From Eubacterium sp. (GTDB lineage Bacteria; Bacillota; Clostridia; Lachnospirales; Lachnospiraceae): a stretch of DNA of 64,000 nucleotides. Positions 1 through 64,000 of the stretch are shown here, one piece after another. The stretch lies in assembly GCA_017477505.1 (NCBI GenBank), contig JAFUVQ010000009.1:1-64000 (forward strand), read 5' to 3'. The first letter of the stretch is position 1, and each line of letters starts with the position of its first letter. Under the pieces are notes generated by a model. The model did not search any database and was not told the DNA's origin. It saw nothing but the letters and a program-made list of their open reading frames with translations. The translations under genes and the position numbers were made by a program.

Positions 1-1045
1 CTGCAGGAGCTGTTCTCTTACCATTACGGCACTGAAGCATATAGAGCTTTCTGTTCTCAACTGTGAACTCCATATCCTGCATATCATGATAATGATTCTC
101 GAGTGTCTCACAAACCTTAAGGAATTCAGCATATGCTTCAGGGAATTCCTTCTCCATCTGAGCGATAGGCATTGGTGTACGAACACCGGCAACAACGTCT
201 TCACCCTGTGCGTTGATGAGGAACTCACCCATAAGCTTGTTCTCACCTGTAGCAGGATCTCTTGTGAAGGCAACACCTGTACCTGACTCATTGTTAAGGT
301 TACCAAATACCATAGGCATTACGTTAACAGCTGTACCCCATGAATAAGGGATATCGTTGTCACGACGGTAAACGTTAGCACGTGGGTTGTCCCATGAACG
401 GAAAACTGCTTCGATAGCAAGCTTAAGCTGCTCAACAGGGTCTGATGGGAAGTCTGTTCCAAGCTGATTCTTGTACTCAGCCTTGAACTGCTCTGCAAGA
501 GTCTTAAGATCCTGTGCTGTAAGATCAACATCATACTTAACACCCTTCTCTTCCTTCATCTTGTCGATAAGCTGCTCAAAATACTTCTTACCAACTTCCA
601 TAACAACGTCTGAGAACATCTGAATGAAACGTCTGTATGAATCATATACGAATCTTTCGAAAGCAGGATCAGGATTTCCCTTGATCATTGCTGCAACAAC
701 CTCGTCATTAAGACCAAGGTTAAGGATAGTATCCATCATACCAGGCATTGAAGCTCTGGCACCTGAACGAACTGATACAAGAAGTGGATTCTGAAGATCA
801 CCGAATTTCTTTCCGTTGACTTCTTCCATCCAAGCTACACCTTCCATAGCCTGTGCCATGATCTCGTCATTAATCTTGCGACCATCCTCGTAGTACTGAG
901 TACAAGCCTCTGTTGTGATAGTGAAGCCCTGTGGTACAGGAAGACCTATCTCTGTCATCTCAGCAAGGTTAGCACCCTTACCACCAAGCAGGTTACGCAT
1001 AGACATATTACCTTCTTTGAAGGTGTACACCCATTTGTTTGCCAT
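1..1045 (-). CDS. ppdK: pyruvate, phosphate dikinase, N-terminal part (runs off window)
   Basis: Interconverts pyruvate, ATP and phosphate with PEP, AMP and pyrophosphate, a central step of glycolysis or gluconeogenesis in anaerobic clostridia. The protein starts MANKWVYTFKEG and continues with the nucleotide-binding stretch GGKGANLAEM, then SVRSGARASMPGMMDT and the GTAVNVMPMVFGN segment, all typical of the PPDK ATP-grasp domain. About 348 codons are present; the phosphohistidine and PEP-binding domains lie beyond position 1. The start is fixed by an AGGAGG site (complement of 1057-1062) just upstream. It is monocistronic at its 5' side, with its own promoter. The partial state is only due to the window edge. 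Identification is very secure. Confidence 0.96.
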   Translation of the reverse strand, partial: MANKWVYTFKEGNMSMRNLLGGKGANLAEMTEIGLPVPQGFTITTEACTQYYEDGRKINDEIMAQAMEGVAWMEEVNGKKFGDLQNPLLVSVRSGARASMPGMMDTILNLGLNDEVVAAMIKGNPDPAFERFVYDSYRRFIQMFSDVVMEVGKKYFEQLIDKMKEEKGVKYDVDLTAQDLKTLAEQFKAEYKNQLGTDFPSDPVEQLKLAIEAVFRSWDNPRANVYRRDNDIPYSWGTAVNVMPMVFGNLNNESGTGVAFTRDPATGENKLMGEFLINAQGEDVVAGVRTPMPIAQMEKEFPEAYAEFLKVCETLENHYHDMQDMEFTVENRKLYMLQCRNGKRTAPA

Positions 1046-1122
1046 TTTGTTTTTTACCTCCTAAAAATGTATTATTTACTTTTAACCCCCATATGCATGC
1101 ATAAAAAACAGCATTTTCAAAT

Positions 1123-1151
1123 ACAATACTGCCGCAAAAAACGCATGACAA
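1123..1151 (-). promoter_or_regulatory. candidate sigma-A promoter of ppdK
   Basis: On the minus strand, TTGTCA (1151-1146) is followed after 17 bp by TATTGT (1128-1123). This would place the transcript start about 70 bp before the ppdK ATG. The match to TTGACA/TATAAT is moderate. Confidence 0.45.
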
Positions 1152-1222
1152 AATAAGGGCTAGATAGCTAAAAAGGATTATAGCATAAATCATGCCATAA
1201 AAAAAGCAGAAATCAATCAAAA

Positions 1223-1255
1223 TGTGCCAAATTAAAAAAGCTTTAATCTGGCACA
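1223..1255 (-). terminator. rho-independent terminator after glyQS
   Basis: The inverted arms TGTGCCA and TGGCACA, extended inward by ATTAAA/TTTAAT, form a hairpin beginning 14 bp after the glyQS stop. On the minus strand it is followed by a T-rich stretch (TTTTGATTG). Confidence 0.7.
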
Positions 1256-1268
1256 TCTGACACCTGAA

Positions 1269-2666
1269 TTAATATTCAAATTTCTTCTCAAAGTAAGCCT
1301 TGAGATCTTCTATCCTGATTCTCTCCTGCTCCATTGAATCACGGTCACGGACAGTTACAGCACCATCAGTTTCGGAATCAAAATCATAAGTTACGCAGAA
1401 CGGAGTTCCGATCTCGTCCTGACGACGATATCTCTTACCGATAGCTCCTCTGTCATCATATTCACAGTTATAGTACTTGCAGAGTTCTGTGTAAATCTTC
1501 TCAGCACCCTCACCGAGCTTCTTTGAAAGAGGGAGCACACCTATCTTTACAGGTGCTATTGCAGGATGGAAATGAAGCACTGTACGAACATCATTCTTCT
1601 CTGCATCAAGTACTTCTTCATCATAAGCTTCGCAAAGGAATGCAAGTGTAACTCTGTCAGCACCGAGTGACGGCTCGATAACATATGGGATATACTTCTC
1701 CTTTGTCTCATCATCAAAGTATTCCATAGGCTCGCCGGAAACATTCTGATGCTGTGTAAGGTCATAATCAGTTCTGTCTGCAATACCCCAGAGCTCGCCC
1801 CAGTCAGTGAATGGGAATGCATACTCTATATCTGTAGTAGCATTACTGTAGAATGAAAGCTCTTCCTTGTCATGGTCACGAAGACGAAGATTCTCATCTT
1901 TGATACCAAGCTCAAGAAGCCAGTTATAGCAGAAGTTTCTCCAGTACTCAAACCATTCAAGATCTGTACCCGGCTTGCAGAAGAACTCAAGCTCCATCTG
2001 CTCGAACTCTCTGGTTCTGAAAGTAAAGTTACCCGGTGTGATCTCATTTCTGAATGACTTGCCGACCTGACCTATTCCAAAAGGAACCTTCTTACGTGAG
2101 GTTCTCTGAACATTCTTAAAGTTTACGAAGATACCTTGAGCTGTTTCAGGACGAAGATATACAACATCCTTTGCATCCTCGGTAACGCCCTGAAAAGTCT
2201 TGAACATGAGGTTGAACTGTCTGATATTTGTGAAGTTATGCTTGCCGCAGACAGGACATGGAACACCGTTATCTTCTATGAAACCTTCCATTTTGGCATT
2301 GTCCCATCCGTCAACGGAACCATCAAGTGTAATACCCTTCTCAAGAGCAAAATCCTCGATAAGCTTATCTGCTCTGTGTCTTGAATGACATTCCTTACAA
2401 TCCATAAGAGGATCTGAGAAACTTCCGAGATGGCCTGATGCAACCCATGTCTGAGGGTTCATAAGGATAGCGGAATCAAGTCCTACATTGAGAGGATTCT
2501 CCTGGATGAATTTCTTCCACCATGCCTTCTTTACATTATTCTTAAGTTCAACACCGATATTACCGTAGTCCCATGTATTGGCAAGTCCGCCGTATATCTC
2601 GGAGCCCGGGAATATAAAGCCTCTTGACTTCGCAAGTGCTACGATTTTGTCCATGTTCTTTTCCAT
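1269..2666 (-). CDS. glyQS: glycyl-tRNA synthetase, single-chain (alpha2) type
   Basis: Charges tRNA-Gly with glycine. This is the eukaryotic/archaeal-like dimeric class II enzyme, 465 aa, the usual length. Visible marks are the N-terminal [20 protein letters not shown] segment, paired cysteines in CKEC and CPVC that suggest a zinc site, class II motif 2 around [21 protein letters not shown], and motif 3 near EPSLGADR. The C-terminal anticodon-binding domain starts near [10 protein letters not shown]. The start follows AGAGGAG with 7 bp spacing. It has a terminator behind it and a region of 14-bp repeats in front. I saw no T-box leader, although such leaders are common for this gene in Firmicutes. 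Confidence 0.96.
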
Positions 2667-2704
2667 GTTTTTTCTCCTCTAATTATATATTTTGAGACAG
2701 TACA

Positions 2705-2760
2705 CATCTGATTTCAATCATCTGATATCAGCCATCCGATTTCATTCATATGATTCCACT
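2705..2760. repeat. four imperfect 14-bp tandem repeats upstream of glyQS
   Basis: Four consecutive 14-bp units read CATCTGATTTCAAT, CATCTGATATCAGC, CATCCGATTTCATT and CATATGATTCCACT. They lie 39-94 bp before the glyQS start, between it and the stop of the lipoprotein gene. Role unknown; they could be simple slippage products or binding sites. Confidence 0.6.
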
Positions 2761-2780
2761 GTCAGAATTCCTGTTTCATA

Positions 2781-3584
2781 TCAATAACTCATGATGAAGA
2801 CTACAATTGCCGTTCCGTTTCCGTCAGTCCTCACTGTTCCGTCCTCAAGAAATGCTGCATGGCTGTTCATATAAAGGAACTTACCGCCGTCAAGCTTGAT
2901 ATCTATAGCATTCGGAACCGTGAACATCATGGCATTCTTTCCGTTAACGACTGAAGCATCCACAATCTCGCCGTTTGCCGCATCTGTAAATGTAGCTGTA
3001 ACCACCTCAGGAGCTTTTCCTTCTTCTTTCTCCTTACGCTGCTGCTCCTTACGTTCCTCATACTCTTCTCTTGTGAGTCCCGCTTCCGCAAGTTCAGCGT
3101 CAGTTACCTCTTCATCATCCTCTTCGTCTTTTTCCGCTTCCATCGCGGCATTCTTACGGGCAAACTCTTCATTTGCTATCTGATTACAATATTCCTCATT
3201 ATAAAGAGTGAACTTCACATCCATATTGTTGAAGTCATTATATGAATCAAAATCATTATACTTAATGGCAGACTTAACTATCCCGTCACTCTGACCGTAC
3301 TGAAGAAAGTTTATCTTATTCTTACCGATCTTCGCATTATAATCATCAACTTCCTTCTTGATATAATCGGACAGACCGGAATAATCAAAGGTTACATCTG
3401 TGTAATCATCTACGGAAATCTCAAGTATATCACCATTATTATCCATGATTATAGTATCTCTGTCGTATGCTGAAAGATAATCCTCTTTCACGGCATTGTA
3501 CTCATACTTCTGCTTTCCGCAGCCTGTCAGGCCAAGAGCAAATGTAAGCAATATGAAACTAAAAACAGTTTTTCCTGCCTTCAA
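2781..3584 (-). CDS. putative lipoprotein of unknown function
   Basis: I do not recognise the family. The protein (267 aa) has a lipoprotein signal peptide: KAGKTVF, a hydrophobic run, then lipobox LTGC with cysteine near position 22. A TTG start at 3584 is chosen because AAAGGAG lies 11 bp upstream and it gives a clean signal peptide; the longer reading to 3638 adds an 18-residue tail before it. The middle holds a very acidic, probably coiled-coil stretch (KDEEDDEEVTDAELAEAG then EERKEQQRKEKEEG). The C-terminal part is beta-rich, with DGTVRTDGNGTAIVVF at the end. It lies downstream of recO in the same direction (94-bp gap), so it may share the era-recO transcript. Probably anchored to the outer face of the membrane. 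Confidence 0.6.
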   Translation of the reverse strand: MKAGKTVFSFILLTFALGLTGCGKQKYEYNAVKEDYLSAYDRDTIIMDNNGDILEISVDDYTDVTFDYSGLSDYIKKEVDDYNAKIGKNKINFLQYGQSDGIVKSAIKYNDFDSYNDFNNMDVKFTLYNEEYCNQIANEEFARKNAAMEAEKDEEDDEEVTDAELAEAGLTREEYEERKEQQRKEKEEGKAPEVVTATFTDAANGEIVDASVVNGKNAMMFTVPNAIDIKLDGGKFLYMNSHAAFLEDGTVRTDGNGTAIVVFIMSY

Positions 3585-3678
3585 ATGATTTTCATCTCCT
3601 TTCGCGTATACCATATGGCGGGTTGATTTCCGGACCATTCAGCATACCGAAGTATTTTACATTTATTCAAATGATTTT

Positions 3679-4341
3679 TCAATATAAAGTATCAAGAATT
3701 TCAAGGGATTTGAACTTTCTGTCCGTGTTCTTTCTTATGGAACTGTCGGCGATTCCGATTATCTCTCTCTTCTCTTCATCAGAAGGTATGAGCCCGTAGA
3801 GCTTTGTGAGAGGTGCGGTATCTATAAAATGTAAAATGTTCAGAATACTCTCCGGATACTTTCCTCTGTCCTTGACATAAGCAAAGTAGCTTTCACCTTC
3901 CATCGCCTGAATCCTCAGTTCAAAGGCTGCTTTGGCATAGACCGGATCGACATTTTCTGTAAGCAGATATTTAAATGAAACATATAAGAGATTCAGTTCA
4001 TCCCTGGCATTTACATTTTCATGTGTATAATACCCTGCCAATTCACACATATACGAAGCATAACAGAATTTATCCATATCGACAGAAAGACCGTCGAAGG
4101 TCTCGGCTATATCCGCAGATATAAGGCTGTAGGCTGTTCTCCCCTGCCTTACGGTATAATCACCCATAGTGAATGCACGGCTTGCTGCGGCGAGATGACT
4201 CTTGGGACGTCTCGCTCCATTTGCAAAAACCGTTATCTTTCCGAAATCCGAGGACAGAAATATCAGCCGCCTGTCAGATTCACCCTGCGGCGATACACTG
4301 AGGACTATTCCTTTTGTTCTGATATCATCGGGTATACCCAT
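3679..4341 (-). CDS. recO: DNA repair protein RecO
   Basis: RecO helps load RecA onto single-stranded DNA in the RecFOR recombination pathway. The N-terminal OB fold is clear (TKGIVLSVSPQGESDRRLIFLS, then GKITVFANGARRPKS), followed by the helical domain. At 220 aa it is at the short end for the family. The usual CxxC...CxxC zinc finger between the helical segments is absent; the corresponding place reads YVKDRGKYPES. The ATG has an AAGGA site and its first 17 bp overlap the 3' end of era, a classic era-recO pair, so translation is probably coupled. Confidence 0.9.
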   Translation of the reverse strand: MGIPDDIRTKGIVLSVSPQGESDRRLIFLSSDFGKITVFANGARRPKSHLAAASRAFTMGDYTVRQGRTAYSLISADIAETFDGLSVDMDKFCYASYMCELAGYYTHENVNARDELNLLYVSFKYLLTENVDPVYAKAAFELRIQAMEGESYFAYVKDRGKYPESILNILHFIDTAPLTKLYGLIPSDEEKREIIGIADSSIRKNTDRKFKSLEILDTLY

Positions 4342-5224
4342 AATCCTTAAGATCTCCCAAATTCTCTCTCCAATCGCGCCTTACCTTTACCCAGAGTTTA
4401 AGATTAACCTTCATTTCAAGAAGCTTCTCAATCTCTATTCTGGCTCCGGTTCCGATATTCTTAAGCATGGCCCCATGCTTACCGATTATGATACCCTTGT
4501 GTGAATCCCTCTCACAGATAATCGTAGCTTCAATATCTACTATACGTCCGTCAGGTCTCACCTTCATGGTATCTATGACAACAGCAATACCGTGCGGAAC
4601 CTCCTTATCGAGTTTATGAAGAGCCGCTTCCCTGATCAGTTCCTTTACAATTTCCCTCTCCGTTTCATCAGTCACGGTTTCAGGATCATAGTACATAGGC
4701 CCTTCGGGAAGATTCCTGAAAATGATATCCACAAGCAGTTCCCGGTTCTTATTTCTAAGAGCCGATACCGGAACTATATCTATAAAGTCCAGAATATCCT
4801 TGTAAGCATCGATAGCTTTCGCCAGGTCTTCAGGAGTAAATGCGTCTATCTTATTAATAACAAGAATTACAGGAACATCCTTCTTACCTAACTTCTCGGC
4901 TATGGACTGCTCACCTTTACCGATATAAGTCGTGGGTTCAACAAGCCAGAGTATTACATCAGCCTCCTCCATGGAACCCATTGCCTCTTCAAGCATGAAG
5001 TCACCGAGCTTATTCTTGGCCTTATTGATACCGGGTGTATCCAGGAAGACAATCTGTCCCTTGTCATCTTCCGTATATACAGTTTTAATCTTATTTCTTG
5101 TTGTCTGGGCCTTGCTGCTCATGATAGCAATCTTCTGACCGATGATCATATTCATAAGAGTGGACTTGCCCACATTCGGCCTTCCTACTATCGAAACAAA
5201 ACCTGACTTGAATGTTTTTCCCAC
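4325..5224 (-). CDS. era: GTPase Era
   Basis: Era binds 16S rRNA and assists 30S subunit assembly. All GTPase motifs are present: G1 GRPNVGKS, G2 region TTRNKIKTV, G3 DTPG, G4 NKID, and G5 near SALRNKN. The C-terminal KH RNA-binding domain holds the IIGKHGAMLKNIGTGAR signature. Length 299 aa is normal. The start codon is GTG at 5224, preceded by AGAGG at 10 bp spacing. It overlaps recO downstream. Very secure. Confidence 0.97.
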   Translation of the reverse strand: MGKTFKSGFVSIVGRPNVGKSTLMNMIIGQKIAIMSSKAQTTRNKIKTVYTEDDKGQIVFLDTPGINKAKNKLGDFMLEEAMGSMEEADVILWLVEPTTYIGKGEQSIAEKLGKKDVPVILVINKIDAFTPEDLAKAIDAYKDILDFIDIVPVSALRNKNRELLVDIIFRNLPEGPMYYDPETVTDETEREIVKELIREAALHKLDKEVPHGIAVVIDTMKVRPDGRIVDIEATIICERDSHKGIIIGKHGAMLKNIGTGARIEIEKLLEMKVNLKLWVKVRRDWRENLGDLKDYGYTR

Positions 5225-5279
5225 TTATTTCTTACCTCTGCTGCCTTTAAAACATTTACACTGTTCTTAAAGGCCACTT

Positions 5280-8195
5280 TTAATACAGGTTTACAACCTT
5301 ATCAAACATTGCTTCCTGTGCCGAAACCGCTTCTTCACCACCGATAACGCAGATTGTATTGCTGTCAGTGATACTCTTTATAAGCGGTGCAAGGGCACGT
5401 ATATCAGCTGCTGTAGTTGAAAGCACTTCATCTCTTTCCTTCTGAGCCATCTCATCCGTAAGTCCTGCAAGATATGCGATAAATGAAATATCTCCAAGCG
5501 TGGAAGGAGCCAGCGGTGAATCAAGCTTACTGATGGTTCCTATTATGTATTTCAGCATATCTCTGTCATTTACATCAAAATCCCCGACATACTTATATGC
5601 ATTCTTATATATCTCATAGGTTTCTTTAAGCTTCGGATCTCTGTAGGATGTGAAGTAGGAAATACCGCCTCTGCTGAAAGCACACATTGCACCGTATGCT
5701 CCGCCCTGTACTCTTACATTTATCCAGAGATAATCGTATGAGAAGATAATCTGAAGCACAGAAAGATGTCCTGTATAATCAAATCCTGCATCACGGAAGT
5801 TTCCTGCAGTTGCAACATACTGTACCTGCGAAGAAGCTCTGAAGCCTTCGTTCTTATCTTCCTGGAGCAGAGCCTGATATTCACCCACAGCATCATCATT
5901 AAGTAATGCGGCAAATCCCTTTATACTTTCACCCATTTCAGTAACTGGATTTTTTCCGGAAGTAACTGATGCGATAAAGCATGCCTTACGCTGAAGCTTT
6001 CTCAGAACCTTCATGATATCTTCGGCGAGATTATCATATACATCATCAAATTCCTTATCGAGTCTGTCGATGAATCTGTAGTACTCAACACCTTCAACGC
6101 AGTCCTTCTTGGCAGCGCCTACATTAATGTAGCTCTGGGCTCTTTGGGCGGAAGTAACATGTCCTGCTTCAAGCAGCTCCGCCTTCATTCCGGCCTTGGT
6201 CTCGGCTATTATCTCCTTCAGTCTCTTCCTGTCAGTCAAATGTGATCTGAAGAAAATCTCCTCTATAAGACGAAATGCATCCTTTACATTTTCATCAAAA
6301 CATTTGAATCTTACACTGAAGCCTGTGATATAATCGCCGCTCCTGTCATTTCTGAAAGATGTAAGCCCGTAACCGGTACCTCCGGCAACAATATCAACCT
6401 CACTGGCAAGGTCACTGTATTTATAATTGTCTGTATCTACATACTCGAATATTTCGGAAATGAGCGCTGCAAGACTCAGTTCATCCTTTGTCAGATCACT
6501 CACATCAAAATGAAGCTTCACATAAGAAATACCGTTTGTAAAATAATCATGATGGATAAGCTTTATACCGTCAATGTCATATTCCTTATTGTTATATTTC
6601 TTTGCTTCTTTTCCTATATCAGATAATTCGAGAAGAGGCAGTGTCATAAGTTCTTCCGGTGTAGAAAGCTCCTCCTGATACTGCTTCAGATGTACAGTAT
6701 CTGCAATGATCTTCTCAAGTTGCTCATCGGAAAGGCTCTTCTTGTACTCGGAAAGCTTCTCGGCAAGAGCATCATCCTTTGCCTTGTTAAGGCCATAGCG
6801 GGGCATAAATGTAACAAAGGCCTTATGAGGATTGTCTAAAATGAGTGTCTTTATCAGATTCTCAAAATATCCTGTTTCAACCTGCTCCTTAAGTTCTGTA
6901 TAGAGATGATTCTTTGAGAAGATATCAAGAGCACGGTTATCATCATAGAGCCAGTCACCGAGTGCGCCCAGTCCCAAAAGAAGTCCCTTGGGGAAACGTC
7001 CCGCATTTGCTTCTTTATGCTTAAATTCATAATGAGATATAGCGGCCTTAAGAGCCTTTTTGTTTATACCCTCTTCTGCTATCTTTGCAAGGGTTTCCTC
7101 TATGATCTGATTGAATTTCTCCTTATGCTCCCTGTCAGAGTTCCTTGCTGTTATGGAGAAACAAGGATCCAGCAGTTCATTTTCAAATGAACCTTCTACA
7201 TCCTGACAGATTCCCGAATCGATTATCGCCTCCTTAAGAGGAGCTCCCGGTATCTCAAGAAGCACATAGGTAAGTATATCCATGGCAAGCGAAATCCTGC
7301 TGTCCTCGGCAGCCTTCATGACTACATTGTAGGTTAAGAATGTATTTCCATCGAGGCTCTCTGAATCTGAAAGTGAATAATAATCCTCCGCATCCACAGG
7401 CTGAGTGAAATCCTGTACGGGCTTGATTTCCGACGGAACATAGAGATAGTCATAGCCCGAAAGATATTCGGCATCTATATCAAGAAGTTCATCAGCGAAA
7501 TCCTTATCACCATAGAGATAGATATAGCTGTTTGAAGGATGATAATAATTTGCATGATAATCAAGATATTCCTCTCTTGAAAGAGTTGGAATATCCTCAG
7601 GGTCTCCGCCGCTGTCCAAACTGTATACAGAATCCGGATAAAGACGGCTCATCACTGCTCTCGAAAGGCATGAGTCCGGAGATGAATAAACGCCTCTCAT
7701 TTCATTATAAACCACACCGTTTATGGTAAGCGGAGCATCCTTATCTTCCAGCTCATAATGCCAGCCTTCCTGCTTAAAAATCTCCTCATACTTGTAGATA
7801 TTCGGATGAAAGACAGCATCAAGGTAAACTCCCATAAGATTATGGAAGTCCTTAAGATTGCAGCTGGCAACAGGATATACAGTCTTGTCCGGATAAGTCA
7901 TTGCATTTAAAAATGTATTGAGGCTTCCCTTAGCAAGTTCTACAAAAGGATCCTTCACCGGATACTTGTCAGAACCGCAGAGCACCGTATGCTCAACGAT
8001 ATGCTGAATACCTTTGCTGTTTGTAGGCGGCGTCCTGAAGCCTATGCTGAAGACTTTGTTGTCATCATCATTTTCTATAACGCAGATACGCGCCTTAGTC
8101 TTATTATGAAAAAGAATGTATCCCTTACCGTTTACCTCCGGAAGAGATTCCTCCTTTACTACCGTGTAAATACCTGAAAGTTTCTCCTTATTCAT
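5280..8195 (-). CDS. M16C-family zinc metallopeptidase (presequence protease/insulinase-like)
   Basis: A 971-aa peptidase of the M16C group, which degrades peptides inside a clamshell chamber. The inverted zinc motif HIVEH lies at residues 65-69, and the third metal ligand is the glutamate of VVYNEMRG near residue 165. The protein is long enough for all four M16 domains; the glycine/tyrosine-rich NVRVQGGAYGAMCAFSRGG in the C-terminal half matches the substrate-binding R/Y region of the family. No signal peptide, so cytoplasmic. The start is preceded by AGGAG with a 6-bp gap. It sits 55 bp upstream of era and 20 bp downstream of the carboxypeptidase gene in the same direction. Confidence 0.93.
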   Translation of the reverse strand: MNKEKLSGIYTVVKEESLPEVNGKGYILFHNKTKARICVIENDDDNKVFSIGFRTPPTNSKGIQHIVEHTVLCGSDKYPVKDPFVELAKGSLNTFLNAMTYPDKTVYPVASCNLKDFHNLMGVYLDAVFHPNIYKYEEIFKQEGWHYELEDKDAPLTINGVVYNEMRGVYSSPDSCLSRAVMSRLYPDSVYSLDSGGDPEDIPTLSREEYLDYHANYYHPSNSYIYLYGDKDFADELLDIDAEYLSGYDYLYVPSEIKPVQDFTQPVDAEDYYSLSDSESLDGNTFLTYNVVMKAAEDSRISLAMDILTYVLLEIPGAPLKEAIIDSGICQDVEGSFENELLDPCFSITARNSDREHKEKFNQIIEETLAKIAEEGINKKALKAAISHYEFKHKEANAGRFPKGLLLGLGALGDWLYDDNRALDIFSKNHLYTELKEQVETGYFENLIKTLILDNPHKAFVTFMPRYGLNKAKDDALAEKLSEYKKSLSDEQLEKIIADTVHLKQYQEELSTPEELMTLPLLELSDIGKEAKKYNNKEYDIDGIKLIHHDYFTNGISYVKLHFDVSDLTKDELSLAALISEIFEYVDTDNYKYSDLASEVDIVAGGTGYGLTSFRNDRSGDYITGFSVRFKCFDENVKDAFRLIEEIFFRSHLTDRKRLKEIIAETKAGMKAELLEAGHVTSAQRAQSYINVGAAKKDCVEGVEYYRFIDRLDKEFDDVYDNLAEDIMKVLRKLQRKACFIASVTSGKNPVTEMGESIKGFAALLNDDAVGEYQALLQEDKNEGFRASSQVQYVATAGNFRDAGFDYTGHLSVLQIIFSYDYLWINVRVQGGAYGAMCAFSRGGISYFTSYRDPKLKETYEIYKNAYKYVGDFDVNDRDMLKYIIGTISKLDSPLAPSTLGDISFIAYLAGLTDEMAQKERDEVLSTTAADIRALAPLIKSITDSNTICVIGGEEAVSAQEAMFDKVVNLY

Positions 8196-8215
8196 ATATT
8201 ACTCCTGTTAATGTA

Positions 8216-9514
8216 TTATTTTGTATATGCCTTATAAACTCCCACATGGTCAAATACAACACGCCATGAAGTAGCTCCGTTAGCTGTGACGCAGATATAA
8301 TGCTTGCCGCCTTTTGCCATAAGATAGCTTGCGCAGCAGTTTCCGGATTCTGTAACAAAACCTGTTTTGGCGCATTTTACTCTTCCGTTTGTGCTGTAGT
8401 CCTTGATACGGCGGAGGAACCAGTTATTGATCTCGATACCGTAATCAAGTTCTGTATTGACACCATCTTCAGATGCTGTATCATAGACCTCTTCAAATGT
8501 ACGGTTGAAGTTCTCCATGTACTCGGCATCAGTGTTTGTAGCAACGATATCGGTCCAGGTAGACATCGCCTCCATGCAGATATCATTCTGAATCGCAACA
8601 CTGAGAAGGATTGCTATATCCTTAACTGTACAGTGAAGGTTCTCATCATGTATTCCCACAGGATTTGTGAAATGGGCATTTTCGGAAAGTCCAATCTCCT
8701 TCGCTTTGTCATTCATAAGATCAACAAAGGCTTCAGGTGAACCGGCAACATAGGTTGCAAGTCCCAGTGCGGCATCCGCTCCGGAACAGATCATGGTTCC
8801 CTGAAAAAGATCCCTGACCGTAACCGTATCGCCAAGTTTCCAGCCTACCGCGCTGCATTTGTGAATATATACATAATCAAGTATGTCCTGATTTATAACG
8901 AAGGTATCATCAAGATTCTTCACATAGTCAGATGCCGTAAGGACGGTCAGTATCTTCGTCATTGACGCCGGATAGATAACCTTGTCCGCATCTCTCTCGG
9001 CAACGACAGTATCATTATCCAGATCAACAAGTATCATGTAGGTACTTGCCAGAAGATGTGTTCTCTCAAACTTATCATCAGCCGTAGGAGGATCTGCAGC
9101 ATCAGCAAACGGCGTCAGCTCTATAGAATAATCCAGAACAAACTGCTCATCATTTTCTTCAGCTTCTTTCATCTTCTCTGCTATTTCCTCGGGCGTAAGA
9201 ACATTTGCTGCAGGAAGTATCACCGTTTCATCAGTCCTCTGAAAATTATGCCTGGTGTAAGTCTTTGTGGCATAAGGTCCTCTGTCATCCTCTTTGGCAG
9301 GCTCCTCCGTCAGCTCTTCTGTCGTGGTTTCCGAAACATCTGCCTCCTCGGTAATATCTAAATGTTCAGCCGTGGTAATTTCCTTTTTTGCCTTATATTT
9401 ATTGGCATTAACAACCTTAACTACTATAAACCCTATCACAAGAAGAAGGGCTATACCTATTCCAAGCTCAAGCCTGAGAAGATACTTCACACGCTGTTTA
9501 CGTCTATCACTCAT
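8216..9514 (-). CDS. D-alanyl-D-alanine carboxypeptidase (peptidase S11, DacA-like)
   Basis: Trims the terminal D-Ala from peptidoglycan stem peptides. The start at 9514 (MSDRRKQRVKYLL) is chosen because AGAGG lies 8 bp upstream; a longer reading begins at 9544. One membrane segment (LGIGIALLLVIGFIVVKVV) anchors the protein, followed by a Glu/Thr-rich linker. Catalytic motifs: SMTK with the nucleophile serine near residue 184, second motif S-G-A rather than the usual S-G-N near 244, and KTG near 383. It lacks the PBP5 C-terminal amphipathic helix and is anchored by its N-terminus instead. Start-proximal leader RNA can form a hairpin with arms CATGTC/GACATG. Confidence 0.9.
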   Translation of the reverse strand: MSDRRKQRVKYLLRLELGIGIALLLVIGFIVVKVVNANKYKAKKEITTAEHLDITEEADVSETTTEELTEEPAKEDDRGPYATKTYTRHNFQRTDETVILPAANVLTPEEIAEKMKEAEENDEQFVLDYSIELTPFADAADPPTADDKFERTHLLASTYMILVDLDNDTVVAERDADKVIYPASMTKILTVLTASDYVKNLDDTFVINQDILDYVYIHKCSAVGWKLGDTVTVRDLFQGTMICSGADAALGLATYVAGSPEAFVDLMNDKAKEIGLSENAHFTNPVGIHDENLHCTVKDIAILLSVAIQNDICMEAMSTWTDIVATNTDAEYMENFNRTFEEVYDTASEDGVNTELDYGIEINNWFLRRIKDYSTNGRVKCAKTGFVTESGNCCASYLMAKGGKHYICVTANGATSWRVVFDHVGVYKAYTK

Positions 9515-9686
9515 ATCTAAAACCTCTTTTATACAGCATGTCACTCACGACATGCGATGTCTTCTAGTATAAAAATATCTCCTGATATGCTGTGAATGGT
9601 CGCATCAAAAAGGCCAAACCACAACATAACAAGAGATATTTTAACACTATCGCTATATATAGTGCAACTAATAAATACTATAAGTT

Positions 9687-9781
9687 CACGATGTGCACCC
9701 ACGTAGACGATGAATCATCCGCCTTCGGAGTCTGACGTCGCTTCGCGACTTTTGTTCATCGTTATAGGGTTGCACATCGTG
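9687..9781. other. 95-nt multi-hairpin element between groEL and the carboxypeptidase gene
   Basis: The intergenic space 9515-9866 holds a nested structure. The outer arms CACGATGTGCA (9687-9697) and TGCACATCGTG (9771-9781) are perfectly complementary. An inner pair, GACGATGAA/TTCATCGTT, encloses two small hairpins, TCCG-CCTT-CGGA and GTCGC-TTC-GCGAC. The result is a branched fold that works on either strand. It could be a small structured RNA, a mobile hairpin repeat or a protein-binding cruciform. I do not recognise a known riboswitch. The groEL terminator follows separately. 9515-9686 otherwise shows only the carboxypeptidase leader and a small palindrome near 9645. Confidence 0.5.
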
Positions 9782-9800
9782 TGCCACGTCAACAAAAACA

Positions 9801-9837
9801 CGGGCCACGATTGGATGTAAACATCCATCGTGGCCCG
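9801..9837 (-). terminator. rho-independent terminator of groES-groEL
   Basis: Arms CGGGCCACGAT and ATCGTGGCCCG with an inner TGGATG/CATCC pairing form a long GC-rich hairpin 30 bp after the groEL stop, followed on the minus strand by TGTTTTTGTTG. Confidence 0.85.
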
Positions 9838-9866
9838 CATTTTGTTGTCATGAACAGATATGCTTT

Positions 9867-11510
<1,644 letters not shown>

Positions 11511-11529
11511 TTATTTATTAGTTATTCAT

Positions 11530-11817
11530 TTACTCAACTACTGCAAGAACGTCATCCTGTCTTACGATTGTATATTCCTCATCCTCAAGCTTAACATCTG
11601 TGCCTGCGTATCTGGAATAGATAACCTTCTGACCAACTTCGATATTCATAGGTACTAACTTGCCATCCTCATCTACTTTTCCAGGACCTACTGCAACAAC
11701 CTCTGAATATACAGGCTTCTCCTGGGAATTGCTTGTAAGGATGATACCTGACTTAGTTGTCTCTTCAGCCTTGGCAGCCTTAAGTACTACTCTGTCTCCA
11801 AGTGGTTTAATGTTCAT
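11530..11817 (-). CDS. groS: co-chaperonin GroES (10 kDa)
   Basis: Heptameric lid for the GroEL cavity. At 95 aa it has the expected length, beginning MNIKPLGDRVVLKAAKAEE, with the mobile loop ETTKSGIILTSNSQEKP and the C-terminal DVKLEDEEYTIVRQDDVLAV. AGGAGG precedes the ATG. First gene of the operon; the CIRCE operator lies in its leader. Confidence 0.98.
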   Translation of the reverse strand: MNIKPLGDRVVLKAAKAEETTKSGIILTSNSQEKPVYSEVVAVGPGKVDEDGKLVPMNIEVGQKVIYSRYAGTDVKLEDEEYTIVRQDDVLAVVE

Positions 11818-11869
11818 TTTGAATTCCTCCTATCTTTAGAATCTTATATCAAAGATCCTTTTAGTATTT

Positions 11870-11896
11870 TTAGCACTCACTACTGTTGAGTGCTAA
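11870..11896. promoter_or_regulatory. CIRCE operator (HrcA binding site)
   Basis: A perfect TTAGCACTC-N9-GAGTGCTAA inverted repeat lies 53 bp before groES and directly downstream of its promoter. CIRCE binds the HrcA repressor, which is released on heat shock. hrcA itself is not in this window. htpG in this window has no CIRCE. Confidence 0.98.
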
Positions 11897-11908
11897 CACA
11901 TAAATCAT

Positions 11909-11936
11909 ATTGTAATCATTTCTCTCAAAAAATCAA
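11909..11936 (-). promoter_or_regulatory. sigma-A promoter of groES-groEL
   Basis: Minus-strand TTGATT (11936-11931) and TACAAT (11914-11909) are separated by 16 bp, immediately upstream of the CIRCE operator, so HrcA would block initiation or clearance. Confidence 0.8.
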
Positions 11937-11944
11937 GTCTTTTT

Positions 11945-14619
11945 TTATAATCTTTTTATAAATACAAATGAAATTCCAAATGAGCCCGGTCCGAATGACG
12001 CCGCAACTGACGGACTGGTCTCAACCAGGAATGTAGCTTTAAACTTATGGTGCTTTTCAACCTCAGCCCTGATCCAGTCAAGATCCTTCTTGGCAAGCCC
12101 CGCGTAACTTATAAAAACGACTGTACTGTCAGGTTTATATCCCCTGAATGTGAAGTCAATATACTTACGCCACACTCTCTTCTGGGAGCCCATCATCATG
12201 CCCTTGAGAGTGATCGAACCATCCTTGACTGTAGTAACCGGATGAAGCATAAGTGAATTAAGCACGCCCGCATAAGTAGCATTTACAGAACCATCTCTGG
12301 CAAGGAAAGTCATATTTTCTATCATATATGTCGCTCTTACGGTAGAAACAAGTCTCTTCATCTTTTCTTCGATGTCATTTACCGTCATGCCGGCTTCTGC
12401 CATACGACATGCCATAAGAGCGGCAATGCCCTGACCGGTGGAGAAGTTCCTGGAGTCAATAACGGTTACATTATCAAATGAATCCGCCGCTTCTTTTGCA
12501 ACCTTGTACGCGCTGTTTTCTTCAGAACTTGTTGTAGCAATATGAACTATATTATTTGCGGAAAGTAACTGCTTTGCAAAGAATCTTTCATATTCTTCAA
12601 CTGTAGGATATTCGACTTTTGCAGTATTTTCCGGATTTTCCATATAACGAAGAAGCCCCTGGGTATCGATTTCTTCGCCCTCAATAAATGAGCCTTCCTT
12701 TGTCCTTACTCTCTGAGTAAAGGTTCTGATATCATACTTCTGGCAGAGTGCCTTAGGTATATCAGATGACGCCTCAGCTGTGATAACAATCCTCTTCTTC
12801 CTTTCATTTTCCTTAATCCAGGAAACCGTATCTTCATCTATGGAGCTGTCACCGACAATATTGATAAGATTCTTCGGAAGCTGTCTATAGACCTCGTCCT
12901 CCAGGTCATTCCCGGTAACAGGCTTTACAAGATATCCGTTAAAACCTTCCTTGGCATACAGACTTCTGTTCTCTTCTCCTGCATTTGCCGTGAGAATAAC
13001 TATCCTTGTGTCACAGTTCATACCACCCGCCTGATTTCTGATCGCACGGAAACATTCTATACCGTCCATTTCCGGCATAAGATGATCCATGAAAATGAGA
13101 TTATATGGATTATCCTGTGTCAGTTTCAGTGCCTCATAACCATTCTTGGCCGTATCAACCTTTATCTTCGTATCACGAAGAAGTTTCGTAACAACGAGAA
13201 GGTTGGAATCATTATCATCCACCACCAGAAGTTTTGCCTCCGGAGCTTCAAATCTATGCTTATATCCGGATCTTCTGCCAAGCTTGCTGCCCTTGTTGTA
13301 ATTATATTCACCTATCACCTGGTCCGTAGCAGCCTTCTGAGGTATTTCCACGATAAATGTAGAGCCTTTTGTATATACGCTGTTAACGGTAACCTTGCCA
13401 CCCATCAAATCAAGGAACTGCTTAACTATAGATAGTCCGAGTCCCGTGCCCTCTATATGCTTTGTATTTCCTTCGTCCACTCTCTTGAATGCAGTAAAGA
13501 GGTATGGTATATCCTCTTTCTTAATACCCATACCCGTATCTTCAACGGAGTAGATCATATTAACGATACCGTCTTCCTTTTTCTCGCACTGAACCGAAAG
13601 TGAGACAGATCCTTCCTTTGTATACTTAATAGCATTATTAAGTATATTCATGAGTATCTGCTTGATACGGACTTCATCACCCCTCAGTTCCGAAGGAATA
13701 TCCGGCGAAACATTTACATGAAACTCCAGATTCTTCTCCTTTGCCCTGAGCCATAGCATACCTACAAGATCGGACATCATATCCCCGGTCTTATATGTCT
13801 CGACAAGCAGCTTCATATCTCCCGCCTGGAACTTGGACATATCCAGTATATCGTTGATTGTATTAAGGAGCATCTTTCCTGCAGAACGGATATTGATGGC
13901 ATCTTCAGCTATATCATCACTGATGTCCTCACGAAGGATCATTTCATTTAAACCGATAATAGTATTGATAGGTGTTCTGATCTCGTGACTCATACTCGAG
14001 AAGAAACGATTCTGGGACGCTACAAGATCTTCGATCTCCTTATTCTGTTTCTCAATTTTCTTCTTCTGATTTGAATAGATAGTATTCTCAATACCGACAA
14101 GTACCGCTATTGACATTGTTATAAGAAGTAAAGTTATAAATGAGAAAATATAAGCCGCAACACCATTTCTTTCAGAAATGAGTTCCGGATGTGTATATGA
14201 AAGTATATAACAGAGAAGTCCTATAATCTCTTCCACAAGTGAAAGGATCACTCTCAGCTTTCCTGTAAGGACCACAAGATTAAAAACAATATTGAAAATA
14301 AACCAGGCCGGTCCAGATCCTTTCAGTCCGCCTCCGAATATAAAAGTTGCCGGAAACAGAAAAAAGCATAATATAAATGAAATGATTATGGATTCAACTT
14401 TAACATGACGTTTTTTTCAGCTACCAGTCCTATGATGAAAATAAGAATCATGATAACAATCATGGCAATAAACTGCAGCCACGAAGCCCCGGTAATAATC
14501 ATAGCAACCAGAGTAATGCTAAGAACGCCCAGAATATCGATAATACTAAGGAAAAACAGTCTTTCCTTAATATCCCTATTATCATCATATATATAATTAT
14601 TTAATCTTTTGAAAAGCAT
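11945..14619 (-). CDS. hybrid histidine kinase with receiver and DegV-like domain, reading frame split by a -1 shift
   Basis: Read as one gene. The 5' part (14619-14386) starts MLFKRLNNYIYDDNRDIKER after AGGAGG and holds two membrane helices, then stops 9 codons past an A7 run. A -1 shift on the heptamer A AAA AAC (14416-14410) joins the next frame without stops, adding HVKVESIIISF, more helices and FGGGLKGSGPAWF before the part open from 14275. The joined product is about 891 aa: multi-helix sensor, HisKA (SHEIRTPINTIIG), HATPase (N box NNAIKYT, GTGLGLSIV), receiver (VVDDNDSN, FMDHLMPEMDG), then about 280 aa resembling DegV fatty-acid-binding proteins (VIDSRNFSTGQG, end FGPGSFGISFVF). It follows the upstream kinase by 13 bp. 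The break may be programmed, a phase-variable tract, an inactivating mutation or a sequence error. Confidence 0.8.
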
Positions 14620-14632
14620 AAAACGAGTCCTC

Positions 14633-17350
14633 CTATACCGGATCAAACTCTAAAACATCATCTTCCGGTTCCGCATTGTTATCCTGAGGAACATCTAATT
14701 TCTTCTCAATGCCAAGAGTATCCATCAGCTGATCACCGGTCACTCTGCAGGATTCCATACAATGCTCATGATTCGCATCTATGTACATAATATCACGCTT
14801 CTCAGCAGCCTCCTCCAGCAGCCTTGCTTCTTCGGAAAGCTCTATGGCTCCAATCATCTTGGCAGAACTTTTGGTACCATGGATCAGAATTTCATAATTC
14901 TTCCAATCCTTCTTATCGTAAAAGTCACGAAGCTTGGCAATTCTTTCATCCATTTCACCGGCAAACTGATTAACAACCTCCAGATAGAGTTCTGAATCAT
15001 CCCTGGTAAAACTGAGTCCCGTATCCACATCAACTCCAAAACTTTCCAGCTTATGCTTGATGGCAATAAATGATTCCGAATGCCCCGACATTTCTTCAGT
15101 TTCTCCGAAATCAGCGTCAAATTCAAGTGCTTCAAATTCCAATGCACCGGTTTCGTCAGCAGATACACCGTTATCTGAATTATTCGAATCTGTGCTTACA
15201 GATGAAATCTCCGGGGCAGCCAGGTCCGCTCCGTTTCCGGTCTGATCATTATATTCTCCGGTCGATGCATCAAGCGCATCCTCATTTTCAATCACATATG
15301 TAATAAGATTTTTCGGCAGTATCTTCTTCAGAGTTCTTTCAAGTTCCTCTATCTCTATAGGTTTTGATACAAATCCATCGAAGCCTTCATTCATGAACAT
15401 CTGCTTAGCGGAACTCATGGCATTTGCGGTAAGGGCTATGCAAGGAGTTTCCCTGTTCAATCCCTTAACGTCCGAACGAATCTTCTTCATGGCTTCAACA
15501 CCGTCCATACCGCTCATCATATGATCCATAAAGATAAGATCGAATACCTGCTCTTTGCACATATTAACGGATTTATATCCGGAAGGTGCCGTAAATACTT
15601 TCATTCCGTATTTCTTGAAAATGCTCTTTGCAACAACCAGGTTCATAGGCTCATCATCAACAACGAGTACAGAAATACCTTCTACTCTCATGCTGCCTTC
15701 TGCCATATCTTCTTCATTTACCTTAACACCTGAATTAAGTAAAGAAACAAGTGGGAATGCATAGAACGGCTTCTCCATTAAACGTATACCGTTCTTTCTC
15801 TCTACATCATTCCCGGGTTCAGAAACGATTATAACCAGCACTTTTGACGCAATGCTGTCAATGAGATTTCTGTGTTCCTGATACTCTTTTTCACCGACCA
15901 GAAGGTGAGTAAGCTTAGTAGATGAAACAAGCTTACTGAGTCCTTCTGCATTTAAAGCCCTGTGCATCTCAAGCGCGAGGGATCTCGCCATCCTTGCAGA
16001 CTGCCTGTTATAGTATTCTCTGACCATAGGATTTTCAAAACTTCCGAGATCAAGAAATGCACAGATTGAGAATTCCTTACTGTCATTAACTGATATGCAT
16101 CTTGCAGGGTCTACAACCGCCTGAGGTATGCTTATCTTGACGGTAGTACCTTCACCTACAGTGCTGGTAATGGTCATGAATCCTCCCATAAGAGAAACGA
16201 ATCCGGAAACAATCCCAAGACCGAGGCCAAGACCGTTTGTAGCTCTCGACCTTCCGGAATCGGATTGATAGAATCTTTCAGACACTTTCTCAATCTCTTC
16301 CTGAGTCATTCCACAACCGGTATCGGAAACTTCTATACAGAGGTTAATACCGTAATCACGCTTGTCAGCCTCAATAGAAAGATATACTCCTCCCTGACTT
16401 GTAAATTTAAAACTATTGGATATAAGAGCCCGGATCATTTTCTTGAGCTTTGAAATGTCACCATGAAGAACAGCCGGTATTTCGGGATCAATATCTATAA
16501 CAAGCTCAATACCTTCCTTCTTAAGGACACGGAAATCATTTGCAAGATCGTTCATCATTGATGAGACCATATAATCCTCATCATTTCTTACGAGCCTGCC
16601 CCTGTCTATCTCGGAGAAATCAAGAATATCCCCTATCTGCTCGGCAATCTTATGGCCGGCAGTACTGACCTCCATGAGATTACGCTTCATCTCAGGACTT
16701 TTTTCCTTTTCGATGCAAATACCCGAAAGCCCTATTATAGCATTAACGGGAGTACGTATCTCATGCGAAACATTTGCAAGGAAATCATTAAGTCTCTCTG
16801 TAGATTCCGTCAATGTATCAATTTCAGATTGGGAAGCTTTCATGATATTGTCCCATTTGCTTATAGTGAGTTTTGAAAAATAAGCAAACATGGTGACAAC
16901 AGAATAATTCATGACTATGCGGCAGATTGATGTCATATCAAACTCAAAATCAGTTCTTGCCAGCATAATAATGTCATAGGTATAGGTAATATAGAATGTA
17001 ATCTGGCAGAACGTAATAAGCCCTTTCATCCTGACAAGGATGAAGAACATCATAAGAGCTGCCATGACTACAGCATTATCAAAAGTACTTGTCAGATGTG
17101 TGCCATATATGAAATAATTACACATCATAAAAGACGCTATGAGCCAGAATCTCTGCTCTACCTTAAAGGTACCTGATATATGCAGGTACCAGCTTGCTAT
17201 AACCCCTGCGACAACAAGCAGAAGAATCCATTTATCCCACCCCAGGAGAAATGAAATGATTATATGCATCAACACAAAAATACTATAACCGACCAGCAAT
17301 ATCAGATGTGCAGACTTCCTGAAATCTATAGATTCTCTTTCTAAATCCAT
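14633..17350 (-). CDS. hybrid sensor histidine kinase with receiver and HPt domains
   Basis: A membrane-bound phosphorelay kinase of 905 aa. Residues 1-165 contain about five to six membrane helices. A short coiled coil leads to HisKA with phospho-accepting histidine near 196 (NVSHEIRTPVNAIIG), then HATPase_c with G boxes DTGCGM and GLGLGLGI near 345-380. Residues about 425-545 look like a degenerate receiver lacking the acidic pocket. A true receiver follows (VLVVDDEPMN, acceptor aspartate in FMDHMMSGMDG near 609, KP lysine in VSKPIE). After an acidic linker comes an HPt domain with HGTKSSA near 824. It can therefore relay His-Asp-His internally. It is 24 bp after the REC-GGDEF gene and 13 bp before the DegV-type kinase, so these form one operon. 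Ligand unknown. Confidence 0.93.
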   Translation of the reverse strand: MDLERESIDFRKSAHLILLVGYSIFVLMHIIISFLLGWDKWILLLVVAGVIASWYLHISGTFKVEQRFWLIASFMMCNYFIYGTHLTSTFDNAVVMAALMMFFILVRMKGLITFCQITFYITYTYDIIMLARTDFEFDMTSICRIVMNYSVVTMFAYFSKLTISKWDNIMKASQSEIDTLTESTERLNDFLANVSHEIRTPVNAIIGLSGICIEKEKSPEMKRNLMEVSTAGHKIAEQIGDILDFSEIDRGRLVRNDEDYMVSSMMNDLANDFRVLKKEGIELVIDIDPEIPAVLHGDISKLKKMIRALISNSFKFTSQGGVYLSIEADKRDYGINLCIEVSDTGCGMTQEEIEKVSERFYQSDSGRSRATNGLGLGLGIVSGFVSLMGGFMTITSTVGEGTTVKISIPQAVVDPARCISVNDSKEFSICAFLDLGSFENPMVREYYNRQSARMARSLALEMHRALNAEGLSKLVSSTKLTHLLVGEKEYQEHRNLIDSIASKVLVIIVSEPGNDVERKNGIRLMEKPFYAFPLVSLLNSGVKVNEEDMAEGSMRVEGISVLVVDDEPMNLVVAKSIFKKYGMKVFTAPSGYKSVNMCKEQVFDLIFMDHMMSGMDGVEAMKKIRSDVKGLNRETPCIALTANAMSSAKQMFMNEGFDGFVSKPIEIEELERTLKKILPKNLITYVIENEDALDASTGEYNDQTGNGADLAAPEISSVSTDSNNSDNGVSADETGALEFEALEFDADFGETEEMSGHSESFIAIKHKLESFGVDVDTGLSFTRDDSELYLEVVNQFAGEMDERIAKLRDFYDKKDWKNYEILIHGTKSSAKMIGAIELSEEARLLEEAAEKRDIMYIDANHEHCMESCRVTGDQLMDTLGIEKKLDVPQDNNAEPEDDVLEFDPV

Positions 17351-17374
17351 CTGTAACCCCTTAAGTAAAACATT

Positions 17375-19141
17375 TTATAGGCTTCTTCTATACTTTCTCC
17401 TGAGTACAACCAGCTCAAGGATATGGTTGACCCTTGCAGTAAGAATACTAGGTGCAAAAGGTTTACGGATAAAATCCACCGCCCCTCGTTCCAGGCCTTC
17501 AGCTTCATATTCTTCAGAAGAATCTGCTGTAAGAAGCATGACAGGTACTCTTGCAAGATCTCCACCGATCTTGTTAATCTCATCCATAACAGCAAAACCG
17601 TCCATCAAAGGCATCTTCACATCCAGAAGTATAAGGTCAGGAAGCGTCTCGGATGTAGAAGCATATTCAAGGAAATCCTCACCACTGTTGAAAGGTATGA
17701 CATTTACACCATGCCTTGAAAGAATGCTCTTTGCGTAATCAATATTAATAGGATCATCATCTATCATGACAATGTCAGCCTGAACATCTTCACCGCTGAT
17801 ACCAACGTCATTTCTTATGAATTCAGTCTCGTAAGAGATATCCAGAACATCACCGTAGCCTATCTTCCAGTTTTCGACTATTTTGTCCATAACTCTCTCG
17901 ACAAACTCTTCCCTGACATCGGTAATAAGTATGTAATACTGGTTGTATCTGCTTCTTGTAAGTATATCTGATTTTCTCAGTGATTCTCTTATATGATTAC
18001 CGAACTCATCGGCATAGTTCATAAAATCAACATCCGTCTGCCCCTGAACCTTATTAAGTGTAAAGAGAATCCTGCTGGAATTAATATTATTTCTTATAAA
18101 GTAACGGATAGCATATCTGTATACGTAAGAGAATGCCTCCATATCAAGCTGGAGGGCAACATTCTGGATATTTCTCTCTCCAAGAATCTCGGACAGACTC
18201 TTGATATCCATAACAGCAGAACCTGCCTCTTCCTCAACCATGGCTTCCGATGAATACACGGAATACCCGTGTTTTCCGTTTTTCTTGACTTTATAAAGAC
18301 ACTTATCTGCAAGCTTAAGAAGGGATGAATAATCATTTCCATAAATAGGAACCATTATGGCACCGATAGAAACTCCCAACGGAATACTCATATCTTCACC
18401 CATCAGCTGTTTTGCGGAAGCCAGGAATTCTTCGTTCAGCTTCTTTGAAAGATTTGCAACGCCTTCCTCGTCCGTTATACCTTCGGAAAATGCAGTAAAT
18501 TCGTCCCCTCCTATACGTCCGAACCATGCCTTTCCCGGAATTTCTTTTCTGATTATCTCAGCAAATGTAATGAGTACCTTATCACCCATCTCATGGCCGT
18601 AGATATCATTTACAAGCTTAAATGAATCAAGGTCGATCATCATAAGGCAGCCTTTTCTCTCCATACAGAGCTTGCTGAACTGATTGCTTGTCGCACCCTT
18701 GTTGAGAAGTCCGGTAAGCTTATCGATAGTCGCATCATTCTTAAGCGATATCATCTCATTCTGAACAGAGAGGACATTCTCAATTCGTCTTATAAGAACA
18801 TCAGGGTTAAATGGTTTTCTGACATAATCGGAAACACCAATCTCAAAGCCCTTTGTCTCCGAACCGGTATTGGTATCGGCAGTAAGGAAAATGACAGGAA
18901 TTTCCCTAAGCTCCATCCTCTGCTCAAGCTGTCTAAGCTGATCATATGCCTCAAAGCCATCCATCTCAGGCATCTTGATATCAAGAAGTATAAGATCCGG
19001 TGCCCCGTTCTTCTCTATATAATCAAGCATGGCCCTTCCGGACTTAAGAGCAGTTACCTTCATATGATTCTTACTGAGTATACTGCCTGCCATCTTAAGA
19101 TTGGCCATATCATCATCGACTACCATAATCCACTTAACCAT
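17375..19141 (-). CDS. REC-GGDEF-REC response regulator/diguanylate cyclase
   Basis: A soluble 588-aa regulator. N-terminal receiver: acidic pair in VVDDDMAN, acceptor D54 in LLDIKMPEMDG, lysine in VRKPF. The GGDEF domain (about 135-300) keeps the catalytic signature RIGGDEF at 209-215 and substrate residues around DLDSFKLVNDIYGHEMGD, so synthesis of cyclic-di-GMP is expected. No RxxD inhibitory site is visible in front of it. Residues about 325-445 resemble a second, decayed cyclase-like fold without the motif. A second receiver (DDDPINID, D507 in LLDVKMPLMDG) ends the protein. It is the first gene of the three-gene signalling operon, preceded by GGGGAGG; the two hybrid kinases that follow are the likely phosphodonors. 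Confidence 0.92.
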   Translation of the reverse strand: MVKWIMVVDDDMANLKMAGSILSKNHMKVTALKSGRAMLDYIEKNGAPDLILLDIKMPEMDGFEAYDQLRQLEQRMELREIPVIFLTADTNTGSETKGFEIGVSDYVRKPFNPDVLIRRIENVLSVQNEMISLKNDATIDKLTGLLNKGATSNQFSKLCMERKGCLMMIDLDSFKLVNDIYGHEMGDKVLITFAEIIRKEIPGKAWFGRIGGDEFTAFSEGITDEEGVANLSKKLNEEFLASAKQLMGEDMSIPLGVSIGAIMVPIYGNDYSSLLKLADKCLYKVKKNGKHGYSVYSSEAMVEEEAGSAVMDIKSLSEILGERNIQNVALQLDMEAFSYVYRYAIRYFIRNNINSSRILFTLNKVQGQTDVDFMNYADEFGNHIRESLRKSDILTRSRYNQYYILITDVREEFVERVMDKIVENWKIGYGDVLDISYETEFIRNDVGISGEDVQADIVMIDDDPINIDYAKSILSRHGVNVIPFNSGEDFLEYASTSETLPDLILLDVKMPLMDGFAVMDEINKIGGDLARVPVMLLTADSSEEYEAEGLERGAVDFIRKPFAPSILTARVNHILELVVLRRKYRRSL

Positions 19142-19242
19142 AACAAAATCCTCCCCATATGGTCTCGTTTTATCACTGAAAATTATAAAATCACACTAAA
19201 CCGTTTTGACATATCCTACCGAATGAATTCCGGCAATTCTGC

Positions 19243-20103
19243 TCATCTGGCAACGCCTGCTTCTCTGGCGTACATAAAGAGGTACTGCTGGGCATAGCCT
19301 GCATTTTCACCGAAGAGATTTCCGGCAAATGCCTCAATCTCATCCTTCGGCGTATCCTTATGAAAATACATATGCTCCATGATTCTCTTCATCCAGACGT
19401 CAACAGGAAAAGTCTCTCTTCTTCCCAGTCCGAACAAAAGAACACAGTTTGCCACCTTCTCACCTACGCCCTTGATCTGCATAAGAGATTTCCTGGCTTC
19501 ATCGGTAGGCATCTTCTTCAGATCCTGTTCAACAACCGCACCGGTGCTTACTTTATCGACGGCATCCAGAATGTAAGGCGCTCTGAAGCCCGCTTTACAG
19601 CTTCGTATGCCTTCATCCGTTGCCCTCAGAAGTTCCTCCTGAGTCGGGAACAGATGCGCCCCGGGCATTTCCCCTTTGGAAACAGGCGTTCCGTACATTT
19701 CAGAAAGATTTCTCACTACCTGTTTTATCTGTGGAATCTGCTTATTCTGAGAAATGATAAAAGATATCAGCGTCTCGAAAAAATCCTGATTCAGTATCCT
19801 GATTCCCGGATGTTTCTCTATAATATCCTCAAGTCTCGGATCAGCCTTCACTATGCTATCCTTAATTATCTCATAATCTCGCTCTAAATCAAAGTAAAGA
19901 TTCCACTTTTTATTAAACTCATCCTCATTTGTATCATAAAAAACAAGAGAAGAGCCCTCCTGCTTAATGCGGAGGACGCTTCCCATAGCTGTTACAATAT
20001 ATTCATTACTGCCGATTTCAGTGAAATTAAAGCACTGACCACAAGTGAGGACCTCGTTAATATCAAAATTATTAACATTTTCCAGAATATAATTATCAAT
20101 CAT
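19243..20103 (-). CDS. ogg: 8-oxoguanine DNA glycosylase (OGG1-type)
   Basis: Excises 8-oxoguanine from DNA and cleaves the strand. The start at 20103 (MIDNYILENVNNFDINEVLTC) is preferred; the open frame reaches 20268 but would overlap glnS by about 150 bp. The helix-hairpin-helix reads IKGVGEKVANC with the catalytic lysine near residue 216, and the catalytic aspartate lies in FPVDVW near 235, matching the OGG1 active site. The N-terminal half is the TBP-like beta fold (LTCGQCFNF). Length 286 aa is normal for clostridial OGG. It follows glnS by 16 bp and is probably co-transcribed with it. The ribosome site is weak, which suits coupling. Confidence 0.92.
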   Translation of the reverse strand: MIDNYILENVNNFDINEVLTCGQCFNFTEIGSNEYIVTAMGSVLRIKQEGSSLVFYDTNEDEFNKKWNLYFDLERDYEIIKDSIVKADPRLEDIIEKHPGIRILNQDFFETLISFIISQNKQIPQIKQVVRNLSEMYGTPVSKGEMPGAHLFPTQEELLRATDEGIRSCKAGFRAPYILDAVDKVSTGAVVEQDLKKMPTDEARKSLMQIKGVGEKVANCVLLFGLGRRETFPVDVWMKRIMEHMYFHKDTPKDEIEAFAGNLFGENAGYAQQYLFMYAREAGVAR

Positions 20104-20119
20104 TTTTCCGGTCCCATCT

Positions 20120-21781
20120 TTATTGCGGTTTATATGAACTCTTAAGTCCGACAACACGGTTATATACAGGCTTTTCCGGTGTTGAATCCTTGGAATCCAC
20201 ACAGAAATATCCGTCACGGATGAACTGGAATGTATCACCCGGTTTTGCATCCTTAAGATACGCCTCAAGCTTTGCGTGAGGCAGAACTATAAGTGAGTTC
20301 GGATTAAGATTAAGGCTTCCGTCTTCATTGAGCTTGCCCTTCTCTTCATCTACTATATTTTCATATAGGCGAACTTCCGCGTCGACGGCTGTCCTTGCAT
20401 CAACCCAGTGTATAGTTCCTTTTACTTTACGTCCCTCAAATCCGCTTCCAGAACGGGTTTCAGGATCGTATGTACAATGGATTACAGTTACATTTCCATC
20501 ATCATCTTTCTCAAAGCCTACGCATTTGATAAAGTAAGCTCCCTTGAAACGGACTTCATTTCCCGGGAAGAGTCTGAAATACTTCTTCGGAGGTTCCTCC
20601 ATGAAGTCGTCTCTTTCAACGTAAAGCTCTCTTGAAAATGTAACCTTTCTGGTTCCTGCCTCCGGATTATCGGGATTGTTCTCTATCTCAAACTCTTCCG
20701 TCATACCTTCCGGATAATTATCTATGATAACCTTAACAGGGTCGATAACTCCCATGACTCTGTCTGCCTTTGGCTTAAGGTCTTCTCTTACGCAGTATTC
20801 AAGCATTGCAGAATCAGATGAACTGTTTGCCTTAGAAACTCCGGAAAGTTCCATGAAAAGCTTGATGGCATCAGCCGTATATCCTCTTCTTCTGAGAGCG
20901 GAAAGAGTAACAAGTCTCGGATCATCCCAGCCATCAACTATTCCGTCATCAACAAGCTTCTTGATGTATCTCTTACCTGTAACCACATTTGTAAGATAAA
21001 GCTTTGCAAACTCAATCTGCTTTGGAGGATGAACATATTCAAGTTCTTTTACGACCCAGTCATAAAGCGGTCTGTGATCTTCAAATTCAAGAGTACAAAT
21101 GGAATGCGTAACACCTTCTATGGCATCCTCGATAGGATGTGCGAAATCATACATAGGATAGATGCACCATTTATCGCCTGTATTGTGATGAGTCATTCTT
21201 GCTATTCTGTAAATGATAGGATCACGCATATTGATGTTAGGTGATGCCATATCGATCTTTGCACGAAGCACCTTTGCCCCATCCTCAAACCTGCCGTCCT
21301 TCATAGCCTCGAAAAGCTCAAGATTCTCTTCAATGCTTCTGTCTCTGTACGGGCTGTTCTTGCCGGGCTCAGTAAGTGTACCTCTGTACTCTCTACTCTC
21401 TTCAGGTGAAAGATCACACACGTATGCCTTACCTTTCTTGATAAGGAAGACTGCCGCTTCATACATTTTATCAAAATAATTTGATGCAAAGAGAATGTCA
21501 TCCCTGAAGTCGGCACCGAGCCATTTAACATCTTCTACTATCGACTGAACAAATTCCTCTTTCTCTTTGGTCGGATTGGTATCATCAAATCGAAGGTTAA
21601 ACTGTCCACCGTATTTTACAGCAAGTCCATAATTAAGAAGTATGGACTTGGCATGACCGATATGGAGATATCCATTCGGTTCCGGTGGGAATCTTGTAAT
21701 GATTTTCTCATATTTACCTTCCGCAAGATCCCTATCAATGATCTGTTCTATAAAATTTCTGGAGATTACTTCTTCTGACAT
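20120..21781 (-). CDS. glnS: glutaminyl-tRNA synthetase
   Basis: Charges tRNA-Gln directly with glutamine. Class I enzyme of 553 aa with [16 protein letters not shown] (HIGH motif) and the GlnRS-specific [18 protein letters not shown]. The KMSKS-like loop appears as [12 protein letters not shown]. The C-terminal beta-barrel anticodon-binding domains end in [18 protein letters not shown] lies before the ATG. Its presence means the organism need not depend on the GatCAB route for Gln-tRNA. Confidence 0.96.
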
Positions 21782-21820
21782 ACGTCCTCCTAAATATCTT
21801 TATTTCTTATATTATCCTGA

Positions 21821-23728
21821 TCAGTCTTCATCTTCGTCATCAAGTGAAGGAAGTTCAAGTTTTGTACCTTTTGATGTGGTAATTATCTTTTCAGGTTTTT
21901 TCTTACCCGGTTTTTCCACAGATGTCTTTGTTTCTGCGGGCGCTTTTGTATCTGCAGGCGTCTTTGTGTCTGCAGGTGCCTTTGTGTCTGCAGATGCCTT
22001 TGTATCCGCAGGTGCCTTTGTGTCTGCAGATGCCTTTGTATCCGCAGGTGTCTTTGTATCCGCAGGTGCCTTTGTATCCGCAGGTGCCTTTGTATCCTCA
22101 GGAATTTCATCATTTGGAGAAATCTCATCATACGCGAGTGTTTCTTCATCACCCGGTACAACATCGAAAGCTGAATCAATTCCGAAAGGCCTCTCTTCCA
22201 TTGCTTTCTTTACTCTGTCCTGACGCTCCTCGTAAGTCTTTGGAAGTACTCCCACATTGGCATTATTAAGGAGTGCCTCTTCAACCACAATTCCACCTGT
22301 CTCTGTATTTACATCAGAGAAAAGTATCTTTGGCTTTGGAGTATCATCGGACTGACCGTCATCAGGCTGTTTTCCATCTGAGTGATCATTATCTGAGTTA
22401 TCGTTTTCTGAGTGATCGTCATCTGTCTCTCTTCTGTCCGACTGACTTTCATCATCGGATTCATTCTGAGCTGCAGTGCCACCTCTCTTTACATTTCTTG
22501 GTGAATCATCATCTTCATCATCATATTCATCATATTCGTATTCTTCGTAGGAAGAACCGCCTTTGGAAAGTTTAATGAGAAGAACTATTATAGCTATTGC
22601 AGCCATAACAAAAAGTATTGAAACCATTATAAGCAGTCCCTTGAGGGTACCGTAACTTACGATATCTTCTTCACCTATAGGTTTATTTTCCTCAAACAGC
22701 GGATCGGAAGCTGTTGATTCTTCGGTAACAGCTTCAGTAATACTCTCTGCTGTATCACTATCCTTTGGATTAAAGAATTTTACAAAAACCTGTTCCTCAG
22801 GATCAAAATAATAAAGTGAAGCATCACTGCCAAGCTTTGCCGCTTTCACAAGATATATATTATCTCCGTTACCCTGTGTATATACGGGAAGCTTGCCTTC
22901 ATTTACATTATAATCTGTCTTTTGATAACCGTATGGTATCTCTGACTCATCAGTTATCGGAAGCACAACTATGCGTGCACCTTTTTGTTCAAATTCATGA
23001 TATGGAGCTATGACTTTTGTAAGCTCATCATATACAAAGTAGCTCATGGCCTTATCACCGGATCTGAGACAGAGTATCGTAACCCCGCCCTCTCCGTAAG
23101 AGAAGCCTCTTATAAGATCTCCGTCATAGCTTGACGGAACCGGCGAGAAGCCTTCAGGAAGATTTGTATAACTGTCGTCATTAACGACAGTATATTCCCT
23201 GCCGTCATAATTAAGCTTTACATTTGCAAAAATTCCGGCATCACCGGATGTTGCTTCAGCGGTTGTAGGCTGCTCTGTGGATGGATCGGCTTCACCGACG
23301 GTAAGTGGCATACTTGAACTGTCGATAGTAAGATTATCACCTTCCGCGGAAGTTGCGGAAACACCGGTTACAAGAAGCGTCAGCTTACCTTCACCGATAG
23401 CCGTGAAATCAAGATTCGGCTGAGTATTCGTCTTACCTGTGATAGTTATGATACTTCCGTCACGTGATGCATTTCCATTCCTGCAGGAATCAAACTGAAG
23501 AATCTTGGTATCATAGGAAACAGTGATCTTATATTCCGAATTCGGAGTACCGTTTACACTTATCACCACCGTCACCGCGTCCCCTTTGTTCGGCTTCTGC
23601 GGTACAGCATAAAGTGTCACCGTTACACTCTCAGCTCTTACTTCAAAGCTTTTGTCAATGCATATCACACCGATCAGTAATGCAATCGTAAGAAAAAAAA
23701 CGACAATCTTTTTCATCCCAGTCTTCAT
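21821..23728 (-). CDS. membrane-anchored surface protein with cohesin-like domain and repeat tail
   Basis: The start at 23728 (MKTGMKKIVVFFL) follows AGGAG by 8 bp. A signal peptide precedes an outside beta-sandwich of about 115 residues (VTVTLYAVPQKPNKGDAVTV, then ITVSYDTKILQFDS) that resembles cohesin-type folds. A second folded region follows (TVVNDDSYTNLPEGF, containing an FSYGEGG turn). One transmembrane helix lies near residues 365-390 (LLIMVSILFVMAAIAIIVLL). By topology the last 245 residues would be cytoplasmic: acidic runs (EEYEYDEYDDEDDD), a His/Asp/Ser-rich stretch and ten 6-residue APADTK-type units. Function unknown; the fold call is tentative. It is the last gene before tRNA-Thr, transcribed toward glnS (39-bp gap). 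Confidence 0.6.
   Translation of the reverse strand: MKTGMKKIVVFFLTIALLIGVICIDKSFEVRAESVTVTLYAVPQKPNKGDAVTVVISVNGTPNSEYKITVSYDTKILQFDSCRNGNASRDGSIITITGKTNTQPNLDFTAIGEGKLTLLVTGVSATSAEGDNLTIDSSSMPLTVGEADPSTEQPTTAEATSGDAGIFANVKLNYDGREYTVVNDDSYTNLPEGFSPVPSSYDGDLIRGFSYGEGGVTILCLRSGDKAMSYFVYDELTKVIAPYHEFEQKGARIVVLPITDESEIPYGYQKTDYNVNEGKLPVYTQGNGDNIYLVKAAKLGSDASLYYFDPEEQVFVKFFNPKDSDTAESITEAVTEESTASDPLFEENKPIGEEDIVSYGTLKGLLIMVSILFVMAAIAIIVLLIKLSKGGSSYEEYEYDEYDDEDDDSPRNVKRGGTAAQNESDDESQSDRRETDDDHSENDNSDNDHSDGKQPDDGQSDDTPKPKILFSDVNTETGGIVVEEALLNNANVGVLPKTYEERQDRVKKAMEERPFGIDSAFDVVPGDEETLAYDEISPNDEIPEDTKAPADTKAPADTKTPADTKASADTKAPADTKASADTKAPADTKTPADTKAPAETKTSVEKPGKKKPEKIITTSKGTKLELPSLDDEDED
21924..22103. 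repeat. 18-bp minisatellite, ten units, inside the surface-protein gene
   Basis: Ten in-frame 18-bp units of the type GCCTTTGTATCCGCAGGT (plus strand) encode TKAPAD-like hexapeptides. Neighbouring units differ at a few positions, some alternate (GCAGGT/GCAGAT), and unit length is a multiple of three, so copy-number change would keep the frame. Confidence 0.9.
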
Positions 23729-23854
23729 GATCAACACTCCTAATTATATGAGACAGTGAGCTTAAATAGAGCTTAAATGCCCGTTCATGTTCATATCTCG
23801 CCTCTGAACTCACACTAACTACCGAATTATATCACAAAAAAACTTAATAAACAA

Positions 23855-23883
23855 TTGACAAAGCCCCATTTTTTTATTATCAT
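23855..23883 (+). promoter_or_regulatory. promoter of tRNA-Thr
   Basis: TTGACA (23855-23860), a 17-bp spacer and TATCAT (23878-23883), 24 bp before the mature tRNA. Confidence 0.75.
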
Positions 23884-23906
23884 TCTTGTTGTTGCAAAAA
23901 GCACAT

Positions 23907-23979
23907 GCTGTTATAGCTCAGTAGGTAGAGCGCAACATCGGTAATGTTGAGGTCACGGGTTCGACTCCCGTTAGCAGCT
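23907..23979 (+). tRNA. tRNA-Thr (anticodon GGT)
   Basis: A complete 73-nt cloverleaf: acceptor GCTGTTA/TAGCAGC, D stem GCTC/GAGC, anticodon stem CAACA/TGTTG with loop TCGGTAA, a 5-nt variable loop and T stem ACGGG/CCCGT with loop TTCGACT. The anticodon GGT reads ACC and ACU threonine codons. The 3' CCA is not encoded. Position 33, almost always U, is C here. It stands alone on the plus strand between minus-strand genes, with its own promoter and terminator. Confidence 0.93.
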
Positions 23980-23995
23980 TTATCTATGACAAGAC

Positions 23996-24020
23996 AAAAC
24001 CCCGGATTTCCGGGGTTTTT
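23996..24020. terminator. bidirectional terminator between tRNA-Thr and the sigma factor gene
   Basis: AAAACCCCGGA and TCCGGGGTTTT form a symmetrical hairpin with A and T runs on both sides, serving the convergent tRNA (plus) and sigma factor (minus) transcripts. Confidence 0.9.
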
Positions 24021-24021
24021 G

Positions 24022-24648
24022 CTATTCACTGTCTTTCTTAAGTTTTGCTCTTGCTCTGGAAAGTGCATTCGTAACTGACTGTTCAGTCTTCCCAAGCCGC
24101 TCTGCTATGTCCGCGTAAGAAAGTCCTGATAGATAGAGTTCCGTCACCTTACGTTCCATGGACGAAAGCTCACTTTCCATCCTTTCACGGATCGTATCTG
24201 TACGTTCCTTAAAAAGCATTATATACTCCGGATCAGTCTCTTCATCCGAAACCAGAAGGTCTATAAGCTCTGTATCACTCTCTTCAGTTTCCCTGTTCAT
24301 CACATCAGTATAAAGAGAAATATATGTATTCAATGGCTGATGTTTCATTCTGTTGGACTTCTTTATGGCGGTTCTTATCTCATTATCCACACAGGTTGTT
24401 GCATATGTAATAAATGTAGCGCCGCCTTCCGTATCGTAATCTCTTATGGCCTTGACAAGCCCTATCATGGCTTCCTGAGAGAGATCATCAGTTTCCGCTC
24501 CCGCAATATAAAGATATCTTATCTCTTTTTTAACAAGAGGAATGTATTTCTTCAGAAGAAATTCCTCGGCCATTTTGTCACCCTCTCTGTAACGGGTAAC
24601 AAGTTCACTGTCCGAAAGTGATTCTAATTCTTCTTCCGGTCTGGACAT
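24022..24648 (-). CDS. sigma-70 family RNA polymerase sigma factor, SigH-like
   Basis: A 208-aa sigma factor with region 2 (EEFLLKKYIPLVKKEIRYLY, DDLSQEAMIGLVKAIRDYD, then FITYATTCVDNEIRTAIKK) and region 4 with a helix-turn-helix near the end (LSYADIAERLGKTEQSVTNALSRARAKLKK). Layout and length fit the Spo0H/SigH group, which directs stationary-phase and early sporulation genes in bacilli and clostridia. The start at 24648 (MSRPEEE) has GAGG 9 bp upstream; ATG at 24663 is an alternative. It follows rlmB in the same direction, as in the Bacillus rlmB-type/mrnC/cysS neighbourhood near sigH. Gene name not assigned because paralogues exist. Confidence 0.87.
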   Translation of the reverse strand: MSRPEEELESLSDSELVTRYREGDKMAEEFLLKKYIPLVKKEIRYLYIAGAETDDLSQEAMIGLVKAIRDYDTEGGATFITYATTCVDNEIRTAIKKSNRMKHQPLNTYISLYTDVMNRETEESDTELIDLLVSDEETDPEYIMLFKERTDTIRERMESELSSMERKVTELYLSGLSYADIAERLGKTEQSVTNALSRARAKLKKDSE

Positions 24649-24707
24649 TTTTTCATACCTCATCTAACGCCCCCGGGACGTATTATCTATCTGACACACT
24701 TATCATT

Positions 24708-24800
24708 TCTCCACCTGACTCATCATCGGTCAGGGCTGCTTCTCCACCTGACTCATCATCGGTCAAGGCTGCTTTTCCACCTGACTCATCATCGGTCAGG
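24708..24800. repeat. 33-bp direct repeats (two full copies and most of a third) after rlmB
   Basis: Units start at 24708, 24741 and 24774 and share CCACCTGACTCATCATCGG. The third copy ends inside the last codons of rlmB. On the minus strand, one frame reads TDDESGGEAAL repeatedly, one base off the rlmB frame. No hairpin or known mobile repeat is evident. Confidence 0.85.
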
Positions 24801-25596
24801 ACTTCATCCTCTGTCTTACTATCTCATAAGCCAGGATGCCGGTCGCAACCGAAGCATTGAGAGAATCCACATTTCCCTTCATAGGTACAGCTACCACGTA
24901 ATCACATTTCTCTCTTACAAGCCTGGAAACTCCGCTGCCCTCGCTTCCTATAACAAGGCCTATAGGTCCGGTAAGATTACAGTTATACATTATCTCGCCG
25001 TCCATATCGGCACAGGCAAACCAGAGTCCTCTGCCCTTAAGCTCTTCTATTGTACGTGAAATATTCGTAACCTTAACGACAGGTGTATAATTTACAGCAC
25101 CTGCTGAAGTCTTTACCGCTGTACTGGTAAGTCCAACTGAACGGTTCTTCGGAATTATCACGCCATGAGCGCCGCATACATTTGCAGTTCTGATTATGGC
25201 ACCGAGGTTATGAGGATCAACTATTTCATCAAGTATGAATACAAACGGATCCTCGTTCTTTTCTTTTGCAATGGTGAAAATATCCTCTATATCGGCATAT
25301 TTATATGCTGAACACTGGGCTATGACACCCTGGTGTTTCTTCGTCTCGGACATAAAATCAAGCTTCTGCTTGGAAATGAATCTTACGTTCACATCACCCT
25401 TTTTTGCCATGCGGAGTATGGACGCGATAGTACTGTCACGGAGCCCCTCCTGCACGTAAAGGCGGTCTATAGTCTTTCCGGCACGGAATGCTTCCATGAC
25501 AGCGTTCCTGCCCTCAACCAGACTTATCTCACCAGATTCCTTTTTCTCTTTCACGAGATTTTCGGTATTATCTTTTCCTGCTTTTAATTCAACCAT
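24796..25596 (-). CDS. rlmB: 23S rRNA 2'-O-methyltransferase RlmB (SpoU/TrmH family)
   Basis: Methylates a guanosine ribose in the peptidyl-transferase region of 23S rRNA. The 266-aa protein has the N-terminal substrate-binding domain (LVEGRNAVMEAFRAGKTIDRLYV) and the SPOUT knot motifs: NLGAIIRTANVCGAHGVIIP, IGLVIGSEGSGVSRLV and the final SLNASVATGILAYE. About 25 charged residues precede the first domain. It is preceded by mrnC and cysS and followed by the sigma factor, an order known from other Firmicutes. The C-terminus abuts the 33-bp repeats. Confidence 0.94.
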   Translation of the reverse strand: MVELKAGKDNTENLVKEKKESGEISLVEGRNAVMEAFRAGKTIDRLYVQEGLRDSTIASILRMAKKGDVNVRFISKQKLDFMSETKKHQGVIAQCSAYKYADIEDIFTIAKEKNEDPFVFILDEIVDPHNLGAIIRTANVCGAHGVIIPKNRSVGLTSTAVKTSAGAVNYTPVVKVTNISRTIEELKGRGLWFACADMDGEIMYNCNLTGPIGLVIGSEGSGVSRLVREKCDYVVAVPMKGNVDSLNASVATGILAYEIVRQRMKS

Positions 25597-25665
25597 TTTT
25601 TATCTTTCTGATACATAAATATCAAAGAGTGAACTGACCAAATAAACTTTGTCTAATTCAGATTT

Positions 25666-26055
25666 TCAAAGTCCGGCATCCTGAATGACCATACCGACTA
25701 TCTCATCAAGTCTCTCGTAATTCTTCGTCATATAAAGATAGCCCAGCACCGCCTCAAAACCGGTTGCCTTCTTATATTCCGCCATCGAAGCATTCTTGGC
25801 CTTGGTATGTACCTCGGCATTCCTGCCTCTCTTAAAAACATCCATTTCTGTTTCAGTAAATGAGTCCATGAAACGGTCCGCGAAATCCGCCTGATATCTG
25901 GCACATACCACCTTCGAAACTATGGCATGATACTTCTCCACCTGCATATTGGTCTTATCCACGACATATGACTTTATCTTAAGGTCATATATGCTGTCAC
26001 CTATATATGCAAGGGCGAGAGGCGAATACTGATAAAATCTCAGACTCTCTTCCAT
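25666..26055 (-). CDS. mrnC: Mini-ribonuclease III
   Basis: Processes the ends of 23S rRNA in Firmicutes. The 129-aa protein consists of the RNase III catalytic domain alone, without a dsRNA-binding domain: YSPLALAYIGDSIYDLKIKSY carries the acidic signature, and KKATGFEAVLGYLYM holds the second catalytic glutamate. Its start overlaps the end of cysS by 16 bp, the usual cysS-mrnC arrangement, suggesting translational coupling. Confidence 0.95.
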   Translation of the reverse strand: MEESLRFYQYSPLALAYIGDSIYDLKIKSYVVDKTNMQVEKYHAIVSKVVCARYQADFADRFMDSFTETEMDVFKRGRNAEVHTKAKNASMAEYKKATGFEAVLGYLYMTKNYERLDEIVGMVIQDAGL

Positions 26056-27470
26056 TTGACACCTTCCCTGGTATCCTTAAGCTCGATTCCCATTCCGAGA
26101 AGCTCGTCTCTTATGGCATCAGCTCTTGCGAAATCCTTAGCTTTTCTTGCCTCCTGTCTTTCGGCAATAAGCTTCTCTATATCAGCATCCAGAACATCAT
26201 CCTTCTTCTCAATGATAATACCCAGAACATCAGTCAGTATTCGGAGCATATCGTAGTATTTATCTGCAACGTCGGATGAAACACTGTCAGCAACAGTATT
26301 GGAATACTTGACCATCTCGAATATTACGGAAATGGCATCTGCTGTATTAAGGTCATCATCCATAGCTTCTTCGAAACGTTTAACGAAACTGTTCAGCTCT
26401 TCTACTGCCTTCGCATCTGTTTCAGCATTCTCTGCCACGTTTCCTTTTGCCATAACATCACGGAGCTTCTCTGCAGCCGTAAGTATTCTCTCAAGGCTGT
26501 TCTTTGAAGCTTCGATAAGCTTTGGAGAGAAATTGAGCGGACTTCTGTACTGTGCCGAAAGCATGAAGAATCTCACTACCTGAGGATCATATTTGCCGCA
26601 TATCTCACGGACTGTCTTGAAGTTTCCGAGAGACTTGCTCATCTTCTCAAACTCATCATTGTCATTTGCTATACGCAGGAAGCCGTTATGCATCCAGTAA
26701 CGTGCGAATTCCGTACCGTTGGCAGCTTCACTCTGTGCTATCTCATTTTCATGATGAGGGAATATAAGATCCTCACCGCCGGCATGAATATCTATAGTTC
26801 CGCCTATATACTTCTTGGACATTACCGAGCATTCAAGGTGCCAGCCCGGACGTCCGTCGCCCCATGGTGACGGCCAGAACGGCTCCCCTTCCTTTTTCGG
26901 CTTCCAGAGCACAAAATCAAGTCCGTCTTCTTTCTCATCCTCACCGCTTACTTTAAGCTGATGAGCCTCGTCACGATGTCCTGCCTCAAGGTCATCGATA
27001 TTCTTGTGAGAAAGCTTTCCATAGTTTTCAAAACTTCTTGTACGGAAATAAACCGTTCCGTTCTTCTCATAGGCATGCCCGTTCTCGATAAGAGTCTTTA
27101 TCATCTCTATCATGTCGGGAATCTCTTTTGTCGCCTGGGGATGTGTTGTTGCAGGCCTTACATTTAAAGCCTCCATATCCTTCTTGCATTCTGCTATAAA
27201 TCTCTCGGAAATGACTGAAGGATCCTCTCCCTCCTCATTTGCCCTTTTTATTATCTTATCATCTACATCGGTAAAATTAGAGACATAGTTAACTTCATAG
27301 CCCTTATATTCAAGATACCTTCTGAGAGTATCAAAAACTATCATAGGGCGTGCATTACCTATATGAATGAAATCATAAACCGTAGGTCCGCATACGTAGA
27401 TGCCTGCCTTTCCAGGTGTTATTGGAACGAATTCCTCTTTACTTCTTGTAAGTGTATTAAAAACCTTCAT
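26040..27470 (-). CDS. cysS: cysteinyl-tRNA synthetase
   Basis: Charges tRNA-Cys. Class I enzyme, 476 aa, with YVCGPTVYDFIHIGNARP (HIGH motif and zinc cysteine) and KMSKSLGNF near residue 270. The zinc-binding WHLECSVM and HHENEIAQSEA segments are intact, and the C-terminal helical anticodon domain is present (ARADAIRDELLGMGI). AGGAAG precedes the start. First gene of the cysS-mrnC-rlmB-sigma series. No T-box leader seen in the 37 bp before it. Confidence 0.97.
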   Translation of the reverse strand: MKVFNTLTRSKEEFVPITPGKAGIYVCGPTVYDFIHIGNARPMIVFDTLRRYLEYKGYEVNYVSNFTDVDDKIIKRANEEGEDPSVISERFIAECKKDMEALNVRPATTHPQATKEIPDMIEMIKTLIENGHAYEKNGTVYFRTRSFENYGKLSHKNIDDLEAGHRDEAHQLKVSGEDEKEDGLDFVLWKPKKEGEPFWPSPWGDGRPGWHLECSVMSKKYIGGTIDIHAGGEDLIFPHHENEIAQSEAANGTEFARYWMHNGFLRIANDNDEFEKMSKSLGNFKTVREICGKYDPQVVRFFMLSAQYRSPLNFSPKLIEASKNSLERILTAAEKLRDVMAKGNVAENAETDAKAVEELNSFVKRFEEAMDDDLNTADAISVIFEMVKYSNTVADSVSSDVADKYYDMLRILTDVLGIIIEKKDDVLDADIEKLIAERQEARKAKDFARADAIRDELLGMGIELKDTREGVKWKRV

Positions 27471-27507
27471 CTAATAAAACTTCCTTCTGTTATTGTGAGT
27501 CTTTGCA

Positions 27508-29142
27508 TTACATCTGTGAATTGAACAGGCTCTTGATCTTATATACGATATCATCGCTGTCCGCATTAATAGTAGCCGCCTCGTTAATGCCCGAAAGCTT
27601 CTTCATGGCATCTGTATCGGCATCACTTGTATAACTAATTGTATAAACAGGAATCTCCGAATCCTTAAGCGCCGGAGTAATATCTTTAAGCTTATAGCCC
27701 TGGTTCTGATATCCGTCACTGAGGAGGAATATCATAGCCTTGGCATCAGGATTCTGCTCCTTGGCCTTGTTGATCATGTCCATGGCAACAACTATGGCAT
27801 CATAGCTTGCAGTACTTCCGCTTGCTGTAAGGCTGTTGATACCGCCCTGGAAATAAGCTCTCTGATTAAGATCGAACTTGGCTATAGGAACCTCTATGGC
27901 TACATTTGTGCTATAGCTGACCAGACCGACCATATTGTTCTCATTGATATACTGAGCACCGTTACTGAGGGACTGCTTAAGCTGATTGATAGGGTCACCT
28001 GACATACTGCCGCTGCAGTCAGCAACGAATACAGCGATAATATCCTGACCGTTATCCTTATTTGCCTTGTAGATAGCGAGTGCCCTGTTAACCTCGGCAC
28101 CTGTTATCTCTCTGTCAGACTTGTAATCATCATTTGCATTGAAGCCCTTCTTCTTTGCAAGTGACTGGCTGTCGGAATTCATACAGTAATCATTGAATGC
28201 CTTACATGCTGCTATCTCCTCATCAGGCATAGTGCTCTCACCCACTATATAAAGCGGATTGTCATGTCTTATGCCGAAAGGAATGAAATCATAAAGCTTG
28301 TTAAGATTTGATTCATTTACATATGTCTGATACTCGAGGATCATGCCGTCGAGAGTTCCCTTGGAAGCTGAATCACGCATCTGCATGGTGTTATAGGCAA
28401 CAAAAGGAATATTCTGGTTGAACTTCTTGTAATTCTCTATAGCCGCATCCGAATTGATATCTTCAGAACCGTCTTTAAGGATGGAAATGAGAAGATTCAT
28501 ACCTGTGGAACTTGTCTGCGGATTGGTATAACCGATATTGATCTTGCCATCCTGAACAGCCTTGATGATGGAATCATATGTATTATATTCACTGCCCTTG
28601 GATATAAGAAGTCCGGCTGTATTTCCTACCATCCTCTTATTAAGAGTCACATCACCGCCATTTGCAGTTATGTACTCACCCCAGAGATAGTTTGATGGAG
28701 TAAACAGCTGAGGAGTATGCTTTCTTGAAATGATATAGTCAGCTGCAAGTCCCGATGAAACGCTTCTTACAGAAACGCCGATGGTCCTGCCGCCCGGAGT
28801 CGTGACATTTGCCTTATTAAACTTTGTAGCAACATCGATAAGCCATGACTCATAATCCTTACCGGCCTTTTCCGGTGAAGTCATGATCTCTATATTTACA
28901 TCGCCGTAACCGGTGACTGCAAGCGGATACTTTGCTATCTCCGGAAGCTCATCATAAAGAGATGAATCATCAAGAGAAACCGAAGCTTTGGTAGGAGTCT
29001 TCTCCTTGACCTTGATATGATTCATCATGGTATCAACACTTCGTCCACCGGACTGATTTCTGATGATAAGTCCGATACCGACTATGGAAATGAACAGAAC
29101 CGCTATCGCTATACCGACAAAGACTATTTTGTTTGATTTCAT
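27508..29142 (-). CDS. membrane-anchored substrate-binding/VWA fusion protein
   Basis: A 544-aa protein with an N-terminal membrane anchor (IVFVGIAIAVLFISIVGIGLII), so the rest probably faces outward. Residues about 75-335 have the form of a type-2 periplasmic substrate-binding protein (DVNIEIMTSPEKAG, KHTPQLFTPSNYLWGEYI, GKINIGYTNPQTSSTGMNLL). Residues about 365-544 are a von Willebrand factor A domain whose metal site DxSxS is intact (VADCSGSMSG), with SGSTASYDAI and LLSDGYQNQG completing it. The ligand is unknown; the VWA part suggests metal-dependent protein binding. AAGGG lies 6 bp before the ATG. It follows the gene at 29200-29823 by 57 bp in the same direction, suggesting a two-gene unit. 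Confidence 0.8.
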   Translation of the reverse strand: MKSNKIVFVGIAIAVLFISIVGIGLIIRNQSGGRSVDTMMNHIKVKEKTPTKASVSLDDSSLYDELPEIAKYPLAVTGYGDVNIEIMTSPEKAGKDYESWLIDVATKFNKANVTTPGGRTIGVSVRSVSSGLAADYIISRKHTPQLFTPSNYLWGEYITANGGDVTLNKRMVGNTAGLLISKGSEYNTYDSIIKAVQDGKINIGYTNPQTSSTGMNLLISILKDGSEDINSDAAIENYKKFNQNIPFVAYNTMQMRDSASKGTLDGMILEYQTYVNESNLNKLYDFIPFGIRHDNPLYIVGESTMPDEEIAACKAFNDYCMNSDSQSLAKKKGFNANDDYKSDREITGAEVNRALAIYKANKDNGQDIIAVFVADCSGSMSGDPINQLKQSLSNGAQYINENNMVGLVSYSTNVAIEVPIAKFDLNQRAYFQGGINSLTASGSTASYDAIVVAMDMINKAKEQNPDAKAMIFLLSDGYQNQGYKLKDITPALKDSEIPVYTISYTSDADTDAMKKLSGINEAATINADSDDIVYKIKSLFNSQM

Positions 29143-29199
29143 AATTACCCTTTCCGGGGTATAACCCCATTATATGTATGACACATATTTATAAATCTT

Positions 29200-29823
29200 T
29201 TACATGGTTTTCATGGTCTCAAGTGACTCTATCAGGTCATCAACACGCCGTATATCCACATCTTTGATGTTGTCATCAAGAGAATAGGATAATTCCACCA
29301 GCTGATTCAGTTTGGTGACCAGTCCCTGCATTTCATCCATGGTTTTCTTTAAGTAAGCCGTATCTTTTCCGTAAACTCCGTATACATAGTCATAGGAATC
29401 GAAGAAGTCTGCAGCCTTGCCAAGATCATTTTCAGCCTGAAGCCTTATCATGGTATATGCCTCGACCATACGGCTGTCCGGTTCCATGGCACCGAAGTAT
29501 TTCTCCCTAGTCATGATACTGTTATACATGGTAGCCATTTTCTTACGTTCCATGCTGAAAGCTCCTCTTTTTCCGGCTTCCATGAATCTTTTCAGAGGAT
29601 CCGCCTTGGAAAAAGGATTATCTTCCGTATTCAGGATCGAATAATTGGAATACAGTGTAAAAATGAACCATATTACGCCGGCAAGTCCGGTAGCCCCGAG
29701 TGTCACAGGCAGGCCCAGTTCGATCACATTATTAAAGATAACATAGATAAGCACAACAAGAAGAAGCAGAGCTATATTGATAAGATTCACTTTTATTAAA
29801 TTCTTTATATTTATAGCACTCAC
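29200..29823 (-). CDS. small membrane protein of unknown function, partner of the VWA gene
   Basis: I do not recognise the family. The 207-aa protein begins with two closely spaced membrane helices (INIALLLLVVLIYVIFNNVI and LGATGLAGVIWFIFTLYSNY), followed by a roughly 140-residue helical, charged cytoplasmic part (ERKKMATMYNSIMTREKYFG, TYLKKTMDEMQGLVTKLNQL). The start is uncertain: the GTG at 29823 lies almost on top of its GGGGAGG site, and no better in-frame codon is evident. It sits directly upstream of the VWA/substrate-binding fusion, so it may form a membrane complex with it. Confidence 0.6.
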   Translation of the reverse strand: MSAINIKNLIKVNLINIALLLLVVLIYVIFNNVIELGLPVTLGATGLAGVIWFIFTLYSNYSILNTEDNPFSKADPLKRFMEAGKRGAFSMERKKMATMYNSIMTREKYFGAMEPDSRMVEAYTMIRLQAENDLGKAADFFDSYDYVYGVYGKDTAYLKKTMDEMQGLVTKLNQLVELSYSLDDNIKDVDIRRVDDLIESLETMKTM

Positions 29824-29988
29824 CTCCCCTGTACTATTTAACTGATTTATTATATCTCAAATATATGGATTTCGTCAACTGAGGCAGAGAAATATAGAAT
29901 GTCGCTTGCGACATGCGCCTCGTCGGGCGCGAGATGCAAAGCAATCTACCTTACGAGCTGTGTACGCTCTATATTATATAACAAAGCA

Positions 29989-30013
29989 GATGCCGGGATA
30001 TGATCCCGGCATC
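29989..30013 (-). terminator. terminator after htpG
   Basis: GATGCCGGGAT and ATCCCGGCATC pair perfectly across a 3-nt loop, 33 bp after the htpG stop; a moderately T-rich stretch follows on the minus strand. Confidence 0.75.
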
Positions 30014-30045
30014 CGATTCATCATTCCATCTTTATATTATATCAG

Positions 30046-32019
30046 TTACCCGATAATAAGGCCGAGTATCTCATTGCTTCTTGCAACGAACCTCGTGAGT
30101 TCATCTGCCGTAAGCTGACGGTTTGCGATCACTGCAAGATCGTAAAGCTGCTGACATACCTTGTCGGTATTCTCTCCCTCAGGATTATCGAGCACATATT
30201 TAACGAGCTTATTGTTGGCATTGAGAACAAGTGTCTCTGCGTCCTTGCCGTAATCAATACCCGGCATTCCGCCCATGGCATACATTTTCATCATATCCGC
30301 CATACGTCTTGACTCTTCACTCTGTGTAAGCATGGATGAGATGTTCTCATCGGAAAGGCTCTCAACCTTTATGTTGATTTTCTCAACAGAAAGTGCCTTC
30401 TTGAAGGTTTCGGTAAGCTTATCAGTATATGCTTTTGCATCATCCTCGGAAAGGGAATCACCCTTAAGAGCCTCATTTACATCTGCATCTATCCTGAGGA
30501 ACTTAACTCCCTCATTCTTCATTTCAAGATTTGTTATGTAAGGATTATCGATACTGTGTGTAAGATAGATAGCGTCCGTGCCTGTCTTCTTAAACATCTC
30601 GATGTACTGAGCCTGAAGCTCTTCATCCGTTATATAGAATACCTTATTCTCGTGCTTTTCCTTCGCAGCCTCAAGATACTCAGGAAGCGTGATATACTTG
30701 CCCTCGATATTCTTGAAGATCATATAATCTGTCATTCTGTCATTGAACTTGGTATCTCTGAGGCATCCGTATTTGATAAATGGAGAGATATCATCCCAGA
30801 ACTTCTCGTAATCCTCTCTCTTCGTCTTATACATGCCGCTCAGCTTGTCAGCGACCTTCTTGGTTATATGGTCGGAAATCTTCTGAACGAAGCCATCATT
30901 CTGAAGGGCACTACGTGATACATTGAGCGGAAGGTCCGGACAGTCGATAACGCCCTTGAGAAGAAGCAGGAATTCAGGAATTACTTCTTTGATATTATCT
31001 GCTACAAAGACCTGGTTGTTATAGAGTTTTACCTTACCCTCAAGCTGCTCCATATTCGGATTGACTCTCGGGAAGTAAAGGATACCCTTAAGATTAAACG
31101 GATAGTCCATGTTAAGATGGATCCAGAACAGAGGCTCCTTAAAGTCAAGGAATACCTTCTGATAGAAGTCGATATAATCCTCATCCTTGCATTCGCCCGG
31201 TGTCCTCATCCAGAGCGGATTTGTATCATTAAGAGGCTTAGGTGCATCCTTATCTTCAGTATCAGCAGCATCTGTATCGACTGCATCGTCAGCAACTTCA
31301 GAGCCGCCGATAAGCTCATCCTCTTCCTTAGATGCCTTGGATTCCTTCTCCTGAACTATCTCTTCACTTGCTTTCTTCTTAGCCTCATCCTCATTTATGA
31401 AATATATCTCAACAGGCATGAATGAACAGTACTTATTGATGATCTCTTTAACTCTGTATTCATTTGCGAACTCAAGTGAATCATCCGAAAGGTAAAGAGT
31501 TATCCTTGTACCTCTCTTATCATAGTTGCCTTCTCTCATCTCGAAGGTTGTTCCGCCGTCACATTCCCAGTAAACCGGTGCAGCTCCGTCTGCAAATGAA
31601 AGGCTTTCGATGGTCACCTTGTCAGAAACCATGAACGCCGAATAAAAACCGAGTCCGAAATGACCGATGATCTGATCATTTTCATCTTTATCCTTGTATT
31701 TCTCAAGGAAATCAGTCGCTCCCGAAAATGCGATCTGGTTGATGTATTTATCAACCTCTTCCATCGTCATTCCTATACCGTTATCTACAAATGTAAGAGT
31801 CTTCTCGATAGGGCTTGCATAGACCGTAACCTTGTACTCCTCACCGGAAGGTATATCAGCCTCACCCATACTTGACAGTCTCTTAAGCTTTGTAATGGCA
31901 TCCACACCGTTTGATATCAGCTCTCTGATGAAGATATCATGGTCCGAATAAAGCCATTTCTTGATGATAGGAAAAATGTTTTCGCTGTCAATCGTAAGAT
32001 TACCCTTTGTTGTTGCCAC
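30046..32019 (-). CDS. htpG: molecular chaperone HtpG (Hsp90)
   Basis: ATP-dependent chaperone working as a dimer. The 657-aa protein has the GHKL ATPase domain (ELISNGVDAITKLK, DNGIGMTMEEV, GHFGLGFYSAFMV), an acidic linker of about 45 residues (SKEEDELIGGSEVADD), the middle domain (PLFWIHLNMDYPFNLKGILYFP, LNVSRSALQND) and the C-terminal dimerisation domain. The start codon is GTG with AGAGG 10 bp upstream. Monocistronic, with its own promoter and terminator and no CIRCE. Confidence 0.96.
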   Translation of the reverse strand: MATTKGNLTIDSENIFPIIKKWLYSDHDIFIRELISNGVDAITKLKRLSSMGEADIPSGEEYKVTVYASPIEKTLTFVDNGIGMTMEEVDKYINQIAFSGATDFLEKYKDKDENDQIIGHFGLGFYSAFMVSDKVTIESLSFADGAAPVYWECDGGTTFEMREGNYDKRGTRITLYLSDDSLEFANEYRVKEIINKYCSFMPVEIYFINEDEAKKKASEEIVQEKESKASKEEDELIGGSEVADDAVDTDAADTEDKDAPKPLNDTNPLWMRTPGECKDEDYIDFYQKVFLDFKEPLFWIHLNMDYPFNLKGILYFPRVNPNMEQLEGKVKLYNNQVFVADNIKEVIPEFLLLLKGVIDCPDLPLNVSRSALQNDGFVQKISDHITKKVADKLSGMYKTKREDYEKFWDDISPFIKYGCLRDTKFNDRMTDYMIFKNIEGKYITLPEYLEAAKEKHENKVFYITDEELQAQYIEMFKKTGTDAIYLTHSIDNPYITNLEMKNEGVKFLRIDADVNEALKGDSLSEDDAKAYTDKLTETFKKALSVEKINIKVESLSDENISSMLTQSEESRRMADMMKMYAMGGMPGIDYGKDAETLVLNANNKLVKYVLDNPEGENTDKVCQQLYDLAVIANRQLTADELTRFVARSNEILGLIIG

Positions 32020-32071
32020 TTTGAATCAACCTCTTTTCATTTATTATATTATTTGAATCCTCGTGCCCTTT

Positions 32072-32077
32072 ATTATA
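32072..32077 (-). promoter_or_regulatory. extended -10 promoter of htpG
   Basis: Minus-strand GTGCTATAAT gives a TGn-extended TATAAT, 53 bp before the htpG start. A -35 match is weak (CAGTCA). Confidence 0.5.
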
Positions 32078-32102
32078 GCACTGATGATTCATATTGACTG
32101 CT

Positions 32103-33200
32103 TTATTTGTTTAAATACATTACCAGTATATTATAGTCCCCGCCGCCATCATTTGAAAACTGGAAGGACTTGATTCCGCCGTAATCAAATATAAATTCAA
32201 GATCCGAGCCCGTAGGCGCCGAACTCTTGAAGGCGCATTCGACTACTCCGAACTTGTTCCGAATGACCTCGGACTGGATATTATTCTTAAAATCTCCGAA
32301 GCTGTCGAAATAAAGATTATTCATATTATAATAATTGAACGCCATGGAATCGCATGCTTCAAAATAATCCTCATTCCATGTATGGGACATCTTCATCTTT
32401 GCATCCGAAAGATTGAAATAAGCATGCAGTGTCGCACCCCCGATGATATCCAGCACAGGATCATCCCATGTTGCATCCACGTGATACCAGTTATCTCCCA
32501 GCTTTACAAGATTCCATGCATGGAGTTCATCTCCCGCCGAACCCGTGATATATTTATTCTCTATTCCCGCACAGGAAAGGAGAAGTGCCATAGCCTCTGC
32601 ATAACCGTTGCAGACTGCCTTGCCTTCTACAAGAGCGCCATAGGCTCTGTATTCATTTTCATTATCCTTGCTTCCGTAGCTGTAATCGCAGTTCTCAATG
32701 ATAAAATCATGTATCGCAAGTTCTTTTTCATAATCTGACATGGAACCTTTGATACGGAGTATCATGAAATCGCTCACTTTCTTATAAAGCTTCTTCGCGT
32801 TTTCCCTGTCATCCGGAATAGGTTCCTTATACTTATAACAGCGGTAAACATAGCTGTTATCGGAACGGACGATGTCAAAGTCAACTCTCATGACACCCAT
32901 GATCTCACCGGTATATGCAACCGAGTTTACTGTTCCATCAATGGTTCCTATATAATAATTGATATTCAGAATATCATCTATGGGAACATCCTTTGCATAA
33001 AGTGTATCGGTTCCGTCAATTCCGCTTTCAATATCTCTCGTCAGCCTGGCTGCAAGTTCTTCAACACTTTCGCAGGCATCGAAACGGTGGATGACATTCT
33101 GACTGGGATTCTTGACCTTAAGACGGTCAAGTAAAACAAGCAGGATGATTACTCCTGCGATGATACCCAGATATATAAACAGTTTTTTACGATTTGTCAT
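32103..33200 (-). CDS. exported transglutaminase-like (cysteine peptidase fold) protein
   Basis: The 365-aa protein has an N-terminal membrane anchor (LFIYLGIIAGVIILLVLLD) and a transglutaminase-core domain. The catalytic triad can be read: cysteine in GKAVCNGYAEAMALLL, histidine in ELHAWNLVK, aspartate in WYHVDATWDDP. An N-terminal region (about 35-150) contains a beta-rich stretch and the helical lead-in YEKELAIHDFIIENCDY typical of these proteins. Clostridial relatives are thought to act as peptidases or crosslinkers at the cell surface; the substrate is unknown. It is divergent from argH, with about 176 bp between them holding both promoters. Confidence 0.82.
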   Translation of the reverse strand: MTNRKKLFIYLGIIAGVIILLVLLDRLKVKNPSQNVIHRFDACESVEELAARLTRDIESGIDGTDTLYAKDVPIDDILNINYYIGTIDGTVNSVAYTGEIMGVMRVDFDIVRSDNSYVYRCYKYKEPIPDDRENAKKLYKKVSDFMILRIKGSMSDYEKELAIHDFIIENCDYSYGSKDNENEYRAYGALVEGKAVCNGYAEAMALLLSCAGIENKYITGSAGDELHAWNLVKLGDNWYHVDATWDDPVLDIIGGATLHAYFNLSDAKMKMSHTWNEDYFEACDSMAFNYYNMNNLYFDSFGDFKNNIQSEVIRNKFGVVECAFKSSAPTGSDLEFIFDYGGIKSFQFSNDGGGDYNILVMYLNK

Positions 33201-33294
33201 TCGTATACTCCGTATATATTAGTAAATCATGTCACGCACGAACGCGCATTCACCGAAGTGTATTGCCATCCGATAGGATATCATTTTTTTCTTC

Positions 33295-33323
33295 TTGAAG
33301 CAACCCGTGTTTTAGGATAAAAT
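33295..33323 (+). promoter_or_regulatory. candidate promoter of argH
   Basis: TTGAAG (33295-33300), a 17-bp spacer and TAAAAT (33318-33323), 53 bp before the argH ATG. Confidence 0.5.
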
Positions 33324-33376
33324 GAGGCGTGATGGCTAAATGCCACTAATATTAAGAAATAATGAGGTAAACAGAT

Positions 33377-34756
33377 ATGGCACAGCTCTGGGGTGGTCGT
33401 TTCACCAAAGAAACCGATCAGATGGTATATGATTTCAACGCTTCCATAAGCTTCGACAAGAGGCTTCTCAGCCAGGATATAGAGGGTTCCATCGCACATG
33501 CAACCATGCTGGGCGAGACAGGCATAATCACTTCCGATGAAAGAGATTCCATCCTTGAAGGACTCCGCGGAATCCTTATGGATGTATCAGAAGGACGTCT
33601 TGAGATTACAAATGAATATGAGGATGTTCACTCCTTTGTTGAAGCCAACCTTATAGACAGGATAGGCGATGCGGGCAAGAAGCTTCACACAGGAAGAAGC
33701 CGTAACGATCAGGTTGCTCTCGATATGAGAATGTATGTAAGAAGCGAAATCGGCGAAATAAAAGCTGACGTAAAGGCGCTTCTCTTTGAACTTCATGACC
33801 TTATGAAGAAGAATCTTGATACTTATATGCCGGGCTTCACACATATGCAGAAGGCTCAGCCCGTTACATTTGCACATCATATCGGCGCGTATATGGAAAT
33901 GTTCAAGAGGGACTATACAAGACTGACTGACACATATGAGAGACTTAACTACTGTCCTCTCGGCGCAGGTGCTCTTGCGGGAACAACCTATCCTCTGGAC
34001 AGAGAGCTTACCGCTTCACTGCTTCATTTCAAAGGACCGACTCTGAACAGTATGGATTCAGTTTCCGACAGAGATTACGTTATCGAACTTCTCTCGGACC
34101 TCTCTATCATAATGATGCACCTGTCAAGATTCTCGGAAGAGATAATAACCTGGAATTCAAATGAATACAGCTTCATCGAGCTTGACGACAGCTACAGCAC
34201 CGGAAGCTCCATCATGCCTCAAAAGAAAAATCCTGATATCGCAGAGCTTGTAAGAGGTAAGACAGGCCGTGTTTACGGAGCCCTGATGTCAATGCTTACA
34301 ACCATGAAAGGCATACCTCTTGCTTATAACAAGGATATGCAGGAAGATAAGGAATTTACATTTGATGCTATCGATACTGCAAAGGACTGCATCGTGCTCT
34401 TCACAGGAATGATCAGTACCATGCGCCTCCGCACAGATAAGATGGAACAGAGCACCATGCGCGGTTTTGCAAATGCAACGGATGCCGCTGACTACCTGGT
34501 TAAGCATGGAGTACCGTTCAGAGACGCTCACGGTATAATCGGAAGGCTCGTGCTCTATGCCATTGATAAGGGAGTAGCTATTGATGACCTCAGTCTGGAA
34601 GAGCTGAAGGAAATCTCCCCTGTCTTTGAAGAAGACATCTATCAGGCCATCAGTCTTAAGGAATGCGTTGAGAAACGTAACACTATCGGAGCACCGGGAC
34701 CTGATGCAATGAAGAAAGTCATCGCAGAAAACGAAAGTTTTCTTGCTGCCCTGTAA
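33377..34756 (+). CDS. argH: argininosuccinate lyase
   Basis: Splits argininosuccinate into arginine and fumarate, the last step of arginine synthesis. The 459-aa protein has the fumarase/aspartase superfamily signature GSSIMPQKKNPD near residue 280, the LHTGRSRNDQVALD segment with the substrate-binding and catalytic residues, and TQMHMQ-type THMQKAQPVTFAHH. Start MAQLWGGRFTKETDQ follows TGAGGT. argG is not adjacent. It is the first of two plus-strand genes in an otherwise minus-strand stretch. Secure. Confidence 0.97.
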   Translation: MAQLWGGRFTKETDQMVYDFNASISFDKRLLSQDIEGSIAHATMLGETGIITSDERDSILEGLRGILMDVSEGRLEITNEYEDVHSFVEANLIDRIGDAGKKLHTGRSRNDQVALDMRMYVRSEIGEIKADVKALLFELHDLMKKNLDTYMPGFTHMQKAQPVTFAHHIGAYMEMFKRDYTRLTDTYERLNYCPLGAGALAGTTYPLDRELTASLLHFKGPTLNSMDSVSDRDYVIELLSDLSIIMMHLSRFSEEIITWNSNEYSFIELDDSYSTGSSIMPQKKNPDIAELVRGKTGRVYGALMSMLTTMKGIPLAYNKDMQEDKEFTFDAIDTAKDCIVLFTGMISTMRLRTDKMEQSTMRGFANATDAADYLVKHGVPFRDAHGIIGRLVLYAIDKGVAIDDLSLEELKEISPVFEEDIYQAISLKECVEKRNTIGAPGPDAMKKVIAENESFLAAL

Positions 34757-34812
34757 TACACAGGTCAATTTTTTATAATAAGATTATCCGGAATATACGA
34801 GGAATAAATATC

Positions 34813-35208
34813 ATGGGAAATTACAATTTAGAAGAAGCCAGGGAACACTTTAAGAAGGATCGTTTTGCAACGGACAGCGGTATGGAGGTAGTCAGTATAT
34901 CTGACGATGAAGCCGTTACCAGAGTTGTTCTTAATGACGGACATAAAAATGCCTACGGAGGCATCATGGGTGGAGCCATTTTCACACTGGCTGACCTGGC
35001 CTTCGCGGTTCTTTCCAACAACAGACATAATCTGACCGTGGCACAGCAGGTAAGTATCAATTATCTTTCCGCACCTAAGGGCAATGAACTTACTGCTACT
35101 GCTCATTTTATCAAAGACGGAAAAACGACCTGCGTCATACAGGTCGATGTAACCGATGACACAGGTCGTGATGTTGCGATGTTTACAGGGGTCGGATTTA
35201 AACTGTAA
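34813..35208 (+). CDS. hotdog-fold thioesterase, PaaI family
   Basis: The 131-aa protein has the hotdog signature NAYGGIMGGAIFTLADLAFAV, where the Asp of LADLA and the glycine-rich helix lead match PaaI-type acyl-CoA thioesterases, followed by VAQQVSINYLSAPKGNELTA. The natural acyl-CoA substrate cannot be read from sequence. It lies 56 bp after argH on the same strand, with GAGGA before the ATG, and converges on the small gene at 35214. Confidence 0.88.
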   Translation: MGNYNLEEAREHFKKDRFATDSGMEVVSISDDEAVTRVVLNDGHKNAYGGIMGGAIFTLADLAFAVLSNNRHNLTVAQQVSINYLSAPKGNELTATAHFIKDGKTTCVIQVDVTDDTGRDVAMFTGVGFKL

Positions 35209-35213
35209 ACTCA

Positions 35214-35459
35214 TCAATAGTTCTCATCCGCCTTTTCATCCGTAGCATAATTATCATAAAGAATCTCACCGATATTGAGATTGGTATTATCAAGCCCCTG
35301 GAGTATTTTCGCCTCTCTTACTTCGGGGGCTACTTCTTCCTCAAGCTTCTTAAGGAAATCCATATCAAGTCCGGTCATCTGCTGAACTTCTTCCACCGGA
35401 AGCTTTCCCTTAAGCATCCTTCTTGCTACATCTACTTTTGCTCTTTCTGTATTATTCAT
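35214..35459 (-). CDS. small protein resembling the C-terminal tail of Rpn/PD-(D/E)XK nuclease proteins
   Basis: An 81-aa protein with the helical pattern VDVARRMLKGKLPVEEVQQMTGLDMDFLKKLEEEV, reminiscent of the C-terminal tail shared by Rpn-type recombination-promoting nucleases, without the nuclease domain. The last 35 residues are acidic and Asn-rich. It could be an orphan domain or an independent small protein. It lies between the convergent thioesterase gene and the EEP gene, 65 bp from the latter. Function unknown. Confidence 0.55.
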   Translation of the reverse strand: MNNTERAKVDVARRMLKGKLPVEEVQQMTGLDMDFLKKLEEEVAPEVREAKILQGLDNTNLNIGEILYDNYATDEKADENY

Positions 35460-35524
35460 GTCTCTTACTTAATGTCCTCTCTCCTACAATATATTCTCTT
35501 CATCTGTTTTATTCAAATCCTGCA

Positions 35525-36622
35525 TCATTCAGAAAGCACAAACTTCATAACTACAGGATTATGATCCGTATATGCAAAGCCGGTATCAATATTCTGAACA
35601 TAATTACATTCAACATTATCCGATATAATGAAGCCATCCAGTATCGAAGTGAAGCATTCCTCACTGTAAGGGATATTTGTATTTCGGTTAGAAGGAACCA
35701 TTCCCTCATTATATTCGATACATTTGCTGAATCCCTCAGGTATTGCATCGTCAGGAAACGGCTGGCACCAGCTGTAATCTTCATCTGACCCCGGATTAAA
35801 GAATTCCTTTGAATCAAGAGTAAAATCATGATTGAAATCCCCGCCGCAGATCACGTAATTACCTTTGTCATACTCTGCCTTCATATCACCGAAAAGCATC
35901 TGAAGCTGTGCATTTCCCTGCGCAGCATCAGTAGCGTATGCCGAAAGATGTGTATTAAAAAGAACCAGTTCTTTTCCGTTTGAAACGGGGATTCTTGAAA
36001 TACTGTAGCAGCGGTCAAGATCAATAATCTTCTTAAAACCTGTAGCTATAGGAAGGCTTCTGCGGAGGGCTGAATTAACATTGAAACGGCTTTCCGTAAG
36101 AAGTCCGGAATTTGAAGCTCCGTGAGGTTTAGTAACAGGATACATAAGATATGCGGAATGATAATTCAATGCAAATACATGGTCAAATGCGGCAACAGAA
36201 TCATATCTATTGTCAATCAACTCAGTCTGATCAACGTGCCAGCTTCTGGTAGAATCGGTATCAACCTCCTGATAAACAGCAAAGTCAGGTTCAAATTCCA
36301 GAGCCTTATCAGCAACACCTGTAGTACAACGGATAACGCTTTCCCTGGATGCCGCTCTGCTCTCGGTACCGCCATCCATAAAGAATGAATAGTCAGGCGT
36401 ATAAGCGCCAAATCCTATGTTATAGCTGACAATGGTATATTCAGTTCCGGCTTCAGCCACCTCAGTCGAGTTACCCTTAACCTCAAGAGGCTGATTATCC
36501 TCAATCCTTGAATAGGTAAGAAATACATATGCAAAATAACCTGCCACAACAACAACAGCAGCAACCAGCAGAAAAACCGGAATCTTCCACCATTTGAATT
36601 TCTTTTTTCCTTCTTTATCCAT
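35525..36622 (-). CDS. membrane-anchored endonuclease/exonuclease/phosphatase (EEP) family protein
   Basis: The 365-aa protein has a positively charged N-terminus and one membrane helix (IPVFLLVAAVVVVAGYFAYVFLTY), then an exported EEP domain. Catalytic positions can be seen: TIVSYNIGFG, the glutamate in VYQEVD, GGDFNHDF and the final YTDHNPVVMKF. Family members act on nucleic acids, phosphoinositides or sphingomyelin; the substrate here is unknown. AGGAAAG precedes the ATG. It lies downstream of the HD-GYP gene but behind that gene's terminator. Confidence 0.85.
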   Translation of the reverse strand: MDKEGKKKFKWWKIPVFLLVAAVVVVAGYFAYVFLTYSRIEDNQPLEVKGNSTEVAEAGTEYTIVSYNIGFGAYTPDYSFFMDGGTESRAASRESVIRCTTGVADKALEFEPDFAVYQEVDTDSTRSWHVDQTELIDNRYDSVAAFDHVFALNYHSAYLMYPVTKPHGASNSGLLTESRFNVNSALRRSLPIATGFKKIIDLDRCYSISRIPVSNGKELVLFNTHLSAYATDAAQGNAQLQMLFGDMKAEYDKGNYVICGGDFNHDFTLDSKEFFNPGSDEDYSWCQPFPDDAIPEGFSKCIEYNEGMVPSNRNTNIPYSEECFTSILDGFIISDNVECNYVQNIDTGFAYTDHNPVVMKFVLSE

Positions 36623-36644
36623 ACTTTCCTCATATCACAAAATG

Positions 36645-36672
36645 GGACACCGGGGAGTGTCCCCGGTGTTCC
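36645..36672 (-). terminator. terminator-like hairpin after the HD-GYP gene
   Basis: GGACACCGGGGA and TCCCCGGTGTTCC form a strong hairpin 6 bp after the HD-GYP stop; T-rich flanks lie on both sides. Its GGGACACCGGGG sequence also resembles hairpins dispersed in many bacterial genomes, so it may be a repeat that serves as terminator. Confidence 0.7.
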
Positions 36673-36677
36673 GTTTT

Positions 36678-37913
36678 TTAATCTGCTTCGACTACTGAAG
36701 CATAATATCTTGCACCTTCACGACTTACGTGAGTATCTCTGATTTCCTGTATCTCATCATAGTTTGTAATGAGCATTTCAACCAGGTACCCGAACATGGC
36801 TCCACGCTCCACATTTTCAAGAAGAATCTTTATAACTTCTTCTTTTGAAAGTCCCTGACGGTATGGTCTTATCTCGGCAACGGCAGAGAAGGTATCCGCA
36901 AGTGCGAGTATACGTGCGCCCATAGGAATCTGATCTTTCTTAAGTCGGAACGGATATCCGAATCCGTTCAGCTTCTCATGATGAAGCGCTGCCCACTGGC
37001 TTATATCCTCGAAGCCTTCTATATCCTTCAGGAGAAGGTGCGTATAATATGCATATTCCTTAACTATATTAAACTCGGAATCAGTAAGTTTCTCACTCTT
37101 CTCAAGTATGCTTCTCGGTACCTTAAGCTTGCCTATATCATGAAGATATCCGGCTATCATCATCTTCTTACATTCATCCTGGGACATTCCCATTATCTCG
37201 GCAAGACGAACTGCTGTAGCTGCAACGCCTGAACTGTGCATTGCGGTATACTGACTTCTGAAGTCAATGATACGAGCCATGAACTTCGCAAAAGTTATGG
37301 CAGCATCAAGTGTTACTGTCCTGTCGTCTGAAATGGAATTAAGAATGATCTCCGGCTGATGAAGGAGTTCCATCCAGACATATTCTTTCTCAGAGAATCT
37401 GAGATATGCCTCTACAACATCATCTCCGATAACATCACCGGCCATATCCTGAACCGAATAGCTGATTTCTTCAACCTGGTTTAGAGCAGCATCCTTGGTA
37501 TCGAGCATAAATGCTATCCTGTCTGCAAGGTCTATGATCTCTGCAAATGACTTATATTTATTATCCGCGAAGTCAACCTCTGACTCAGGGTCAGCGACAC
37601 GAAGTACATTTGTAGCATAACGGAGAATCTTGACATCACCCAGGATTCCAAGTCCGGAACCGGCCAGATCCTTGAAATAATACCTCTCTTCATCTTCCTT
37701 CTTCTCAGGCATGAGAACAATTCCCACGTCATAAAGGAAGCTGGTAAATAGTATCTCTTCAAGGTCCTTTCCCTCGAAGCCCATCTCCTTTGCTATATTA
37801 TATGCAATATAAGCAACTCTCTGGTGAAGATTCTCTGTTTCAGGGCGGAGCAGATTCATAGCTTCCGCATATACCCTGGTCAGGTCTCTCATATTAGTAA
37901 ATTGTCTTTCCAT
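36678..37913 (-). CDS. HD-GYP domain protein (cyclic-di-GMP phosphodiesterase)
   Basis: Likely hydrolyses cyclic-di-GMP. The 411-aa soluble protein has an intact C-terminal HD-GYP domain: HSSGVAATAVRLAE, the metal pair in YLHDIGKLKVP, and HHEKLNGFGYP, then ILALADTFSAV. Residues 1-165 form a decayed HD-like half in which the HD pair reads YDVG. GGGGGA lies before the ATG. It neighbours the GGDEF-EAL gene upstream (185 bp away) and has its own terminator. Confidence 0.9.
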   Translation of the reverse strand: MERQFTNMRDLTRVYAEAMNLLRPETENLHQRVAYIAYNIAKEMGFEGKDLEEILFTSFLYDVGIVLMPEKKEDEERYYFKDLAGSGLGILGDVKILRYATNVLRVADPESEVDFADNKYKSFAEIIDLADRIAFMLDTKDAALNQVEEISYSVQDMAGDVIGDDVVEAYLRFSEKEYVWMELLHQPEIILNSISDDRTVTLDAAITFAKFMARIIDFRSQYTAMHSSGVAATAVRLAEIMGMSQDECKKMMIAGYLHDIGKLKVPRSILEKSEKLTDSEFNIVKEYAYYTHLLLKDIEGFEDISQWAALHHEKLNGFGYPFRLKKDQIPMGARILALADTFSAVAEIRPYRQGLSKEEVIKILLENVERGAMFGYLVEMLITNYDEIQEIRDTHVSREGARYYASVVEAD

Positions 37914-38040
37914 AACTGTCCCCCGACTTTCCTTCTCTTTTTATACTCGGAAATATCAGCCATCCGATGCGATGGTTCCTACATAGGAATGACTAAACAC
38001 ACTCTCTATAATAACAGTAATAATCATATTTTTCAAGCAA

Positions 38041-38084
38041 AACGCCACCTGAGGCATCCCCACATATAACGCCATCTGAGGCAT
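38041..38084. repeat. two 17-bp direct repeats after the GGDEF-EAL gene
   Basis: AACGCCACCTGAGGCAT (38041) and AACGCCATCTGAGGCAT (38068) differ at one position. Each contains a short GCC/GGC palindrome; on the minus strand the second is followed by TTTTG, so they may help end the transcript of the 38099-41146 gene. Confidence 0.6.
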
Positions 38085-38098
38085 AACCGTATAGAGCC

Positions 38099-41000
38099 TC
38101 ACTGTTTTACATAGTAGCGGAATGATGGATCAAGTTTCTTCTCAAAATTCATCACAGGAAGAGGTTTATCAAACAGGAATCCCTGTGCGAACTCACAATT
38201 ATTGGAGCGAAGCAGCTCAACCTGTTTTTCAGTCTCAACGCCTTCTACAATACATTCAAGTCCCAGATCTCTTGCCATGGATATAACATGTCTGAACATG
38301 ATATCAGCGGCTTTGTTCGTATCTTCCCCATCGGCAGGAAGAAAACTCCTGTCAACCTTCAGAACATTCCATGGCATATCTCTTATAAGATTCAGTGATG
38401 AGTATCCGACACCGAAATCATCCACTGAAGTATAGATACCGGTTTTCTGGAGACTGTTAACAATTCTCTTCAGATCACTGAACTCCACATCTGTAGTGGT
38501 TTCTGTAAGCTCTACTTCTATAAACTCGTGTGGAATCTCATATCTGTCAACTATCTTTATTATAGTTTCAATAAGATTAATATTGAGCATATGCTTACGG
38601 GAGAAATTAACTGATATACGGACAACTTTTCTGCCCATATCTATCCATCTTCTTATATCCCTGCATACATGGTCAAGCATATAAAAATCCAACTGACATA
38701 TATCATCCGTCTCTTCAAGCATAGGAATGAAATCAGCAGGCGAAACGACCTGTCCATCATGTATCCACCTGCAGAGCGCCTCAGCGCCTGCTATCTCACC
38801 GTTATTGATGTTTACCTTCGGCTGATAATAAACGATAAATTCTTCATTTCTGAAGGCTTCCGGGAAAAGCTGCTGAACACGCATACTCTTCGCCTTACTC
38901 TCATCAAGAGTATCGTCGTAGAAAACCATTCTCTCCCTGCCGCCGCTCTGGGCAACATGATAAGCAGTATTGATCCTCTCCATGATATCACTTGGATCTT
39001 TCAGTATGAAAACATCAGGAATGCAGTAAATCCCTGCACTGGTTGAAATATTTACAGACTTTCCGTTATGTAAATCGTAGACTATCGGTGCCTCCGCAAG
39101 AAAATTAACTATCCTTCCCAGCTGTTCCCCTCCGCATATTGCAACAAAATTATCTCCACCGAGACGGCATATGGTACCTCTGTCACCTATCATCCTCTGG
39201 AGGGTCTCATAATGATTCCGGAGAGTAACATCCCCTACTTTCCTTCCAAGTTCCTGATTGACCAGGGTAAAATGTCTTAGATTGTAACGGAATGCCACTT
39301 TGCCGCCAAGGCGGTTAGCATTTTCCATTATATATTTGAAGAAGCTGCGGAAATTCTCAAATCCGCTATTATCATGAAATGTAAGTTCTTCAACTGCATC
39401 TCTCAGCCTGTTTCTGGTAAGATAGCTGAGTGTCATACGCATCAGGAGTTCTACCCTTGTGTATTCTATAGTAGAAAGCGGCTGTTCATCCTCCGCCATA
39501 TATACCGAGATAGTTCCTATGGACATGACACTGGTTACAGATCTGAGATACATAACTCTCTTATCCTTCTTGCCGGAATCATAACAGCACAGAGTCTCTC
39601 CTGCACCCATAGCCTCTTCTTTAGGATTCTTATAGAGTCTGGCTACACCTTTACTCAGTCTGAAACTTACAGTTATCTCTGCTATGATACTTTCAATGAG
39701 CTTGTAATCAAGATGCTCCATATCCGTCATTGCAGAAACAAGTCTTTCGAAAAGACGATAATAATTAATGGTATCCTTATCAATCAGCTCGTAATCCTTT
39801 TCATACCCGTCATTTATATGTTTCATCCTCCGCTTATTGTCATACATGGCGGTGTCTGCACGTTCAAATACATCCTGTACAATATTATCTATAGAAGGAT
39901 TAAAATCCGACATACCTACTGAAAGGGTAACCTTATTTTCTTTATGATGTTCCGAATTTAAATGATCAAATCTTCCAAGTATTACATTTCTGTCTTCAAA
40001 ATCTTCACCGGTAAGGATTATAGCAAACTCATCACCTCCCACACGGAAGATGTCACTGTTTTTGTATAATGTGCGGAGCATCTCTCCCGCTTCTTTTATG
40101 TATTCATCACCGGCACTATGCCCCTTCGTATCATTTATGATCTTGAGACCGTTGATATCACAGATTACTATAGCAAACTGCTTATTGGTTTCTTCCTCAA
40201 TATCCTTATTGATGATCATCTCAACCTGAGCATAGTTTCTCTTATTCTTAAGTCCGGTGAGTTCGTCATTATTTGCCACATCCAGCGCGGAGTCAAGAAT
40301 ATCCTCAAGCTTCTCTTCCATACGCTTGGATGTATCAATATTTGCAACTGCTATGATAATACGTCTGGAATCCTCCTCAGGAAGAACAGCAAAGAGTGTC
40401 ACATACTGAGGCCGGCCATCAAGGAGCAGTCTGTAATTAAGAATAGCCTTACCGCTATCTTTAAGACTTTCAAGAAGATGTTCTTTCTGCATGGCATAAG
40501 CCATCATAGGATAATCATCTTTGTATATATCATTCTTCATATTCTTCTGGGTATCAGAGAAGAAATCCTTGCCTTTACTGCCAATGTCAAGCTTGGAATA
40601 CTTATCACTGGTACTGAATTCCAGATATTCATTTGTATCAATATCAACCAGATAGATAACCTCATATCTTCTGGCAAGTGCCATAGCTATATCTCCGAAT
40701 CGCCTGGATTCATCCTCCATGGACTTCTCCCTGACCATCTGGGAATCGACATTCAAAACACCCATAAGTATATGATTCTCATCATTTCCCGGATGAACGA
40801 TAAACATATTTACATATTGGAATTTACTGCCCAGAAGCTGTCTGTAGGTGTAAGACAGTGAGCTCTTTTGGGAAAGGTTTTTGATAAGATTCTTCTTCTC
40901 AATCTCTCTAAGAAGCCAGCCGGCATCATCCTGATGAACATATCTTCCAACATCCTTAAAGGCCGATTTAAAGAAATCGTCACCTTTTTTTGTTGTGCCG

Positions 41001-41146
41001 AGCTTTTCATATTCAGAACTTGCACTGTACTGAATATAATTATTTGTAACCATGTCTATATAGTAGATAACCTCATAGCGACTTGCAAGTGCACCCGCAA
41101 TATAGCTATACATATCAATATCATTATCACCCAATCTATCCGCCAT
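38099..41146 (-). CDS. PAS-PAS-GGDEF-GGDEF-EAL cyclic-di-GMP protein
   Basis: A large soluble regulator (1015 aa from the ATG at 41146, chosen for its GGGGG site; the frame opens at 41167). Two related PAS-like sensors repeat the pattern ASRYEVIYYIDMVTNNYIQY / ARRYEVIYLVDIDTNEYLEF. The first GGDEF domain is intact (FRVGGDEFAI). After a GAF-like middle region comes a second, altered cyclase domain (CRLGGDNFVAI). The C-terminal EAL domain has its catalytic residues: AGAEALCRW, NFS, ELTET, DDFGVGYSSL, KVDRSF and EGVET. It may both make and degrade cyclic-di-GMP, with one half regulating the other. No membrane segment. Confidence 0.92.
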   Translation of the reverse strand: MADRLGDNDIDMYSYIAGALASRYEVIYYIDMVTNNYIQYSASSEYEKLGTTKKGDDFFKSAFKDVGRYVHQDDAGWLLREIEKKNLIKNLSQKSSLSYTYRQLLGSKFQYVNMFIVHPGNDENHILMGVLNVDSQMVREKSMEDESRRFGDIAMALARRYEVIYLVDIDTNEYLEFSTSDKYSKLDIGSKGKDFFSDTQKNMKNDIYKDDYPMMAYAMQKEHLLESLKDSGKAILNYRLLLDGRPQYVTLFAVLPEEDSRRIIIAVANIDTSKRMEEKLEDILDSALDVANNDELTGLKNKRNYAQVEMIINKDIEEETNKQFAIVICDINGLKIINDTKGHSAGDEYIKEAGEMLRTLYKNSDIFRVGGDEFAIILTGEDFEDRNVILGRFDHLNSEHHKENKVTLSVGMSDFNPSIDNIVQDVFERADTAMYDNKRRMKHINDGYEKDYELIDKDTINYYRLFERLVSAMTDMEHLDYKLIESIIAEITVSFRLSKGVARLYKNPKEEAMGAGETLCCYDSGKKDKRVMYLRSVTSVMSIGTISVYMAEDEQPLSTIEYTRVELLMRMTLSYLTRNRLRDAVEELTFHDNSGFENFRSFFKYIMENANRLGGKVAFRYNLRHFTLVNQELGRKVGDVTLRNHYETLQRMIGDRGTICRLGGDNFVAICGGEQLGRIVNFLAEAPIVYDLHNGKSVNISTSAGIYCIPDVFILKDPSDIMERINTAYHVAQSGGRERMVFYDDTLDESKAKSMRVQQLFPEAFRNEEFIVYYQPKVNINNGEIAGAEALCRWIHDGQVVSPADFIPMLEETDDICQLDFYMLDHVCRDIRRWIDMGRKVVRISVNFSRKHMLNINLIETIIKIVDRYEIPHEFIEVELTETTTDVEFSDLKRIVNSLQKTGIYTSVDDFGVGYSSLNLIRDMPWNVLKVDRSFLPADGEDTNKAADIMFRHVISMARDLGLECIVEGVETEKQVELLRSNNCEFAQGFLFDKPLPVMNFEKKLDPSFRYYVKQ

Positions 41147-41234
41147 AGTTTTTCCCCCGTTTGTCATAAGTCAGACACATTTATTATACCACCTAAATGC
41201 ATATATTGCATTATTTTTTAAGCTTTATATTTTC

Positions 41235-41263
41235 TTGTAAAAACTGCTTTTTTTTGGTATAGT
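41235..41263 (+). promoter_or_regulatory. candidate promoter of the LacI-EAL gene
   Basis: TTGTAA (41235-41240), a 17-bp spacer and TATAGT (41258-41263), 25 bp before the ATG with AGGAGG in between. Confidence 0.55.
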
Positions 41264-41288
41264 TGTAATATTCAGGAGGGTGTAACGT

Positions 41289-44200
41289 ATGGGGGATAAA
41301 TCACGTTATAAGGGCAAGTCAAACAGAAGGATTGCCCTCCTAACTGCACAGGCTGACGAAACCTATCAGACAGAGTTTATAAGAGGGGTGATGAAAACCG
41401 CCTTTTCCTACGGATATGATGTCTGTGTATTTTCTATGTTCATCAAGTACCAGAACAACAAAGACAGGGAAAAAGGCGAGTCTAATATCTATAATCTCAT
41501 CAACTATGACATGTTTGATGCAGTCATTATCCATTCGGATATTATACAGACACCGGGTATCGTAGAAGAAATTGAGGAAAAGGTCCACAAAGTATTTGGC
41601 GGACCTGTTGTTTGCGTTGATAAAGACAGCAAATATTTCTATAGTTTCTGGACAGACGGATATCCTGCTGTTTATGCTACAATTTCCCATTTTATTGAAG
41701 TACACGGATATAAAGATATAGCATACCTTACCGGCAGACGTAATCATATACACTCCAGGATGCGTCTTGAAGCCTATAAGGATGCCATGAAAGATCACGG
41801 TCTCTCCGTCAGATCCGACAGGATATACTACGGGGATTTCTGGTATTACAGCGGTTCAAGCTGTGCCGAGGATATACTCCGAAGCGGTGATATTCCTGAA
41901 GCTATAGGATGTGCAAATGATCCTATGGCCATAGGTTTTGCAGTCAATATGACTAAACACGGCAAAAGCATTCCTCATGATATTGCCATAGCAGGCTATG
42001 GTACCTCCGAAGAAGGTCAGTCCAGTCCTAAATCTCTCACTTCCACCTATATTCCGGGTGAATACTACGGTTCATTTGCCGTTAAAGCTCTTATCAGACA
42101 AATGAACGGCGAAAAGCCTGAAAAACCTGAACCGGATGCCACACTCTACATAGGCGAAAGCTGTGGCTGTGAAGTGCAATACAGCATGGAGCGAAAAACC
42201 AGAGAGTCCTGGATCACCAAGGATTCTGATGAAAGCTTTGAATCAGTTCATAATTATATGATGGAGAATATGCTCCTTGCAAATAATCTTGATGAGTTCT
42301 TCAGAACAGTTTATGACTCAATTTTCTACATTCATGGAATAAAAAAGATGGAAATCTGTCTTGATCCAAACTGGATGAATGCCGAAACATTGACCGGCAA
42401 TCCATTTTATACAAAGGGATATCCGGAAGTCATGGTAAATGTACTTTCGTATGATGCCGACAACCCCTCTCTTTGCATGATCGATTCCAAAAGATTATTC
42501 CGTACATCCGACTTACTTCCATACTCAAATGATGAGTCATGCAGGGGTTGGTTTTTCCTTCCACTCTTCTATGAAAATAAGTCCTATGGATATGTCATGC
42601 TCAGTTTTGGCACCGAACCAAGGTCTTACGAAAGTGTTGCACGTCTCTGGATGTATGCTGTTTCAAGGGGACTTGAGTCTTTCAGGCGTCATCTTCTTCT
42701 GAAATTCTATTCCGACAAACTGGAACAGATTGCAGCAAACAAGTACGAAGGCAGCGAAACAAAATCCGTTCGTGTTAATAACAATAACCTTTCTGAAGAT
42801 GAACAGAAAGAACTGACAGAGGTTGAAAAGATACTTGACGGTAATCTTCTAAAATATCATTTCCAGCCAATAGTTAATGCTGTCAATGGCGATATTTTCT
42901 CATACGAAGCTCTTATGCGCTCCAACTCCGACATTCCGATTCCGCCTCTCAGCATAATCAAATATGCCTATATGCTGGGGAGACTTAATGACATTGAAAC
43001 AGCCACATTTAAAAATGTACTTAAGATAGTCGGAGAAAGAGACGATATCTTTGATACAAGAAAAGTATTCATAAACAGTATTCCGGGCTGCAAACTGAGT
43101 ACTTCGGACAATGAGTACATCAAAGAACAGCTGTTTCTCAAGGCCGGCAGTGTTGTTGTCGAACTGACAGAAGAAGCCGAACTTTCGGATGAGGATCTCG
43201 ACAGGATCAAGACCAATTACAGAAGCATGGGCATCGACCTTGCAGTCGACGATTACGGCACCGGATATTCAAATGTCAGCAATCTTCTGAGATACATGCC
43301 TGAATATGTAAAGATAGACCGTTCTCTCCTTACTGAGATTCAAAACAGTGATCAGAAACAGCATTTTGTTCGTGAGATCATAGACTTCTGCCATGCCAAC
43401 AATATCAAAGCACTGGCGGAGGGTGTTGAGACCAGAGATGAACTTGCTACGGTTATAAGACTGGGAGCAGACCTTATTCAGGGTTATTATATTGCCCATC
43501 CTGCAGAAAATATCATTACCAGTATAGATGCAAATGTAAGGATGGAGATCAATCGTTTCCATAAAGAACGTGAAGCCGGCACTACTGATGAAGTATTTAT
43601 CGCCGGAAAATCCAGCAGGATTTCTCTTAACAGCATACTTAAAGATAACAAAAAGACTATCATCATAGGTGATTCCGGTTCTACATTCCGTGACATAACC
43701 ATCACCGGTACTCCTAACCATGATACAGGTATTCACCTTGAAATTCTTGAGGGCTATGACGGTCATATTACCCTTGAAAATGTATGTCTTTCAAATGTTA
43801 AGAATCGTCCGTGTATCACCATTGCAGATAATGCAAAGGTGCTGATACGTCTTGAAGGCGAGAATCATTTCAAAGGAAACGGAATCATGGTTCCGAAATC
43901 ATCTTCGCTTACAGTTGAAGGTGATGGTAATCTCAAGATAACTGTTTCCGGCTCTGACGGTTTCGGAATAGGAAATTCAAAGAAAGAAGCCCACGGTACT
44001 ATAGACTTCTATCAGGATGGGGAGATATATATTGAAGCCAACGGACAGATCATGTCCGGTATCGGGTCAGGTCTCGGTGGCATTATAAGGATCAATAAAG
44101 GCAAATATATCATCCGTGTCAGCGGTGAAAAAGGTGTTGCCATAGGTTCCTTCGATTCCTATCATCCTCTTAAAATTCATGATTGTGATATTCTTATAAA

Positions 44201-44630
44201 TAATAATGTTTATGAAGGCGTCTGCATCGGAAGCTTTGACGGCAACTCTGAAGTTGAGATATGGCGTTCACTTGTCAGATGTGAAGGCGGCGGCGGACGT
44301 ACTGCCGTTATCGGAAGCCTTACAGGCAGCAAAGCCTCTGTTACCATGCATGATATGTCCTTCCATGTCTCTGTTCAATCAGATTATTCGACAGCTGTAG
44401 GAAGTCTGTATGGTGCCACTGACTTTACAGTAGAATCTGCTGCCATTACATATATCGGTCACGGTATGAATGCTTATGTTTACGGTGGAAATTCCAATAC
44501 AAAGGTACGTATCGTTAATACCGATGTTAATATTGAGATGGATAATTCCAGGAATCTCATTACTCTTGCACCTGATGAAAATATTGAAGTGGTGAACGGT
44601 CGCAATAAAACTATTTTCATTGAGAAATAA
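41289..44630 (+). CDS. LacI-type sensor fused to EAL phosphodiesterase and a C-terminal beta-helix
   Basis: A 1113-aa protein without signal peptide or membrane helix. Residues about 12-295 are a LacI/GalR-type ligand-binding domain (RRIALLTAQADETYQTEFIRG, GGPVVCVDKD, DIAIAGYGTS) but no DNA-binding helix-turn-helix precedes it. Residues 310-490 form a linker domain of unclear type. An EAL domain follows (about 515-760) with YEALMRS, FINSIPG, VELTEEAE, DDYGTGYSN, KIDRSL and AEGVET, so cyclic-di-GMP hydrolysis is expected. From about 775 to the end, rungs such as GIGSGLGG, AIGSFDS, CIGSFDG and VIGSLTG indicate a parallel beta-helix of the kind usually seen in surface proteins. It is divergent from the GGDEF-EAL gene; AGGAGG precedes the ATG. 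Confidence 0.87.
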   Translation: MGDKSRYKGKSNRRIALLTAQADETYQTEFIRGVMKTAFSYGYDVCVFSMFIKYQNNKDREKGESNIYNLINYDMFDAVIIHSDIIQTPGIVEEIEEKVHKVFGGPVVCVDKDSKYFYSFWTDGYPAVYATISHFIEVHGYKDIAYLTGRRNHIHSRMRLEAYKDAMKDHGLSVRSDRIYYGDFWYYSGSSCAEDILRSGDIPEAIGCANDPMAIGFAVNMTKHGKSIPHDIAIAGYGTSEEGQSSPKSLTSTYIPGEYYGSFAVKALIRQMNGEKPEKPEPDATLYIGESCGCEVQYSMERKTRESWITKDSDESFESVHNYMMENMLLANNLDEFFRTVYDSIFYIHGIKKMEICLDPNWMNAETLTGNPFYTKGYPEVMVNVLSYDADNPSLCMIDSKRLFRTSDLLPYSNDESCRGWFFLPLFYENKSYGYVMLSFGTEPRSYESVARLWMYAVSRGLESFRRHLLLKFYSDKLEQIAANKYEGSETKSVRVNNNNLSEDEQKELTEVEKILDGNLLKYHFQPIVNAVNGDIFSYEALMRSNSDIPIPPLSIIKYAYMLGRLNDIETATFKNVLKIVGERDDIFDTRKVFINSIPGCKLSTSDNEYIKEQLFLKAGSVVVELTEEAELSDEDLDRIKTNYRSMGIDLAVDDYGTGYSNVSNLLRYMPEYVKIDRSLLTEIQNSDQKQHFVREIIDFCHANNIKALAEGVETRDELATVIRLGADLIQGYYIAHPAENIITSIDANVRMEINRFHKEREAGTTDEVFIAGKSSRISLNSILKDNKKTIIIGDSGSTFRDITITGTPNHDTGIHLEILEGYDGHITLENVCLSNVKNRPCITIADNAKVLIRLEGENHFKGNGIMVPKSSSLTVEGDGNLKITVSGSDGFGIGNSKKEAHGTIDFYQDGEIYIEANGQIMSGIGSGLGGIIRINKGKYIIRVSGEKGVAIGSFDSYHPLKIHDCDILINNNVYEGVCIGSFDGNSEVEIWRSLVRCEGGGGRTAVIGSLTGSKASVTMHDMSFHVSVQSDYSTAVGSLYGATDFTVESAAITYIGHGMNAYVYGGNSNTKVRIVNTDVNIEMDNSRNLITLAPDENIEVVNGRNKTIFIEK

Positions 44631-44697
44631 CACCGTCAGCGTGATGAGAAATAATATAAGCAGCACGATTCCGGTTTAATGTATGGAGTTTGTAAAC

Positions 44698-45405
44698 ATG
44701 TACATTCCTGATTTAAAATATACTTTCTATGGCCCGATAGTGCTTTCAGCAATCATCATAGGAATTGTTGTTGCATGTCTTCTGATGGCTAAAGCAGGTG
44801 CTGCAAAAGGCACCTGTTTTTATACTGCCCTGCTTACTTTTGTCATGATTATAATGGTTTCTTTCATGACCTCCATTGCTCTTAATAAAGATATACGGAA
44901 TATAGGATTTGTGGGTGCCGGCGGAGCCCTGGGGCTGATACTCGGAGCTGTCACTTCGGCACTGATTCATAGAGATCATATCACAGAATCCATAGCAGCA
45001 TGGATCACCTCTGCCCCGCTTATGTATGGGCTTTCCAAGATTGCATGCCATATAGCAGGATGCTGCAACGGTATTCCTTACGTTGGGACTCTGGCTGTTA
45101 CATATGAGGCAAAAAATCATGGCAGCTACTTCCCTGTCCAGCTGACTGAAACCGTATGTTTCATTTTTATTTTTATAATCGGGCTTATACTTTATCTTAA
45201 GCTGGAAGATAAAACCAAAGCTGCCATTATCACTTTGTTTCTGTCCGGTATCACCAAAGTCGGTCTGGAATTTCTACGGGAGTCACACATCGGACAGACC
45301 ATATCCAACTATCAGATACTTGTGTTATGCATCACTTTTGCCGGAGCCGCTGCCATACGATATATCAGCCGTATCTCCGCAGGTCAGACGCAATCTCAGG
45401 GATAA
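44698..45405 (+). CDS. prolipoprotein diacylglyceryl transferase-like membrane protein
   Basis: A polytopic membrane protein (235 aa from the ATG at 44698 with GGAG 9 bp upstream; ATG at 44683 is an alternative). The sequence CHIAGCCNGIPY followed by FPVQLTETV resembles the core of Lgt-type enzymes (HxxGCCxG ... RFPxQLYE), which attach diacylglycerol to lipoprotein precursors. Compared with canonical Lgt it is short and lacks the Arg of RFP. It may be a distant Lgt homologue with another lipid-transfer role. It follows the LacI-EAL gene by 67 bp on the same strand. Confidence 0.65.
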   Translation: MYIPDLKYTFYGPIVLSAIIIGIVVACLLMAKAGAAKGTCFYTALLTFVMIIMVSFMTSIALNKDIRNIGFVGAGGALGLILGAVTSALIHRDHITESIAAWITSAPLMYGLSKIACHIAGCCNGIPYVGTLAVTYEAKNHGSYFPVQLTETVCFIFIFIIGLILYLKLEDKTKAAIITLFLSGITKVGLEFLRESHIGQTISNYQILVLCITFAGAAAIRYISRISAGQTQSQG

Positions 45406-45482
45406 AGATTCAATCTTAACCAGGTCATGTACATTCTGCTTACTCAGTTCTTCAAAACTCTTAATTACCAATCCTCCGTAAT

Positions 45483-45707
45483 GCTAACTGGGACGGCGCA
45501 AATGTTCATCAGTGGGAATATACCGGTAACCCGAGTCAGGAATGGAGCATACAGCCTTCAAGAGATAATACCTTCAAGATTATCAACAGAGGCAGTGGTA
45601 AACTGTTAAATGTTTCCTGGGGTTCTAAGGATTCAACTGCCAATATCGAACAGTATAAAGATGCTGACAGCAATGCAGAATTATGGTGGATTGATAAGGC
45701 TAATTAA
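45483..45707 (+). pseudogene. relic of a ricin-type (beta-trefoil) lectin domain
   Basis: An open frame without start codon encodes 74 residues beginning ANWDGANVHQWEYTGNPSQEW and ending AELWWIDKAN before TAA. The DGANVxxWEY and QEWSI spacing, followed by FKIINRGSGKLLNVSW, is the ricin B / CBM13 repeat pattern. A stop lies about 21 bp before the fragment, so only the 3' end of a lectin-bearing gene remains. The stretch 45406-45720 holds nothing else. Confidence 0.75.
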
Positions 45708-45720
45708 GCGTTAATGCAGG

Positions 45721-46014
45721 TTAAATAAAAAACACGTCTGTGCGAGAGACATGTACACTCTCCATCAGACGTGTTTTTGCGCTTGTTACTATGGTTGGAA
45801 TCCCATTTAGCTTAGGCAGAACCTCCTCTCCCGAAAGTCCGGGAAGCATGAGGTCCAAAAGAACCAGATTCGGTTTTTCCTTTTCGAGAAACATCAACGC
45901 TTCTGTTCCTGAATACGCACGGAGGACGCTGTACTTTTCCATTTCCAGCGCCTCCTGAAGCATATTTCCGATATTCACTTCATCTTCTATTATCATTATC
46001 TTATGTTCAGACAT
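45721..46014 (-). pseudogene. truncated response regulator (receiver fragment)
   Basis: The 97-aa product begins MSEHKIMIIEDEVNIGNML and has the phosphoacceptor aspartate in LVLLDLMLPGLSGEE, but ends after PTIVTSAKTR, losing the last part of the receiver and the whole DNA-binding domain of an OmpR-type regulator. Its final residues (LMESVHVSRTDVFFI) are encoded by a terminator-type hairpin. AGGAG precedes the ATG and it follows apbE by 22 bp, so it was presumably the start of a two-component pair whose remainder was deleted. Confidence 0.8.
45728..45778. terminator. bidirectional terminator hairpin at the end of the truncated regulator
   Basis: AAAAACACGTCTG and CAGACGTGTTTTT are perfect 13-bp inverted arms, with an inner GAGAG/CTCTC pairing. 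It lies between two convergent gene relics and inside the reading frame of the truncated response regulator. Confidence 0.8.
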
Positions 46015-46036
46015 TTGATGCTCCTGTTTTTTGTAA

Positions 46037-47326
46037 TTAATCTGTGAGATGAATCACTTCTGTTTTTAAAGTGCTCTTAAAACTGTCAGATATGCCGTCG
46101 GTAACGTAGAATGTTCCGTCATTTCCAAGTAATGCCATTTCAAAATCATATATTCCCGAGTGCCAGAAATCAATCGCTTTTTCACGCCCCATTATAAAAA
46201 GTGCAGTGTCGAGTGCATCAGCAAGCGCAGGGTCAGAGGCTATCACTGTTGATGATACTATATCTGAATCTGCAGGATAACCGGTTTTGGGATCTATTAT
46301 AAAATGATATTTTCTTCCGTCCTGTTCGAAGAAACGTTTATAAGTACCTTCTGTGGAAACACATTTTGCATCAGAACTGCCCTCTATGGAAATAACAGCT
46401 ATATAAGCTCCATCTTCTTTATCCGGATCCTGAATTGCAACCTTCCATGGTTTTCCGTCAGGCTTTGCACCTACGGTAATGATCGTACCGCCGATACTGA
46501 CGATGGCGGAACTGACTTCATCGCTGCTTTTCTCATTTATCATTTCAGCTATCTTCAAGCCTGCAAGACCCTCCTGATAGTATGAAAGATCAAGCTGCAT
46601 ACCTTCTGTACTGTACTCGACGCCAAAATAAAGCGCAGTGCCATCTTCATAGTCGGCATCTGAGATATTGGGCCATTCATGTGCAGGGAGTTCTACAACT
46701 TTTGCGTCCTCCGGTTTCGCAAGCTTCAAAAGATCAGAAATCTCGGATTCCTCAGGGACACGGTAGTCTGCGTTATAAAATCCCCATGCTTTGGTAAGCG
46801 GCAAAAGTGCGATGTTGAAATCACCGTCTGTGTTCTTTCCTAACTCCTGCCCATACTGTATTGCCTCCAGGAGGCAGTCGGAGCAGGCCCATTTCCCGGA
46901 TTCATTCATTTTAAACAATTCAGAATCACTACGGACAGACGAAAACGTGCAGTCCATTTCTTCTATCAGATCAGCTATCTGTCTTACAGTTTCTTCAGCG
47001 TCGGAGCCATTTACATTTATATTCACAGATGTATTCAAGGCGTTAAACGCGGCTGATGCGCTGTCATCACCCGTTTCAATTTTGATAGAATCAGAAAACG
47101 GAGGTTTCTTTGGCTCCTCCTTCTTTGCAGCCTCGGTGGCTTCCTCAGAATCCGCCTCCGTAACCGTTAATGACCCGGCACTTTCATCAGTTGAGATTTC
47201 TGCCAATTCCATTTCCTCTGTTGTATTTGCGCCCCCGGCATCCTTACCCGGAAAACTACAGCCTCCGAGAGACATAGTCATGACAGCCGATAGAACCAGA
47301 GCTGTAAGTCTATTATATTTTTTCAT
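46037..47326 (-). CDS. ApbE-family lipoprotein (FAD:protein FMN transferase-like)
   Basis: ApbE enzymes attach FMN covalently to exported redox proteins. The start at 47326 (MKKYNRLTALV) follows GAGGTG by 9 bp. The signal peptide ends in lipobox SLGGC. After a Glu/Thr-rich linker the ApbE fold begins at SVNINVNGSDAEE. Typical landmarks are present: FNIALLPLTKAWGF, SIGGTIITVG, YHFIIDPKTGYP and DPALADALDTALFIMG. However, the usual LGGIAKGY stretch is replaced by LSYYQEGLAG, losing the conserved lysine, so FAD binding may be altered. Genes for flavinylated partners are not adjacent. Confidence 0.85.
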   Translation of the reverse strand: MKKYNRLTALVLSAVMTMSLGGCSFPGKDAGGANTTEEMELAEISTDESAGSLTVTEADSEEATEAAKKEEPKKPPFSDSIKIETGDDSASAAFNALNTSVNINVNGSDAEETVRQIADLIEEMDCTFSSVRSDSELFKMNESGKWACSDCLLEAIQYGQELGKNTDGDFNIALLPLTKAWGFYNADYRVPEESEISDLLKLAKPEDAKVVELPAHEWPNISDADYEDGTALYFGVEYSTEGMQLDLSYYQEGLAGLKIAEMINEKSSDEVSSAIVSIGGTIITVGAKPDGKPWKVAIQDPDKEDGAYIAVISIEGSSDAKCVSTEGTYKRFFEQDGRKYHFIIDPKTGYPADSDIVSSTVIASDPALADALDTALFIMGREKAIDFWHSGIYDFEMALLGNDGTFYVTDGISDSFKSTLKTEVIHLTD

Positions 47327-47430
47327 ATAGCTGCTCACCTCATTTACTTATACTGTGACTGACTACATATCAGTAACAACTGAATTTTAACATATCGTGA
47401 GCACGTTATTCAATATCGGCCTTCGGCCTG

Positions 47431-47620
47431 GTGCCTGTCACTTAACAGTTTGTACATACTTATACTGTGGCCCGGTGACGGCCCGGTGACAGGCACTTAA
47501 CAGTTTGTTCACTCATACACCGCGGTGTTATGCGGGGTTCCGCCACCGCGGTGACAGGCACTTAATAGTTTGTTCATATTTAGTGTGGTGCTGGCGGTGA
47601 CAGGCACTTAACAGTTTGTT
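47431..47620. repeat. four-core repeat element A
   Basis: Four copies of the 11-bp core GTGCCTGTCAC or its complement start at 47431, 47486, 47551 and 47597 (spacing 55, 65, 46). The first is inverted relative to the other three, and each is followed by TTAACAGTTTGTT or a close variant. An ACCGCGG-type palindrome lies before the third core. The last unit supplies the stop codon and last codons of the SLH gene at 47608. Confidence 0.9.
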
Positions 47621-50061
47621 AAATTATGGTAGCGCATTATAAGTATTGCGCATTGCAGTCTGCCGGCGTTTCTGTTCGGGTAGATATATGTGAGGCCGTC
47701 TTTTGTGACTCCTGTCATTATGCCGTCTCCTATGATCCAACTGAGGCCCGCTTCTGTGTTTTCTCTGACTGTATCGTAGTCTGCGAAGCTGCTGAGGTCT
47801 GCTGTTGCTGATGTTTCGTAGCCGGCGATATCTGCATAACGCTGCAGCATTATTGCTATCTGTGCGCGGGTTATGTTTTTGGCAGGCTTAAATGTTCCAT
47901 TTTCAAATCCGCTTATTATTCCTATGCCGGCAGCCCACTCTACTGCCTCGTATCCTGTATCACCTTCTGTTATATCTGAAAAATGTATTGTTTCTGTTTC
48001 AATTCCTTTTTCTAAAACTCCTTCTGCCTCTGCAAGTTTATATAGCATTATCGCAAACTGTGCTCTGGTCACGCTGTTCGACGGCTTGAACTTAACCTGT
48101 CCGTTTTCGTCAGGCTTTGTAACTCCGCTGACTACTCCCAGGTCATAAGCCTGTTTCAGTAGATCGGCTCCGGTTGAATCTTTCTCCACGTCGCTGAAAG
48201 GCCAGATCTCATCATCCGTATCATCGTCTTCATTTCCATAATCATTTGCAACAGAAGTAATCTTAGGAATAGTCTGTGTTTTTGTTGTGCCGCAGACAGT
48301 GCATGTGTATGTCATAACACCGGTGCTTTCAGCCGTGGCCGGAACTGTTACTGCAGATGTCCATGTATGGCTGTTACAGCCGCCGGTTCCACAGTCTGAA
48401 ACTGCATTGTTTGTAAATGAACAGGATTTATCTGCCGGTATATAGAAAAGATAATTCACATTTTTAGGTGATGTCGCACTGTAAATTACATTTCCATTTC
48501 CATCTTTAACATATATAGGCGAACCTTTCTGATATGTTGATGTCGAGTAAATGTAACTTGAGTTTGTACTTACTTCATTATGGATGTAACCGTCAACACC
48601 TTTGGTGCCACCTGCAAATACATTTGCATTATTTATAGTAATTGTCCCGTCAAAATCCAGCGGTGAATTGTCTCCGCCTGCTCTCATGCCCCACACTTCC
48701 ACATTTCCGCCGGAAATGTTTATATTTCCATTTGCATCAATACCATCACCCTCGACATTTATGTAAATATTACCTCCATAGATATTTATGTGATAATTTC
48801 CGCCACCTCCGGGTGTAAAACCTCCGCCTCCCGGGCCAGGTCTGAAGCTGTTTCCGCCACCCTGCATAGGATCGGTTCCGCTGGAACTTCCGCCTGCAGA
48901 GTTGATGCCATCATCATTTCCAACTATGATCATAGTTCCTGAATATGTATTGACAGTGCCGCCCTCAAGTCCTTCGTAGCAATACTTGATATCGATGTAA
49001 GGATCCATATCAAGACCGCCTTCCGACCCGATGTTCAAAGTTGTATCAGCATGCGCACCGTCATCACCGGTATAAATTGTAAATGTACCGCCTGTTATAT
49101 CCGCATACGCGTCAGAATGTATTGCATCATCAGGTGTATTGATTGTAAATGTACCGCCTGATACAGTAAGTCTGCTTTCAATACCCTCAAGATTTCCGGC
49201 AGATGCCTTGAGACCTTTGCAGCTCATGGTATCGCTACTAAACTGCGTATCGTTGTAACCATTCATGGAAATGATATTAAAACTTCCATTTGTAATATTA
49301 AGATCCCTGGCAGCTGAAATACCGTCGCCCTGTGCATTTATATCAATAGAACCGCCATTGATATAGATAGCGCCTGCACTCTCAGTATCATCAGCATCAG
49401 GATCAGACTTCATGCCATCCCCGGATGATACAATATCAATATTTCCAGCATTAACAGTAAGCGTACCGTCGCAGGCAATGCCCGTATTGGCAGCATTTAC
49501 ATTTAAATGAGCCCCGTTGACATTAATACCCGACGTTGCTCCGCCTTTGATACCATTCTTACACGAGGACGCATCAATATTAAGCGTACCGCTGCCGCTT
49601 ACGGTAAGATTCGAAGCGCTTTTTACCTTAATTGCAGCCCCCTCAAAAGCGTCAGCAATTTCCTCATCCGAACTGTTTTCATTTTCAGGATTTTCCGCAC
49701 TTATAAGAGTACAGTCACCCTGGACCAGAAGCAACAGACTCGAACCCTTCTTTACCACAACAGGAGCGGTAAGCTCCGACTTAAGATAGAAATCACACAT
49801 GTACAGAGTGACCGAAATTCCTTTGGCAATTTCAATATTACCTTCGCTGCAGCTTCCGGTCACAGTATAAGTACCGCTCTCCTTAATCGTAAGAGTTGTA
49901 CCGTTTACAGAAAAACCACCCTCTTCGGAAAAAGAAATACCGGAATCCGAAAAAGAGATAACAACCCCTTCAGCCGCATAACATCTGCTGCCAAACAGCC
50001 CCACAACAAGCGCCGCAGAAAACAAAAACAAGATCAACAGTTTCAATCCTCTACCAAACAT
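47608..50061 (-). CDS. S-layer-anchored carbohydrate-binding-type beta-helix protein with SLH domains
   Basis: The 817-aa exported protein starts with a signal peptide (LKLLILFLFSAALVVGLFGSRCYA). Residues about 40-500 repeat short beta-rungs (INGGSIDINAQGDGISA, GGTFTIYTGDDGAHAD, INISGGNVEVWG) with aspartate/glycine turns, as in the Cthe_2159-type cellulose/pectin-binding beta-helix. A glycine-rich loop (RPGPGGGGFTPGGGG) interrupts it. A Cys-containing segment (CTVCGTTKTQTI) follows, then three SLH repeats from about 615 (IWPFSDVEKDS, VTRAQFAIMLYKLAEAEG, ITRAQIAIMLQRYADIAG, RLQCAILIMRYHNL) that bind cell-wall polymers. Its leader hides the ribosome site in a hairpin, and its stop lies inside repeat element A. 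Confidence 0.88.
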   Translation of the reverse strand: MFGRGLKLLILFLFSAALVVGLFGSRCYAAEGVVISFSDSGISFSEEGGFSVNGTTLTIKESGTYTVTGSCSEGNIEIAKGISVTLYMCDFYLKSELTAPVVVKKGSSLLLLVQGDCTLISAENPENENSSDEEIADAFEGAAIKVKSASNLTVSGSGTLNIDASSCKNGIKGGATSGINVNGAHLNVNAANTGIACDGTLTVNAGNIDIVSSGDGMKSDPDADDTESAGAIYINGGSIDINAQGDGISAARDLNITNGSFNIISMNGYNDTQFSSDTMSCKGLKASAGNLEGIESRLTVSGGTFTINTPDDAIHSDAYADITGGTFTIYTGDDGAHADTTLNIGSEGGLDMDPYIDIKYCYEGLEGGTVNTYSGTMIIVGNDDGINSAGGSSSGTDPMQGGGNSFRPGPGGGGFTPGGGGNYHINIYGGNIYINVEGDGIDANGNINISGGNVEVWGMRAGGDNSPLDFDGTITINNANVFAGGTKGVDGYIHNEVSTNSSYIYSTSTYQKGSPIYVKDGNGNVIYSATSPKNVNYLFYIPADKSCSFTNNAVSDCGTGGCNSHTWTSAVTVPATAESTGVMTYTCTVCGTTKTQTIPKITSVANDYGNEDDDTDDEIWPFSDVEKDSTGADLLKQAYDLGVVSGVTKPDENGQVKFKPSNSVTRAQFAIMLYKLAEAEGVLEKGIETETIHFSDITEGDTGYEAVEWAAGIGIISGFENGTFKPAKNITRAQIAIMLQRYADIAGYETSATADLSSFADYDTVRENTEAGLSWIIGDGIMTGVTKDGLTYIYPNRNAGRLQCAILIMRYHNLTNC

Positions 50062-50068
50062 TAAAAAA

Positions 50069-50118
50069 CCTCCTTAATAATCATCAGTAAACCGGTTACA
50101 GATACATTATTAAGGAGG
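50069..50118 (-). promoter_or_regulatory. leader hairpin that contains the SLH gene's ribosome site
   Basis: On the minus-strand RNA, CCTCCTTAATAAT (50118-50106) pairs perfectly with ATTATTAAGGAGG (50081-50069), which is the Shine-Dalgarno sequence of the gene starting at 50061. The 24-nt loop contains a smaller GTAA/TTAC pairing around CCGG. The stem is followed directly by six T residues and then AATG, so it also has the form of an intrinsic terminator. Confidence 0.75.
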
Positions 50119-50245
50119 AAGCTTAAAACAATATTAAAAAAACATTTGTATTATTATGATTTTAACATATAAATTTAGTATGCATATTACCGAGCATATT
50201 CACCTGGATTATGTGTCCAATATATAAAAGCTGATTACTGTATCT

Positions 50246-50386
50246 TCAATGTGGGGCTCCCCCCTTCATTCTCCACATAAATGATACTACCTGAGCCCTG
50301 CTGCATTGATTAAACGGCTTAAATTTATTGGCTGTTATGCCTTCGACCACCTGTGGTTCAGATTCATAGGCCCATACAACGGCATT
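50246..50386 (-). pseudogene. relic of an SLH domain
   Basis: Between bcp and the SLH gene a 46-codon frame reads NAVVWAYESEPQVVEGITAN, KFKPFNQCSRAQVVSFMWRM, then KGGAPH and stop. This is an SLH-type repeat (AVxWAxExxxVxG...F.PF..CxRAQVVSF.WR) of a different subtype from the two intact SLH genes nearby. TAG stands directly before it where a tyrosine is usual, and no start is present. The rest of 50119-50462 shows no gene that I can support. Confidence 0.75.
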
Positions 50387-50462
50387 CTACTTCTCTCCCA
50401 ATTCCATAATATTACCCTTTATCATATCACAGTCGGGTGTGTAACACTCCCCAACATTAGAA

Positions 50463-50915
50463 TTATATTTCACCGAGCATCTGAGTAGGATTCTCGGCAG
50501 CCTTTACATTTCCGAAGGCTTTCACAATAATTCCATTTTCATCAATAAGATAAGTAGTTCTGACCACACCCATAGATACCTTACCATAGTTCTTCTTCTC
50601 TTTCCATACGTCGTATGCTTCAATAACCGTGCGCTCGGTATCAGACAACAGAGTAAACGGGAGCCCGTATTTCTCCTCAAATTTCTTATGAGAAGCAACC
50701 GAATCCTTGCTTACGCCAAGAATTACAGCTCCCTTCTCCTTAAACTGAGGCATAAGTTCCCCAAAACTACACGCCTGCTTGGTACATCCCGGCGTATTGT
50801 CCTTCGGGTAAAAATACAGAACCACCTTCTGCCCTCTATAATCAGAGAGACTTCTCATCTCCCCATTCTGATCCGGAAGCGAAAACTCCGGAGCTTTAGA
50901 ACCTACTTTCAGCAT
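50463..50915 (-). CDS. bcp: thioredoxin-dependent thiol peroxidase (Bcp/PrxQ peroxiredoxin)
   Basis: Reduces hydrogen peroxide and organic peroxides, protecting this presumed anaerobe from oxygen stress. The start at 50915 (MLKVGSKAPEFSLPDQNG) follows AAAGGAGG; a longer frame to 50960 runs into repeat element B. The peroxidatic cysteine lies in KDNTPGCTKQAC with the resolving cysteine five residues later, the PrxQ arrangement. Length 150 aa is normal. It lies between two SLH genes with repeat element B directly upstream. Confidence 0.94.
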   Translation of the reverse strand: MLKVGSKAPEFSLPDQNGEMRSLSDYRGQKVVLYFYPKDNTPGCTKQACSFGELMPQFKEKGAVILGVSKDSVASHKKFEEKYGLPFTLLSDTERTVIEAYDVWKEKKNYGKVSMGVVRTTYLIDENGIIVKAFGNVKAAENPTQMLGEI

Positions 50916-50949
50916 AAATACCTCCTTTAGTTTGATGCCTCTTGGCTTG

Positions 50950-51149
50950 GTGCCTGTCACTTAACTGATTGTTCATAATTACGAACGGTAATATTTCAGG
51001 ACAGGTGACAGGCACTTAACAATTTGTTCATGACTATACCACGGTGATATGCGAGATTGCGTCACCGCGGTGACAGGCACTTAATAGTTTGTTCATATTT
51101 GGACGGGCCACGGGTGGCCGCGGCGGTGACAGGCACTTAATGGTTTGTT
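50950..51149. repeat. four-core repeat element B
   Basis: Cores start at 50950, 51005, 51070 and 51126 (spacing 55, 65, 56), the first inverted to the rest. Architecture matches element A and, in opposite orientation, element C. The last unit forms the 3' end and stop codon of the SLH gene at 51137. Confidence 0.92.
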
Positions 51150-54100
51150 AACTTGTAGAAGCGCATGTCGAACATTGCGCACTGGAGTCGAGTGGCGCTT
51201 TGTGCCGGCGCGATGTAGGTTATGCCCTGGCGCTTGATGCCATACAGGATGCCGTTTGTTACGGCCCAACTGAGGGCGTCCTGTGTTTCAGGGCCGACGG
51301 TGTCGTGGTCCGGGAAGTTGTCGATTCCGGCTCCCGGATTTGTGGTCCTACCGGTGAGTTCGGCGTATTTTCTGAGCATTATGGCTATCTGTGCTCTTGT
51401 TACTTCTCTTGACGGCTTGAATGTTCCGTTGTCGAATCCATTTATAATTCCGACGCCGCTTGCCCACATGATTTCGTTATAGCCTGTTCCGCCTTGCTGT
51501 ATATCATTATAAGTCTTGCTTTCATTTATCGTAAGATCCAGTCCCTCGGCCCTGGCCATGTTGTATACCATGATCGCGAACTGTGCCCTGGTTACTGCTC
51601 TTTCCGGTTTATATTTTACCTGTCCGTTTTCGTCAGGTTTTGTCACTCCGCTGACTATTCCGAGGTCGTATGCCTGCTTCAGCAGGTCTGAACCCGTGGA
51701 GCCTTTCGCAACATCGCTGAATGGCCATATCGGATCTCCGACCGTAAGCTTTCCATTTTCAAATGTTATTTCATAATTAGCAGCCGTGACTCCCTTCGGT
51801 ATTATTTCATATTCACCGTCTGGATCTCCTTCGACGTAGGTATACGCAAAGCTGAGGGTTCCGCTCAGAACTCCTTCATCAGTTTCCGTTTCATCTCCGA
51901 CAAATCCGGTATACTGAGCGCCGTCATTCTGAGGCGCGCTGCCGGAAGGTATCTTCAGGTCATTTGCTTTTATCGTGAGCTTTGCCTTCTCTATGGTGAA
52001 ACCAATTTCTCCGTATACCGTGTAATCTCCGAACTTTATGTCCGTGATAATTACTTTTGCACTTCCCGCATTCAGGTTATTTTTATAGCTTACTGTATAT
52101 TCTTCTGCAGGGATAAGTGTCTCGCCGTCATATACTCTTACGGATGGCGTTTTCCCGGTTCCGTCATAAATGAACCCATCCGCCTCAAGCTCTATAACAG
52201 GGTCTGTCACTATCCTGTTATCCGGCATCTCATTTTCATATGTTTCAGGTGTTCTGAATGTAAATGTGCCGATTTCGCTTTCGCTCAGGTAAATGCCTGT
52301 TTCCGTCGGTACATCCTTCACATAAAGTGTATATTCGGTATCCTCCGGCAGCATAAATTCATTACTATCGGAATAATTTTCACCGTCTATACTGTACATA
52401 AATCTATGATCTTTGGAGTCAATGCCGGCATTTCCGTCATAAACCATACCGATCACTCTGGTCATGCCCGTATCGTAAAACATAATATTTGACTCGAGAA
52501 TCTCAGGTTTCGCCAGCTTCCAGTTTACTGTTACATCACAGTATTTAACCGTTTCTGTGGCATCATATGCAGTTGCAACAGCCTTTATCCTGGTCTGTCC
52601 CGGCTTTAATGCCTTGAAGGTTATAGTTTCTCCTTCTTTGGAAATGATATTCGCAATGCTGTCGTCCTCTGATTCAAAGCTAAATGTAATCTTTTCCTCG
52701 TCAGCACTGAGTACACTGTCCTCATGTACAGGCTTTACGGAAGCATCATATGGATTTAACTCCTCATGAGTTTCAATACCATCTCCCGAATTCATGATTA
52801 CTTCATAAGTGCTTAGCTTAAAATCAACATTTACAGCAATATTTAATATCGAAATCTCAACAGTATCCGTCAGTTTATTTGAGCTTTCGGCTGTGATCTT
52901 CACACTACCCTTCTTTAATCCTGTAACGGTTCCATCTTCTGAAACGGTAGCGATTGTATCGTCCGATGAGGACCAGGTTACAGTCTTATCTGTAGCATTT
53001 TCCGGAAGGATAGCCGCCGACAGTTTAAGAGTCCTGCTCTTCTCAAGCTCCATTGTATCACAGGATATCTTTATGGAACTTACTTCTACAGGAAGTGTCT
53101 TTATAACAGTTCCTTCCGAAATATCACTCGCTCTATAGAAATCATGTGCTTTCTTTCTGACATAGAATGTGTAAGAGGTATTTGGTTCAAGATCCGTAAA
53201 TACATTTGAATCCTGCCATGTCTCTTTATCCATAGAATACTCGCCATAAGTGATTTCATTCAATGTAACGCTGTCACTTGTAACACTTACCTTCTCCGGC
53301 GCATCCGGAACAGACTGAGACCCGTAAACCTTTACATTACATGTATCTTCGTAACCGCCGTCTTCTGTTGTTACCGTAACGGTATATTCACCCGGATAAT
53401 AAGCATAAAATGTAGCGCTGTTTCCGTAGATAGCATACAGCCCGGAGTTATAAGAGCTGGCCCAGCTTACATTTTTATTCAGTGCATTTTTCGGCAATAC
53501 CGAAGCTGTAAGTCTGAGTGAATCATCAATCCCGATCTCAGCCTCATTCTGATCGAGTTTAACTCCACTGGCCGGAATATCAAATACAATCATTTTCGGC
53601 CCTGTGATATAAAAATCAGTTTCTGAATAATACTTTCTCTGTGAAACAATAAAATAATATCCTTCATCGGTGCTTACTGCATTTTTGATTGTAAATGAAT
53701 GCACCTTTGAACTTCCCGTCTCTGAGTCTTTAACGCCGTAATCCGATGAATCAGTATCCAGCATTTTCTCAGCAGCTTTATCCGCTTCATAACGGTACAG
53801 AACCGGTTTTTCCATAACTGATGATAATGTGGAAATGAATGATACATCATCACCATCGTTACATATTTCGGGTTCAATACTAATAATTGTATTTGAGGAT
53901 GTATTGTATTTTAAAACTGTCAGCTTCGTCAGCACATTATTATCATCATTTACATATGGCGGAAGCTCTTTTATTTCATCAAGCGGAAGAATAAATGTAG
54001 CTGATTCTTTGTCATAGTACCAGTCTGCATCTATAGTTTTCCTGAACTCTGTATTATTCGCACAGATAATATTTACATCTTTAGGAAGTATACTTGCAAT

Positions 54101-57067
54101 AGCATTCAGGTAATCATCCGTTACATTAGAATACGCTGTATAAATACAGTCAATATTATCAACAGTAGAAACTGACTTAATGCTGGTCTCTCCAACACGG
54201 ATATTTCGATATGCTGAAATATATACTGATGTTTTCGCATTATTATAATATGCTATAAAATAATCACCTGTATCCTCTTCCTTAAGATCACCAAGCAGGA
54301 ATTCATAATCATTGTAGTAATCACCTTCAGTAACCGTACACATGGACGAGTCGGCGTCAGCAACCTTATATATACCATCATCCGTCACTTTATAGAGTTC
54401 TATACCGGTATAACTATTTTTATTCACACTATAAGAAAGCGTAATATCACTGCCCGGAAAAACATCCGCCGCCGTAACAGACGGTGTACCGATATATGAA
54501 GTACTTAAGTTGATCTTAACCCCCTTAATCACCTCATTTGTATCATTAACATACTGCGGCAGATCCACATCATATGAATCCAAAACGAAGCATTTATTCT
54601 CGCTATCAGCAGTCCATTTCCCCTTTAACTCTATAGTGCTTTTTCCGCCATTTTCATATACCAGATCCACCTCATTTGAATCAGGGAGCAAAGCTATGAT
54701 GCTATCAAGATACTTCTCATTTTTCTCAGAAGAGCTGACTGTCACATATCTGATTCCTTTCAATGTGGCACTCTTTACATCTGTTTCACCTACTCTCAGA
54801 TTCTTGTAGGCTGTAACATACAGTATTTTTGAATAAATGTATGACAGATAGTAAGATCCTGAATCTTCCTCAGCAAGATCTGATAAAGTGAATTTATATT
54901 TAGTCCGGTAGCTGTCAACCTCTTCAGCTTCACAGATTTCTGAATTAATATCAGAAATCTTTAGAAATCCATCCTCTGTAACCTTATTCAGAGCTAAATC
55001 CTTTGTAGAATTATTTATATTTGCAGTAGTAAATGTAACTGTGCTTCCCGGGAACACATCGCTTCCTGAAAGTGTTAGAGCTGAAAGATAAGCAGTCTGA
55101 TATGGAATCTCAACTCTGTTGAGTAATGCATCATTATCATTTACATACTGAGGCAAAGTTATATCACTTGCATCAATATAGAAACATTCATTTTCCGTAT
55201 CAATCTTCCATTCCGACTCAGTCACCAGGTCGTAAGTAACACCATTAACAAGGCCTATGGTAAGCTCTTTGGGGAGCATCTTAACAACAGTGTCAAGATA
55301 TGACTCTGAATCCTCGGACTGACTGATATAAACAGTATTTACACCATTCTGAAGCTTAACACTGTTTATGGATGATTCTCCAACATGGAGAGATGCAATA
55401 TCTGAATAATACCATGTACTGCCGGTACGGTAATGTGCTATATAATCTCCTGTATCCGCCACGTCATAAGCATCAATAGAAAATGCATATTTTTTATAGT
55501 AATTTGATGTTGAATAATAATTATCAACCGTACAATTATCATTTAACGAATCTTCTTTTTTGATAAATGTATATTTACCATCTTCCGTCCTGTTAACTTT
55601 ATCTATAATAATATTATTTTCCCCGTAACTCCTGGCAACCGACATGGTTCCACCTGTCCCCGGAAAGAGGTCATCAGGTGTAATAGTAAGATTAAAATCA
55701 CTTAATTTCTGAACATTTACTCTGATGTCCGAAAGAATACCATCAGAATCAGTTACATATGTCGGCAGTTTTCCGGAATATGAAGTATAAACCGCCGGTT
55801 TTTCAGCCTCCGCGTCGTATCTCCAGTCCGTTGATGCGTCAACGGTAAATGTATATCCATTTTCACATGTAACTTTTAAGCCTTTAGGGAAGCCACCTGC
55901 GATTGAATCAAAAACATCTGCAGATAAAGAATTTGAGATATTAACCGAATAAACATCTGCAGGTCTTACACTTTTTACAGTAGTATTGGCAAATTCAGCA
56001 GCATCAAAAAGCTCGGTAGTATATACGATGGATGCATCTCCCCCTGCTTTTGTCTTAAGACCGGTTATCTCAACCTTAAAACGGCAATCTGCATTAGTAC
56101 CTTCCGGTGGATTATAATAAACAATATTGCCATAGCCATCGGATCCATGTATCTCATTTCCACTTCTTGTAGTAACTGCACCTGTGTCAAGATTTGTAAG
56201 AGTTACAGTAACATTTGCAACTGTCGGTGCAGCGATAATAGAAGTATCCACTTCGAATGACCATGCAGCCCTTCCCGAACTATATATTGCTCTTGGACAG
56301 TATCCGGCATTTGGGAAAACAGAAGCCGGAAGATCCGAATCAAATTTGCTGGCCGTAGAGCCTCTTCCAAGACTACAGTTACCATAAGACATACCTGAAA
56401 ATTCTGAATATGCAAGATAAAGATTGGTAACATAAGGAGAAATGACAAACCATCTGTGACCTATCACATTATTCTGCCCTTCATTTATCCAACCGGAAAT
56501 AGAACCATAAGGCGTATAGCCCCAGGCAAGAATGTTATTATAAACTCCGACACCCTTATCAAGAATATCCTCATCCATATCAGGAACGGCACTGAGCACC
56601 TGATCCCTGGTTATACTATGACCACGCGCTATAACTCTCAGATAAGCTCCGGCCTGAAGCGTATCGTTGTTGGTACACTTAGGAAGTGCCTTAGTACCCT
56701 GCAGCCATCTGTAGAAATTGGCATAGGCGATCATACAGTCAAGAGTTTCCTGCTTTAACGTACCATAATAGTAAGGAGCAGAATTAGTTGCCTCACTACC
56801 CGAAACAAAATAACCGGCATTATCGAGAGCCGTACATCTATTCCTAAGTGCATAATACTTCTCGGCAATCACATGCTTATCGGCATTCAGCGCCTCAGTA
56901 TTATAAGAATTCAGGTTATACACCGTAACACTTCCCGCCGCCAGAGCACCTGACCCAACCTTATCAGAGAACCCGAAAAGCCCCCCTATGATCAGGAAAA
57001 ACGCTCCCAGAACAGCGACCACCCTACTTGCAAACTTCCTACTAGCAAAACCCAAAAAACGATTCAT
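51137..57067 (-). CDS. giant SLH-anchored surface protein with CAP-like, Ig-like and Big_2 domains
   Basis: About 1976 aa from the ATG at 57067 (AGGAGG 9 bp upstream). An N-terminal hydrophobic segment with basic lead (FASRKFASRVVAVLGAFFLIIGGLFGF) exports it. Residues about 55-290 resemble a CAP/SCP-like domain (CMIAYANFYRWLQG, ARGHSITRDQVL, IGHRWFVISPYVTNLYLAYS). About four related units of roughly 200 residues follow, each with LPxYVNDxxxV, a DVFPGS turn and an Ig-like EEDTGDYF motif ending near VGETxIKS. Then come Big_2 domains (ENATDKTVTWSSSDDTIATV), an MBG-like module (GTGKTPSVRVYDGE) and three SLH repeats. Likely an S-layer-bound adhesin or scaffold. Inverted repeats B and C flank it. 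Confidence 0.85.
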   Translation of the reverse strand: MNRFLGFASRKFASRVVAVLGAFFLIIGGLFGFSDKVGSGALAAGSVTVYNLNSYNTEALNADKHVIAEKYYALRNRCTALDNAGYFVSGSEATNSAPYYYGTLKQETLDCMIAYANFYRWLQGTKALPKCTNNDTLQAGAYLRVIARGHSITRDQVLSAVPDMDEDILDKGVGVYNNILAWGYTPYGSISGWINEGQNNVIGHRWFVISPYVTNLYLAYSEFSGMSYGNCSLGRGSTASKFDSDLPASVFPNAGYCPRAIYSSGRAAWSFEVDTSIIAAPTVANVTVTLTNLDTGAVTTRSGNEIHGSDGYGNIVYYNPPEGTNADCRFKVEITGLKTKAGGDASIVYTTELFDAAEFANTTVKSVRPADVYSVNISNSLSADVFDSIAGGFPKGLKVTCENGYTFTVDASTDWRYDAEAEKPAVYTSYSGKLPTYVTDSDGILSDIRVNVQKLSDFNLTITPDDLFPGTGGTMSVARSYGENNIIIDKVNRTEDGKYTFIKKEDSLNDNCTVDNYYSTSNYYKKYAFSIDAYDVADTGDYIAHYRTGSTWYYSDIASLHVGESSINSVKLQNGVNTVYISQSEDSESYLDTVVKMLPKELTIGLVNGVTYDLVTESEWKIDTENECFYIDASDITLPQYVNDNDALLNRVEIPYQTAYLSALTLSGSDVFPGSTVTFTTANINNSTKDLALNKVTEDGFLKISDINSEICEAEEVDSYRTKYKFTLSDLAEEDSGSYYLSYIYSKILYVTAYKNLRVGETDVKSATLKGIRYVTVSSSEKNEKYLDSIIALLPDSNEVDLVYENGGKSTIELKGKWTADSENKCFVLDSYDVDLPQYVNDTNEVIKGVKINLSTSYIGTPSVTAADVFPGSDITLSYSVNKNSYTGIELYKVTDDGIYKVADADSSMCTVTEGDYYNDYEFLLGDLKEEDTGDYFIAYYNNAKTSVYISAYRNIRVGETSIKSVSTVDNIDCIYTAYSNVTDDYLNAIASILPKDVNIICANNTEFRKTIDADWYYDKESATFILPLDEIKELPPYVNDDNNVLTKLTVLKYNTSSNTIISIEPEICNDGDDVSFISTLSSVMEKPVLYRYEADKAAEKMLDTDSSDYGVKDSETGSSKVHSFTIKNAVSTDEGYYFIVSQRKYYSETDFYITGPKMIVFDIPASGVKLDQNEAEIGIDDSLRLTASVLPKNALNKNVSWASSYNSGLYAIYGNSATFYAYYPGEYTVTVTTEDGGYEDTCNVKVYGSQSVPDAPEKVSVTSDSVTLNEITYGEYSMDKETWQDSNVFTDLEPNTSYTFYVRKKAHDFYRASDISEGTVIKTLPVEVSSIKISCDTMELEKSRTLKLSAAILPENATDKTVTWSSSDDTIATVSEDGTVTGLKKGSVKITAESSNKLTDTVEISILNIAVNVDFKLSTYEVIMNSGDGIETHEELNPYDASVKPVHEDSVLSADEEKITFSFESEDDSIANIISKEGETITFKALKPGQTRIKAVATAYDATETVKYCDVTVNWKLAKPEILESNIMFYDTGMTRVIGMVYDGNAGIDSKDHRFMYSIDGENYSDSNEFMLPEDTEYTLYVKDVPTETGIYLSESEIGTFTFRTPETYENEMPDNRIVTDPVIELEADGFIYDGTGKTPSVRVYDGETLIPAEEYTVSYKNNLNAGSAKVIITDIKFGDYTVYGEIGFTIEKAKLTIKANDLKIPSGSAPQNDGAQYTGFVGDETETDEGVLSGTLSFAYTYVEGDPDGEYEIIPKGVTAANYEITFENGKLTVGDPIWPFSDVAKGSTGSDLLKQAYDLGIVSGVTKPDENGQVKYKPERAVTRAQFAIMVYNMARAEGLDLTINESKTYNDIQQGGTGYNEIMWASGVGIINGFDNGTFKPSREVTRAQIAIMLRKYAELTGRTTNPGAGIDNFPDHDTVGPETQDALSWAVTNGILYGIKRQGITYIAPAQSATRLQCAMFDMRFYKLTNH

Positions 57068-57102
57068 ATGCCAACTCCTCCTGAATATTAACAATGCATG
57101 AA

Positions 57103-57289
57103 GTGCCTGTCACCGCCGCGGCCACCCGCGGTCCGTCAAAATATGAACAAACTGTTAAGTGCCTGTCACCGCAGTGACGGAACCCCGCATATCACCGTGG
57201 TATAGTTATGAAAAAACTGTAAGGTGCCTGTCACCTGTCCTGGCATGGTACCGTTCGTAAATATGAACAATCAGTTAAGTGACAGGCAC
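57103..57289. repeat. four-core repeat element C (inverted relative to A and B)
   Basis: Cores start at 57103, 57159, 57224 and 57279 (spacing 56, 65, 55), the mirror image of element B, with the last core inverted. It fills the gap between the nuclease stop and the giant SLH gene start, so any promoter of that gene must lie in or beyond it. Confidence 0.92.
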
Positions 57290-57302
57290 TTTACAGGGTT
57301 CT

Positions 57303-58487
57303 TTAATACCCTTTCATGCATCGTTTGCAGGGCTCATAGCCCTTATCAAGCAATTCCTCCAATGTTCCATAATAATACCATTTATTATGCTCTGCCATGT
57401 CGCTGACACTGGAACAATATGGTCTGTGTATCTTAAATGATTTTGTATTGACGATGAAATCCGGTTCTTCTTTTTCGTCATCTACTCCTCTACTGACTTC
57501 CGTGTCTGATTCGGTTTCCGGTTCCGTGGCAGCTTCGGTAGTCCGCTCCGTAGTTTTCTCCGTCACCGTTTCTGTACTCTTATCCGTAGCCCTCTCCGTC
57601 GACGTCTCTGTGGTCTTATCAGTCGACGTCTCAGTGGTCTTCCCCTCTGTACCGCCACCGTTTCTTTCAGTCTCCTTTGCCACCGCCTCTTCGTCTACAT
57701 GACTGTCCCCAGTCGCATAGTCGATTATTATAAATGGCTGGACATTGTAACAGTATACGTTGAAACAGATTCCTTTCCCCTTATCTTCAACCGACCAGCC
57801 TTCCATCAGCACGCCGGACGCCACAAGATTCTCGCCCTCAAAAACCGGTGTAACTCTGTACAGCACATGATTTCCCGTATTGCTTATATAATCACTCACC
57901 ATGCATTCAAAAGGCAGCATGCCTTTTGTGTTTAGAAATCTCGTCCCGGTTATGAGATTCAGTTCATTTGAACTCTGCCCGGAAAGGCAAAACGCGATCA
58001 AATGACATCTATTGAACAGGTAATTCCCGTCTATAAGGTCATTGTACTTAACGGTATGCCATCCCGAAGGCCTTATATATCCCGTTTCGCTCCTGTCCTC
58101 CTCCGGCATCATTTCCTTCGAAAGATATGCAAATGCAACGCCGCACCTGCCAAGCTCATCCAACTCGCTGTAAAGTTCAAAATCCTTCGACTGCTTCTCT
58201 TCGTCCGTAAAGAAAGGTATATTTTTATTAATTTTTACAAATGGATCTTCATGGAATTCCGGAATACCGCCCGGATCAAACAATGATTCTTCTTTTACTG
58301 GCAGTTCAGTGACAGTTTCCGCCTCAGTCTTTTCAGCCTCCGTACTTGCTTCAGTAGGAGACGCCACTTTTTCCTCCTCGGTGGGGACCTCCCGTGACAC
58401 AGAACTGTCTTCAAGTTCAGTGCAAGAAACTAAAAATAAAGCCAGACAGATAAAAAGAACAGATAAAAAAGATTTTCTAGCATACAT
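57303..58487 (-). CDS. secreted lipoprotein nuclease (DNA/RNA non-specific endonuclease) with Thr/Glu-rich linker
   Basis: The 394-aa protein has a lipoprotein signal (LSVLFICLALFLVSC). The nuclease domain (about 95-265) carries the active-site stretch YLFNRCHLIAFCLSGQSSNELNL with NRCH in place of the classical DRGH, and NLITGTRFLNTKGMLPFE. A linker of about 60 residues repeats TETSTDKTTETSTE-like units. The last 50 residues form a small module with HRPYC and CKRC spacing, similar to Ada-type or nuclease-associated zinc-binding tails. Probably degrades external DNA, perhaps for nutrition or uptake. AGGGG lies 11 bp before the ATG; element C follows the stop. Confidence 0.85.
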   Translation of the reverse strand: MYARKSFLSVLFICLALFLVSCTELEDSSVSREVPTEEEKVASPTEASTEAEKTEAETVTELPVKEESLFDPGGIPEFHEDPFVKINKNIPFFTDEEKQSKDFELYSELDELGRCGVAFAYLSKEMMPEEDRSETGYIRPSGWHTVKYNDLIDGNYLFNRCHLIAFCLSGQSSNELNLITGTRFLNTKGMLPFECMVSDYISNTGNHVLYRVTPVFEGENLVASGVLMEGWSVEDKGKGICFNVYCYNVQPFIIIDYATGDSHVDEEAVAKETERNGGGTEGKTTETSTDKTTETSTERATDKSTETVTEKTTERTTEAATEPETESDTEVSRGVDDEKEEPDFIVNTKSFKIHRPYCSSVSDMAEHNKWYYYGTLEELLDKGYEPCKRCMKGY

Positions 58488-58504
58488 AGAACTTCATCCC
58501 CTAT

Positions 58505-58534
58505 TATGAACAAACTGTTAAGTGACAGGCACTT
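58505..58534. repeat. isolated repeat core with tail
   Basis: ATGAACAAACTGTTAAGTGACAGGCACTT-type unit with core at 58522-58532, 6 bp beyond the stop of the DUF3574-like gene and just before the nuclease start region. Confidence 0.85.
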
Positions 58535-58540
58535 TTACGC

Positions 58541-58999
58541 TTAATGGGAATAAAACTCTGTTTTGGTCTTATTTTCCTGTATGAGGATTGAGCTCTGGTT
58601 GAATTCTTTGATCAGGTCATCTGCTGTTGCATGTACTGTATCTATATCTGTGTCACTAAGATAGATAACGACTGTATACTCATGGTCTATTGTCCCATTT
58701 TCATTGGTCCACCCGCCATTTGCGTCCTGTATCGTAAATCCTTCCACATGTTTCGATAATACTTCATCCACCTTTGCCTTAGCCTCTTCAGGTGTGCCAA
58801 ATGGCTCGTATGTATCTTTATCATTAGTTCCGAGGTACAGCACATATTGTACATCAGTTTCGGCCTCATCTGTAATCTGTACTTCAGATGTATTAGCCGC
58901 ATCCTGCTTTATTCTTGACATATTGAAAATGGAAATACCAAGTGCAGTTATCGATATAACAAGTGAAATGATAATGACCGCTATACTTACTTTTTTCAT
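58541..58999 (-). CDS. membrane-anchored DUF3574-like protein
   Basis: A 152-aa protein with one N-terminal membrane helix (VSIAVIIISLVISITALGIS) and an outside domain with YVLYLGTNDKDTYEPFGTPE, KHVEGFTIQDANGGW and HEYTVVIYLSDTD. The pattern of an initial beta-strand with LGTN, a FT(I/V)xxAxGxW turn and a later strand resembles the uncharacterised DUF3574 family. Function unknown. GGAGGGG precedes the ATG. The repeat unit at 58505 follows its stop, and a long leader with two further repeat cores precedes it. Confidence 0.65.
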   Translation of the reverse strand: MKKVSIAVIIISLVISITALGISIFNMSRIKQDAANTSEVQITDEAETDVQYVLYLGTNDKDTYEPFGTPEEAKAKVDEVLSKHVEGFTIQDANGGWTNENGTIDHEYTVVIYLSDTDIDTVHATADDLIKEFNQSSILIQENKTKTEFYSH

Positions 59000-59089
59000 A
59001 ACTTACTTACCCCTCCGAAGAATAAATACGGTAGAATCATCAATATATAAAAGTACTGGTAATGACAGGCGACATCGCGCTAGTGGAAA

Positions 59090-59140
59090 ATTATGAACAA
59101 ACTGTTAAGTGACAGGCACTTTATCGAAGTGACAGGCACT
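59090..59140. repeat. two adjacent repeat cores
   Basis: Cores at 59107-59117 and 59127-59137, the first preceded by the usual ATGAACAAACTGTTAA, each followed by TTTATCG. A decayed third copy (TGACAGGCGAC) lies near 59061. Confidence 0.85.
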
Positions 59141-59259
59141 TTATCGCGGATGCTTCATTCTTTCTTTTCGTTCGTCTATTTAGTTTGTTGTCTTTCCCCA
59201 AGGTCATTCTCCTTTAGACCATCCATTACCGAACTGCATCGTTCTGCCGCAGCTAATTC

Positions 59260-59265
59260 ATTATA
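59260..59265 (-). promoter_or_regulatory. candidate extended -10 promoter in the 59000-59466 gap
   Basis: Minus-strand ATGTTATAATG is a TGn-extended TATAAT, directed toward the DUF3574-like gene about 260 bp away. A short frame after it (MTLGKDNKLN...) has GGAG too close to the ATG to be convincing. Apart from the repeat cores and the terminator at 59359, the gap shows nothing else. Confidence 0.4.
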
Positions 59266-59358
59266 ACATATATGTGACTTAGCATAAATAATAATAGTAT
59301 CCATAAAATACATTTTTACTTTACCGCTCTATATCGTTAAAGCGCCATATAGTAAGAC

Positions 59359-59384
59359 AAGGAGACCGATTTATCAGTCTCCTT
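59359..59384 (-). terminator. terminator-like hairpin after the STAS-kinase gene
   Basis: AAGGAGACCGA and TCAGTCTCCTT pair with one mismatch about 83 bp after the STAS-kinase stop. The following T stretch is weak. Confidence 0.5.
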
Positions 59385-59466
59385 TGCCTTATCTCTCATA
59401 AAAAAACTGACCGTTCTCTTTGCCGTTATTTTCATCAAAATCCCTCCAAGCCACTTATCATAACCA

Positions 59467-60693
59467 CTATAATGACTGCCTGTCGTACCTTAGATAAGCC
59501 TCAGAAACTTCTTTGGTCAGTCTGGAAAGCTCTTTTTCCGGAACCAGATCCGAAAAGGTGATTCCTGCTATAGACCTGATCAGCGCATAATGTCTAAGTT
59601 TTCTTTCATATTCTCTCATTTCTCCGTCATCAGTGATTCCCGTATAACTGCGAATGAAAATATTCCACAAGCGCATCAGCAGTTCATTTGGAATTCCCGT
59701 ATAGCGGATCCCACCTTCAGGTCTTTTCATAGCTATAAGCCTCATGATCTGATATGACCCCAGAAGATCGATCAGAGGATCACCCACCGAGGCATCTGTC
59801 ATATCTATCAAAACCAGCTCACCATCCACTACCATCAGGTTTCCCGGGTGGAAATCACCATGTATGAAAGTGCTTCTCTCAGGTATTGCCTCAACCTCTT
59901 CTCTCATAGCTGAAATCAGTTCATTGGTATAAAACCCACTTTTTTCGGCAATGTCCACCCATGTGAAAAGCCCCTCTCTCGCATCCGGAAGAATGCCGGG
60001 TTCAAATTCGGTGGAATGCAGCTTCTTCAGAAGGTCTGCCATTTTGACGGCATATTTGTCAATGCGATCTATAACACTCTCACCTGCATTATCAGATCCC
60101 GCCATTATATACTGCCCAAGGGTAGAAGCATTTATCATCTCATATATTATTCCATATCTACCATCAGAACTGTCACTGCTTTTATCCTTTACTCTCACTA
60201 CATCATATGAGATTGCAGTAGGAATATCATGGATAAATGCCTGCTTCGCCGCTTCCTTCTCCCGGTTTATACGATTTAATGAACCGGTCACCGGATTATA
60301 TACCTTTATTATTCTCTCTTCATCAAGCCGATATACGCTTCCATTCGCTCCCTTTCCCAGAAGCTGTAGCCCATCAATTATTTCAGATTTTACCTCTCTC
60401 AGCTTTTTCTCGACATCCAGAATATCAGTAAAGCCTGTGACCTGAAAGATATCATAAACTTCCGGCGATACATTGATCACTTTGACCGGACTTTCTCCCA
60501 AAGAGCCTTGATATTTCTTTGCAATTCTGAGAATCACACGAAGTCCCGCGCTGGAAATGTATTCAAGGTTCGATGCATCAAATACCAATTCTTCACCAAA
60601 AGTATCACTTCCAGAAAGAGCCGCATTTATGCTTTCCTCAACAGCTGCAGCATTTTCAGCATTTATTTTCCCTTTTAATGCATAAGTCTTCAT
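59467..60693 (-). CDS. STAS domain fused to an aminoglycoside-phosphotransferase-like kinase
   Basis: The start at 60693 (MKTYALKGKINAENA) follows GAGGG by 10 bp. Residues 1-105 are a STAS domain as in anti-sigma-factor antagonists (LVFDASNLEYISSAGLRVILRI, with the serine at the usual phosphorylation position). Residues 110-408 are an APH/choline-kinase-type fold: glycine loop LLGKGANGSVYRL, lysine in RIIKVY, catalytic HGDFHPGNLMV and metal-binding LIDMTDASVGDP. This architecture fits the TIGR02172 paralogous family known from fibre-degrading rumen bacteria; its substrate is unknown. It lies 5 bp after the ORF relic at 60699, suggesting coupling. Confidence 0.85.
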   Translation of the reverse strand: MKTYALKGKINAENAAAVEESINAALSGSDTFGEELVFDASNLEYISSAGLRVILRIAKKYQGSLGESPVKVINVSPEVYDIFQVTGFTDILDVEKKLREVKSEIIDGLQLLGKGANGSVYRLDEERIIKVYNPVTGSLNRINREKEAAKQAFIHDIPTAISYDVVRVKDKSSDSSDGRYGIIYEMINASTLGQYIMAGSDNAGESVIDRIDKYAVKMADLLKKLHSTEFEPGILPDAREGLFTWVDIAEKSGFYTNELISAMREEVEAIPERSTFIHGDFHPGNLMVVDGELVLIDMTDASVGDPLIDLLGSYQIMRLIAMKRPEGGIRYTGIPNELLMRLWNIFIRSYTGITDDGEMREYERKLRHYALIRSIAGITFSDLVPEKELSRLTKEVSEAYLRYDRQSL

Positions 60694-60698
60694 TATAT

Positions 60699-60935
60699 TC
60701 AGTCCCTCATCCACACAAACTTTCCTATACTGTATATTTTACAGATCAGATCATTCAGAATCCCACCTCCGCTTTTTCGTACTCCGTCATCTATCTTATC
60801 TCCTTTACTCATGTATAAACTCATCTCCGGATTGGGCTCATCCTGAATGAGCCTGTACAGGAGATGGTCAAGCACCGTACCGCCTATGAAGAACGCGTAT
60901 CTGGATCAAACGGTGCTGTCCTGAGGCTTGCTCAT
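60699..60935 (-). pseudogene. 78-codon ORF with an in-frame TGA, directly upstream of the STAS-kinase
   Basis: ATG at 60935 (AGAGGA about 14 bp upstream) reads MSKPQDSTV, then TGA at 60908-60906, then continues in the same frame SRYAFFIGGTVLDHLLYRLI, QDEPNPEMSLYMSKGDKIDD, GVRKSGGGILNDLI and on to KFVWMRD before the final TGA, 5 bp ahead of the next start. I do not recognise the product. A single Arg-to-stop change would explain it; recoding or a downstream start are alternatives. 60936-61023 shows nothing further. Confidence 0.5.
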
Positions 60936-61023
60936 ATCCTATAGAGTCCTCTTAAAGGTACACGGTACGCGATGTGGTGTACCCAAAATGTGCCCATCAC
61001 ACATTCTTTATATAACAGGCAAA

Positions 61024-62430
61024 CTAAGAATTATCAGCAGGCACCTTTAGATTACTCAAATCGACAGTGTCTACAATCTTTTGTTCATTATTCAGCTCAA
61101 TCAGACCTATTGCGTATAAAGGTAATGTAACGAATCCTTCTCCACCACCAACATTAGTATCAGCAAATTTGACTGCAGGATGTTTCCCATACTTTTTCTG
61201 ATTTGCTATAACAAATTTCATGCTTGTAGCTCTGCCATTGGTAGCTTTGCATTCAATAATATTTGCCTCTCCGTTTTTTTCAAAGAGGAAGTCTAATTCA
61301 GGCGAACCGCTCGGTGCATGGAAGTAATAAGGGGCGATCCCATTAGCTGCAAAGGCAGAAGCGACCATATTTTCGGCAATAGCGCCTTTGTATGAACTGA
61401 TATTTCCTTTGAGTATTTCTTGAGGAACTTCATCTCCAAGCTGAGAGATCAACAGTCCGGTATCAATGTAAAAGACTTTAAATTCCGTAGGTATCTTAAC
61501 ACCTTCCAACGGGAAAGATATCTCTCTTGTGTTGTATGCTTTTACTACGATTCCAACATCTTCAATATACTGCAGCCCGTCTGCTTTCTCCGGAGAATGA
61601 CCTTTCGCATTTACCAGACTGTATTGGAATTTCTTATAATTCTTAGCCAGCTGGGTCGGCAGCGAATCAAGACATGCTTCAGCCCTTAGTTTTAACACCT
61701 CATTTACAGCATCATTGCCCTTTGCATCCTTATATCTGCCAAAATCATCTTTTATAGAGCTTAATACTCTTCTTTGTATTGATCTCACTGCATTCAGGTC
61801 ATGAGTTTCAAAAAATGCATTCACGACCTCAGGCATACCGCCGACAATAAGGTATTGTAGATATAAAGATCGCATACTCTCATGGATTGTTTTCTCTATT
61901 GGCTTACAATCATTGAGTGTATTTCTAACATACTCAATCACATCGCTATTTAGACCAGAATTAATAATGAATTCTTTAAACGTTAATGGGAACATTGTAA
62001 TCTGTTCCTCATACCCTACGGGAATTCCTCGTATATATGGTGCCCGAAATCCTTTTACACTTAGAAAACTGCCAGTTGCTATGACGTCATACCTTCCATC
62101 TATATCCCAATATTTGAGCGAGCTCCTTGCATTGGGACAATCCTGTATCTCATCCAGGATAATCAACGTCTTCCCCGGAACAAATCTGGCATCTCTAATG
62201 ACAGCTGAAATAGATAAAACCATTTGGTCAACATTGAAATCACCATCAAAAGCATAATGAACATTGGTATTGGCTCGTAAATCTATATAGACACAATTCT
62301 CGTAAAATTCTTCTCCGAAACGACGGACAATATACGTTTTTCCAATCTGCCTTAAACCCTTGATGACAATTGGGTGATGATTTCGTCTTTTCCAGTTTAT
62401 TAAGCTATCCCAAATAGTTCTTTTAAGCAT
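61024..62430 (-). CDS. AAA-family ATPase with DUF4143 domain
   Basis: A 468-aa protein of the AAA_14/DUF4143 type. The Walker A motif is GLRQIGKTYIV near residue 28, Walker B is TLIILDEIQD, and sensor ATGSFLSV follows. The DUF4143 part starts near residue 205 (DFGRYKD) and contains the endonuclease-like end segment GAIAENMVASAF, SPELDFLFE and ANIIECKATNGR, with the D...E-x-K spacing of PD-(D/E)XK folds. These proteins are common in gut bacteria, often in many copies, and their role is not established. Unlinked to its neighbours; GGAGG precedes the ATG. The promoter carries 19-bp direct repeats. Confidence 0.88.
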   Translation of the reverse strand: MLKRTIWDSLINWKRRNHHPIVIKGLRQIGKTYIVRRFGEEFYENCVYIDLRANTNVHYAFDGDFNVDQMVLSISAVIRDARFVPGKTLIILDEIQDCPNARSSLKYWDIDGRYDVIATGSFLSVKGFRAPYIRGIPVGYEEQITMFPLTFKEFIINSGLNSDVIEYVRNTLNDCKPIEKTIHESMRSLYLQYLIVGGMPEVVNAFFETHDLNAVRSIQRRVLSSIKDDFGRYKDAKGNDAVNEVLKLRAEACLDSLPTQLAKNYKKFQYSLVNAKGHSPEKADGLQYIEDVGIVVKAYNTREISFPLEGVKIPTEFKVFYIDTGLLISQLGDEVPQEILKGNISSYKGAIAENMVASAFAANGIAPYYFHAPSGSPELDFLFEKNGEANIIECKATNGRATSMKFVIANQKKYGKHPAVKFADTNVGGGEGFVTLPLYAIGLIELNNEQKIVDTVDLSNLKVPADNS

Positions 62431-62451
62431 TCAGCACCTCCATCTATACCC

Positions 62452-62516
62452 ATTATACAGGATTATTGTCATTTTTCAAAGGTTAAATATAATTACAATG
62501 TCATTTTTCAAAGGTT
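62452..62516 (-). promoter_or_regulatory. promoter with 19-bp direct-repeat operator before the AAA/DUF4143 gene
   Basis: Minus-strand TTGAAA (62479-62474) and TATAAT (62457-62452) are 16 bp apart. Two copies of AACCTTTGAAAAATGACA(A/T) (62484-62466 and 62516-62498) lie 32 bp apart, about three helical turns. The nearer copy contains the -35 box, so a bound protein would be expected to affect initiation. Confidence 0.7.
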
Positions 62517-62561
62517 CAAGGTGCCGATTCTTGTCAGAATTAGAATTAATTCAAAAAAATT

Positions 62562-62590
62562 ATGAACAAACTGTTAAGTGACAGGCACTT
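62562..62590. repeat. isolated repeat core with tail after sfsA
   Basis: ATGAACAAACTGTTAA followed by core GTGACAGGCAC at 62578-62588, ending 4 bp from the sfsA stop. Confidence 0.85.
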
Positions 62591-62591
62591 T

Positions 62592-63308
62592 TTACTTAGC
62601 ATTCCTATATCTGCCTGTATCCAGTGTGCAGCCTGTAAACTTGATGCTATCTGCTTCTACATGGCAACTGTTATAGATTATCTCCACGCCTGCTTTTGCA
62701 GCAGCCACAAGCGCCCGTCCAAACTCCGGCTGTGTCTCGTTATTCGGAAATACCAAATGAATCCCATTCATCTGTATCACAAACTCTACAGAGCAATGAT
62801 ACCCCTCTTTTGCTGCCTTCGCCAGCTCATTCAGATGCTTTACTCCTCGTTCTGTCGGTGCATCAGGGAAATATCCTATCCCGGTCTTTTTATCATAGGC
62901 GAGAGTGCATCCCTTTACTTCCGTCAGATACTTCTCTCCATCACGTTCCATATAGAAATCGAATCGTGAATTTCCGTAGGTATATTCCGGTTTCACTACA
63001 TCGTTTAACAGCTCCAATTTCTGATGTATCAACTTATTTGGAGCAAGACTATCCACATTTATCCATTTGAACCCCGGACGATATACTGATATCAGATCAT
63101 ACTCCGTCTTTCTCTCAGGATTATCTGATTTCTGCAAAGTCACTTTTGACTTGGGTATTAACAATTCTTCAAGGCGCCCTGTATTCTTGATATGGACAGT
63201 TCTGGACTCGCCTCCGACCATTACTTCCGCCGTAAAGCGGTTGTTCCTCTTTACAAATATGGCGGGTACTGTATTTTCATATATTATTTCAGGTTTTGGT
63301 CTGGCCAT
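62592..63308 (-). CDS. sfsA: SfsA family DNA-binding/nuclease protein
   Basis: The 238-aa protein matches SfsA (sugar fermentation stimulation protein): an N-terminal OB-like part (RNNRFTAEVMVGGESRTVHI with NTGRLEELL) and a C-terminal PD-(D/E)XK-like half (YGNSRFDFYMERDGEKYLTEVKGCTL, then FPDAPTERGVKHLNEL). The E-x-K of LTEVKG and preceding SRFDF fit a metal-dependent nuclease. Physiological role is poorly defined. AAAGGAG precedes the ATG, and the start overlaps the upstream aldo/keto reductase gene by 20 bp, so they are co-transcribed. Confidence 0.94.
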   Translation of the reverse strand: MARPKPEIIYENTVPAIFVKRNNRFTAEVMVGGESRTVHIKNTGRLEELLIPKSKVTLQKSDNPERKTEYDLISVYRPGFKWINVDSLAPNKLIHQKLELLNDVVKPEYTYGNSRFDFYMERDGEKYLTEVKGCTLAYDKKTGIGYFPDAPTERGVKHLNELAKAAKEGYHCSVEFVIQMNGIHLVFPNNETQPEFGRALVAAAKAGVEIIYNSCHVEADSIKFTGCTLDTGRYRNAK

Positions 63309-64000
63309 AATACTCCTTTATTTCCTGCATCCTGCTCATCTGATCCACTGAAAATGGGCATCTGCTGTTACAATGCCCGCAGCTGATACAGTCAGATGCA
63401 TTTTTCTCCAATGTAAGATAATGCTCACTCGCCATATCATCACCGATACGGGCAAGGTCATAGAACTTATTCACCGAGCCTATATCTATTCCTGCCGGGC
63501 ACGGCTCACAATGATTGCAGTATACACATTTACCACTTGCCTCCGGCGGAGCAAATGTTCCGATGATACTATAATCAAGCTCTTCTTCAGACTTCTCATA
63601 ATATTCCAAAAGAGTGTCTATCTCTGCCTCACTTGTCGCTCCGGGCAATACAGTAAGGATTCCGGGCTTATCTAACGCATATTTTATGCACTGATACAAT
63701 GTAAGTGCCTTTCCAAAAGGAGATGTCTTATCACTTAGAAGCTGTCCTCCGGAGAAGGGCTTCATAACTGATATGCCTACTCCCATTTTTTCACATCTTT
63801 TATATATATCTGCTCTCTCATCCACGCCACCATAAGCATATTCGCCATGGTTATAGTCATATGCAGGATTAACCGAGAACATCAGCATATCTATGAGATC
63901 TGTATCTAAAATCTCCTGTATCACGGATGGCGTATGGGATGATGCCCCTATATGCTTTACCACACCTTGATTTCTCATGTCCAAAAGGTACTGAAGAATT
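63289..64000 (-). CDS. aldo/keto reductase with C-terminal ferredoxin-type clusters (5' end beyond window)
   Basis: The visible 236 codons are the C-terminal part of an aldo/keto reductase: KHIGASSHTPSVIQEIL, FSVNPAYDYNHGEYAYGG, GVGISVMKPFSGGQLL and ILTVLPGATSEAEIDTLLEY follow the family barrel. They are followed by a 4Fe-4S ferredoxin-like module with CVYCNHCEPCPAGI and CISCGHCNSRCPFSV. This combination is the clostridial AKR-ferredoxin type, presumed to reduce carbonyl compounds; the substrate is unknown. The frame is open to the window edge. It overlaps sfsA. Confidence 0.93.
   Translation of the reverse strand, partial: ILQYLLDMRNQGVVKHIGASSHTPSVIQEILDTDLIDMLMFSVNPAYDYNHGEYAYGGVDERADIYKRCEKMGVGISVMKPFSGGQLLSDKTSPFGKALTLYQCIKYALDKPGILTVLPGATSEAEIDTLLEYYEKSEEELDYSIIGTFAPPEASGKCVYCNHCEPCPAGIDIGSVNKFYDLARIGDDMASEHYLTLEKNASDCISCGHCNSRCPFSVDQMSRMQEIKEYYGQTKT

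Follow-up and report, generated by a model that had tools for sequence, protein, structure and literature searches.

Organization of the Locus

The window analyzed, a 64,000-nucleotide stretch of contig JAFUVQ010000009.1 from the gut bacterium Eubacterium sp., carries a large gene in an uninterrupted frame whose limits coincide with those assigned by the first-pass annotation (Table 1). The latter had described a LacI-type sensor, an EAL domain and a beta-helix joined in one protein; Pfam and AlphaFold2 bore out these three parts, and a fourth one, designated here as MID, was missing from that description. Promoter-like sites occurred 18 times in the region as compared with 13.9 expected from shuffles, so the one found in front of the gene is weak evidence.

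Table 1. Features of the gene and its surroundings (positions in the window).
Feature	Position	Strand	Basis or remarks
Divergent neighbour, 1022 aa, two GGDEF stretches and EAL	38099..41167	-	Pfam; shares the 121-bp intergenic region
Promoter-like site TTGTAA-17-TATAGT, TG before -10	41235..41263	+	In the 121-bp gap to the divergent gene
Ribosome binding site AGGAGG	41274..41279	+	9 nt before ATG; read from sequence
Whole gene	41289..44630	+	1113 aa plus stop; open frame; homologues span full length
LacI/periplasmic-binding-type ligand-binding domain (LBD) without HTH, residues 11-298	41319..42182	+	Pfam Peripla_BP_3/Peripla_BP_1; CcpA and RbsR matches; alignment to LacI and RbsR
MID domain, residues 299-494	42183..42770	+	~195 aa; also present in LacI-type GGDEF proteins
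EAL phosphodiesterase domain, residues 510-745	42816..43523	+	Pfam E 2.3e-50; BlrP1 alignment; conservation
Right-handed parallel beta-helix, residues 762-1113	43572..44627	+	AlphaFold2; structure matches; remote kinship to secreted beta-helix proteins
Surface protein, Cthe_2159 beta-helix and SLH domains, 817 aa	47608..50061	-	Separate gene, opposite strand; extracellular, same fold class

The location of the protein was judged by Kyte-Doolittle hydropathy (19-residue means) rather than with a dedicated predictor. No stretch resembling a signal peptide or a transmembrane segment was found in the window protein, its highest mean being 1.10 vs. 2.42 in the SLH protein, and over 49 aligned proteins the maximum was 1.59, without any hydrophobic leader. 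This ruled out an exported protein and supported the cytoplasmic location proposed previously.

LacI-Type Sensor and MID Domain

The N-terminal part matched the Pfam families Peripla_BP_3 (residues 134-292, E 1.6e-20, 74.3 bits against a cut-off of 26.5) and Peripla_BP_1 (residues 14-232, E 3.6e-15). There was no Pfam match to the LacI HTH, and the N-terminal ~60 residues of Escherichia coli LacI and RbsR had no counterpart in the alignment, in agreement with the claim of a sensor devoid of its DNA-binding part. As judged from these comparisons, the protein has only a LacI-type sensor domain and stands outside the LacI/GalR transcription factors.

Residues D111, R159, and D211 aligned with D149, R197, and D274 of E. 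coli LacI, which are inducer contacts. The pocket columns D84, Q87, H153, H155, R159, W185, and Y186, derived from sequence and not from structure, were each identical in 72 out of 72 EAL-type sequences (52 of type A, 3 of type B, and 17 of type E). Among six GGDEF-type sequences, four of them close kin, R159 was common to all six and W185 to five, and the other five columns mostly differed. The near-invariant pocket, together with the conservation of the sugar-contact positions of LacI, suggests one sugar-like ligand common to the sensor family.

For MID, a profile of 36 sequences retrieved no PDB sequence up to E 10, and a single sub-threshold Pfam match was obtained (E 0.052). Proteins of ~640-670 aa matched residues ~12-482 of the window protein, and two same-genome examples with the LacI-type sensor (L142 and L143, with 640 and 642 aa, respectively) end in GGDEF. 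MID is thus common to LacI-type GGDEF proteins, and sensors of one type would therefore control c-di-GMP synthesis as well as its breakdown. Peripla_BP_3/LacI-type proteins with GGDEF or EAL have the sensor class and the type of output of the window protein; none of the six GGDEF-ending ones examined presented a beta-helix match. According to a review, SBP_bac_3 was the sole member of the PBP clan studied so far, and the word beta-helix is absent from its main text. PMC full-text searches gave no paper on the architecture among the matches listed, most subscription papers lying outside the library.

EAL Domain

The EAL match (residues 516-738) was well above the curated Pfam cut-off (171.6 bits vs. 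31.3). Nine positions of the metal- and substrate-binding active site (E540, R544, N596, E625, D654, D655, K675, E711, and Q731) were kept in 92 out of 92 proteins, with the exception of K675 (91 out of 92). All nine lined up with the catalytic positions of BlrP1 (PDB 3gfx); in the other alignments given the region of N596 was unaligned or uncovered. A degenerate domain was consequently ruled out, the EAL domain being complete as the first-pass annotation had it, and c-di-GMP hydrolysis may be expected from it. BlrP1 differs from the window protein in its sensor, which is a BLUF domain, and lacks a beta-helix.

Fold and Relatives of the C-Terminal Beta-Helix

AlphaFold2 modelled the tail as a beta-helix (mean pLDDT 93.0, pTM 0.90), as anticipated from the glycine-rich sequence. 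With the C-terminal 354 aa, no Pfam family was listed at a maximum E of 10 (few matches above 0.1 pass the HMMER filters), no NCBIfam family scored better than E 0.12, and neither Beta_helix_3 (PF18889) nor the PF14262 profile matched, although a remote relative (L127) does match Beta_helix_3. Among the 50 structures listed in the structure comparison, Cthe_2159 gave the smallest rmsd, calculated over a comparatively short stretch. This is a surface carbohydrate-binding protein (PDB 4peu) of family PF14262, which is associated with binding of cellulose or polygalacturonate, and its right-handed beta-helix resembles and fits the model. As regards bactofilins, the tail had no Pfam match and the list of 50 structures excludes nothing.

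Kinship to exported helices, proposed previously, was supported by remote sequence matches as well. The first ~150 helix residues have a sequence pattern in common with secreted GIGGG beta-helix repeat proteins (PF18889), the bias-corrected scores being 37-49 bits for each stretch (the correction took off 17-23 bits), and reversed copies gave no match. The nearby 817-aa SLH protein had likewise been credited with a related fold. It matched 4peu by sequence (E 3.7e-16) and the helix profile by hhalign (probability 69%, E 4.4e-5), and 4peu in turn fits the tail model, whereas hmmsearch with the helix profile found nothing in it up to E 10; the relationship is thus supported in part.

The EAL-linked helices differed from these relatives in several respects. 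Members of the Cthe_2159 family are exported or located at the surface, whereas the helix studied here lies C-terminal to EAL, without a leader and with a higher content of Lys and Arg. Secreted GIGGG proteins are richer in glycine (21.9 vs. 13.5%) and showed no EAL within the stretches examined. Lys plus Arg reached 9.2% in 72 EAL-linked helices, as against 3.9% for the SLH protein and 3.6% for secreted relatives, the latter represented by three proteins with 771 residues in all; Cys (2.0 vs. 1.6%) and acidic residues (12.3 vs. 12.5%) did not separate the cytoplasmic helices from the SLH protein.

Ten columns were invariant in the 72 helices, eight Gly and two Ile, which by their nature are taken as fold-forming. 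Conservation fell from EAL (0.74) to the first (0.66) and second (0.51) helix halves, as if only the EAL-proximal part were constrained. This gradient, together with the regular and rigid solenoid predicted with high confidence, would suit an inert module for oligomerisation or spacing, which puts EAL dimers or polymers in order and binds no ligand. We consider such a pure scaffold unlikely, given that R777, R801, D802, E830, N831, N859, F907, Q909, and D910 of the first half are near-invariant in 49 proteins, perhaps beyond the needs of a scaffold, even if these polar and aromatic positions may also be structural.

Distribution of the Architecture and Linkage of the Helix to EAL

The genome contains three full-length copies of the protein (100, 53, and 47% identity over the length), and the same order of domains was found in 55 out of 80 related loci, including Eubacterium ruminantium ATCC 17233 (L069) and a 3.86-Mb contig of Lachnospiraceae bacterium AC2029 (L035). 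Among the 55 loci are six truncated where the contig stops, within the helix or right at it, and one (L063) whose frame stops ~300 bases before the end of its tblastn match. The near-copies L036 and L080 count as two, both here and in the set of 92 proteins, from which one of each pair of identical sequences (L077/L007 and L089/L122) was dropped. One of the searches yielded 34 matches, corresponding to 30 loci plus the third genome copy (L002), with three left out. Ruminants or the ruminant gut are named in the titles of 29 out of 80 related records. The recurrence of the architecture ruled out that the helix is a separate gene joined by an assembly error. A phage origin was discarded too: phage records matched parts only, none of 102 matching records covered 80% of the query, and the viral_contigs set gave no match.

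A single-sequence search matched the helix in 109 ORFs, and in 106 of them EAL directly preceded it; the remaining three (L028, L126, and L139) represent two different exported-type proteins. The 29 profile-search loci read included 17 strong ones (E <= 2.6e-50), all EAL-linked; 10 of the 29 were negative with single-sequence queries, six of them having the helix by profile and four being negative in the ORF scan. Conversely, the parts in front of EAL-helix varied (LacI-type, LacI-type plus GGDEF, GGDEF, GNAT, or a short leader), those of loci with short flanks lacking 5' ends being known just from the reported open-frame length. The helix, tied to EAL behind such varied parts, therefore looks, as far as sequence comparison goes, like an accessory module of EAL and not like a partner of the sugar sensor. 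Distances between EAL domains correlated with those between helices (rho 0.88, 92 proteins; the best of 200 permutations reached 0.21), and in 51 A-type proteins the distance correlations were 0.80 for EAL-helix, 0.70 for LBD-helix, and 0.60 for EAL-LBD; the EAL-helix correlation is equally expected from plain vertical inheritance.

This family pattern points away from the recognition of an intracellular polysaccharide or oligosaccharide by the helix, as the first-pass annotation had proposed. Spelled out further, the helix would bind a cytoplasmic polymer, either storage glycogen or nascent surface polysaccharide, and together with the sugar sensor would couple the carbohydrate stock to c-di-GMP. 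Lyases, adhesins, and tailspikes also have this fold, so that the fold by itself does not imply carbohydrate binding, and the helix accompanies EAL also behind GGDEF, GNAT, and short leaders; we regard the proposal as doubtful. A slightly more elaborate version, in which a helix recruited from surface carbohydrate-binding helices senses an intracellular polymer after EAL, so that one end of the enzyme would read a small sugar and the opposite end a polymer, would make the helix a new class of accessory domain in c-di-GMP signalling; it seems improbable to a similar or somewhat greater degree. If the helix did bind a polymer, the messenger governing surface functions would be directly linked to the carbohydrate stock.

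EAL can do without the helix, since 17 complete LBD-MID-GGDEF-EAL proteins lack it. In an unrooted EAL tree, which did not include the row of the window protein, these formed one group inside a helix-bearing group, a nesting that suggests loss of the helix. Such a probable loss and the kinship to exported beta-helices would fit a decayed passenger, acquired by fusion from a surface protein and now devoid of function. This is, however, hard to reconcile with a helix that is full-length in the three genome copies and present in 55 out of 80 loci, that retains conserved residues, and whose divergence tracks that of EAL, and we give it hardly any credit.

Proposed Function and Signalling Context

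The reading that we favour, with a probability of roughly one half, is that of a cytoplasmic, soluble, one-component and sugar-gated c-di-GMP phosphodiesterase, in which the beta-helix, related to those of exported proteins, would have been co-opted to regulate or target the enzyme in association with EAL. A sugar-like metabolite would bind the LacI-type domain, where domain and sugar-contact columns are conserved, and closure of this domain would be transmitted to EAL, setting its activity; that ligand binding sets hydrolysis in this way, necessarily through MID, is plausible. EAL, with its active site complete, would then hydrolyse c-di-GMP, and the helix, at home in the cytoplasm, would most likely hold or tune EAL via a binding partner or a cell polymer.

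Readers of the messenger would include four c-di-GMP-I riboswitches present in the genome, in which no PilZ match was found. The genes downstream code for a type IV pilin methylation motif protein, a large Big_2/DUF285 surface-type protein, a lipase-like protein, and a phosphatase/kinase set. In the presence of the ligand, the enzyme would accordingly alter surface functions.

Most catalogued sensors of c-di-GMP enzymes have no ligand assigned, and with the near-invariant sugar-type pocket a single ligand screen on one purified domain could serve the entire family. As for the beta-helix, it would be an accessory domain new to EAL proteins and an example of a fold typical of exported proteins that works in the cytoplasm.

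Naming the ligand from the neighbouring genes failed: no family occurred in more than 9 of the 78 direct neighbours scanned (out of 86 listed, with 8 left out, some of them near-copies), GGDEF being the largest group with nine. Close relatives do keep their neighbours, as a LacI-HTH regulator directly precedes the gene in both L002 and L067. Galactokinase adjoins L002 and an epimerase-family gene follows L143, which are hints at galactose and no more.

Domain layout and occurrence of the architecture

Four parts were distinguished in the studied protein, whose reading frame (Table) was preceded by AGGAGG 9 nt ahead of its start: a LacI/periplasmic-binding-type ligand-binding domain (LBD; Peripla_BP_3, E 1.6e-20, Pfam), a middle domain (MID) with no significant match, an EAL domain (Pfam E 2.3e-50), and the C-terminal 350 residues, for which no Pfam family was obtained and the best NCBIfam match was at E 0.12. 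The last part is a beta-helix; its kin are the beta-helices of exported proteins, yet the studied protein has no leader. In the alignment, the LacI-type domain started just after the helix-turn-helix and hinge region of LacI and RbsR, so that the sensor lacks the DNA-binding part, as the first-pass annotation had proposed. The hydropathy maximum over 49 aligned proteins was 1.59, whereas the SLH protein, an exported product of this window, reached 2.42; therefore nothing suggests export, in agreement with the signal peptide being reported absent.

Features of the window and of related loci
Feature	Position	Strand	Remarks
Studied protein	41289-44630	+	Open throughout, 1113 aa
SCGC motif	42159-42170		Residues 291-294
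Divergent protein	38099-41167	-	1022 aa; two GGDEF stretches and EAL
Receiver	45721-46014	-	97 aa; response-regulator receiver without output domain
LacI-type GGDEF protein, same genome	L143:972-3936		
GNAT-EAL-helix protein	L018:1501-3864	-	
Gene 3' of c-di-GMP-I riboswitch			Protein with type IV pilin N-terminal methylation motif, E 5.2e-7
Gene 3' of c-di-GMP-I riboswitch			Protein of at least 1743 aa, DUF285 and Big_2; SLH-like end by eye, none by Pfam in the part covered
Gene 3' of c-di-GMP-I riboswitch			Lipase-like protein of at least 648 aa, Lipase_3 and BspA-type repeats, leader by eye
Genes 3' of c-di-GMP-I riboswitch			PP2C phosphatase, then protein kinase

An assembly artefact joining a separate helix gene was ruled out by two further full-length copies in the same genome (53 and 47% identical) and by the scan of named bacterial genomes, where 80 of 94 related loci were kept and the order LBD-MID-EAL-helix was found in 55 (six of them ending with the contig in or at the helix). 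The remaining loci were LBD-MID-GGDEF-EAL-helix (3/80), complete LBD-MID-GGDEF-EAL without helix (17/80), LBD-MID-GGDEF-EAL ending inside EAL (2/80) and loci cut before the helix (3/80); GGDEF was inferred in these from an insert of 175-192 residues, with direct detection in some of them. Of the 80 record titles, 29 mention a ruminant or its gut (hand count, one being reindeer, with no baseline for comparison). The helix profile matched in 26/397 genomes of the family, 19/391 of the class and 3/398 of the phylum (none outside the class), in draws with overlapping membership that have the genome of the window in common; seven of the 19 class genomes gave weak matches only, at E 6e-14 or worse (six genomes), or at E 5e-4 beside a strong one (one genome).

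EAL active site and sensor pocket

Residues E540, R544, N596, E625, D654, D655, E711 and Q731 were kept in 92/92 EAL-helix proteins and K675 in 91/92. All nine positions aligned with BlrP1; four further alignments were displayed, and in these the N596 region was either out of register or not covered. The EAL domain is thus complete, as first annotated, with an intact active site, and the protein should hydrolyse c-di-GMP.

The sensor presented the columns of a sugar-type pocket: in the alignment with E. coli LacI, D111, R159 and D211 occupied those of D149, R197 and D274, while S191/S193 were matched by H153/H155; these LacI residues contact the inducer. D84, Q87, H153, H155, R159, W185 and Y186 were each identical in 72/72 EAL-type sequences (52 LBD-MID-EAL-helix, 3 with GGDEF and helix, 17 with GGDEF and no helix), whereas in six GGDEF-type sequences, four of them close kin neighbouring LBD-MID-EAL-helix genes, R159, N210 and D211 were the same in six and W185 in five, D84 and Y186 in one each, and Q87, H153 and H155 in none. 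From these residues, the EAL type probably binds a single ligand, sugar or sugar-like, differing from that of these GGDEF types. At least two proteins of the same genome (L142, L143) joined the same kind of front part to a GGDEF output; therefore, related sensors drive both synthesis and breakdown of the messenger. Binding of the ligand would gate hydrolysis by way of MID.

The sensor domain ended in SCGC in the EAL type and in GGDEF-type L142 and L143 alike, in contrast with LacI and RbsR, which lack this motif; across the 49 aligned rows, C292 and C294 were each conserved in no fewer than 90%. A redox or metal site is possible.

Association of the helix with EAL

The helix is linked to EAL. 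In the single-sequence search, EAL directly preceded it in 106/109 ORFs with a helix match, the exceptions being L028 and the overlapping pair L126/L139. In the family-level scan this occurred in 29/30 loci (the exception, L028, was the weakest match, E 3.3e-6), and in the class-level scan in 17/17 loci at E <= 2.6e-50 and, within the stretches covered, in 0/12 at E >= 6e-14. The parts ahead of EAL varied (LBD-MID, LBD-MID-GGDEF, GGDEF in L019, GNAT acetyltransferase in L018, about 90 residues in L009, L011, L013 and L115); the distance from EAL match end to helix match start had a median of 20 residues (range 16-94; 106 proteins). Across 92 proteins EAL and helix distances were correlated (rho 0.88, compared with a maximum of 0.21 in 200 permutations), which would also be expected from vertical inheritance. 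In the unrooted EAL tree, the 17 helix-less proteins formed one group (99/97) within a group of 32 (100/98) whose remaining 15 members carry the helix; this nesting suggests that the 17 lost it. Conservation was 0.66 in the first half of the helix and 0.51 in the second, and 0.71 in the sensor.

The helix may tune or position EAL. The intracellular polysaccharide module of the first-pass annotation is one of three live options for the helix. Cthe_2159 proteins, the family of the SLH protein's helix, are reported to bind cellulose and polygalacturonate (PMC6712302). The word beta-helix was absent from the main text of a review covering PBP-clan sensors in c-di-GMP proteins, and among the matches listed from PMC full texts, outside which most subscription papers lie, none dealt with an EAL protein that ends in a beta-helix.

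In L018 a GNAT domain (Pfam E 6.9e-11) was fused straight onto EAL and beta-helix, an unusual combination among c-di-GMP enzymes.

c-di-GMP setting and neighbouring genes

The genome gave 36 GGDEF matches (35 above the cut-off), 17 EAL matches and none for PilZ. Four c-di-GMP-I riboswitches were above the cut-off (L148-L151; contigs C45, C60 and C64), with no Rfam riboswitch within the window. From these riboswitches, their downstream genes (Table) and the lack of a PilZ match, RNA appears to be one of the levels at which the messenger is read, and surface functions appear to be under its control.

The studied gene shares a 121-bp intergenic region with that of the divergent protein, and both genes may be regulated together. 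By eye, the divergent protein itself has two N-terminal halves that resemble each other. At L035, L038, L074 and L081 an opposite-strand LacI-type GGDEF protein gene came next after the EAL-helix gene (Pfam), so that opposing outputs adjoin. The LacI-type GGDEF gene at L143 is followed after 19 bp by a gene of the NAD-dependent epimerase family, which reads as UDP-glucose 4-epimerase, and the copy of the studied gene at L002 adjoins a LacI regulator and galactokinase; these neighbours hint at galactose metabolism. The receiver may be a fragment or a single-domain regulator. Five phage-collection 'Bacteriophage sp.' records from human faeces encoded the LacI-type and MID front part, and are possibly bacterial contigs filed as phage.

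Follow-up and report, generated by a model that had tools for sequence, protein, structure and literature searches.

The gene at 41289-44630 (+) of the window, by which we mean the whole 64,000-nucleotide stretch of Eubacterium sp. DNA that was analyzed, raises the question of what a beta-helix is doing at the C terminus of a signaling protein that appears to be cytoplasmic. The open reading frame has both its ATG start and its stop codon inside these coordinates and encodes a product of 1113 amino acids, laid out as follows.

41289..44630 (+), gene encoding the 1113-aa protein, which comprises a LacI-type ligand-binding domain, a middle domain, an EAL domain and a beta-helix (ORF, Pfam, model)
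41325..42170 (+), residues 13-294, ligand-binding domain of LacI type (Peripla_BP), lacking the helix-turn-helix (Pfam, PDB matches, conserved loops)
42246..42698 (+), residues 320-470, middle domain, then a long helix at 449-484 (model, weak GAF_2)
42795..43508 (+), residues 503-740, EAL c-di-GMP phosphodiesterase domain with a complete active site (Pfam, invariant catalytic residues)
43509..43685 (+), residues 741-799, connection of fixed length with a helix at 748-763, and the cap at the N-terminal end of the beta-helix (spacing, model)
43686..44627 (+), residues 800-1113, predicted right-handed beta-helix (models, fold search, motif spacing, conservation)

An earlier note on this DNA had read the protein as an intracellular polysaccharide or oligosaccharide recognition module coupled to second-messenger control; its observations were confirmed, while its interpretation held only in part. 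In Pfam searches, Peripla_BP_3 matched residues 134-292 (74.3 bits, cut-off 26.5), Peripla_BP_1 residues 14-232 (56.6 bits, cut-off 22.2) and EAL (PF00563) residues 516-738 (171.6 bits, cut-off 31.3), Peripla_BP_4 fell below its cut-off (27.5 versus 35.1 bits), and residues 300-510 and those beyond 740 received no call up to E 1. The LacI helix-turn-helix (PF00356) was absent from the protein up to the same E value, with the first modeled strand at residue 13, and no hydrophobic segment was present, the highest 19-residue Kyte-Doolittle mean being 1.10. Both a LacI-type domain stripped of its DNA-binding part and the lack of a signal peptide had been proposed from the outset, and both were borne out. 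Between sensor and EAL domain the model places a middle domain (about residues 320-470) and the long helix, which had been overlooked; the secondary-structure order of this domain is GAF-like, GAF_2 matches were weak (3 of 11 members, best E 0.055), and a PDB search up to E 10 returned no match.

The full-length AlphaFold2 model (90 sequences) had a mean pLDDT of 88.1 and a pTM of 0.64, and the packing of the domains is uncertain because of the latter value; residues 801-1100 were modeled as strands with block mean pLDDT 85-97. Residues 766-1113 modeled alone (23 sequences) gave pLDDT 94.7 and pTM 0.92, and the C-terminal beta-helix that had been suspected is, as a prediction, very likely real. 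It contains seven x-I-G-S-like turns spaced 27-31 residues apart, with a conserved proximal and a variable distal half. A profile search of PDB with the beta-helix gave 4peu (E 0.02) and 5mkd (E 0.48, chance level), and PHROGs gave one weak baseplate match (E 0.0013), taken as generic beta-helix.

The three-part architecture recurs. Two further genes of identical layout, 53 and 47% identical, are present in the same genome, and a protein search found 1912 homologues at E<=0.001, of which the 120 listed, on which our descriptions rest, were 1073-1135 aa long, 95 to 44% identical, covered 95-100% of the query and all carried Pfam labels for both the ligand-binding domain and EAL. An assembly error or a chance fusion is ruled out by the two paralogs, the 120 listed homologues and the EAL-linked ORFs elsewhere described below. 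Named relatives that carry the beta-helix are labeled Lachnospiraceae, Eubacterium, Ruminococcus, Ruminiclostridium, Acetatifactor, Oscillospiraceae and other Clostridia and are, by title, largely metagenome bins of rumen or other herbivore gut, together with Ruminococcus albus 8 and R. flavefaciens Y1. No report of an EAL-beta-helix protein was found in the literature at the level of titles and abstract starts, with subscription journals partly covered.

In the alignment of 121 rows, E540, N596, E625, E628, D654, D655, K675, E711, E714 and Q731 were invariant; these are the metal- and substrate-binding residues of EAL domains (E-A-L, N, E-x-x-E, D-D, K, E-x-x-E, Q). The site was also complete in 49/49 beta-helix rows of a wider set, and a degenerate EAL domain is ruled out on both counts. 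Neither of the outcomes that the earlier note had named against itself, a separate beta-helix gene joined by assembly error or an inactive EAL site, was thus found. Control of c-di-GMP hydrolysis by a small molecule, as had been proposed, would be the natural reading of a cytoplasmic LacI-type domain joined to a complete EAL site.

The ligand-binding domain matched 62 distinct PDB sequences at E<=0.001, the best being CcpA (2.8e-18), and is closed by a conserved G-E-S-C-G-C motif. Q55, D84, Q87, H153, H155, R159, D183, W185, Y186 and N210 were invariant in 121/121 rows, presumably in pocket-lining loops, as judged from LacI-type structures and the alignments to PDB sequences; the sensor is, on this comparison, under selection. 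That the ligand is probably a sugar, as had been supposed, was not supported. The RbsR alignment block ends at Tyr 237, after which RbsR has Asp and the 1113-aa protein Gly 238, and this position was Gly in 101/121 and Asp in 19/121 rows. The Asp corresponds to the sugar-pocket residue D274 of LacI; since Gly mostly replaces the conserved RbsR Asp, the ligand may be something other than a free sugar. One paralog, L004, follows after 18 nt on a LacI repressor gene that is itself next to a galactokinase gene, a neighborhood that hints at a sugar ligand. According to a review (PMC8846402), some c-di-GMP proteins contain LacI-type ligand-binding domains, which may bind sugars, and only one domain of the wider binding-protein clan had been studied in c-di-GMP networks.

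The main new point beyond the earlier note is that the EAL domain and the beta-helix travel together behind many sensors. Among ORFs scoring >60 bits against the beta-helix profile, 76/76 (75 distinct at 95% identity, L114 repeating L003; L085 is the window's own gene with its start cut off) had an EAL domain directly ahead of the beta-helix, the two being separated by 26 residues in 61 ORFs, by 27 in nine and by 25 in six. Loci L005-L084 (at least 80) had been picked by EAL patterns, so that EAL is there by construction; the EAL-independent set consists of the 27 ORFs from whole-genome searches with the beta-helix profile (L085-L102 and L114-L122, two of them from the window's genome), and all 27/27 such ORFs >60 bits in the family and class draws for which DNA was retrieved had EAL in front. 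Strong matches (E<1e-60) were found in 17/299 family genomes (24 places), 13/391 class genomes (17 places) and 3/398 phylum genomes, each draw including the window's genome and other genomes overlapping between draws; every strong place sat in an open frame of at least 704 aa. When the R. flavefaciens beta-helix was used as a protein query, 120/120 matches listed of 354 were labeled EAL. A profile search for free-standing beta-helices among short proteins, drawn from a capped candidate list beyond which free-standing forms may exist, gave at least 28 matches at E<=0.001, 24 of those listed with EAL; the four without were P0126 (on a 1058-base contig), P0140 (named partial), P0146 and P0148.

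The heads in front of this pair varied: LacI-type in proteins of about 1110 aa, LacI-type plus GGDEF (L023, L028, L033, L039), a GNAT acetyltransferase (L040), GGDEF with membrane segments (L046), other membrane-anchored heads (L044, L052, L054, L057), and short or almost no heads (L020, L027). By these comparisons the EAL domain and beta-helix are a conserved unit that recurs in related gut bacteria in combination with different sensors. The idea that the beta-helix and a sugar sensor form one recognition module did not hold up, the beta-helix being tied to EAL (76/76) and occurring also without the LacI-type sensor. In Ruminococcus albus 8 (L051:4044-9205) a gene for EAL plus beta-helix is followed after 17 nt by one for LacI-type plus GGDEF, a possible opposing pair.

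The substrate of EAL domains is a cytoplasmic nucleotide. Membrane-like windows ahead of the EAL domain were detected in 7/52 ORFs with a complete start, five of them clear cases (L044, L046, L052, L054, L057) and two with single interior windows (L015, L033), and one ORF of the 52 (L060) had a membrane-like window after EAL, late in the protein. Because the beta-helix follows a domain that acts on a cytoplasmic nucleotide, also in the membrane-anchored versions, it is most likely cytoplasmic. An exported protein is ruled out by the absent hydrophobic N terminus and by the membrane-anchored relatives, which place the beta-helix inside.

Its kin are found outside, as had been noted. In a different Clostridia genome, a single 2477-aa open frame was matched four times by the beta-helix profile (E 1.5e-17 to 2.5e-14); this protein (L123:1760-9184 (-), 2474 aa from the first start codon) has a signal-like start, judged by eye, and repeated G-I-G-G-G units, and when scanned alone gave six beta-helix matches, mainly to the proximal half. 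By the same reading by eye, the weak whole-genome matches L104, L107, L108, L109, L111, L112 and L123 have a hydrophobic signal-like start; the reading leaves out L105, L106, L110 and L113, whose start lies beyond the retrieved DNA, and L124, L125, L126, L127 and L128. The 817-aa SLH protein of the window (47608-50061 (-)), said at the outset to share the fold, matches PF14262 (Cthe_2159, 170.5 bits) and resembles the EAL-linked beta-helix in profile comparison (probability 88.7%, E 2.6e-6), as a more distant relative than L123. The cytoplasmic beta-helix probably originated in exported beta-helix proteins of Clostridia.

In a tree of 85 EAL domains, built by a quick method with 23/82 branches starred and without L001, L002, any locus above L084 or EAL stretches <190 residues, 49 beta-helix and 14 beta-helix-free rows clustered together as a single group of 63 (support 94, not starred). 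The beta-helix label required 7 changes, at least 4 of them forced by starred branches, and the 14 beta-helix-free proteins, with intact EAL sites, nested among carriers. Change counts alone cannot tell gain from loss; loss is the easier reading because in three EAL proteins (L030, L036, L103) the beta-helix stops after about 115 residues, as C-terminal truncations. Among LacI-type tree proteins, the beta-helix was present in 17/17 with a short stretch before EAL and in 9/21 with a stretch of GGDEF length, "with GGDEF" in the tree denoting the length in front of EAL and not a GGDEF match.

We propose, with a probability of roughly 0.55, that the protein is a ligand-gated, soluble cytoplasmic c-di-GMP phosphodiesterase whose rigid arm serves for docking or as a scaffold. 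The LacI-type domain would close on a small-molecule ligand in the cytoplasm; the movement would pass via the middle domain and the long helix to the EAL dimer and there set the rate at which c-di-GMP is cut. The C-terminal beta-helix would be a rigid arm at a constant distance from EAL, serving in the cytoplasm as a surface for docking or scaffolding by which the enzyme is positioned, and not as an enzyme or glycan sensor. Sequence and prediction support the domain layout, the intact EAL site, the beta-helix fold, the constant spacing, the exchange of heads and the cytoplasmic location; the docking role was chosen largely by exclusion. Weighing against the proposal are the 14 nested beta-helix-free proteins, the ten polar beta-helix positions conserved at 90% in the LacI-type group (listed below), the lack of a common neighbor gene in 13 loci and the uncertain domain packing of the full model. 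The pattern of conservation fits it: among the three paralogs, identities were 59/50/49% in the proximal beta-helix, 42/29/30% in the distal beta-helix and 61/60/59% in the sensor, the proximal half being conserved near sensor level in the 121 rows and somewhat less among paralogs, as might be expected if a rigid arm contacted different partners with its outer half.

Our order of preference puts docking or scaffolding ahead of a clamp on the EAL dimer, and the clamp ahead of glycan recognition. In the second reading, which we consider unlikely, the beta-helix would be a structural clamp on EAL or the dimer partner that maintains or relays the active state and has no external partner. The spacing of 25-27 residues in 76/76 ORFs, the better conservation of the proximal half among the paralogs and the retention of only about the first 115 residues in the three truncated proteins are all consistent with a clamp, but beta-helix-free relatives with intact EAL sites occur in the same group, and packing was not established in the model (pTM 0.64).

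Slightly less probable still is the recognition of an intracellular polysaccharide or oligosaccharide, for example glycogen or a capsule precursor, by the beta-helix, which would report to EAL; this part of the original interpretation found no positive support. Of the columns conserved at >=97% in the 121 rows, polar residues made up 1/28 in the beta-helix (800-1110), compared with 20/45 in the sensor and 39/79 in EAL. At 90% the polar beta-helix positions of the LacI-type group were D802, Y823, T828, E830, N831, N859, N896, Q909, Y940 and D1079, and across 30 diverse beta-helices N859 was the sole polar position within 800-1113 to reach 24/30. No catalytic or binding site stands out in this alignment, and a variable site, or one in the LacI-type group, is possible; with so few conserved polar residues, an enzymatic beta-helix is unlikely. 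The 1113-aa protein also has no PF14262 match up to E 1, the same beta-helix is found behind heads unconnected to sugars, and most other copies examined (13 loci) adjoin unlike genes, with no shared neighbor gene or conserved operon partner seen by eye. It is very improbable that the beta-helix is a decaying, functionless passenger, a surface-protein domain fused by accident, for although truncated and beta-helix-free relatives and a variable distal half could be read in that way, the 120 homologues listed of 1912 align over 95-100% of the query down to 44% identity, the proximal half is conserved near sensor level in the 121 rows, and the beta-helix is kept in all 17 LacI-type tree proteins with a short stretch before EAL.

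The docking or scaffold reading matters for a cell with many such enzymes. The window's genome contains 17 EAL and 36 GGDEF places (one GGDEF below cut-off) and one flagellin, with no PilZ match, and these EAL and GGDEF counts indicate a rich c-di-GMP network. Should the beta-helix prove to be a docking arm, this would go some way toward explaining how such a cell keeps the actions of its enzymes apart, and three paralogs of the same architecture with conserved sensors in one genome make a testable case. A broader reading, which we advance tentatively and at somewhat less than even odds, is that EAL plus beta-helix constitutes a distinct, unnamed class of c-di-GMP phosphodiesterase in gut Clostridia, in which a surface beta-helix has been turned inward as a cytoplasmic control or docking domain and one two-domain output module serves many sensors; if so, one kind of site-specific c-di-GMP removal could obey many signals.

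Beside the gene, 36678-37913 (-) encodes an HD-domain protein (HD_5, 130.9 bits; possibly HD-GYP), and 38099-41167 (-) a divergent protein in which two GGDEF stretches are combined with an EAL domain; the genes at 36678-41167 (-) and the 1113-aa gene are a small c-di-GMP gene cluster. Just downstream (44683-45405 (+)) is a short Lgt-like protein of 240 aa, with a Pfam LGT score of 40 bits that is above cut-off and far below the NCBIfam lgt cut-offs, possibly a divergent paralog of the lipoprotein transferase. No c-di-GMP riboswitch was found at gathering scores in the window, L003 or L004.

Among known beta-helix proteins, bactofilin is a cytoplasmic beta-helix polymer, and the 1113-aa protein has no Pfam match to that family up to E 1. 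Cthe_2159 (PF14262) is a polysaccharide-binding beta-helix of C. thermocellum; the EAL-linked beta-helix has the same fold but is cytoplasmic, follows EAL in all ORFs examined and has no PF14262 match up to E 1, the distant relative L061 reaching 18.7 bits, below the cut-off of 25.8. The exported-type Clostridia proteins with G-I-G-G-G repeats (L123) show in-register similarity to the proximal beta-helix (E to 1.5e-17) and differ in their signal-peptide-like start (by eye), their repeated units and the lack of any signaling domain seen. With the LacI/GalR regulators CcpA, RbsR and LacI the protein has in common a CcpA-like Peripla_BP ligand-binding domain, whereas it has no helix-turn-helix, mostly Gly in place of the RbsR Asp, and an enzyme as its output. 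The EAL phosphodiesterases with N-terminal sensors, such as DosP, Bd1971 and PA0575, differ from it in turn, since here the sensor is of the cytoplasmic LacI type and a beta-helix follows the EAL domain.
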